Positions 1-33,963 of a DNA stretch of 33,963 nt are shown piece after piece (position 1 is the stretch's first letter; every line of letters starts with the position of its first letter). A model generated the notes under the pieces. That model ran no database searches, was not told the DNA's origin, and saw only the letters and a program-made list of their open reading frames with translations. Both the position numbers and the translations under genes were made by a program. The DNA is from Deltaproteobacteria bacterium (GTDB lineage: Bacteria; Desulfobacterota; WTBG01; CAIYCZ01; CAIRTM01), in assembly GCA_024276465.1 (NCBI GenBank), contig JAJRXD010000077.1, forward strand, positions 1 through 33,963, written 5' to 3'.

Positions 1-35
1 ATATTGATGATGAAAGAGGGATTAAAGCTAAAGTC

Positions 36-3000
36 TTAATTTTTTCCATTAGCTTTGCTTTTTTTTCTGAAAAGAAGGTCTGGAAGTTTCAGAATGCGCT
101 TAATCTGCTTTACTGATTCACCCCTCAGCTGTTTTAATGCAGCAGGCTTAACAACAGGATTGTTAAGAGGACCTTTAACTTCAAAATAATAAGATGCCAG
201 GTGCTTGCTTTTTCCGGTCAGAATCCTAGCGACAAATGGTACTTTGTCAAGCACAGCCCGAAGGGTTCGCAAAAGCTCTACTGCAATTGTACCATCGACT
301 GTACTGGTTAACAGGTTGATAATGCCTATTGCCCCAAGATTAACAAGGGGGCTTCTCATGAGCATATTATCTGTGCGGAGCATGCTTTTTTTAATAGAGG
401 CTGATCCCTGAATTGATTCAAAGTAGAGACCTTTTTCTGAAAGACCTGACTTCTGCTTTTGAAAATACTTTTTCAGATCCATCAGGTTGAGAATTTTAAA
501 GATAACAGAAGTCTGCTGGATATTTCCCTTTTCAAGTGCTGCATTGAAGTTTCCTGACAGATTGGGTTTCAGTTCCTGTACATTTTTCCCCTGGGTTGAA
601 ATATAACCCTGGACCTAAAGAAGTCCATCTGTGATTTTCAGGTTTTTAAAAAATGGAAAGCTTGAAATCAGGTTGTTGAAGGGGTAGCGTTCCAGCTGAA
701 ATACACTTTCAAGGGAAACAAGCAGGGGGGATATCTTTGCTTTTGTACTTATAGTTCCCTGCTCCAGATGCATCTGGCACTGACTGATACTGAGCTCGCC
801 CTTCTGATATGCTCCGGTAACAGTTACAGGGTGCATCACAATATCTCCAAGCCTGCATGACTCAACCTCAATATCAAATTGGATATCAGAGTCAGTAATA
901 AAGCTGCCAACCATGTCATGCTGCTTTGCAGAATCAGAATTTTTCCTTGAAACTGATTTGCTGTCAAGGATGTCAAACAAATCAAGTATTGGTGCATGTA
1001 CACTTACTCTGCCCTTCAAACCGTGCCATCCGGAAAGATTTGCACTGAGGAAGACAGGGGAGGGCTGTCTGCTCTGTCCAAGGTTAAATGAAAGCAAAGG
1101 AACATGGAGATCCCTGCCGGAAAAAACAATCTTGCAATGTAGATCCCTGACAGGGCAGGAGAGCAGGTTAAAGGGCAGGGTCATATCCCAACAGCTGATT
1201 TCACCCTGAAGACGGGTTTCATGCGGATTGACAAAAGAGTAATTTATTTCAATATCAGTGCTTAAAACACCATTAGCCGGGATTTTTTTTTCAAAGGAAA
1301 AAAGCTTCAGATCTTTCAGATTCAGATCCATAGCAGTTACCTTCAAATTAAGAGTGTCCATGTTTTTCAGGTTGAAGGCTCCGGATGCAGTAAGCTCCGA
1401 ATCACCCAAACGTGCAATAAAAGGACTGAATACAAGTTGAGCATCCGGCTGCCAGACAATATTAAACTCCACCTCATCTGATTCTGACCCAGGACCAAAA
1501 AAATATTTATCAGTTTCAACGCAAAGACCAGCTGCAGCCACCTTGCCATAAAAAGAAAATCTCCCATCTTTTTTTTTCACCAGAAGTGTCACTGGCAGAT
1601 CATTATTGAAACCTAAAAACTGTTTATCTCTATGGAAGAGGGTAGAAATCTCATTGGCATCCGCTGACAGGATCATATCTGCTTTAAAAGTTTGAAAGAG
1701 ATTTTCAGCTGTGCCAGACCCCTGAAAGCTTGAGGTTCCCCAGTATCCGGATCCGATGTAGCGGCATTGTGACTGATCATCAAAATGCAGATCCATGTTT
1801 TGAAAAACCAGGGGCAGCATCAGTCCCTGATGCTGAATACTGCAATTCCGGATAAGCAGAACAGATTGCCTTATCCTGGGAATCTCCCACCCATGTTTAT
1901 CCTCAACAGTTAAAGAACCCTTTAAACTTCCTTTGAGGGAAGTAACAGGCTGGAGGTGTTTACGGATTGACAGTGGTATAAGATCAAGTGATTTGAACTG
2001 GAGCAAGTCCTCCAGCCGGGCTTCTGTCTTAAGTGAATAGCGAAACAAAGGGTCCTTTGCATACAGGTTGTCCAGATCCATGAAAGCATTGTAAATACGG
2101 GACTGACCAAACCTGGCACTCACGTCTGATACCCTGAGATTACCGTCCTGATAGCTCAGATGGGCTCTGAGAGCAGTAATGGGAGTAGAAAGGTTGCTGG
2201 AAAAAGCTGACAGATCATTCAGTCTGATCTTCATTGAAAGCACCCTTGAATTTTCCTTTCTGTTCAGCTCAGCAATCTGCTGCAGGGTTCCCTTCACATC
2301 CAGCTGTTCCAGCACAGCCATGCCATTGCTGATCTGAGGAAAGATGTCATGCTCAATCCACACAGGTAAAAAAGCAGCGGGAAAAATTTTTTTAAATGTT
2401 TTTAGAGCCATGGGCTGACTTTTCATGCTCAAGTTGAGGAAAGGAAGAGATCGGTTGCTAATATCTACATTAGCTCTGCCAAAAAAAGAAAATTCATTAC
2501 CCTCTATCTTTATGGATGAAAATTCAAAAATACTTTTGCTGTAGAGGGCAGTAAAAGCAAGGGATGAGTTTGGCAGGATGTAGCTCCTTGCTGGCCCGGA
2601 ACTGTTTAAATTAAAATGAACATCATTTGTGTTGATAATTCCATCAACAGACAGAGCCTTTTTTAATGCACCGGCAATTTTCAGATGAATTCGGACTTTT
2701 CCTTTAACTGGCATACTGTTCTGGCAGGGGATCCAGACAAGCGGAACCTCGCTGGTTTGAGCCTCAAAATCAACCAGGAACCCATCTTCAGAAGAATACG
2801 ATAAAATCACTCCTTTAATTCTGCAATCCGCACTATGGTTTTTATAGTACATTGTAGTACTGAATTCAGCATGCAGGTTTTCAGAAACCCCATTTTCAAG
2901 GTAACTTCTGAAGTAAATGTTCCTGAACGTCAGCCTGGATTCAGGGAGATAAAGACTGCCGTCGCGAATAGTAGCTGACTTCAAAAAAGACAGGTTCTGC

Positions 3001-3416
3001 TGGATAATATTATCCATGGCAAGAGCACCCACAGGCTTTGTTCTGTTGTTATCATGCGGCAGGTGCAGGGTGAAGTCCGGGCGGAATAGAAGGATTCTGA
3101 CTGGAACCAGTTCTCCTCTCAGCAGTGAAGGCACAGCAAGGGTAATCGTTAGGTGAGCAGCGGTAAGCTTTTCTGTTCCATCCCGGGAAATAACAAGGAG
3201 ATTGCGAAACCTGACAGCAACTCCTTTACTCAGAGCAAGGTTTAACTGATCAGCCTGAATCTCATAGCCCTGAAGCATGGAACTGAGGGTTGAGAGGAGA
3301 TAACTTCTGGTTGAGGGCTGGTTGAGGAGGGTGTTGAGATAAAGAATTATACCTGCTGTTAGAACACTTAATGCAAGTAAGAGGTATGCAAAGAGCAGTT
3401 TTTTACTTATTACCAT
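36..3416 (-). CDS. AsmA/DUF3971-like envelope protein, interrupted by one in-frame TAG
   Basis: Reads as one 1126-codon gene with a TAG at codon 934 (615-617). The 933-residue part and the 148-residue ORF starting at 482 share a frame. The codons between them also give AsmA-like sequence (VQGYISTQGKNVQELKPNLS), so the reading frame continues past the stop. The N-terminus has one membrane anchor (residues about 5-27) and then a long region of beta-rich repeats. The C-terminal 190 residues match the AsmA C-terminal pattern (GNFNAALEKGNIQQTSVIFK and then LLTSTVDGTIAVELLRTLRA). Family members such as YhdP and TamB are anchored in the inner membrane and span the periplasm as lipid-transfer bridges; that role is inferred here. 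If the TAG terminates, the product loses the conserved C-terminal domain, so it could be a pseudogene. The gene stands alone, 92 bp downstream of the PII-like gene. Confidence 0.8.
615..617 (-). other. in-frame TAG codon within the AsmA-like gene
   Basis: The plus-strand triplet cta reads TAG in the frame of the gene. Translation just upstream is ...LKITDGLL and just downstream VQGYISTQG..., both fitting the AsmA C-terminal domain. There is no frameshift, and no other stop occurs before the final TAA at 36-38. It could be read through, be a recent nonsense mutation, or be a base-call error. Confidence 0.85.
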
Positions 3417-3508
3417 GAAAAATTCCGATTATGCTTGATCTTTTCACAGTGCAATGATTAGACATTGTCAAAATTAATACAGACAGGGTCAAATAACACA
3501 GCTATATC

Positions 3509-3838
3509 TCAATGCCTTAACCCGAATATTTTATCTACCGGAACCGTTGCCATGATCCCGGCTCCGGGATCATCAATCTCACTGCATACATCCTCTAAAG
3601 CTTCTGCAATTTGCTTAACCATTTCTTCCTCCACTATTGCCAGTATTGTCTTGTTGCCTGGGCTGCTGCCGGCAAAGGCATCCTGAAGTCCTGCAAAAAT
3701 CGGAATATTATGAGAAATTATACGTCCCATTCCCACAGAATCAAGCACAGTGGCACCGGATACTCCAATCTCAAGAAAAGCTGTGAGCAGGTCTTCAAGC
3801 AGTTCTATCCTGTTCAGGAAAATAATTATAAGTTTCAT
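3509..3838 (-). CDS. PII-like (nitrogen regulatory protein P-II superfamily) signalling protein
   Basis: 109 residues from the ATG at 3838. I prefer this start because MKLIIIFLN matches the first beta strand of PII proteins and it lies one base after the ptsN-like stop; an in-frame start 14 codons upstream would overlap that gene. The pattern GVSGATVLDSVGMG matches the PII strand-2 region. The C-terminal GIMATVPVDKIFGL resembles the GKIFVxPV motif that shapes the nucleotide site. The T-loop region is short and lacks the uridylylated tyrosine context of GlnB, so this is a PII-like sensor and not GlnB or GlnK. PII-like proteins usually bind adenine nucleotides and control a neighbouring transporter, so the two antiporters upstream in the operon are the likely targets (inference). 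Confidence 0.72.
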   Translation of the reverse strand: MKLIIIFLNRIELLEDLLTAFLEIGVSGATVLDSVGMGRIISHNIPIFAGLQDAFAGSSPGNKTILAIVEEEMVKQIAEALEDVCSEIDDPGAGIMATVPVDKIFGLRH

Positions 3839-3839
3839 A

Positions 3840-4307
3840 TTAATGGAAGTGTTTATCCTCATAGTTTTTAAATGTTTCAAGCACGGCTTTGGAATTTTTA
3901 CACTCCATCAGAGCATCATGCAGACTGCCGTGCTGTAAAAGACGTGCTGCTCTTGCAAGAAAACGAAGCTGCAGGTTCAGCTTGTCTTTCGGGAAGAGGA
4001 TAAGAAATACAAGCTTTACAGGCATACTGTCAAGAGAGTTTAAATCAACATCAGCAGCAAGAAGCCCGAAAGCCACGCAGATATCATTGCAGCTTTCTAT
4101 TCTCGCATGTGGAATTGCAACACCTCTTCCTATGGCGGTTGATTCAATTTTTTCACGTTTAAAAACACCTCGCGAAGCTTCTTCTCTGTTAATGGCAGGA
4201 TTGTCCCTGAGAATAAGCTCCAGCAGTTCATTGATTATTTCTTTCTTGTTGGTGCCCTGCAAATATACCTTAACACACTCTTTTTTTAAAAAATCTGTAA
4301 TCCGCAT
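3840..4307 (-). CDS. ptsN: PTS EIIA(Ntr)-like protein (PtsN family)
   Basis: 155 residues, the usual size of a single fructose/nitrogen-type EIIA domain. The phosphorylatable histidine lies in the conserved AIGRGVAIPHAR context near residue 67. Upstream KREKIESTAIG and downstream PVKLVFLILFP are also typical of the fold. A good ribosome-binding site (AGGGA) sits 7 bases before the ATG. EIIA(Ntr) proteins have no sugar permease; they regulate targets, including potassium transporters in E. coli, according to their phosphorylation state. Here the gene lies between two cation/proton antiporters and a PII-like gene, which suggests control of ion transport. An HPr-domain protein at 14826-16136 could be its phosphodonor. 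Confidence 0.85.
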   Translation of the reverse strand: MRITDFLKKECVKVYLQGTNKKEIINELLELILRDNPAINREEASRGVFKREKIESTAIGRGVAIPHARIESCNDICVAFGLLAADVDLNSLDSMPVKLVFLILFPKDKLNLQLRFLARAARLLQHGSLHDALMECKNSKAVLETFKNYEDKHFH

Positions 4308-4452
4308 GTTTATCCCTTACTGAAAGCATCTTTTGTTTTTAAAATCTGAAGAATTATAACCGAAAGACTCCTGTTTGCAAAATGTTATTGTTTAGACAGA
4401 TGTTTTGAGGTTTCCTGTTTAATTTTTTTTTACAGTAAAACCGGGTGTGGCC

Positions 4453-5781
4453 TTATCTTCCTGCTCTGTTCGTTTCGCCTAACTTATTAAGTGCGTATTT
4501 GAAGGCTACGGGTCCTATTATCTGGTTTAGAGTGATTGAAGCAATGAGAATGCTCTGGATTGGAATGCCGATTTCAGGAAATCTTCTTACAACCTCAGAC
4601 AGAAGTCCCAGACTGACACCAGCCTGGGTAATAAAACCAAGCCAGGTATTTTTATAAATAATCGGATCATCTCCGGAAAGCCTGCCACTGAGGCAGGATC
4701 CTATGTAGAGCATTAACATTCGAGACAGGAAAATAATAAGTCCCAACATCCATCCGGTTTTCAGGGCATCAATATTTATTGATGCGCCGGTTATTGCAAA
4801 AAAGCCGACATAAATTGGCATGGAAACCCTGTCCATTCTGCTGAGAAATAAATTCCCATGCTTTGAGTAATTCTGTACAGTAAATCCTGCAACCATACAG
4901 ATTAAAAGTGGTTCGATGTTAAGGCTGATATCGTGTGCTTCATGAAAATATGCTCCAAGGGAATGACAGAACTTTATAACCACAAAACCCATTGCAATTA
5001 TCACTATGGGAAATTCAACCTTTACCCGCTCAATAAGGAAAACAAGTGCTTTGCCTAAAAGAAAACCGGCAATAAAAGCAACGATTATTTCAAAAATCAG
5101 ATCCAGCAAAAACGCAGGATCTATTGAGCTTCCGGAGGATATTGTTGCCTGACATATGGATATCAGCACTGCAAATAATATTATTATAACAACATCCGTT
5201 ACAACAGTTACGCTGAGGACAGTTTCTGTATATTTCCCCTTTGCCTTTGTCTCACTTATTATGGCAATGGCAGAAGAGGGGGAGCGTGCAACAGCAATAA
5301 CACCAAAAATTGCAGAAACAGCAAAACGGGCATACAGATCGTACTTCATCAAAAAGGGGATAAAACCTGAAAAAGCAAAAAGAGTAAGAGACACACCAAT
5401 AAAAACCACTGATGTACCTCCGACTAAAAGAAAAAAGATGTTTTTGATATTGCTGCGTATTTTATTTAACTGCAGTTCGCCCCCTGCACAGAACGCAATA
5501 AAAGCAAGGGCAAGGCTGTTCAGGAAACTCAGGTTTGCTACAGCATTACTGCTGTAAAACTTTAAAAAAAAAGGTCCGAAAAAAAGACCTGCAAAAATGT
5601 ATCCTGTAATTCTTGGAAGTTTGAATTTTTCAAGAAGAGAGCCAGTGCAATAAGCTGATAAAAGAAGGAAGCCAATAAGAAGTGTGGGTGAATCAGTTTC
5701 AGACAGACCAGGAAGATCTGAATAAACAATCAGAGCCATAGTGGCAAGAACAATTAAAAGGCTTATTGATTTATAATACAT
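4453..5781 (-). CDS. cation/proton antiporter (CPA family), first of a pair by position
   Basis: 442 residues, almost entirely hydrophobic, with about twelve predicted membrane segments, the topology of the Na+/H+ exchanger (CPA, PF00999) family. Family signs are the LLEKFKLPRITGYIFAGL segment (the L-P-x-[IV]-x-G-[YF]-[IL]-x-[GA] pattern of Kef/NhaP-like proteins) and a single membrane-embedded aspartate in TVVTDVVIIILF. A second conserved segment is FFAITGASINIDAL. There is no C-terminal RCK/TrkA domain, so control would have to come from a separate protein; ptsN-like and PII-like genes follow immediately. It starts 23 bp after the stop of the second antiporter, in the same operon. The ion (Na+ or K+) cannot be told from sequence. 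Confidence 0.85.
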   Translation of the reverse strand: MYYKSISLLIVLATMALIVYSDLPGLSETDSPTLLIGFLLLSAYCTGSLLEKFKLPRITGYIFAGLFFGPFFLKFYSSNAVANLSFLNSLALAFIAFCAGGELQLNKIRSNIKNIFFLLVGGTSVVFIGVSLTLFAFSGFIPFLMKYDLYARFAVSAIFGVIAVARSPSSAIAIISETKAKGKYTETVLSVTVVTDVVIIILFAVLISICQATISSGSSIDPAFLLDLIFEIIVAFIAGFLLGKALVFLIERVKVEFPIVIIAMGFVVIKFCHSLGAYFHEAHDISLNIEPLLICMVAGFTVQNYSKHGNLFLSRMDRVSMPIYVGFFAITGASINIDALKTGWMLGLIIFLSRMLMLYIGSCLSGRLSGDDPIIYKNTWLGFITQAGVSLGLLSEVVRRFPEIGIPIQSILIASITLNQIIGPVAFKYALNKLGETNRAGR

Positions 5782-5804
5782 GGCTTAATAATTTGCGGCT
5801 CAGG

Positions 5805-7019
5805 TTAATGCTCTTTTACTGAAACAGGTTCAAACTCGGAAAATTGAGCAAGGATAAGTTTCGGGCTTAATAATTCATTAATAAATAGAGAGAGTATTAA
5901 TATTGTAATAAGAAAATCCGAAAAAGAGGGGTACAGAAGTTTGAAATTAATTATAATGGCAACAGCAAGTCCGCCTTCAGAGATAAGGCCAAGACCAAGA
6001 CCGGCAGGCACCGTGTATTCTGGTTTAAATATTCTTGTGGCAGCAAAAGTTCCGATAAGCTTTCCTGAGGTCCTTACAAAAAAATAAATACCAGCAATTA
6101 CCAGGCTGTAATCCATTGAAAACTGCCAGGCAGCCCCAAGCATAAGAAGCAGGATAATATATATTGATTTTTCTGCATGAATAACTACAGATAAAGCGCG
6201 AATGCGATGCGGACAGAAATTTGCAGTTATAATTCCACATATAAGGCCTGCTACAAGTGGAGAGTGGTGTATTTTATAGAAAAGCCCGCCGCAAAACATT
6301 ATAGTTCCAATGAGAAATACAAGATATTCCTGCTGTGTAAATCTTGTCCGGCTGAGTAATATAAGCACAACAGCAGGAACAAGAGCAGTTGTTGCAGAAA
6401 TCAGCAGCCATTTTATTGATTTAATGAAGTTAAATTTTTCAACATCACCTCCTGGAATAATACAGAGGGCAACAGCAAAAAAGCAGAGTGCAAAAAGACC
6501 GTCAACACTTGAAATGTAGCGCATTAATCCAAGCAGGGTTCGATTTTTGAACCAATAATTCCTGCTTACAATAGCAAGCGCAGACTGTGCAGTACATGAA
6601 GCAGTGCTTCCAAGTGTAATGGCTGCCATAAAAAGGATGCTTTCCGGAAGAGATACAAATTTGTCAATAATCAGGTACATTGCAGCGGTTACAGCTGAAA
6701 AAGTCACAAAAGCCTGAACAGCAGTTATTGAAAAATAGAATTTCGGAAGATTTTTTAACTGGCGAAATTCAAACTGCAGTCCAAAAAGAAATCCTATCCA
6801 GCTGAGCCCGAAAATCAAAAAAGTCTCCAGCATTTTCAATGTTTCAGCATCAAGCACCTCAAGCCCCATTGTGCCTAAAAGGACTCCTGCAAATATGTAT
6901 TCAGTGCCTGTTAAAAGGATATTCCTGAATCCAAGAGGAATCCTGCGGTTCAGAAAAGTAAGGCGTGATCCTGTAATGGATATCAGAGCTATAATTACAA
7001 TTGCAAGGAGCAGTTTCAT
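5805..7019 (-). CDS. cation/proton antiporter (CPA family), operon-leading paralogue
   Basis: 404 residues with about twelve hydrophobic segments. It is related in layout to the downstream antiporter but clearly divergent in sequence. Supporting features are the GTEYIFAGVLLGTMGLEVLD segment, an embedded aspartate in ISSVDGLFALCFF, and FKPEYTVPAGLGLGLISEGG near residues 335-355, which resembles the last conserved helices of the family. Like its partner it lacks cytosolic nucleotide-binding domains and ends about 20 residues after the last helix. Two unlike antiporter subunits side by side could form a heterodimer or act on different ions (inference). It is the first gene of the minus-strand operon, divergent from the universal stress protein gene. 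Confidence 0.82.
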   Translation of the reverse strand: MKLLLAIVIIALISITGSRLTFLNRRIPLGFRNILLTGTEYIFAGVLLGTMGLEVLDAETLKMLETFLIFGLSWIGFLFGLQFEFRQLKNLPKFYFSITAVQAFVTFSAVTAAMYLIIDKFVSLPESILFMAAITLGSTASCTAQSALAIVSRNYWFKNRTLLGLMRYISSVDGLFALCFFAVALCIIPGGDVEKFNFIKSIKWLLISATTALVPAVVLILLSRTRFTQQEYLVFLIGTIMFCGGLFYKIHHSPLVAGLICGIITANFCPHRIRALSVVIHAEKSIYIILLLMLGAAWQFSMDYSLVIAGIYFFVRTSGKLIGTFAATRIFKPEYTVPAGLGLGLISEGGLAVAIIINFKLLYPSFSDFLITILILSLFINELLSPKLILAQFSEFEPVSVKEH

Positions 7020-7188
7020 TAGGTCTTAATATAAAATAAAAGAAAAAAGAGTGTAAATAAGCATTTAGATTCCGCTAATGTTTTGCTAAAATATCATTTT
7101 AATATTTACAACGCAAAAAAAATCTGCAAATATTTATAACATAGTGAAAACAGGACAAATCTAATCTGTATTACAGGGGGTAAAAATC
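7020..7188. promoter_or_regulatory. divergent intergenic region between antiporter operon and uspA-like gene
   Basis: This 169-bp, very AT-rich stretch separates two divergently transcribed units, so it must hold both promoters. I could not pick out convincing -35/-10 pairs, an RpoN site or an operator palindrome. The uspA-like gene has a strong ribosome-binding site (AGGGGG) at about 7175-7180. Confidence 0.45.
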
Positions 7189-8028
7189 ATGATTAAAAGC
7201 ATACTTGTTCCCACTGATGGATCGCCAAACAGCAGAATTGCTTTAGACTACGCTATTTATCTTTCTTCCAGGTTTCAAGCTGAAATCACAGGACTTAATG
7301 TAATTGATATACGTGCTCTTGAAGGACCCTTCCTGAATGATATATCCGGTTCCCTTGGGTTCAGTCCTTATCAGAATTATGTTCCCAAATTCCAGCAGAT
7401 CCTTGAAGAAAGGGGTGATTTAATACTTGAAGAATTTAAAAAAAAATGCATTAGTGAAAAATGTATTCAGGCGAAAATTAAAAGGATGACCGGTATTATT
7501 TCCAACATAATTGCTGAGGAAGCAAAAAGGGTTGATCTTGTTATAATTGCACAGCGTGGAGAGCATGAACAATGGTCATCCGGTCTGCTTGGCTCAACCA
7601 CAGAATCAGTAGTAAGAAAATCACCACGCCCTGTTCTTGTTACACCTAATACATTTTCCGGGTTCTGCAGTGCCCTGATTGCTTATGATGGCAGCACGGA
7701 ATCCAACAAGGCGCTAAAGACTGCCTGTGAGCTGTTGCCCCTGCTTAATTGCAGTTTAAAAGTGGTTTTTGTGACTGATGACAAAGAAAAGATCAGGTTG
7801 CTGACAGATGAAGTTAATGAATTTACCGGGCCGTATAACATGAAGATTGAGATTGACAACCTGAAAGGTGATGCAGGAAAAGAAATTGTAAATTATACGG
7901 AAAACAATAATATTGACCTGCTTATAATGGGCGCTTTTGGGCACAGCCGCCTGCATGATCTTATTTTAGGAGGCACTACGGCATATATAATCAGGAACTC
8001 GAAAATACCGGTATTGCTGAACAGATAA
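7189..8028 (+). CDS. tandem universal stress protein (two UspA domains)
   Basis: 279 residues with two consecutive Usp folds. Domain 1 (residues 1-150) opens with MIKSILVPTDGSPNS and ends with LLGSTTESVVRKSPRPVLV. Domain 2 (about 160-279) opens with ALIAYDGSTESNKAL and ends with a nucleotide-binding loop of G-x2-G-x9-G type (MGAFGHSRLHDLILGGTT). The loop of domain 1 (AQRGEHEQWSSGLLGSTT) lacks the first glycine, so domain 2 is the more likely ATP binder. An AGGGGG ribosome-binding site precedes the ATG by 8 bases. UspA proteins are cytosolic stress regulators that often accompany transporters; the divergent position next to the antiporter operon suggests a shared trigger (inference). Confidence 0.93.
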   Translation: MIKSILVPTDGSPNSRIALDYAIYLSSRFQAEITGLNVIDIRALEGPFLNDISGSLGFSPYQNYVPKFQQILEERGDLILEEFKKKCISEKCIQAKIKRMTGIISNIIAEEAKRVDLVIIAQRGEHEQWSSGLLGSTTESVVRKSPRPVLVTPNTFSGFCSALIAYDGSTESNKALKTACELLPLLNCSLKVVFVTDDKEKIRLLTDEVNEFTGPYNMKIEIDNLKGDAGKEIVNYTENNNIDLLIMGAFGHSRLHDLILGGTTAYIIRNSKIPVLLNR

Positions 8029-8098
8029 CCACTTTGCAGACATGAGGGACAACCTTCAGTCTATCCATCTGAGTAGTTACACATGGCAAACCTGTCTG

Positions 8099-9019
8099 TC
8101 ATGGTTTGCGAGCATCGGGTTTTTGCTGAAAAAGCTGCATATATTTGTTAATTTTCTTATCCGCATGGCAGGATACGCAAAGTTTAGAGGTATCGGGTGT
8201 TCGCAAAAAATATTTTTCACCTGCACCAACAGCAGCTTCTCTGCGCCCGATAATACCTTTTGGGTGCGGATTATGACAGGTAGCACAGTGCATCCTGCCG
8301 TTTTCCAGCGGCAACTCAATACCTGACTTCTCAAACTCATGGAAAACAGCTTCCTTTTGTCCAAGGGTATCAGGTTTAAGCAGTACATGAACAATGTGAC
8401 CTTTGGACAGATTACCATGACAACCTGTGCAAAGGGCAGGGCTTTTCGTTTTTAATGATGCTTCAAACTCAGCTTCACTCCCTGAGGCAAGCCCCTCAGT
8501 GTGACAAAAATAACAGGGCGGACGGTTTCCAGCGCCATAACCGATTTGCTGCTGATGTGGATTAATCTTTTGAAACAGTGCTTTTTCGTGACATTTGAAA
8601 CAGAAACCAGTGATATCTGCAGGTTCATCTGTCCGCAAAAAATTGATATTTTTCCTTTTCTCTGCAGAATTGGCGTGCATTTGCAAACGTATTGCATGGC
8701 AGGTAGTGCAGGTTATTTTTGATTCAGCAAAAGGCCAGTCAGCAGGAACACTAATATTCATGGGATCAGGCAGTATAATTTCCTGTTCATGTGCCTTTAC
8801 ACATGCGGGAGAGCCGTTGTTGTGACATCGAATGCAAACCTGCAGCAGATCACCGTTGAATTTCAGTTCAGGAATCCTTTCATCAGCATGACATTCAGTG
8901 CAGTGTTTTCCTGACCAGTGCGGATCTATTGCCCTGTTTGCACCGACGGATGGTGTCACCAACCCGGATAAAATGAACGTGAGGACTGCTGTAATAGTGT
9001 AGCGGAGTTTTGGTGTCAT
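8099..9019 (-). CDS. periplasmic octahaem cytochrome c
   Basis: 306 residues from the ATG at 9019. That start gives a clear signal peptide (MTPKLRYT, a hydrophobic stretch to residue 26, then an SVGA-type cleavage site). An alternative ATG at 9064 would overlap the upstream gene and add 15 residues. Eight CxxCH haem c sites lie near residues 40, 62, 104, 140, 169, 197, 245 and 281. A ninth near-motif, CVKAH at 73-77, lacks the second cysteine. Additional histidines (for example HWSGKHC and NPHP) could be distal haem ligands. The even spacing is typical of electron-transfer multihaem proteins and no catalytic domain is evident. It is the last gene of the cytochrome/NrfD operon and probably works as a periplasmic electron carrier or module. 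Confidence 0.88.
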   Translation of the reverse strand: MTPKLRYTITAVLTFILSGLVTPSVGANRAIDPHWSGKHCTECHADERIPELKFNGDLLQVCIRCHNNGSPACVKAHEQEIILPDPMNISVPADWPFAESKITCTTCHAIRLQMHANSAEKRKNINFLRTDEPADITGFCFKCHEKALFQKINPHQQQIGYGAGNRPPCYFCHTEGLASGSEAEFEASLKTKSPALCTGCHGNLSKGHIVHVLLKPDTLGQKEAVFHEFEKSGIELPLENGRMHCATCHNPHPKGIIGRREAAVGAGEKYFLRTPDTSKLCVSCHADKKINKYMQLFQQKPDARKP

Positions 9020-9057
9020 AACTGAAGTTGATAAAAAGTTTATTTTCAAATAAACAC

Positions 9058-10491
9058 CTACCATTTTTTGTGAAAATAGAGAAACCGTACAAGGGCTTCT
9101 TCGCCATGGCATGCTTTGCAGAACCTTTCTGCAATTTCAGGCTTAAGAAAGCCTGCAGAGCTGTTATCTGAGCCATCAAAGGGTATGCCGTCAATTGTGT
9201 AGGAATCCAGCTGGCTGACATTGTGACAGGTTGCGCATGCAATTGTCCCATTATCAGAAAGTAATCCGCTGTCATTAAAAAGATGGATTCTGTCAGTCAT
9301 GCCAGTATCCTGTTCAAAAAAAACACTGCCGAAAAACATCCGCGGATGCAGCCCAATGTGCGGGATACTGAAAAATTGTTCGAGGTCTGAATGTTTGCGT
9401 GACAGGTCCCTGACCCGTGAAAAAACAGCCTGACCATTATGTGCAAGATGACATGAAGAGCAGGGGCTTGTTTCCTGAACATAATTGTCTGCGATGTTGC
9501 TTTCCGAAACAGGCTGAAGAAGCAGGTTAAGTGGAATTTCTGACAAAGATGTCCTGCTGTTGTGGCATTTAACACAGAGCTCATCCTTTCCCTTTTTTTC
9601 TGAAAGCAGATATTTTCCAAAAGCATGATGGGGCTTATGGCATGTTCTGCAAACAATCTCTTCCTTATGGCTGACAACTACTTTTTCACCATTGGACCAT
9701 GCAGACGGTATCTTCATGCCATTTTCCGGCTTTACGTCAACAGGATGGGAAAGCATTCCGGCTGATGTCTCGCCAGGCCTTACAGCATTTTTTGTGTGGC
9801 AGACTTCACAAAGCACAGACATGGATTTTATATTCTCAAGCGGAAGAACTAAACGTTTATTGTTTACACCCCCGTGTGCCATGTGACATGTTTCACAGAT
9901 GATCTGGTTGCTGAGGTCTGTGCCAAATTTGCCACCGCCTTGTTTAATGATATCCGTACTGGTTTTGACAGAGACATCTACGGGATGATTGCCCCTGGGC
10001 AAACCGCCAAGCTTTTGTTTGTGGCATGTTTTACAGAAGGATGAATTTTCGTTTGGCGCTCTGAGAAAGTATTCAGCCATTGACTCGCTTTCTTCAGTAA
10101 CCGAATGGGGCGTATGGCACGTGGTACACTTGAGCGTCCCGTTTTTACCAAGAGGAAAACCGGGTGGAATGTCAACGCGCTTTGAAGGAATCTGGCCAAC
10201 ACGGTGGCCAGGGTCATTGCATATACTGCTTCGCGAATCCCGGACAGATCCGTCATGACAGGAAATGCACACTTTCCAGGAAAACATGTCATGGTCTTTT
10301 TCAGGCATTTGTGCAATGGGTGTGCTTCGGTGCTCAAGAAAAAATGTGGATACCCACTGAAAGTGGCAGATGGCACACTTTCGTGAAGTATCAGGCTTTA
10401 AGGCAGCGTTGGCTTTACCTGCCGTATTGATCCAGACAGCAGACAGCAGAAGCAGAATTGTTATTGCAACATGATTTGACCGAAACTGCAT
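9058..10491 (-). CDS. periplasmic 11-haem cytochrome c
   Basis: 477 residues from the ATG at 10491, one base after the stop of the NHL gene. This start gives a signal peptide (MQFRSNHV, hydrophobic core, then TAGKANA before ALKPD); longer upstream starts run into the NHL gene. Eleven CxxCH motifs occur near residues 39, 75, 122, 153, 199, 228, 281, 306, 344, 419 and 458. The segments TCHTPH, TCHMAH and CHKPHHAF show the CxxCH-x-[PA]-H pattern of cytochromes related to the NrfB/doubled-CxxCH families. The gene ends in TAG at 9058-9060, and a TGA follows after three more codons, so readthrough would add very little. It is probably the main haem wire of the complex encoded by this operon. Confidence 0.9.
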   Translation of the reverse strand: MQFRSNHVAITILLLLSAVWINTAGKANAALKPDTSRKCAICHFQWVSTFFLEHRSTPIAQMPEKDHDMFSWKVCISCHDGSVRDSRSSICNDPGHRVGQIPSKRVDIPPGFPLGKNGTLKCTTCHTPHSVTEESESMAEYFLRAPNENSSFCKTCHKQKLGGLPRGNHPVDVSVKTSTDIIKQGGGKFGTDLSNQIICETCHMAHGGVNNKRLVLPLENIKSMSVLCEVCHTKNAVRPGETSAGMLSHPVDVKPENGMKIPSAWSNGEKVVVSHKEEIVCRTCHKPHHAFGKYLLSEKKGKDELCVKCHNSRTSLSEIPLNLLLQPVSESNIADNYVQETSPCSSCHLAHNGQAVFSRVRDLSRKHSDLEQFFSIPHIGLHPRMFFGSVFFEQDTGMTDRIHLFNDSGLLSDNGTIACATCHNVSQLDSYTIDGIPFDGSDNSSAGFLKPEIAERFCKACHGEEALVRFLYFHKKW

Positions 10492-10492
10492 T

Positions 10493-11428
10493 TTAATGTT
10501 TTTCAAGCTTTTTATCATATAAAATGTCATAGACTCTGATACGGTTTGGAAGCATCTCAACAACATAAAGACGATGATGGCTGTCAATGGCCAGGCCAAG
10601 GGGGGTTTCCCATTTCAGAATATCCCCTTTTTCATTACCAAGCACAGCATTGAAATCACCATTGCTGTTAAATGCCTGAATTACTCCAAGAACACTGTCT
10701 GAAACAAATACCTGTCCGCTGGCATCAACACATACACCTTTTGGCCTGTAAAATTTCCCCAAATCAACGCCCCAGCCGCCGATGCTGCCTGCCGGAACAC
10801 CATCTCGCCAGATCTGAACCCTGGTATTCAGTACATCGACAATGTAAACTGATCTGTTTTTTGCAGCAATTAAAAAGGGATAATGAAACTGGCTGTCCCT
10901 GAGCCCCTCTGAACCAAGGATAGAAAGAAGCTTGTATCCGGGGATGGAATAGACAAGCAACTGGTGATTATCGTTGTCAGAAACGTACAGTCTCTTGAGG
11001 GTGTTGTCAACAGCAACATCAACAGGATCCCGAGGCTCATTATTTTCAGTTGGCAACAGCAAAACCTGGCTTTTAAAATCACCGTCAGAAGAAAAGATCT
11101 GTATCCTCTGATTACCCGTATCAGCCACATACACACGTCCTGAGCTGTCAGTAGCAATGCCAACAGGGTTTCTGAAATTTCCCTTTTGTGTTCCTTTTGC
11201 TCCAAAAGAAAATTTATAAGTTCCCTGTGCATTAAAAACTTTGACTCGACTGTTAACCCCGTCCAGTATATAAATAAAATTGTTCTTTCCAATGGCAACA
11301 TCAGTCGGCTGCAAAAAATCTCTGCTAATGTCAAAGAGGTGCTGAAGAGGCAGAACCGTATAGGCGTGGCCGGTTAAAGGAAAAATTCCGCAGATGAGTG
11401 CTGCTAATAAAACATATATTTTTTTCAT
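10493..11428 (-). CDS. secreted NHL-repeat beta-propeller protein
   Basis: 311 residues with a signal peptide (MKKIYVLLAALICGIFPLTG, cleavage near HAYT). The rest is a set of about six NHL-type blades marked by repeats such as PTDVAIGKNNFIYILDGVNS, GRVYVADTGNQRIQIFSSDG and GQVFVSDSVLGVIQAF. NHL propellers act as binding scaffolds; periplasmic ones are often found beside multihaem cytochromes and may help assemble the redox complex (inference). The position between the NrfD gene and the 11-haem cytochrome gene supports a structural role in that complex. No haem motif or enzymatic signature is present. Confidence 0.9.
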   Translation of the reverse strand: MKKIYVLLAALICGIFPLTGHAYTVLPLQHLFDISRDFLQPTDVAIGKNNFIYILDGVNSRVKVFNAQGTYKFSFGAKGTQKGNFRNPVGIATDSSGRVYVADTGNQRIQIFSSDGDFKSQVLLLPTENNEPRDPVDVAVDNTLKRLYVSDNDNHQLLVYSIPGYKLLSILGSEGLRDSQFHYPFLIAAKNRSVYIVDVLNTRVQIWRDGVPAGSIGGWGVDLGKFYRPKGVCVDASGQVFVSDSVLGVIQAFNSNGDFNAVLGNEKGDILKWETPLGLAIDSHHRLYVVEMLPNRIRVYDILYDKKLEKH

Positions 11429-11498
11429 AAGGCAGAGATGACCAAAAAAGCTTTAATGAAATTGCAGTTTCTAATCAGTGATTTTATTTATTGTTCAG

Positions 11499-12740
11499 TC
11501 AGCAAGGCGTTTGCTGCAATGCCTGCCGGGTTTGCTTATGCCTGAATCTTCCTGACAGGATCGGAATGGCAAGATGGATCATCCAGGAATAGAGCAGGGC
11601 TCCGAAGGCCCATATTCCGATACAAACCAGTGATTCATAAAGTGTCGGAAAATACTCTACGACCTCTCCAAGCGGTGTTGGCACAAATCCTGACACGACC
11701 ATACCAGGCCCTTTTTCAATCCATATACCTGTTATTGACAAAAAGCAGGCAATGTTTGCAAGTGGCATTTTGCGGGCAAAAGGTGGAACAAGGAAGATCA
11801 AAGCTGCAATGGATTCTATAAAGATTGCAAACCATATCCACGGCACTAACATATTGTGGCCGTGAAGGCCGAAAAAAAGATACCGTGCTGAGCTGGAATG
11901 GGCAGACTCTGCGTAAAATTCTTTAAAAACCTCACAACCAACAAGAAAAAGATTTACCAGCAGTGATATGGTTACAATCTGGCGAAGCAACCGCAAAGCT
12001 TCATCACTGATTTTGTAATTAGTATAGTGCCGGATAATCTGGAATGTTATAAACATGAATCCAGGGCCTGCTGTAAAGGCAGAACCGATAAAGCGGGGAG
12101 CAACTATGGCTGCGTTCCAGAACGGTCGTCCGGAAAGGCTGATATAGAGAAAAGCAGTAACAGTATGAATGCTGACTGCCCAGAAAATTGCGATAAAAAC
12201 AAAGGGTATATAAATCAGCGGTGTTGGTTTTTTCCCTAAATAATTAGCATAAAGCAGATATCCACAGATATGAACGTTAAGCATGAGATATCCGATCAGA
12301 ACCACAACATCCCATGAAAGCATGGAGACAGGAAAGTTGAATTTGCCAATAACCGGCATCAGGTGCCAGAAACGGTCCGGACGACCCAGATCAACATTAA
12401 CAAACAGAAGGCACATGACTATTGCAGCAATGGCTAACAATTCGCCCAGAATAACAACATCATGAAGAGGTTTGTTATGGTAAACATAGGCTGGGATTAC
12501 CAGCATCACCGCAGCAGCGGCAAGCCCGACAAGGAAAGTGAAATTTGCAATGTAGAGCCCCCATGAAACCTGGTTGGTCATTCCGGTGATCGCAAGGCCG
12601 TGAGTAAACTGATTAACATAGGAGTACGCGCCGGTAAACACAATTAACGTCAGAAAGGTCATCCATGTATAATATTTTTTGTTCCCGTAAAAACTGAGCC
12701 TGTACACTCGCCAGAGAAAAATGATGTAGTCGCGGATCAT
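11499..12740 (-). CDS. NrfD/PsrC-type quinone-interacting membrane subunit
   Basis: 413 residues with about ten hydrophobic segments, the size of the larger NrfD-family subunits (DsrP, HmcC and QrcD type). Typical family features include VSWGLYIANFTFLVGLAAAA near residues 58-77, the loop NVDLGRPDRFWH, and SMLSWDVVVLIGYLMLN. A proline-containing region EKGPGMVVSGFVPTPLGEVV precedes the last helices. NrfD proteins bind menaquinone in the inner membrane and pass electrons to or from a partner four-cluster Fe-S protein. That partner is encoded immediately upstream (18-bp gap), so the two almost certainly form one membrane module. Confidence 0.92.
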   Translation of the reverse strand: MIRDYIIFLWRVYRLSFYGNKKYYTWMTFLTLIVFTGAYSYVNQFTHGLAITGMTNQVSWGLYIANFTFLVGLAAAAVMLVIPAYVYHNKPLHDVVILGELLAIAAIVMCLLFVNVDLGRPDRFWHLMPVIGKFNFPVSMLSWDVVVLIGYLMLNVHICGYLLYANYLGKKPTPLIYIPFVFIAIFWAVSIHTVTAFLYISLSGRPFWNAAIVAPRFIGSAFTAGPGFMFITFQIIRHYTNYKISDEALRLLRQIVTISLLVNLFLVGCEVFKEFYAESAHSSSARYLFFGLHGHNMLVPWIWFAIFIESIAALIFLVPPFARKMPLANIACFLSITGIWIEKGPGMVVSGFVPTPLGEVVEYFPTLYESLVCIGIWAFGALLYSWMIHLAIPILSGRFRHKQTRQALQQTPC

Positions 12741-12758
12741 AATACAATTACCTGTTAA

Positions 12759-13730
12759 TTATTTTTCAAAAAAATAGTAAAAACGCGGAAAAGTTTGAAG
12801 AGACTCCTTTAAAACATAGACACGTTTATTTTCAAGAACATAACTGATTGGGTTGCCAGGCTCCAGAATATTGGCAAAAATTCGTGACCCGGTGGGGCAT
12901 ACTTCCGCACAGGCCGGCAGCATTCCCTGTCGTGTACGGCGAAGGCAAAAGGTGCATTTTTCAGCTACACCTCGAGGCCTGATGCGGTTTCCGAGGTAGG
13001 CCATCTCTGTATTGATGTCATTGCTGGCTATTTTTGGAGTTGCAAAATTAAACCTGCGTGCCCAGTAAGGACATGCTGCCAGGCAATAGCGACAGCCAAT
13101 GCACCAGTTGTAATCAACAACCACGATACCGTCAGGGTCCCTCCAGGTTGCTTTTACGGGACAGGCCTTGGTGCAGGGTGAGTTTCTGCACTGATGGCAC
13201 TGAACAGGCATATAATACTTACCCTTGTTTGGAACAGTTTCGGGGTTATAGTAATGGTTGGATGATTCAATATCCATAGACCCCTTTTCCATTTCCAGAA
13301 CACGGATATACTGGATTTCAGGGTCGCGTGACTGGTTGTTTTCATCCATGCAGGCATATACACAGCGCCTGCAGCCAATACAGCGCCCAAGATTAAGTGC
13401 ATAGGCAAATTCAACACCAGGTGTTGGTTTGATATCCCTGAGATCAGCTTCCACATCATAATCCCGCTTAATTTCCTGCTTTATTCTCTCTAAAATTTTT
13501 TCCATCATTTCAGGAGTAAGCTCTTCATAATGCTGCTGAAAAAATTCATTGACACTGAAATGCTGATCCAGATCTTTGAGCGGGCTTAAGGTTATTGCAG
13601 TCCCGGCAGACAAAGCAACAGCTGCTGCACCAGCCTTTAAAAAGCTGCGGCGCGTCAAAGGCTCATGAGTCATGTCATCAAGTGAGGCAGGCTCTGTTTG
13701 ATCGTGTTCTTTTCTGCTTTGGTCACTCAT
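12759..13730 (-). CDS. Tat-exported ferredoxin-like subunit with four [4Fe-4S] sites (DsrO/HmcB/NrfC type)
   Basis: 323 residues from the ATG at 13730. This start has a good ribosome-binding site (AAGGA 8 bases upstream) and overlaps the stop of the tetrahaem gene by 8 bp; ATGs 6 and 10 codons further upstream are less likely. A twin-arginine signal (LTRRSFLKAGAAAVALSAG, residues 26-44) sends the folded protein across the membrane. Sixteen cysteines form four clusters: 117/120/123/127, 178/181/186/190, 210/213/216/220 and 259/262/274/278. This is the fold of the Fe-S subunits that pair with NrfD proteins (DsrO, HmcB, PsrB). It should relay electrons between the quinone site of the next gene product and the periplasmic cytochromes. 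Confidence 0.94.
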   Translation of the reverse strand: MSDQSRKEHDQTEPASLDDMTHEPLTRRSFLKAGAAAVALSAGTAITLSPLKDLDQHFSVNEFFQQHYEELTPEMMEKILERIKQEIKRDYDVEADLRDIKPTPGVEFAYALNLGRCIGCRRCVYACMDENNQSRDPEIQYIRVLEMEKGSMDIESSNHYYNPETVPNKGKYYMPVQCHQCRNSPCTKACPVKATWRDPDGIVVVDYNWCIGCRYCLAACPYWARRFNFATPKIASNDINTEMAYLGNRIRPRGVAEKCTFCLRRTRQGMLPACAEVCPTGSRIFANILEPGNPISYVLENKRVYVLKESLQTFPRFYYFFEK

Positions 13731-14334
13731 GGTGCTTGTCCTTTTCATATTTGTGCGCAACCGGATTGACTGGGGGCGGCATGGGCTTTAAATCCGGAAA
13801 TTTTGGATGATGCGGGTTGTGACATTGATTGCATTCAATTTTTTTCTGTGGGCCAAGCTTATTATTCCAGTAGCCGTTAATTCGACCGTGGACCCCGGCA
13901 CGCCAGTCCCTGTATATTACCCCGTGACAGTTCCTGCAGAGAAAAACAGGTTTATCCCTGGCAATCACACTGCCATCATAATCAGTAAATGCATCCGGGT
14001 GCTCAGGATTATGGCAATTCATGCACCGGAGATTCAAACCATGTGTAAAAAGCATATCCTTATGCGCACCAAACGGGAGGTGTGATTTTTTCGGCTTGGA
14101 TGTGAGATCCTTCACATGGCACTTGCTGCATTTATAGGTAAATTCCTGCGTGTAAAACAGCAGTTTCGGCTCTTTGTAAACCGGGGTTTTGTCAGACCAT
14201 GTTTTGGGCAGATCTAATATTTTAAAGGCAGGTAAAATTTCATGCTCTGTGTAGGGTTCCTGACAGTATGATGGCCAAACGTAAAGCATGCAAAAAAAAA
14301 GCAGTAGTGGTATGTATAAATAAAAAAGTTTCAT
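13723..14334 (-). CDS. tetrahaem cytochrome c, first gene of the NrfD operon
   Basis: 203 residues from the ATG at 14334; a GTG two codons upstream (14340) is also possible. The N-terminus (MKLFYLYIPLLLFFCMLYVW) is a signal peptide or an uncleaved anchor. Four CxxCH haem sites lie near residues 69, 104, 133 and 168. Further histidines (HLPFGAHKD and NPHHPKFP) could be distal ligands. The C-terminus is rich in proline and charged residues. The order small cytochrome, Tat Fe-S protein, NrfD copies the DsrJ-DsrO-DsrP arrangement, but this cytochrome has four haems and not three, so I do not call it DsrJ. It is translationally coupled to the Fe-S gene by an 8-bp overlap. Confidence 0.88.
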   Translation of the reverse strand: MKLFYLYIPLLLFFCMLYVWPSYCQEPYTEHEILPAFKILDLPKTWSDKTPVYKEPKLLFYTQEFTYKCSKCHVKDLTSKPKKSHLPFGAHKDMLFTHGLNLRCMNCHNPEHPDAFTDYDGSVIARDKPVFLCRNCHGVIYRDWRAGVHGRINGYWNNKLGPQKKIECNQCHNPHHPKFPDLKPMPPPVNPVAHKYEKDKHHE

Positions 14335-14825
14335 TGTCACTTAGATACCCGTTTTACTAAACATATTCAGGACAGGAGATTTATGTTATTCGAAAAAAAA
14401 CTCGTAAGTCATAAGTTACGGAAATATAGCATAAATAAACTATTATTGGAATAATTTTTTGAATTTTTACTTAAGGATTGAAGGCTTACAATAGCTTACA
14501 ATAGGATTCCTGAAATCTTCAGTTTACATGATGAAAAGAGAGGTACAGTGTATGTTGGCAAAAAATTATATTTTCTGTATCTCCAATAATTACTTTGTTC
14601 TTATCAAAAATCTCTATGTAGTGGCTGAACGGAAAGTCCTGATTCCGAGTTGTCATTGCGAGCCCCGATAAAATCGGGGAAGCAATCCCTTTGTTTCCAG
14701 GAGATTGCTTCGGTCATGCTTCCCTCGCAATGACAGAAAAAGTGTAATTAATGGACTTTCCGTTCAGGCACTATGTATGTTCCAATGGTCTCTTTTGGGC
14801 TAAAAGAATTATATTTACACAATTT
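14335..14825. other. intergenic region without a gene, carrying a nested palindromic repeat
   Basis: The 490 bp between the HPr-domain gene and the cytochrome operon hold no credible coding frame. The operon promoter should lie in the AT-rich part at about 14341-14480, but I could not assign it. A 10-bp tandem duplication (gcttacaata twice, 14484-14503) and the repeat at 14619-14773 are the only structures seen. Confidence 0.7.
14619..14773. repeat. nested MITE-like palindromic element
   Basis: The outer inverted arms, 14619-14639 and 14753-14773, match at 20 of 21 positions (core tgaacggaaagtcc / ggactttccgttca). Inside is a second palindrome that starts gtcattgcgag (14652-14662) and ends ctcgcaatgac (14724-14734). 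It has an inner pair gaagcaatc / gattgcttc (14679-14687 / 14703-14711) and a small perfect hairpin ccccgat-aaa-atcgggg (14663-14679). No transposase is present, so the element would be non-autonomous. The gtcattgcgag...ctcgcaatgac core resembles a dispersed repeat I recall from many bacterial genomes; I could not check copy number. The hairpin could also act as a transcription barrier after the HPr-domain gene. Confidence 0.8.
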
Positions 14826-16136
14826 TTATCCCTGCCTGAGATATGACAGTTCATCCGGAAGAGGCGTGCTGTTACCCATTGTGTCCTCTCCATAATTAGC
14901 TTCTGCTAAAATTGCCAGGTCTCTGACAGCATTTTTATCACCGCAAAAGGCCACCTCTGTAATGGCATCTTTTTTGATCATACCACCAGCCCACATGATG
15001 TCAATTACACTGCTGGCATCAAACTCCTTGTTGTTCACAACCATGGTTACTTTTGAGTTGTAGTGGTTTGCAATTTTTGCTACCAATGTGGACGGCCTGA
15101 GATGAAAACCAAGGCCTTCAGGTACTTTAACTGTTTTTGATTCAACAACTACAAATTCGTCTAAAATCCTGTTCGCAATTTTTACACCATCTTTAATAAA
15201 GGAAGAGTAGTAAAAAAGGGCAAAGTTGAAAATATTGCTGAGTATTTTTTTTTGCGGGATTATCTTAGCTATCTTTTGACGGGTGGCCTCTTTACGAACA
15301 CTTGTTGCATGACGTTCGTAGAAATGGCTCAGCTCCTTTGCAACCCCGAGAAGATGCAGGGTAATTGAGATGTGACCTCTGAACATGCCAAGAATTTTGT
15401 TTTCTGCTTCAAAGGGCGTTTTTTGAATATATGTATCATAGATTGATTGAGCATTGTGAACCTGGGACTCAAGCCGTCGCAATGTTTCTTCATTTATTTT
15501 TTCAGGAATAAGCCTTTCATCTAAAATCTTTGATGCCGACATTTTTTTAAACATCACATTGCATGAAGACTCATAGGTATCGATAAATTCCTTTGCAACC
15601 CGGGATATGTAATCATTTACGTCCTGAACTCCTTCATCATTTATGTTTTGAGGTAAAATTTGACTGACAATTTCCTCCTCAAAATCATCAATATGCAAAT
15701 TTGCAGAAGGTATGTTGAGGTGCAGGTGAATGGCCTCTTTTTTAAGGTAATTAAAAAGTGAAGAGATGGATTCGTTAAAAAAATCAAGACGTTTGTCTGC
15801 GTCTTTAATAAAAGAGTTCAACTTTCTACTGTTCAATTTATAGAATTTTATTCGTCTTTGAATATGACTGATTATGTAAGCAGTCCGTGATAAATTTCTT
15901 ATTGAGGCTACAATTTCACCGAAATGGACCCATATTTTATTGTTTCTTGCGCCATAGTCATCCAGGAAGTCCTCAAGCTCATTTGATTCTTTAGCTATGG
16001 CAACATATAGTTTTTTGTTTAATTTTTGCTTCCTGTTTTCAGAAAAACAGGAAGCAAAACCGAGCATTTTATGGGATGCCTTATTTGCTATTGGAACAAA
16101 ATCTTTTTCACTAATAATTTTTACAAAAAATTCCAT
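14826..16136 (-). CDS. HPr-domain protein with a long helical N-terminal region
   Basis: 436 residues. The last 100 residues form an HPr (PTS phosphocarrier) domain. The phosphorylatable histidine is His345 in GLGFHLRPST, and a serine exactly 31 residues later (Ser376, in DASSVIDIMWAGG) matches HPr Ser46. The first 330 residues are charged and mainly helical, with no family I recognise; heptad-like stretches such as SRKLNSFIKDADKRLDFF suggest a coiled coil. HPr is normally a free 85-90-residue protein, so this is a fused regulatory form. A ribosome-binding site (GGGAAG, 8 bases) supports the start. It could pass phosphate from an enzyme I elsewhere to the PtsN-like protein of this window (inference). 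It follows the repeat-protein gene by 39 bp in the same direction. Confidence 0.8.
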   Translation of the reverse strand: MEFFVKIISEKDFVPIANKASHKMLGFASCFSENRKQKLNKKLYVAIAKESNELEDFLDDYGARNNKIWVHFGEIVASIRNLSRTAYIISHIQRRIKFYKLNSRKLNSFIKDADKRLDFFNESISSLFNYLKKEAIHLHLNIPSANLHIDDFEEEIVSQILPQNINDEGVQDVNDYISRVAKEFIDTYESSCNVMFKKMSASKILDERLIPEKINEETLRRLESQVHNAQSIYDTYIQKTPFEAENKILGMFRGHISITLHLLGVAKELSHFYERHATSVRKEATRQKIAKIIPQKKILSNIFNFALFYYSSFIKDGVKIANRILDEFVVVESKTVKVPEGLGFHLRPSTLVAKIANHYNSKVTMVVNNKEFDASSVIDIMWAGGMIKKDAITEVAFCGDKNAVRDLAILAEANYGEDTMGNSTPLPDELSYLRQG

Positions 16137-16175
16137 AAAGTTCTTCCCAAACTCTTATATCAGGATTTTACAGTT

Positions 16176-18152
16176 TTAACGATCTTTCTGTCTGTTGGCA
16201 TTAATGCCTTCCGGAATCTCAAGGCTGAAAAAATCAGGATCAGTCAAATCAAGAAGCAGACGATTTACATCTGTTTTTAGTTCAGAGGTATGAATTTTCC
16301 GGCTGAACTGAACCAGAAATAACCTTGATTCTTCTAAGAATTCCGCGCTATGCGCCATCTTTTTGTTTTCAAGTATTACAATAGCCTTTAAAAGAATATC
16401 CCTGAATTCATCTTCTAATACTGGATTGTTGATAAGTATTTCTGATATTTCCTGTGCATTTTCATAAAAAGACCGTGTATATTCCTGCAGGGTTGTATTA
16501 TTTTTTAAAACCTCATCGCGGAATGCCCTGAAAATGCTGAGAGATATATCATCAGGTCCGGCCATTTCAGGACTTTTAATGGAAACTGAAAAAGGGCATG
16601 GAATAAGGTCCACATTAAAATCAGGATTTTCATTTTCATCAACAGTAACAGGAAGGTTTTTTTTGGTCAGATAGCCCTTTGCCTCAACAGTAATTAAGGT
16701 CTGACATGCAGGAAGTGTGATTGAATAAAAACCCGTTGAATCAGTAGTTGTTTCAGCGCCATGGTCTGTGATTATGCTGGCATCAGGAATAGTTTTACCT
16801 GTAATTATATCTGATACAAAACCCTGAATGTTTCCAGATGAGAAAGGATCAAGAATAAAGTTCAGATTCACTGTCTCTCCTGAGACAACGTCGGTACTAT
16901 GATTATCTGTAATATAACATCTTTGTGCTGCTTCAACTATATATGTCCCTGGTAAAATATTTTCAATTAAGTAAGAACCATCATTCTGGCTTGTGGTGGA
17001 AATTCCGGATTGTTCTTCTAAAATTATCACAGCACCGCTAATTGTGTGGTTGTCACTGCTGTCAAAAACTTTGCCTGAGATGTTCCCAAGGGGCTCAAGG
17101 GGCAGGTTGGCTGTTGTAGGGAAACCCTGATTAACGAAAAGCTCAATTTTCATTGTAGCAAATCCCTGTTTTTGTGCTGTCATGCTTGAAGTGCAATAAC
17201 TGGTATAAACCTCATAGGTTCCGTCATGCTTACTGTAACTGATTGCTCCGGTATCAGTTACAAGCTTTACTTCTCCAACAGGTTCCTGCGTAATAAAATC
17301 GGTAATAACCCCTCTTATTAATCCGAATCCATTTTTTGAAGGCAGCAGTTCAATATCAATTCGTGCAGATTCCGGAAAAGGATACAATGTGATGTTCTTG
17401 AAAGAAAATTGATAATCAGGTGCACTGGCAATCAATGATGTAAAGCCGATAGCAGTATTTACAGAGTAATTAGCAATGTCAGTTAAAGATGATTGTCCGG
17501 TTTGTGAAACAACACGGGCATCATTAATTATTAAACCGGAACATCTGTTTTTCAGCACTCCTGAAACTGTTACATTACTAACCGGGGCCTTGTGCAGATA
17601 AACAACAATATTGTTATTGCTGTCAGGGGAAATCATGATGTTTCTGATTGTTTTACTTGTAAACCCGGGTGCTGCCACACTGATATCAGAAAAGCCGGAA
17701 GGTGTGAGCATCTGAAAAGCACCATTCTCGTCAGATGTTGCCAATCCTCCAATGTCAGTTGCTATAAATGCGCGGTTGATCGGCTTTTTACTGCTGAAAT
17801 TAAATATCCTGCCTTCTAAATATGCTGTTTCAGTAGAAGAAGGGGTAATCCTTAAATCAACGATTGCAGTCTGCCCGGGTGCTGCATGAATTCCTGTGAG
17901 CAGGTTGGACGAGTATCCGGGGGCAGACACATAAATATCATAAAGATTTGGTGGAACGCGTAAAAAGAAAGCACCGGCAGAAGTTTTCGTGGCAATACCG
18001 GTTGTGGTGGAAATTATTGCGCCGTTAATTACAGCATTATTATACGAACTGTAAACAGTGCCTTTTATAAGGCTCGGCTCTATTGCATAAATAATATTGT
18101 AATTAAGTAAAACAAAAAAGATTGAAGCAGATAAAGCATTGCTAATCTTCAT
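16176..18152 (-). CDS. secreted protein with six carboxypeptidase-regulatory-like repeats and a helical tail
   Basis: 658 residues. A signal peptide (residues 1-23, MKISNALSASIFFVLLNYNI then IYAIE) is followed by six Ig-like carboxypeptidase-regulatory-like repeats starting near 28, 111, 195, 275, 356 and 440. Each has the pattern G-x-[VI]-(x)n-I-x-[GDN]-A-x-[VI] and then G-x-[FY] and a [AT]-P/K-G-[YF] turn (for example GYSSNLL, GFTSKTI, GFATMKI, GYLTKKN). Residues about 521-658 are helical; SIFRAFRDEVLKNNTTLQEY resembles the FRD-x-x-L segment found at the C-terminus of some secreted repeat proteins. No enzyme domain is present. Its start lies inside the end of the 71-residue gene, so translation is probably coupled. 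Function unknown; cell-surface or periplasmic binding is likely. Confidence 0.8.
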   Translation of the reverse strand: MKISNALSASIFFVLLNYNIIYAIEPSLIKGTVYSSYNNAVINGAIISTTTGIATKTSAGAFFLRVPPNLYDIYVSAPGYSSNLLTGIHAAPGQTAIVDLRITPSSTETAYLEGRIFNFSSKKPINRAFIATDIGGLATSDENGAFQMLTPSGFSDISVAAPGFTSKTIRNIMISPDSNNNIVVYLHKAPVSNVTVSGVLKNRCSGLIINDARVVSQTGQSSLTDIANYSVNTAIGFTSLIASAPDYQFSFKNITLYPFPESARIDIELLPSKNGFGLIRGVITDFITQEPVGEVKLVTDTGAISYSKHDGTYEVYTSYCTSSMTAQKQGFATMKIELFVNQGFPTTANLPLEPLGNISGKVFDSSDNHTISGAVIILEEQSGISTTSQNDGSYLIENILPGTYIVEAAQRCYITDNHSTDVVSGETVNLNFILDPFSSGNIQGFVSDIITGKTIPDASIITDHGAETTTDSTGFYSITLPACQTLITVEAKGYLTKKNLPVTVDENENPDFNVDLIPCPFSVSIKSPEMAGPDDISLSIFRAFRDEVLKNNTTLQEYTRSFYENAQEISEILINNPVLEDEFRDILLKAIVILENKKMAHSAEFLEESRLFLVQFSRKIHTSELKTDVNRLLLDLTDPDFFSLEIPEGINANRQKDR

Positions 18153-18357
18153 CGGATTTTTCTAAGGTGAAAGGCGATTCAGGGTTTTCGCTGATTTTAG
18201 AAGTTGTTTTTTTTAAAAGACAAATGGGATCATGGTCAATTTCGATCTCTTCATAACAGTCCTGTGCATCAGGAATAATTCTGGATAATTCTTTATAATA
18301 TTTCTCCTGTTCAACAACATTCATTCTGTCTACTAAACGTTTATCCTTAATTTCCAT
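18142..18357 (-). CDS. small acidic protein of unknown function (71 residues)
   Basis: I do not recognise a family. It is a real gene because an excellent ribosome-binding site (AAGGAGGT, 8 bases before the ATG) precedes it, it sits 29 bp after merR, and its stop overlaps the start of the repeat-protein gene by 11 bp. The protein has no signal peptide or membrane segment, is rich in Glu, Asp and Lys, and carries two cysteines (DAQDCYEE and HDPICLLKK). Its N-terminal half could form a helix (VVEQEKYYKELSRII). It ends in TAG; reading through would add 13 residues before TAA. Confidence 0.7.
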   Translation of the reverse strand: MEIKDKRLVDRMNVVEQEKYYKELSRIIPDAQDCYEEIEIDHDPICLLKKTTSKISENPESPFTLEKSDED

Positions 18358-18386
18358 GTAATACTACCTCCTTGATCATAATTTTA

Positions 18387-18746
18387 TTATAGATTTTTAC
18401 TGAGCATATCAGATATTTTTTTCATCTCATCATGAATTTCATGCAGGGTTGTAATATATTTTTTCTGAGAAAAATTAAGAGGGAGTTGATTGTCCTGAAC
18501 ATTGATTTTCTTAAGTTTTTTCTTTGCACCTGCTATTGTAAATCTGTCATTATATAACATTTTTTTTATTTTTAAAATCGACTCGAGATCTTTTTTTCTA
18601 TAGAGCCTTTGATTTGATTTGGTTCTGTAGGGTTTTACCAGTTTGAACTCTGATTCCCAGTACCTCAAGATATAGGGTTCAACACCGGTTATTTTACTTA
18701 CTTCCCCGATTTTAAAATAAAGTTTATCTGGTATAACTGGAGTCAT
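18387..18746 (-). CDS. MerR-family transcriptional regulator
   Basis: 119 residues. A MerR winged helix fills residues 10-78: FKIGEVSKITGVEPYILRYW is the helix-turn-helix and RLYRKKDLESILKIKKMLY the wing and following helix. A short C-terminal helix (HEIHDEMKKISDMLSKN) probably dimerises. There are no metal-binding cysteines or effector domain, so it belongs to the short MerR group (MlrA/HspR-like) whose ligand is unknown. Location directly after ihfA in a pheS-pheT-ihfA-merR order is common in Deltaproteobacteria and Gammaproteobacteria, from memory. No strong ribosome-binding site is visible. Confidence 0.9.
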   Translation of the reverse strand: MTPVIPDKLYFKIGEVSKITGVEPYILRYWESEFKLVKPYRTKSNQRLYRKKDLESILKIKKMLYNDRFTIAGAKKKLKKINVQDNQLPLNFSQKKYITTLHEIHDEMKKISDMLSKNL

Positions 18747-18790
18747 ATATTTTTAAAAATATAACAATTTTCAGGTTAATAGTTTTCTGC

Positions 18791-19066
18791 TCAGTTATTC
18801 AAAGCCTTTTTTAAAACCGGGCTTGCTCTGAATGTCAGAACACTGCGGGCAGAAATTTCAATTTCTTCACCTGTCTGAGGATTACGGCCACGCCTGACTT
18901 TTTTTGAACGAATATTAAAATTCCCGAAACCTGATATTTTTACTTTTTCCCCGTTTTCCAGCTCTGATCTCATTATTTCAAAGATGAGCTCGATAATCTG
19001 CCCGGATTCCTTTTTTGAAAGCCCTACTTTTTCATAAATAGTTTCAATAATGTCTGCTTTTGTCAT
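18791..19066 (-). CDS. ihfA: integration host factor alpha subunit
   Basis: 91 residues from the ATG at 19066, chosen because an AGGAGG ribosome-binding site lies just upstream and MTKADIIETIYEKVGLSKKE is the standard family start. A longer frame open to 19183 only reads back into the repeat element. The DNA-binding arm GRNPQTGEEIEISARSVLTF is the IHF/HU signature (residues about 61-80), and KISGFGNF precedes it. IHF bends DNA in nucleoid organisation, recombination and RpoN-dependent transcription; the last is relevant here because two RpoN-type promoters occur in this window. Its place downstream of pheT is conserved in many proteobacteria. Confidence 0.94.
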   Translation of the reverse strand: MTKADIIETIYEKVGLSKKESGQIIELIFEIMRSELENGEKVKISGFGNFNIRSKKVRRGRNPQTGEEIEISARSVLTFRASPVLKKALNN

Positions 19067-19094
19067 TGTGTTAGTTCCTCCTGTTTTGAAAAAG

Positions 19095-19255
19095 CAAATT
19101 TGATGGCTTCGTAAAAAGTCCAACTTCTGCGTTGCGCTGTATCCTTTCCCGACATTAATCGGGATACAGTAAGTACGACTCATTCCTCAGGATTTGCGCG
19201 CCTTGAATTTGAAGCTTTTTACTTTGCCATCGTTTTTTACGAGTTCATCAAATTT
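19095..19255. repeat. MITE-like inverted-repeat element between pheT and ihfA
   Basis: The left end caaatttgatggcttcgtaa (from 19095) is nearly the reverse complement of the right end, whose core is tttttacgagttcatcaaat (19235-19254). Apart from a few mismatches, the outer 22-24 bases pair. Inside is a further hairpin around cccga...tcggg (about 19149-19163), so most of the 160 bp can fold. The right end covers the last bases of the pheT stop codon, and the left end stops 29 bp before the ihfA start. I recall closely similar gatggcttcgtaaaaagtc sequences dispersed in deltaproteobacterial genomes, but could not verify this. No transposase is encoded. Confidence 0.75.
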
Positions 19256-21665
19256 AATTTCTTAGTTCCGCACCTATTTCCCTTGATAGATAACTTAGCA
19301 TGTTATCATGAATTTTATTTACTTCATTGTCAGTAAGTGTCCTTTCAAAAGATTGAAATTTAATTCTGTAAGCAAGACTTTTTTTGCCAGGAGCAATTTT
19401 ATCACCATGGTAGTAATCAAATAAGTTTATGTCGTTAATTAATTTATGTTTAAAGGATCTGATTGTTTCAAGAACTTTTTCTGATGGAATCTCTTTGTCT
19501 ACAATCAATGCTATGTCACGAAAAATTGCAGGGTACTTAGAGAACGGCCTGAAAGAAACCGTATCAGAATAATGCATCGAAATAAGATCAAAATCAAGGT
19601 CGAAAACAGATACACTGGTTTCAATCTCAAATTTTTCCAAAACATCAGGGTGAACTTCACCCATTACCCCTGCAACAGAATCATTAATGTACAGGGCCAA
19701 CATTTTTTTTGGGGTAAAATAGGGCTCTTCAATATTTTTCAAACAATAACAGGACTCAATATGGAGTTGATCCATAAGAGTCTCTACAGAGCCTTTGATA
19801 TCATAAAAGTCAATTTTATGCTGTTGCTGGTTCCAGATTTCTTCATATCTGTATCCTGAAACAAGTCCGGCTATCCTTTTTGATTCAGCAGGAAGATTGC
19901 TTTCCGGCTGCAGAAGGAAGGTATTGCTTATCTCAAAAATTTTTTCTGATTTACACTTGTTGTTCAGGTTTTCTTTTAGATTCATCAACAGGCTGGGCAG
20001 CAGAGTTGTTCGCAGTACAGACTGTGCAGATGACAGTGGGTTTAAAATCCTTACCGGGTTGCGTCGCAAGTCTGTCTTGTGAAGATTAAGAAACCTGAGG
20101 AGTTCGGGCGCAATAAAGCTGTAGTTGATTACCTCGTAGAATCCCTGTGCAACAAAAATGTCGCGGATTAGTGATGTAAGGTAAAAAGATTTATTCCTTG
20201 AGCATGAAGACATGGTAACTTTTGGATATTTTACGGGAATCTGGTCGTATCCTTTAATTCGGCATACCTCCTCAATAAGGTCTATATCGGAACAAAGGTC
20301 ATATCGAAAGCTGGGTGGCGTTGCTTGAATAGTCTCAGGGTTATCTGCAGAAACATGAATGTTCAGTCTTTTCAGAATTTTTTTTATCTCTTCTGCCTTG
20401 ATTTCCAGTCCTGTTGTTTTGCCTGTTTTTTTAACACTCAGCATTATTGGTTTATTGTCGTTTAAAGGGCCAGGGTATTTGTCTATAAACCCTTTTAAAA
20501 TCCTCCCCCCTGAAAGCTGCGAAATAAGCATTGCAGCTTTATTTAAGGCAGGGATAACACCATTAATGTCAACACCCTTCTCAAAGCGCAGTGATGCCTC
20601 TGTTTTAAGTTCAAGTGCGCTGCTTGACCTTGAGATTGAAGAAGGGGTAAAAAAAGCGCTCTCAAGAAGTACACCTGTTGTTTTGGGTGAAACACCTGAA
20701 TCAAGCCCACCCATGATCCCGCCAATCGCTACAGGAATTTCAGTGTTGCATATTAAAAGGGTGTCCTCACTCAGCTGTCTTTCAACCTCATCAAGGGTAA
20801 CGAATTTTTCTCCCTTTGCAGCTCTTCTGACAATGATTTTATTACCTTTAATCATGCTGATATCAAAAGCATGCAGAGGCTGTCCCCACTCAAGCAGCAC
20901 GTAGTTTGTAATATCAACAATATTATTTATTGAGCGGACACCGCAAGTCTCAAGCCTTCTTCTCATCCACAACGGGGAAGGGCCAATGCTGACATCAGAT
21001 ACAACCCGCGCTGCATAGCGTGGACATAATTCCGGTGCATTGATCTCCACGGAAATTTCATTTGCCACTGGACTGCCGGTTTCAGGAACAGTAATGTCAG
21101 GAATAACTTCCCTGATATTGAAAATAGCAGCAATTTCTCTTGCGAGCCCAATGATGCTCAAACAATCAGACCGGTTAGGAGTAATACCCAAATCAAAAAC
21201 CGTGTCAGACAAACCAAGAGATTCAGCAAGTGACATTCCGGGTTTTGCATCATCAGGCAGAACCATGATTCCACTGCTGTCATCACCCAGGCCCAGTTCT
21301 GTTTCAGAACATATCATGCCATCGGAAAGTTCACCCCTGATTTTTGAGCGTTTGATTTTTATACTGTTTTCAAGAACAGCCCCCTCAAGGGCAAGGGGTA
21401 CTTTAAGCCCCTTATGAAGATTGGGTGCACCACAAACAACAGAATAACTCTTTTCTCCGGCAGATACTTTTGTCAGTGACAGCTTGTCAGCATTGGGATG
21501 AGGAGATATTTCAACTATTTCACCAACAGCTATATTGTCCCACTGCTGCCCGTAATGTATAACTTCTTCAACCTCAATGCCTGCCATTGTGAGTCTGTCA
21601 GCAAGATCATTCAGTGGGATATCGGTTGTAATGTAATCCCTGAGCCAGTTAATGCTTAATAACAT
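19254..21665 (-). CDS. pheT: phenylalanyl-tRNA synthetase beta subunit
   Basis: 803 residues, the normal full bacterial length. The order is: N-terminal MLLSINWLRDYI; an EMAPII-like tRNA-binding domain (about 40-150, with SPHPNADKLSLTKV and YSVVCGAPN); the B3/B4 editing core with GITPNRSDCLSIIGLAREIA; the B5 region (LEIKAEEIKKILKRLNI); the inactive catalytic-like fold; and the C-terminal ferredoxin-like anticodon-binding domain (FSKYPAIFRDIALIVDKEIP, then SFERTLTDNEV). It forms the alpha2-beta2 enzyme with PheS, encoded just upstream. An AAAGG ribosome-binding site 8 bases before the ATG supports the start. A MITE-like element abuts its stop codon. Confidence 0.97.
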   Translation of the reverse strand: MLLSINWLRDYITTDIPLNDLADRLTMAGIEVEEVIHYGQQWDNIAVGEIVEISPHPNADKLSLTKVSAGEKSYSVVCGAPNLHKGLKVPLALEGAVLENSIKIKRSKIRGELSDGMICSETELGLGDDSSGIMVLPDDAKPGMSLAESLGLSDTVFDLGITPNRSDCLSIIGLAREIAAIFNIREVIPDITVPETGSPVANEISVEINAPELCPRYAARVVSDVSIGPSPLWMRRRLETCGVRSINNIVDITNYVLLEWGQPLHAFDISMIKGNKIIVRRAAKGEKFVTLDEVERQLSEDTLLICNTEIPVAIGGIMGGLDSGVSPKTTGVLLESAFFTPSSISRSSSALELKTEASLRFEKGVDINGVIPALNKAAMLISQLSGGRILKGFIDKYPGPLNDNKPIMLSVKKTGKTTGLEIKAEEIKKILKRLNIHVSADNPETIQATPPSFRYDLCSDIDLIEEVCRIKGYDQIPVKYPKVTMSSCSRNKSFYLTSLIRDIFVAQGFYEVINYSFIAPELLRFLNLHKTDLRRNPVRILNPLSSAQSVLRTTLLPSLLMNLKENLNNKCKSEKIFEISNTFLLQPESNLPAESKRIAGLVSGYRYEEIWNQQQHKIDFYDIKGSVETLMDQLHIESCYCLKNIEEPYFTPKKMLALYINDSVAGVMGEVHPDVLEKFEIETSVSVFDLDFDLISMHYSDTVSFRPFSKYPAIFRDIALIVDKEIPSEKVLETIRSFKHKLINDINLFDYYHGDKIAPGKKSLAYRIKFQSFERTLTDNEVNKIHDNMLSYLSREIGAELRN

Positions 21666-21708
21666 TTCAGAGCCTTTTATAAATCAGCAACCATGTTAAA
21701 AGATTTCA

Positions 21709-22725
21709 TCAAAATTGAGATAAAAACCTGAGATCATTTTCAAAAAAAAGCCGGATGTCATTTATGCTGAATTTCAGCATGGCAATTCTTTCAATACCAA
21801 GACCAAAGGCAAAGCCGGAAATTTTATCAGGGTCATAGCCAACATTTTTAAACACCTCCGGGTGAACCATGCCGCATCCAAGAATTTCAAGCCAGCCAGT
21901 GGAGGAACAGACTCGACAGCCATTACCTCTGCACATCACACATTGTATGTCTACCTCAGCGCTTGGTTCAGTAAAGGGGAAAAAACTTGGACGGAATCTG
22001 ATTAAAGTATCGTTATCAAATATCTGCTGAATAAGAATGGTAAGCACACCCTTTAAATCAGCCATTGATATGTCCTCATCAATCATAAGACCTTCAAGCT
22101 GATGGAACATGGGGGTATGCGAAACATCAGAGTCACACCTGTATACTTTTCCGGGACAAATAATTCTAAGGGGAGGAGAAGTTTTCTGCATTGTCCGTAT
22201 TTGAACAGGGGAGGTGTGGGTTCTAAGCAGTACCTCGTCAGATATATAAAAAGTATCGTGCATGTCCCGGGCAGGATGATCTTTCGGTATGTTGAGGGCT
22301 TCAAAGTTGAAAAAATCAAGCTCAACCTCAGGGCCTTCAATAATCTCAAAACCAAGTGATGAAAAAATACCCACGATTTTATCGGTTATTACTGTAACAG
22401 GATGTTTGCTTCCAAGGGGGCTCTTCCTGCCTGGCAGGGTTACATCCAGCTCCTGTTCCAGAATCTTCTGCTTTTTTTTTAACTCCCGTGATCTTTTAAG
22501 AGCCTCATCAACAGAACTTTCAATATCCTTTTTTAATGTGTTTACTTTTTTTCCTAATGAAGCCCTCTTCTCAGGTGAAACATTTTTAAGCTCTTTAATT
22601 AAATGTGTAATGGATCCATTGCGGCCAATATATCGACTTTTAAATTGATATATTTCAGTCTCGGAAACAAGGTGCTGAAGTTGTTTTCTATATTCATCTT
22701 TAATTTTAACAAGTTCTTCTTCCAT
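21709..22725 (-). CDS. pheS: phenylalanyl-tRNA synthetase alpha subunit
   Basis: 338 residues. An N-terminal coiled coil (residues 1-85) that contacts tRNA is followed by the class II catalytic domain. Visible motifs are HPARDMHDTFYI, the motif 2 region PMFHQLEGLMID, and motif 3 FAFGLGIERIAML near the C-terminus. A four-cysteine zinc-like insertion (CVMCRGNGCRVC) precedes GWLEILGCGMVHPEV, as in many bacterial PheS proteins. The enzyme charges tRNA-Phe together with PheT. The gene lies 156 bp downstream of rplT; I saw no leader peptide or attenuator in that gap and no strong ribosome-binding site at the start. Confidence 0.97.
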   Translation of the reverse strand: MEEELVKIKDEYRKQLQHLVSETEIYQFKSRYIGRNGSITHLIKELKNVSPEKRASLGKKVNTLKKDIESSVDEALKRSRELKKKQKILEQELDVTLPGRKSPLGSKHPVTVITDKIVGIFSSLGFEIIEGPEVELDFFNFEALNIPKDHPARDMHDTFYISDEVLLRTHTSPVQIRTMQKTSPPLRIICPGKVYRCDSDVSHTPMFHQLEGLMIDEDISMADLKGVLTILIQQIFDNDTLIRFRPSFFPFTEPSAEVDIQCVMCRGNGCRVCSSTGWLEILGCGMVHPEVFKNVGYDPDKISGFAFGLGIERIAMLKFSINDIRLFFENDLRFLSQF

Positions 22726-22881
22726 GAATTCAGGTGTTATGAGGTTGCTGGTTGATTGTTATGTTTGGCTGCTGTGAGATTAATTAAACACAACACTGAG
22801 ACTCATACAGCCTTAGCAAAAACAGAAAGTATTACAGTGCATTTCTTAGTGGATTCTGACGTGCTGCGACTGTTTTCAGGA

Positions 22882-23262
22882 TCAAGCATTTGAAGCTGTT
22901 TGAGGCCCACCTAAATTATCCCTTGCTATTTTAACAAGGTTTGAAAAAGAACCCGGATCATTTATTGCCATGTCAGATAAAATTTTTCGATCAATTGAAA
23001 CATTAGCCTTTTTAAGTCCGGAAATCAGCTGGCTGTAATTGATTTCGTTAATGCTGGCTGCAGCACTGATTCTTGTAATCCATAACCTTCTGAAATCACG
23101 CTTTTTTGTTCTTCTATCTCTGTAGGCAAAATTCAGGGCTCTTTCAACAGATTCTTTTGCAATGCGAAACAGCTTGCTCCTTGGTCCTCTATAGCCTTTT
23201 GCCAGCTTCAGCACCCTTTTTCTTCTTCTTCGTAACTTAAATCCTCTTTTTACTCGTGGCAT
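22882..23262 (-). CDS. rplT: 50S ribosomal protein L20
   Basis: 126 residues, a few more than the usual 117-120 because of a C-terminal tail (GGPQTASNA). The start MPRVKRGFKLRRRRKRVLKL and the stretch GYRGPRSKLFRIAKESVERA are diagnostic. L20 is a primary 23S rRNA-binding assembly protein and in some bacteria represses its own operon by binding the mRNA. An AAAGG ribosome-binding site precedes the ATG. The order infC-rpmI-rplT is the standard bacterial operon. Confidence 0.98.
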   Translation of the reverse strand: MPRVKRGFKLRRRRKRVLKLAKGYRGPRSKLFRIAKESVERALNFAYRDRRTKKRDFRRLWITRISAAASINEINYSQLISGLKKANVSIDRKILSDMAINDPGSFSNLVKIARDNLGGPQTASNA

Positions 23263-23348
23263 TTCAAAAAACCTTTCAATAAAATTTCAGTTCTCATTAA
23301 TAACTAACAATCAATTCACCTGTTTAAATTTAATTCTCAGTGTTTTCA

Positions 23349-23546
23349 CTAAGCATAAGGCAGAAGCCTGCGAACATTTTTCATGTCCGCCATGTTGATC
23401 AGAGCAGATTTTCTCAAATTGCGTTTTCTTTTACGGCTTTTTGGAGTCAGTATATGGCTTGCATAGGCCTTTGACCTTTTCAGCTTTCCGGTGCCAGTCA
23501 GCTTGAAACGTTTCGCTGCACCCCTGTTAGTTTTCATTTTTGGCAT
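23349..23546 (-). CDS. rpmI: 50S ribosomal protein L35
   Basis: 65 residues, normal length, with the family pattern [20 protein letters not shown] and [17 protein letters not shown] strong ribosome-binding site (GAGGAG) precedes the ATG. It ends in TAG, and the very next codon is TGA, a tandem stop. This matters for the TAG question in this window, because readthrough of the first stop would add just one residue. Confidence 0.98.
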
Positions 23547-23580
23547 TTATTTTATTTCTCCTCTTAATTTATTGATGTTT

Positions 23581-24108
23581 TTATCCGTTTTTATCTTTTT
23601 TCTTCGGAGCTAACATCATAATCATATTTCGTCCCTCTGATTTTGCTTCCTGTTCAATGGTCCCGACTTCAGCTAACTCTTCTGAAATGTTTTGAAGTAA
23701 TTTTCTGCCCTGCTCCTTAAAACGCATCTCTCTTCCCCGAAAGACCATGGTTATTTTAACTTTGTTCCCTTTTTCAAGAAATTCGAGAATGTGCCGCATT
23801 TTTACTTCAAGATCATGTTCGCCGGTAAAAGGGCGAAATTTTATCTCTTTTGTATGGACAGTATGCTGGGTTTTCTTCTTAACATTTTTTTTGCTTTGCT
23901 GATATTTGAACTTCCCATAATCCATTAAACGGCATACCGGTGGGTCAGCATTGGGGGATACCTCTACAAGATCAAACCCCTGAGTTTTAGCAATCTCTAA
24001 CGCTTTTTTCAGTTCAAGAATCCCCAGCTGAGCTCCTTCTGCCCCAATAACCCTGAGAAGGGGAGCTTTTATTGTATCATTTATACGTGGTCCTTTTTTC
24101 TTTTCTAT
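23581..24108 (-). CDS. infC: translation initiation factor IF-3, predicted AUA start
   Basis: 175 residues if initiated at the ATA at 24106-24108. There is no ATG, GTG or TTG in the right place. The frame is open upstream through GPRINDTIKAPLLRVIGAEG, the standard IF-3 N-domain, and the only ATG begins internally at MDYGKFKYQQSKK. A GGGAGG ribosome-binding site lies 9 bases before the ATA, and the thrS stop is one base away. infC is known to use rare start codons (AUU in E. coli), which lets IF-3 repress its own translation; AUA would serve the same purpose. The C-domain (KEIKFRPFTGEHDLEVKMRH, GRNMIMMLAPKK) is complete. Confidence 0.93.
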   Translation of the reverse strand: MEKKKGPRINDTIKAPLLRVIGAEGAQLGILELKKALEIAKTQGFDLVEVSPNADPPVCRLMDYGKFKYQQSKKNVKKKTQHTVHTKEIKFRPFTGEHDLEVKMRHILEFLEKGNKVKITMVFRGREMRFKEQGRKLLQNISEELAEVGTIEQEAKSEGRNMIMMLAPKKKDKNG

Positions 24109-24109
24109 G

Positions 24110-26050
24110 TTACCTGTCCTCCCTGTTGTTTATTAAAGATCCCTCATTGATCTCTTTTTTACATCTGTTTTTTATTTTTTCAACTAAATTTTCGATCTTT
24201 AGAAAACCCATGTTTTCACCGGTCCGAAGCCTTGGAGAAACGCCCCTGTCCTCCATCTCCCTGTTACCGATAATAAGCATATATGGAATTTTTTGAATCT
24301 GGGCTTCTCTGATTTTCAATCCAAGACTTTCGTTTCTCATGTCAATCTCAGTTCGTATCTCATTCTCAATAAGCTTGTTGTAAACTGTTTTTGCGTAATC
24401 ATTCTGCATTTCTGAAATTGTCAGGATTTTTGCCTGAACAGGAGAAAGCCATACCGGGAACGCTCCTGCATAATGTTCAATCAGAACTCCAAGAAAACGC
24501 TCTAATGATCCAAGAATAACCCTGTGGAGCATTACAGGGCGGTGCTTTTCACCGTCATCACCAATATAGGTAAGGTCAAACCTTTCGGGCAGAACAAAAT
24601 CACACTGAATGGTGGCACACTGCCATGAGCGTTTCAGACAGTCCTTTAGTTTGAAATCAATTTTAGGACCATAAAATGCACCCTCACCTTCATTTGTGTC
24701 ATAAGAAAAACCATAGCTGTCAAGGGCTGAACGCAGAGCGTTTATTGCTCTTTCCCAGTCAATGTCATCGCCGATGGACTTGGCCGGACGGGTACTGAGT
24801 TCTATTCCAAAATCAAAACCAAATATATCCATTACATCCTTAACAAACTCAATAATATTTAATATTTCCTGGTGAAGCTGATCAGGCGTGCAAAGAATAT
24901 GTGCATCATCCTGAGTAAATTCTCTAACCCTGAAAAGTCCGTGCAGAACGCCTGATTTCTCATGTCGGTTAACAGTTCCTAATTCAAAGTATCTCAGGGG
25001 AAGGTCTTTGTAACTTCTCAGTCTTGATTTGTATATAAGCATATGAGCAAGGCAGTTCATTGGCTTTAAACCGTACTTTTTCTTGTCAACTTCAGTAAAA
25101 TACATATTTTCCCTGTAGTTATCAAGATGACCCGATTTTTCCCAAAGCTCAAGTTTAAGAATTTGAGGTCCCTTTACAAGCTGATAACCTCTTTTAAGGT
25201 GTTCTTTTATCTCGAAATCCTCAAGCACCCTTCGAAGCAATGCGCCCTTTGGGTGATAAACTATCTATCCTGCTCCAGCTTCCTCGTAAATGTTGAAAAG
25301 ATCAAGTTCACGCCCAAGTTTTCTGTGGTCCCGTTTTTTTGCCTCCTCAATCTGTTTTAAATACATTTTCAGCTCTTTTCTGTCAGGAAAAGCAGTTCCG
25401 TAAATTCGCTGAAGCATTTTATTTCGTTCATCTCCCCTCCAGTATGCTCCGGCAGTGCTTGTCAGTTTAAAAGCTTTAACAACCCCGGTGGAAGGCAGGT
25501 GCGGGCCACGGCAAAGATCTGTAAAGTTTCCGATTTTATAAAGGGTGACTGTATCATCAGAAATATTTTCTAAAAGTTCAACTTTGTAGTTTTCGTTTTT
25601 ATCCCTGTAGAACTCAATGGCTTCCTGCCGACCCATTATCATTCGCTGAAACGGGTAGTTGCTGGAAATAATTTCCTTCATCTTCTTTTCAATTTGAACA
25701 AGGTCTTCAGGTGAGAAGGTAGCTTCATAATCAAAGTCATAGTAAAATCCATCTTCAATTGATGGCCCAATTGTTACCTTAACATCCGGGTAAAGCTCAG
25801 TTACTGCCTGGGCCATGATATGAGATGTACTGTGTCTGTAAATTTCCAATCCCCTTTTTGATAAAAGGTCAATGGCAGATATGTTTGCGTCATGTTCTAT
25901 TGTTGTGCTCAGATCCATGATTTTACCGTTAACTTCTGCAGCAACGGGCCTGGGTTTGAGTCGCAGATCCTGAAAAATCAGCGCAAGGGATTTGCCTTTT
26001 TCCACGGTAACATTTGTATTGTCCTGTAATGTTATATTAATTGTGTCCAT
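24110..26050 (-). CDS. thrS: threonyl-tRNA synthetase with an in-frame TAG between editing and catalytic domains
   Basis: 647 codons including the final TAA, with a TAG at codon 262. Codons 1-261 hold the TGS domain (1-65) and the editing domain with its metal-binding pairs HSTSH (73/77) and CRGPH (180/184). Codons 263-646 hold the class II catalytic domain with zinc ligands Cys333, His384 and His509 (numbered through the TAG; close to Cys334, His385 and His511 of E. coli ThrS), then the anticodon-binding domain. The frame is the same on both sides and residues around the TAG (EEAGAG-stop-IVYHPKG) match the usual EEAGAG-L-x-YWHPKG, so no sequence is missing. As ThrS is essential, either the TAG is read, the two halves are made separately, or the sequence has an error. 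The gene is coupled to infC downstream (one base apart). Confidence 0.9.
25265..25267 (-). other. in-frame TAG codon within thrS
   Basis: The plus-strand cta reads TAG at codon 262, exactly at the join between the editing module and the catalytic module. The next codon is ATA, and a GGAG lies 8 bases before it, so reinitiation at AUA is conceivable. The corresponding residue in related enzymes is usually leucine or methionine (from memory). Confidence 0.88.
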
Positions 26051-26254
26051 CTGACAAATAAAAATAGTCCCGTTAAATAGCTGTCAATACATGAAAATGG
26101 CACCACAGAAGCATGCATATGATGCCATCCTAATAATGTATCTATATGGTAAGCCCTTGTTTAATGGTGCTTAACCGGAAAAAATAAACAATATTTATTA
26201 ATTACACGTTTACTGCGCAGCCTGCTGCTGGAAGTATAATCTGTTTTGTTTGCC

Positions 26255-26329
26255 TGGTAGGCGCGGGCGGTCTCGAACCGCCGACTTCTACCGCGTCAGG
26301 GTAGCGCTCTCCCACTGAGCTACGCGCCT
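26255..26329 (-). tRNA. tRNA-Val (anticodon GAC)
   Basis: The minus strand folds into a full cloverleaf. The acceptor stem is AGGCGCG / CGCGCCT, with discriminator A and an encoded CCA end. The D arm is GCTC...GAGC, and the anticodon stem CTACC / GGTAG encloses the loop CTGACGC, with anticodon GAC at plus positions 26295-26297. The T arm is GGCGG-TTCGAGA-CCGCC. GAC reads the valine codons GUC and GUU. It lies about 205 bp upstream of thrS on the same strand. Confidence 0.96.
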
Positions 26330-26639
26330 AAATTAGTGGAAATAAAGTTTAAATTAGTATCAGGATGTCAAATTTTTGTCAAGAAAATTATTTACTTATA
26401 GCATTTTTTTAGAAACCGGTTAAGGTTAGTACTATTATAAAAACTATTTGCCGAATAATGCATCATTTTTTTTAAATGCTTTGAGCACAAACAGGCAAAT
26501 ATTTTTTGCATTTTTTGCATTTTTTTCTAATTTAAAAAGGATGAATTTTGCAACTATATGTAATTACAGGTTATAATTAACTGGCATGGGATTTGCCTCT
26601 CTTAATTAAAGATAAATTTTTTCCACAATAACGGGTAAT
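26330..26639. other. AT-rich intergenic region between tRNA-Val and the glycan cluster
   Basis: This 310-bp gap separates the minus-strand tRNA from the plus-strand glycosyltransferase genes. It contains homopolymeric A and T runs and no coding frame. The only recognisable element is the RpoN-type promoter at 26582-26596; the tRNA promoter must lie near 26340-26400 but was not identified. Confidence 0.6.
26582..26596 (+). promoter_or_regulatory. RpoN (sigma-54) promoter
   Basis: TGGCATGGGATTTGC fits the sigma-54 consensus TGGCAC-N5-TTGC, with the invariant GG and GC dinucleotides separated by exactly ten bases. The predicted start of transcription is about 12 bases after the GC, near 26608, leaving a leader of about 30 bases before the first glycosyltransferase ATG. 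A sigma-54 promoter needs an enhancer-binding protein; no clear binding site was picked out in the AT-rich DNA upstream. Confidence 0.72.
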
Positions 26640-28319
26640 ATGCTAATGCCAATAAATTTAATCGATATAAACAGCAAAACAGTAAAAGAAGAGATTCAGG
26701 AACAGAGGGATAAAAACAATTCCAATACGGTTATTAGCATAAAAACAAAATATGGCTGGAGGAGCATTGATTCACCGTATGACCCATCAGGAGAAGCACA
26801 TTCTGCAGTAGGTCAGGATGATCTTGACAGGTTTTCGAAAGTTATTGTTTTAGGCGCAGGCTCCGGATTTATAGCTTCTGAACTGGTAAAAACCGGGGTG
26901 ACTGATATCACGCTTATTACAGGCAGCCGTGCACTGGCTCAGAGAAATGTTGAAACCCTGGCAGGATATAACGACTGTGAGAGCAATATTGATATTATTG
27001 TCTCTTCATCTGTAAATGATCAGCTTTTTGAATATATAAAAAACAGGTCAAGTGATAAAAGGAGGTTGAAAATTATTTATCATCCCCGTGAAATAAAAGT
27101 CTTTCCCTCACTTTTTAATCCGCTTTCAGTATATATTCAAACCCTGTTGTTTCCAGTAAATAATTATGCTGCAAAACCGCCAAAACGGGTTTTGTTTCCG
27201 AATGCAGGCCAGTTGCTTGAACCGGAAATATTAAGGGAACTTGAGTCAAGAGGCATTGATGTTATTTCAGTGCAATCATATGCTGATAAAAAGATAAATC
27301 CATCTGAAGCATGGAAGTCAATACGACAATTTGCGCCTGACCTTGTTTTGTCTACCAACAATAAAGGCTCTGACCCGGATGGCTTAATTCCGGAAGCATG
27401 TGCTTTTGCAGATGTGCCATGGGTAACCTGGTTTATTGATGAGCCCGGTTTTATTGTTGCCAGGGAAGAGATCAGAAAGCATCAGAAGCGTTATGGGTTT
27501 TGCTGGGACATTGCCGGTATTGATGCCTGCAGGGATCTGGGGTTTTCAAACCTAACGCTGCTTCCGCTTGCCACAGACCCTTCTCATTTTACACCGGGTG
27601 AAGGCATTGAAAATTTGACAGGGCGAATTGTCTATGTCGGCAGTCCATCTTTTGGAAATGAAAAAAAATACTTCTCCAGCATATACAGCGATCCAAAGGC
27701 TGATCTTCTTGCAAAAACAATTGAGGACAGTCTTACACAAAAACGAACCCTGCCATCTCAACAGGAAATATATGATACTATTGAAAATCTTGGTATTAAA
27801 AAGAACTGTTTTTCATCTGAAACTTTAAGGAGGTTGCCAGCCTTTATATTATACAAAGCAAATCTCAGCTACAGGGTTGGGGCATTAACTGCCCTTGCTC
27901 CCTTGAAACCTGTAGTATATGGAGATGGGTGGGCTGGTCTTCTTCCTGATACAGTAGAGATTCGCAATTATGTGGATTATTACGGAGACCTTGTTAATGT
28001 TTACAGATCCGATGCTGTGCATCTGTCTTTGACTCATCTCCAGATGCGGTTATATCCAAACCAGAGGATATTTGATGTTGGTGCCTGTGGCAGAATCGTT
28101 GTCGGAGACAGACTTAAGGGGTGGAATGATCTGTTTGGAAATGCATTTGACGAACTGATCTTTAATAATTTTGAAGATCTTTATGAGAAAGCAGAACTTC
28201 TTGCTGAAAATCCGGGCAAAAGAAAACATCTGGGCCGTAATCTTCGGAAACTGGTACTTGAGCAGCACACCATAGCTAAAAGAATTGATACGATTTTTAA
28301 TGAGCTTGAAACAATATGA
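26640..28319 (+). CDS. CgeB-like glycosyltransferase with N-terminal extension
   Basis: 559 residues. The N-terminus (about 65-170) looks like a Rossmann-type segment (KVIVLGAGSGFIASELVKTG, as found in several maf/CgeB-like proteins). Residues about 180-320 resemble the DUF3880 region (LFPNAGQLLEPEILRELESR, APDLVLSTNNKGSDPDG, VPWVTWFIDEPGF), and residues 420-555 the CgeB-type GT-B C-terminal domain (VHLSLTHLQMRLYPNQRIFD, GACGRIVVGD, then HTIAKRIDTIF). Such proteins add sugars to surface or flagellar targets; acceptor and donor cannot be told. It overlaps the next gene by four bases (ATGA) and follows a sigma-54 promoter. ATG at residue 3 is an alternative start. Confidence 0.85.
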   Translation: MLMPINLIDINSKTVKEEIQEQRDKNNSNTVISIKTKYGWRSIDSPYDPSGEAHSAVGQDDLDRFSKVIVLGAGSGFIASELVKTGVTDITLITGSRALAQRNVETLAGYNDCESNIDIIVSSSVNDQLFEYIKNRSSDKRRLKIIYHPREIKVFPSLFNPLSVYIQTLLFPVNNYAAKPPKRVLFPNAGQLLEPEILRELESRGIDVISVQSYADKKINPSEAWKSIRQFAPDLVLSTNNKGSDPDGLIPEACAFADVPWVTWFIDEPGFIVAREEIRKHQKRYGFCWDIAGIDACRDLGFSNLTLLPLATDPSHFTPGEGIENLTGRIVYVGSPSFGNEKKYFSSIYSDPKADLLAKTIEDSLTQKRTLPSQQEIYDTIENLGIKKNCFSSETLRRLPAFILYKANLSYRVGALTALAPLKPVVYGDGWAGLLPDTVEIRNYVDYYGDLVNVYRSDAVHLSLTHLQMRLYPNQRIFDVGACGRIVVGDRLKGWNDLFGNAFDELIFNNFEDLYEKAELLAENPGKRKHLGRNLRKLVLEQHTIAKRIDTIFNELETI

Positions 28320-30226
28320 AAATTTTATTGCTGGGGAAAACCCATTTTAAAAAATCCCTTGAGGAGTTAGGACATAATGTTACTGCTGAAACAGGGGATT
28401 GTGCTGAAAAAATGGATGTCTCCGGCTTTGATGGTGACTTGATTATTTTACATGAATCCCTTGGCATGAGGGAACTGCCCCATGGAATAGAAAGAGCCTC
28501 CATACCCACTGTTTTCTATACTATTGACGTTCATCTGAATTTTTACTGGCACAGGGAATATGCACAGCTGTTTGACTACGTATTTGTTTCCCAGAAAGAT
28601 TATGTTTCCAGGTTTCAACATGAGAATGTCTTCTGGCTTCCATGGTCAGTGGACCCACTGATTTTCAGAGATTATAATCTTGAAAGAAAATATGACATTG
28701 TGTTTGTCGGTACAATAGATGAACAACGGAAAAAAAGAAAAAACATTATATCCGAGCTTGAGAAAAGATTTGAAGTTAAGGTTTTTGGCACTGACCCTGG
28801 GAAAAGACTTTCCTTTATTGAAATGGCAAAGGTGTATTCACAGGCTAAAATAATACTTAACGAATCTATTTTTGGCGAGATAACATTCAGGACTTTTGAA
28901 GCACCCGCCTGTGGTGGCATGCTTTTTACTGAGAGGATCGGGAATGGTCTCCTTGATCTTTTCATGGATGAAAAAGAAATTGTCACATTTGATCACCTGG
29001 ATTTTATTGAAAAAGCAGAATATTATCTTGAAAACAGCGGGATAAGGCAACAGATAGCAAAAAGGGGCAAAGAAAAAGTACTGAAAAAGCATACTGTGAG
29101 AAAAAGTATTGTGGAAATGATCAGTGTTCTTGAACAAAACAGTTTCCGTAAACGTGTTGCCAGCAGGGAGAGGATTTTGATCAGCTATGGCAAAGCGCTC
29201 TACTTTACCGGGACAAAATTTCCAAAACATCGCAGGAGAAGGCTCTACAGAGCAAGGATTGCGCTAACAAAGAGTTTAAGCAGCTTAATGTTTGATGGAG
29301 AACCAGCTCTTTATCTTGCTTTGATTTATTTTTCATTAAAAAAATTCAAAAAAGCAAAAGAAGTACTGCTCCCGACTATTAACGCTGGTGTTGCTGATAC
29401 TTTAACTGATTCCTTCAATGACAACTGTCATCCATGCAGCAACTTTAAGGCTGGAAAATCTTCAGGCACAGAATTTGAAAAAAAAGAGGGGAAATTTCTG
29501 GCATCAATTGTTTTCGGTTTTATTACACTTGAGTCGGATGGTAATGAATATGCAAGAAAATATTTTAAAAACATTTCTTGTGAACTTGACCTGGATGACA
29601 ATAATTTTTTTATCAACCTCGGTAATGCCTACCTGAAAAAAGGGATTATTTTTAACGCCGGGGCTGCGAATATTGACAAAATACCTCTGACAGCAATCGA
29701 CTCTTTTGCTGAAGCATTTTCTCTTGAAGGGTTGATTTCAAGCGGTAAAATCTTCTACCAGCTTGGTCATTACAGCCTGGCATGTTCGTGCTTTGAAAAT
29801 GCAAAGATGTTTTTACCGGATGATATGTCATTAAAAGTTCTTCTTGGTCTTTCCAATATGTACACCTACAGAATTGCTGTGGCAATAGACCAGCTGAAGG
29901 AAGCACTTTCTCTTGAGGAAGCAGATAAACTTAACGGGGTTTCCGCGGATTTGAAAAGAATAATTAAGGCCGAGATTTTTGTTAAAATGAAAAATTACAA
30001 AGCAGCAATCAATGAACTGTTGCCAGTTAATTGTGACGAGGCTTTAATTCGTATGGGAAGAATTTACCTTGAAATGAACGATCCGGAGAAGGCTCTTTTG
30101 TGTTTTGAAAAAGCATGCGGAAAGAGACGATATGACCCTGTGGCCCGTGCATTGTTAGGAACAACACATGAAAAGCTTGGCTTATGTCAACAGGGTGTTT
30201 CAGCAAACAAAGGAAACAGCTTATAG
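28316..30226 (+). CDS. CgeB-like glycosyltransferase fused to a TPR domain
   Basis: 636 residues. Residues 1-285 are a CgeB-type glycosyltransferase: WLPWSVDPLIFRDYNLERKY, then DIVFVGTIDEQRKKR, FGEITFRTFEAPACGGMLFT and KHTVRKSIVEMISVLEQ. From about residue 315 to the end, helical repeats of TPR type follow (ALYLALIYFSLKKFKKAKEV, YQLGHYSLACSCFENAK, ALIRMGRIYLEMNDPEKALL, VARALLGTTHEKLG). TPRs may hold the acceptor protein or a partner enzyme, as in O-GlcNAc transferases (analogy only). The ATG overlaps the stop of the upstream gene. It ends in TAG at 30224-30226, and this TAG must really terminate, since readthrough would enter the antisense of the converging lipoprotein gene for 75 codons. Confidence 0.85.
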   Translation: MKILLLGKTHFKKSLEELGHNVTAETGDCAEKMDVSGFDGDLIILHESLGMRELPHGIERASIPTVFYTIDVHLNFYWHREYAQLFDYVFVSQKDYVSRFQHENVFWLPWSVDPLIFRDYNLERKYDIVFVGTIDEQRKKRKNIISELEKRFEVKVFGTDPGKRLSFIEMAKVYSQAKIILNESIFGEITFRTFEAPACGGMLFTERIGNGLLDLFMDEKEIVTFDHLDFIEKAEYYLENSGIRQQIAKRGKEKVLKKHTVRKSIVEMISVLEQNSFRKRVASRERILISYGKALYFTGTKFPKHRRRRLYRARIALTKSLSSLMFDGEPALYLALIYFSLKKFKKAKEVLLPTINAGVADTLTDSFNDNCHPCSNFKAGKSSGTEFEKKEGKFLASIVFGFITLESDGNEYARKYFKNISCELDLDDNNFFINLGNAYLKKGIIFNAGAANIDKIPLTAIDSFAEAFSLEGLISSGKIFYQLGHYSLACSCFENAKMFLPDDMSLKVLLGLSNMYTYRIAVAIDQLKEALSLEEADKLNGVSADLKRIIKAEIFVKMKNYKAAINELLPVNCDEALIRMGRIYLEMNDPEKALLCFEKACGKRRYDPVARALLGTTHEKLGLCQQGVSANKGNSL

Positions 30227-31009
30227 ATGTGCTGGAAAAGCTGTGTCAATTGGGCTGTTGCTTTCAGACGATGGTCTGAACTCGTTATCATCAAGTTCCG
30301 GATTAAAAATTACCTCTTTAATCAGTGTTATGCCGGTGCGAAAGCCAGATGCGAAATTTTCTTCCTTGAAGGGAAATGGAATTCCATCGACTTCCCTGTA
30401 GTCGGAATAAACGGTTTTAAAATAAGTCTTCATCTTAGTTGTGTTCAGGAATGACCTGCTCTGTGCCACTAAACTGGTTTCCGGGTCTATGTATATCCTG
30501 AGACTCATGCCATTACCGATGGTGAACTCAAGTCCTGTCAGTTCTTTTTCTCCCTGTTTAGCTGGTGCAATCAATTTTGCCTGATCCTGCATCTCTTCAA
30601 GTATCCAGGGAATATTGGCTCGGGAAGCCTGGAGAACCATGGAACCGAGTTGAAAATCCTTAACAGAATAGAGATTTTCATGCTTGTCTGAGCGCCAGCC
30701 TTTTTCACCGTCTAAAATTCTGATCTCAGAAGTTCCAGGATAGTTTATAACAACCCTTAAACGGTCCGGCCGTGAAAAGGTTCTTGTGGTTGAAGCTTTT
30801 TTGTTGCTCAGCAGGGCATATACTTTCCCCTTAACCCGGTAGCCTGCGATTTCAGCAAGTTTTTTTTTGCCTCCATATGCTTTTAAAACACTGTCAATAA
30901 GAACTTTTGTACTTTGTGGTTTAATGCCTGTCCGGTTAAAAGCACATGAGGAAAAAAAAACAACAGCTATCAGTCCAAGGCATAGAGTGTGTGCTGGTTT
31001 AATGTTCAT
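30221..31009 (-). CDS. outer-membrane lipoprotein, LolA/DUF4292-like
   Basis: 262 residues. The N-terminus is a lipoprotein signal with the acylated cysteine at residue 22 (AVVFFSSC). The mature part resembles the half-barrel of LolA/LolB-type and DUF4292 lipoproteins: IDSVLKAYGGKKKLAEIAGY, RPDRLRVVINYPGTSEIRIL, then DGEKGWRS and GIPFPFKEENF. These proteins sit in the periplasmic leaflet and bind lipid-like ligands. The gene points against the glycosyltransferase operon, and the two coding regions overlap by six bases at their ends, so there is no room for an intergenic terminator. Confidence 0.8.
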   Translation of the reverse strand: MNIKPAHTLCLGLIAVVFFSSCAFNRTGIKPQSTKVLIDSVLKAYGGKKKLAEIAGYRVKGKVYALLSNKKASTTRTFSRPDRLRVVINYPGTSEIRILDGEKGWRSDKHENLYSVKDFQLGSMVLQASRANIPWILEEMQDQAKLIAPAKQGEKELTGLEFTIGNGMSLRIYIDPETSLVAQSRSFLNTTKMKTYFKTVYSDYREVDGIPFPFKEENFASGFRTGITLIKEVIFNPELDDNEFRPSSESNSPIDTAFPAHL

Positions 31010-31318
31010 GGTTTTTGTAATACAGTTCTTGGTTTGGTTACCAGAGCTTCAGTTTTCAAGCCACTGTTTTTGGTCAGGTCTGAAATGATAGAATTAAATT
31101 TCTGATTTAGCAACTGTTTTTTGTAATCCAGTATGTTCATAAAACAGGGTAAACATTGCCCAATAAAGGGTAGTTTGCTCCACTGACTCTAAGAAAAAAT
31201 ATTCGCTGTTTTTACTAACCCACTGAAATTTCAGCACAATGCATCCGGCATAGTAATTGCTAAAGTTGTGATTTGGATAAATGTACAAAATGCAGCGTTT
31301 ACAAAAGGAAGGAAAAGA
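31010..31318. other. intergenic region upstream of the fusion gene
   Basis: A 309-bp gap between the divergent lipoprotein and fusion genes. No convincing coding frame is present; a 64-codon minus-strand frame (31094-31288) has no ribosome-binding site and odd composition. It holds the candidate RpoN site at 31246-31261 and a strong ribosome-binding site (AAAGGAAGG) just before the fusion gene start at 31319. Confidence 0.6.
31246..31261 (+). promoter_or_regulatory. candidate RpoN (sigma-54) promoter
   Basis: CGGCATAGTAATTGCT keeps the invariant GG and GC of sigma-54 promoters at ten-base spacing and the TTGCT end, but differs from consensus at three other positions. Transcription would start near 31272, about 47 bases before the ATG. 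It is weaker than the site at 26582 but lies in front of the same gene cluster. Confidence 0.5.
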
Positions 31319-33963
31319 ATGAAAGCTATAATTTTAGCAGCAGGCAACGCCAGGAGGCTGGGAGATTTTTCTAACAACCTGCCCAAATGTTTACTGGATA
31401 TGGGAAACCAAAAACTACTTGATTATCAGCTGAGCTGCCTTCGAACAATGGGAATCAAGGATGTTGTTATTGTAGCAGGCTTTCAAATTGAATCAGTTAA
31501 GAAGCACATAATTAATTATTCTGATTTCAATTTTATCCTTGTTGAAAACCGTGATTATTCAGATACAAACACAGCATATTCACTGTGGCTTGCCCGAAAT
31601 GAGATGACAGATGATTTTATATATTTGAATGCAGATGTGCTTTTTCATCCTGAAATCATCAGGCGCCTGATTCACTCTGGCCGGGATAATGTGCTTGCTG
31701 TTGAACGGAAAACAACATGTGAGGAAGAGGTTAAGGTAATACTGGACGCTTCCAGTGTTAAATCCATAGGAAAAATTATTCCTGCAGAAGACGCATATGG
31801 AGAGTTTACCGGAATTGCAAAATTTTCAAAAAAAATCGCCCCTGTTTTTTCTTCTGCGTTAAGAAATGTAATAGACAGAACCGGGGGCATGAAGGAATAC
31901 TTTGAGGCAGCAGTTGAGCAGATGCTTTCTGGGGAAGAAATTTCTGCAATAGATGTTACAGATCTTCCTTGCATAGAAATTGATTTTCCGGAAGACCTGA
32001 CTGAGGCAAGGTATAAAATATTACCCGGGATTGAAGGCAAAAGTGACAGGGTAAGGCCAAAAATTCTTTTTTATGTTGAGCGTGATCTCCACCTTCCTTT
32101 TTTAGAACCAATCCATGACTATATTGCAGACAATTATGATGTTGAGCTTGCTTTTGCGGCTCCTCCACTGAGAATACCCCGGAGCGGTTTTGCAGGTCAT
32201 GGCCTGACAAAGGATGTAGTTGAAAGATTAAAGCAAAAAAGCATCTTTTATGAACGGCCTGAACAATACAGAGCTGACGTGGCAGTTGTTGCTGATGCCT
32301 GTTTTTATCCGGTAAGGCACTGCGGTAAAGTAGCAGCAGTTGGACATGGTCTTATAAGCAAGGGCTGGTTTTATACAGATATGCCTGCAGTGCGCAGGGA
32401 AAACATGGCAGACCTTATCTGTGTTCCAGGAACCTGGCACAGAGAAATACTGCAAAAGAACATCTTCACACCTGTTTGCACAACCGGTTTTATTAAATCC
32501 GATGCTGTTTTTGCCTTTGACGAATTTAAAAAGCAAACATTTAAAAGAAAATATAATATCAGTGATGACAATAAACTTGTACTTTTTGCACCAACGTTTA
32601 ATGAGGAATTAAGTGCGATTCCATGTGTTGGCGAAAGAATCTCTGAAGTGGCTGATAACAGAACTCTGCTTCTCATTAAGCTCCATAACATGACGGACAA
32701 AAAATGGGTTGCTCTGTACAGGGGCCTGGCAGAAAGGGAAAAGAATGTTCGATATATAAAAGATGAAGATTTTCCACACGCCATGGCCTGCGCTGATGTA
32801 ATGGTAAGTGATGTTTCGTCGGCATATGTTGAATTTCTGCTTCTGGACAAGCCTGTTGTACTGTTTAACAACCCCCTGCAGAAAAATTACTCCCAGTACA
32901 ATCCTGAAGATATTGAGTATAAGCTGCGTGATGCCGGAATAGAAGTTTCAACGGTTGAGGAAATGAAGCTTGCAGTTAAACTGTCACTGGTGGATCCTGA
33001 GGAACATACATCGAGGAGAAGAGAATATGCCGGAGCACTTAATTATAAGCTTGACGGCAAATGTGCACAAAGAGCTTCCATTGCCATTATGAATCTGCTT
33101 GAGAGCAGGAAAGAACGGGATCATATCAACATTTTCTTCAGCATTATAGTTCAGTGGGATCATGCCCCGACAAAAGAGGAAGTTGTTTCAACTGTCAATG
33201 AAATCAGGGCAAAGAGCAAAAACCTGAAATATGAAATAATTTTCACTGGGCCAAGGCCATGCATGTTTGAGCAGCTCCCCCCTGAGATAATATTATGGAT
33301 AGACATTGATGCCCAGGGCATTACACATTCCATTACAAATGCAATAAACCAGACTGAGGGCGAATTCATTGTGCTTTTAAAATCCGGCACAGCGCTTCCT
33401 GATTCATGGCTGAAATGGATGCACTATTATTTCAAATGGCATCCGGATGCAGGTGCTGTGAAAGCAATATCAAACAGTGAAAATTACAGGAAAATATTAA
33501 ATCAGGTTCCCCTGGGTGAGAGACCTTCAACGCTGCAGGAAACCGCGGTTTACTTCCTGCATGCCCTTATGGGCAATGAAGTACAGACAGAGCAAATATG
33601 CTCCGGCAATGAATGCCTGATGATATCAAAACATAAATATGATCAGTTGTCAGAGCTTGCTGCAGGACCATTAATAACAGATCCTGTTAAGGAGCTTGGT
33701 GTCAGGATGAAGTCCGGCGGATATTCACTCTGGAATGCCATGGAGGTTTTTGTATATCCACTAAAACAACCAGAGCATGTGGACAGTATTTATAAGCTTA
33801 TTGCTGAAGCAAAGGATAAAAAGAAGGAAAAAAAATATCACGATGCAATCACCCTGCTTGAAAAAGCAAAGTCCTTAGAGAAAATTAATGAGGAGAGGAA
33901 CAAACAGCAAAATTTACAGCATGTTTTATCTCTGATTGAAAAAAGCAGGGCATACAGGAAAAA
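31319..33963 (+). CDS. nucleotidyltransferase / CDP-glycerol phosphotransferase / GT2-like fusion protein (partial at the window end)
   Basis: 881 codons are open to the edge, with no stop. Residues 1-235 are a LicC/GlmU-type nucleotidyltransferase: MKAIILAAGNARRLGDFSNN followed by LPKCLLDMG, then DTNTAYSLWLAR and a C-terminal DLPCIEIDFPEDL. Residues about 245-595 match the TagF (CDP-glycerol glycerophosphotransferase) fold, with AVGHGLISKGWF, FAPTFNEE, LIKLHNM, and SDVSSAYVEFLLLDKPVVLF. Residues about 600-790 look like a divergent GT2 domain (INIFFSIIVQWDHAPTKEEV), but no clear DxD is seen. From about 840 a charged helical stretch begins (TPR-like). It may both activate an alcohol phosphate and transfer it to a surface glycan (inference). 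The ribosome-binding site AAAGGAAGG supports the start. Confidence 0.8.
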   Translation, partial: MKAIILAAGNARRLGDFSNNLPKCLLDMGNQKLLDYQLSCLRTMGIKDVVIVAGFQIESVKKHIINYSDFNFILVENRDYSDTNTAYSLWLARNEMTDDFIYLNADVLFHPEIIRRLIHSGRDNVLAVERKTTCEEEVKVILDASSVKSIGKIIPAEDAYGEFTGIAKFSKKIAPVFSSALRNVIDRTGGMKEYFEAAVEQMLSGEEISAIDVTDLPCIEIDFPEDLTEARYKILPGIEGKSDRVRPKILFYVERDLHLPFLEPIHDYIADNYDVELAFAAPPLRIPRSGFAGHGLTKDVVERLKQKSIFYERPEQYRADVAVVADACFYPVRHCGKVAAVGHGLISKGWFYTDMPAVRRENMADLICVPGTWHREILQKNIFTPVCTTGFIKSDAVFAFDEFKKQTFKRKYNISDDNKLVLFAPTFNEELSAIPCVGERISEVADNRTLLLIKLHNMTDKKWVALYRGLAEREKNVRYIKDEDFPHAMACADVMVSDVSSAYVEFLLLDKPVVLFNNPLQKNYSQYNPEDIEYKLRDAGIEVSTVEEMKLAVKLSLVDPEEHTSRRREYAGALNYKLDGKCAQRASIAIMNLLESRKERDHINIFFSIIVQWDHAPTKEEVVSTVNEIRAKSKNLKYEIIFTGPRPCMFEQLPPEIILWIDIDAQGITHSITNAINQTEGEFIVLLKSGTALPDSWLKWMHYYFKWHPDAGAVKAISNSENYRKILNQVPLGERPSTLQETAVYFLHALMGNEVQTEQICSGNECLMISKHKYDQLSELAAGPLITDPVKELGVRMKSGGYSLWNAMEVFVYPLKQPEHVDSIYKLIAEAKDKKKEKKYHDAITLLEKAKSLEKINEERNKQQNLQHVLSLIEKSRAYRK

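Follow-up and report, generated by a model that had tools for sequence, protein, structure and literature searches.

Models of electron export are weak at the step that leads from the quinol pool to the cytochromes of the outer membrane, since the genes of export cytochromes and those of inner-membrane dehydrogenases often lie in separate places. A stretch of 33,963 nt from an uncultured Thermodesulfobacteriota bacterium (hereafter the window; contig JAJRXD010000077.1 of assembly GCA_024276465.1) raises the question of what is encoded where components of both kinds stand side by side, as six genes located on its minus strand at 8099–14334 combine an NrfD/Fe-S core with an NHL propeller protein and two large multihaem cytochromes. 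The source is a 181-contig draft assembly with 95 % completeness and 4.4 % contamination.

Gene content and layout of the locus

The six genes (Table 1) and the 23 haem motifs originally predicted for them have been borne out by the open reading frames, by the CXXCH counts in the three cytochromes (4 + 11 + 8 = 23) and by Pfam and NCBIfam searches, which confirmed NrfD, four-cluster Fe-S, NHL and multihaem cytochrome families. Shuffling of each cytochrome yielded a mean of 0.03–0.06 CXXCH motifs and never more than 2, and nowhere in the entire 34-kb window does another frame exceed 2; thus, a chance origin of the 23 motifs is excluded.

Table 1. Genes of the cluster, listed in the order of transcription
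Product	Position	Strand	Features
4-haem c-type cytochrome	13723..14334	-	start ATG 14334 or GTG 14340; 4 CXXCH
Tat-exported four-cluster Fe-S protein, NrfC/DsrO/CbcT type	12759..13730	-	exactly 16 Cys in four groups; Tat motif RRSFLK; PF13247 7e-18
NrfD/PsrC-type quinone-binding membrane subunit, DsrP-like but not DsrP	11499..12740	-	PF03916 3e-37
NHL beta-propeller protein with signal peptide	10493..11428	-	PF01436 1e-31
11-haem cytochrome	9058..10491	-	11 CXXCH; shortened relative of 16-haem cytochromes (C101 and elsewhere)
8-haem cytochrome	8099..9064	-	start 9064 or 9019; 8 CXXCH

The start of the Fe-S gene (ATG 13730) overlaps the stop of the 4-haem cytochrome gene, while the 11-haem gene, the listed frame of which starts at TTG 10599, was reassigned to the more probable ATG 10491, which lies ahead of a plausible signal peptide and one base beyond the NHL stop. 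In gene order, the intergenic distances are an overlap, 18, 70 and 1 bases, followed by either an overlap or 38 bases. Such overlaps and short gaps make the single operon of the original prediction likely, co-transcription itself being deduced from the gene spacing. The opposite reading, in which the core operon ends at NrfD and the NHL, 11-haem and 8-haem genes are transcribed separately as an unrelated unit placed head to tail, draws on the position of the largest gap, the 70 bases between NrfD and NHL, and on the separate origin of the two modules. This gap contains no sigma-70-like site, promoter and terminator scans returned matches near the chance level, and the same NrfD–NHL junction is found in another genus, which together render two operons very improbable.

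The genome with the conserved junction, G005, belongs to a second genus and exhibits the same order up to the end of its contig, which falls inside the 11-haem gene; identity to the window proteins amounts to 82 % for NrfD, 66 % for NHL and 63 % for the 11-haem cytochrome. The search for the six-gene order in other genomes that had been proposed at the outset has thus found it again as far as that contig reaches, so that the order is known complete once and nearly complete once, in two draft assemblies. As the sampling drew on 395 genomes from the phylum and a single pattern-based contig scan, rarer or more distant cases may exist.

Neither the cluster nor the remaining main frames of the window, as scanned with Pfam, contain porin, molybdopterin or DsrK-like genes. 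The gene next to the upstream end of the operon, likewise on the minus strand (14826–16136), encodes a protein of 436 residues, in which an HPr-type domain occupies part of the C-terminal portion and the long N-terminal portion is devoid of Pfam matches. In the region adjoining the downstream end (4453–8028), a gene for a universal stress protein is accompanied by two genes of the Na+/H+ exchanger family.

The quinone-linked core and its relatives

The first three genes encode the core. In the 4-haem cytochrome, the four CXXCH motifs are accompanied by four further histidines (H91, H98, H149 and H175) that are invariant among 25 homologues from several phyla and would be enough for bis-His haems. 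An N-terminal helix (residues 2–23) in its predicted model may serve as a membrane anchor or a signal peptide; the model itself (pLDDT 71, pTM 0.50) has no match among solved structures. The NrfD subunit keeps Tyr, Glu, Asp, His, Arg and Lys positions in common with DsrP, with acidic, His, Arg and Tyr positions conserved in the window group and in DsrP alike, and its residue spacing fits the quinone and proton-path residues described for DsrP (PMC8076601) by a constant offset, in an alignment that did not knowingly include the D. vulgaris protein. A search with PF14589 gave no match anywhere, the controls being equally devoid of matches. An apparent fusion of the Fe-S and NrfD genes in several loci was rejected as an artefact of the long out-of-frame reading frames that occur in GC-rich DNA, the intact Fe-S protein lying in another frame (as shown for L005).

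The resemblance to DsrP extends to family models, since NrfD scores 402 bits with the NCBIfam DsrP model (NF045798; cut-off 350), and the cytochrome, Fe-S protein and NrfD stand in the same order as in DsrJOP, with the same fold families; the Fe-S protein reaches 147 bits with the DsrO model, under the cut-off of 200. Nevertheless, assignment of the operon to the DsrJOP or DsrMKJOP complex of sulfate or sulfite respiration is so improbable that it can be practically dismissed. In an NrfD tree rebuilt without most of the very long outgroup branches, all 17 DsrP sequences form one clade (99/100), outside of which the window protein is placed, and grouping it with DsrP was rejected (AU p = 0.0004), which answers the comparison with DsrP called for by the original prediction. 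The window NrfD is 38–44 % identical to proteins of the DsrP clade, its cytochrome has four haems as opposed to three in DsrJ and in the neighbours of DsrP-clade genes, and the operon lacks DsrM and DsrK. Another set of loci in the phylum, with NrfD 40–46 % identical and separated from the window group in the tree, does display the DsrJOP pattern, with three haems in the cytochrome and a shorter Fe-S protein. No dsrA above the cut-off of 393 bits was detected in the window genome (best score 32 bits) or in eight family members, as compared to 568–604 bits in four DsrP-bearing genomes of the phylum used as a positive control; dsrAB is missing as well. The likeness to sulfate reducers that had been predicted holds for the Dsr-like shape of the core and, in the absence of dsrA, does not extend to physiology.

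Among the other complexes named in that prediction, QrcABCD includes a molybdopterin-like subunit (QrcB) and a 6-haem cytochrome (QrcA), neither of which is encoded in the operon, and the window proteins score 48 bits with the QrcD profile (cut-off 570) and 132 bits with that of QrcC (cut-off 400). The first subunits of Hmc, Nhc and Ohc are class III cytochromes with 16, 9 and 8 haems, respectively; the HmcB profile gave 87 bits against a cut-off of 420, and no model for Nhc or Ohc gave a match. By gene content, the closest described match of the core is one that the prediction omitted, namely Cbc4 of Geobacter metallireducens and G. sulfurreducens, in which the 4-haem CbcS, the 4Fe-4S protein CbcT and the inner-membrane CbcU occur in the order of the window core (PMC10989804, PMC11434368). 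Cbc4 has been reported to be raised during interspecies electron transfer (PMC10989804), is encoded by a cbcSTU operon with CbcT homologous to DsrO (PMC11434368), and has been proposed to be a menaquinol oxidoreductase for electron export (PMC10989804, PMC11434368). The likeness is one of gene content and published description, not of compared sequences, and Cbc4 as described has neither an NHL protein nor large cytochromes.

A single pattern-based scan of genome contigs with NrfD retrieved 31 loci from seven phyla (Thermodesulfobacteriota, Planctomycetota, Verrucomicrobiota, Acidobacteriota, Myxococcota, Elusimicrobiota and Hydrogenedentota), in most of which a 4-haem cytochrome and an Fe-S protein are encoded immediately upstream of NrfD. 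The core accordingly recurs as a conserved unit in at least seven phyla, accompanied by differing output genes. One type of output pairs a NapA-like enzyme and a 4-haem cytochrome (as in L015, L018, L020 and L028), found in Planctomycetota, Verrucomicrobiota and Flammeovirga kamogawensis. In three loci tested, these enzymes score about 852–887 bits with NapA models, under the cut-offs of 904 and 931; the adjoining cytochrome matches NapB in the one case tested (L015). The other type is an octahaem cytochrome of 460–490 residues from the HAO family (PF13447), present in seven loci (L002, L003, L004, L007, L011, L066 and L077). The NrfD subunits of these cores, all homologous to that of the window, are 46–73 % identical to it, the highest value being that of a paralogue in the window genome itself (C88), next to which a PF13447 octahaem cytochrome is encoded; in place of such outputs, the window operon has the NHL, 11-haem and 8-haem genes.

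The NrfD tree follows these associations. The NapA-side sequences, some with an incomplete gene neighbourhood, form one clade (100/99), while the window and G005 proteins pair (100/100) inside a six-member family clade (100/99) on the octahaem-linked side, the other members of which, one of them from the window genome, carry an octahaem cytochrome. The window core belongs with these cores both by the position of NrfD and by a 4-haem cytochrome with the invariant histidine set, and both genomes with the NHL version also retain an octahaem version of the core.

The NCBIfam model NF045798 over-calls DsrP. On a plasmid of Flammeovirga kamogawensis (Bacteroidota; L115, NZ_CP076130.1, 515650–534822), a Nap-linked NrfD is labelled 'DsrMKJOP subunit DsrP' in a locus comprising napD, a molybdopterin oxidoreductase, two 4-haem cytochromes, an Fe-S protein and NrfD. 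Such mislabelling of a widespread core could prompt wrong claims on sulfur metabolism in Planctomycetota, Verrucomicrobiota and Bacteroidota.

Further NrfD loci are present in the window genome. One (L067, C143:24000–42000) combines a 4-haem cytochrome, Fe-S protein and NrfD with a 7-haem cytochrome and a DsrMK- or Hmc-like fusion protein (NarI-like/4Fe-4S/CCG), while another (L068, C69:18000–34636) is Qrc- or ACIII-like, with 13-, 4- and 5-haem cytochromes, a molybdopterin-like protein, an Fe-S protein and NrfD. In an uncultured delta proteobacterium, a frame of 1079 residues with 33 CXXCH motifs (L014:2076–5312) lies a few kb from a copy of the core.

The NHL protein and the large cytochromes

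Among the 395 genomes of the phylum, the best relatives of the 11-haem protein after that of G005 are 12- to 16-haem cytochromes from the same family, order and class. Their loci also encode NHL proteins 45–56 % identical to that of the window, a 14-haem cytochrome alignable to the 8-haem protein and b561-type multihaem fusions of CbcL-like layout, and several add a 10-haem MtrA-like protein with an MtrB/PioB-like porin beside it, the name of the porin resting also on this adjacency because its match (22.1 bits) is under the cut-off of 23. The haem spacing of the 11-haem protein corresponds to haems 1–9 plus the last two of the 16-haem homologues, with an internal block absent, while the 8-haem protein aligns with residues 4–313 of the 14-haem homologues (34–40 % identity) and represents the first 8 of their 14 haems; in both, most of the histidines required for bis-His haems are kept. 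In the NHL and 11-haem trees, the window and G005 proteins are paired (100/100), and the NHL pair is nested inside the export-cluster set. On homology and haem spacing, the NHL, 11-haem and 8-haem proteins are a shortened counterpart of the NHL, 16-haem and 14-haem module of the family.

Porin-cytochrome clusters of this bacterial family (C101, C43, L102 and L110) thus share with the window a homologous NHL protein and large cytochrome pair. They differ on the quinone side, which is a b561-type CbcL-like multihaem fusion, often with the MtrA-like protein and porin, whereas the window has the NrfD/Fe-S core and no porin. In the window genome, the related NHL/large-cytochrome module is located on contig C101 and a pair of porin and 10-haem MtrA-like protein on C43. 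Contig C101 (41 kb; L101, L113 and L114), apparently an electron-export supercluster, contains four NHL proteins in addition to about a dozen or more multihaem cytochromes, the largest of which have 16 haems. Upstream of the G005 operon (L069:4974–7445), a 13-haem cytochrome and a thioredoxin-TPR protein are encoded, which lack counterparts at that place in the window; their relatives (65 and 47 % identical, respectively) sit near the C101 module of the window genome, which further points to exchange between these two types of locus.

Inspection by eye revealed no lipoprotein box in the NHL protein or in the 11-haem and 8-haem cytochromes, and all three are accordingly read as periplasmic. The 11-haem protein has no match among solved structures in a single-sequence comparison, and the 8-haem protein has a weak one (E 7e-4) to chain A of 6r2q, an entry labelled cystathionine beta-synthase, which we take to be an MtrABC structure. 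Either cytochrome could conceivably function as a terminal reductase acting on soluble compounds such as nitrite, sulfite or organic acceptors, in the manner of Mcc or octahaem nitrite reductases. Such a role would parallel the PF13447 octahaem cytochrome of the paralogous C88 operon, as well as the combination of octahaem sulfite reductase, Fe-S protein and NrfD-like subunit found in MccACD (PMC8076601). It is nevertheless quite unlikely, as both proteins lack matches to PF13447 and to reductase families, and both match wire-like DmsE/MtrA-type and paired-CXXCH models in addition to the 14- and 16-haem cytochromes encoded in porin clusters.

The combination of an NHL protein with 11-haem and 8-haem cytochromes, which the original prediction missed in the complexes it named, is not without precedent, given this family module and the NHL proteins described beside multihaem cytochromes elsewhere. 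Such neighbours share one cluster in the Uet pathway of iron oxidisers and cathode oxidisers, where an undecahaem cytochrome is included (PMC10734462), and in Desulfovibrio ferrophilus (DFE_0448–0464; PMC9769857), and they are also described for Geoalkalibacter. The comparison with Uet and D. ferrophilus is one of descriptions, not sequences, and in the passages considered an NrfD/Fe-S core is not described as part of these clusters, unlike in the window. The literature searched yielded no instance of NHL repeat, NrfD and cytochrome combined, which is weak evidence since subscription journals lay mostly outside the search, and no instance of the six-gene order, in agreement with the novelty predicted for it. 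While each part has known relatives, their combination in one gene cluster appears to be undescribed.

Proposed electron path and partner exchange

The reading that we favour, with a modest lead over doubt, is that of a quinol dehydrogenase of NrfC/NrfD type wired to an electron-export module by a swap of partners. Judging from fold families and cofactor motifs, NrfD would oxidise menaquinol on the periplasmic face of the inner membrane and hand the electrons, via the four Fe-S clusters, to the anchored 4-haem cytochrome, which we infer to be the electron exit of the core. From there, electrons may reach the periplasmic 8-haem and 11-haem cytochromes, for which the NHL propeller would probably provide a scaffold or docking site, and subsequently porin-cytochrome conduits of the outer membrane, the genes of which lie elsewhere in the genome. 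This last link is placed in trans because the operon has no porin: the MtrCAB/PCC conduit consists of an outer-membrane porin with an embedded MtrA-type cytochrome, and none of the six genes encodes such a component. Gene content and homologies thus support the predicted quinone-to-cytochrome conduit with a Dsr-like core and no catalytic subunit, and the predicted lack of a porin applies to the operon and not to the genome, which has one on C43.

The direction of electron flow and the final acceptor are likewise inferred from sequence comparison. Since the NapA-like and octahaem outputs of homologous cores would accept electrons, they support quinol oxidation as the working direction, the NapA-linked loci implying that periplasmic acceptors are served. 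Were the complex to run inward, the 8-haem and 11-haem cytochromes would take up periplasmic or extracellular electrons and menaquinone would be reduced at NrfD, as in Qrc, which has a related NrfCD pair and reduces menaquinone electrogenically (PMC13059093), or as in electron uptake, NHL proteins being present also in Uet (PMC10734462). Inward flow seems unlikely, given that the nearest homologous cores adjoin NapA-like reductases or octahaem cytochromes, which would draw electrons from quinol, and that the NrfD tree places the window copy among them. Electrogenicity has been experimentally shown in this protein family only for Qrc (PMC13059093), and hence no claim on energy conservation is made here.

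The quinol dehydrogenase wired for export may have originated by duplication of a core that formerly served another acceptor, a sequence of events suggested by the observed gene order and homology; in the window copy, the shortened NHL/16-haem/14-haem module stands where the C88 paralogue has its octahaem cytochrome. With its parts traced to a Cbc4/Dsr-like core and an export module, the cluster would be assembled from two known kinds of module. A possible extension, put forward tentatively and with clearly less confidence, is that the six products form one stable supercomplex reaching from the inner membrane to the periplasm, with the NHL protein linking a Dsr/Cbc4-like quinol dehydrogenase to dedicated export cytochromes. 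If so, quinol oxidation and extracellular electron transfer would be united in a single genetic unit made by partner exchange. As the dehydrogenase and export halves lie in one cluster and a copy of the core with a different output is retained in the same genome, the partner specificity of such dehydrogenases may be tested by direct comparison.
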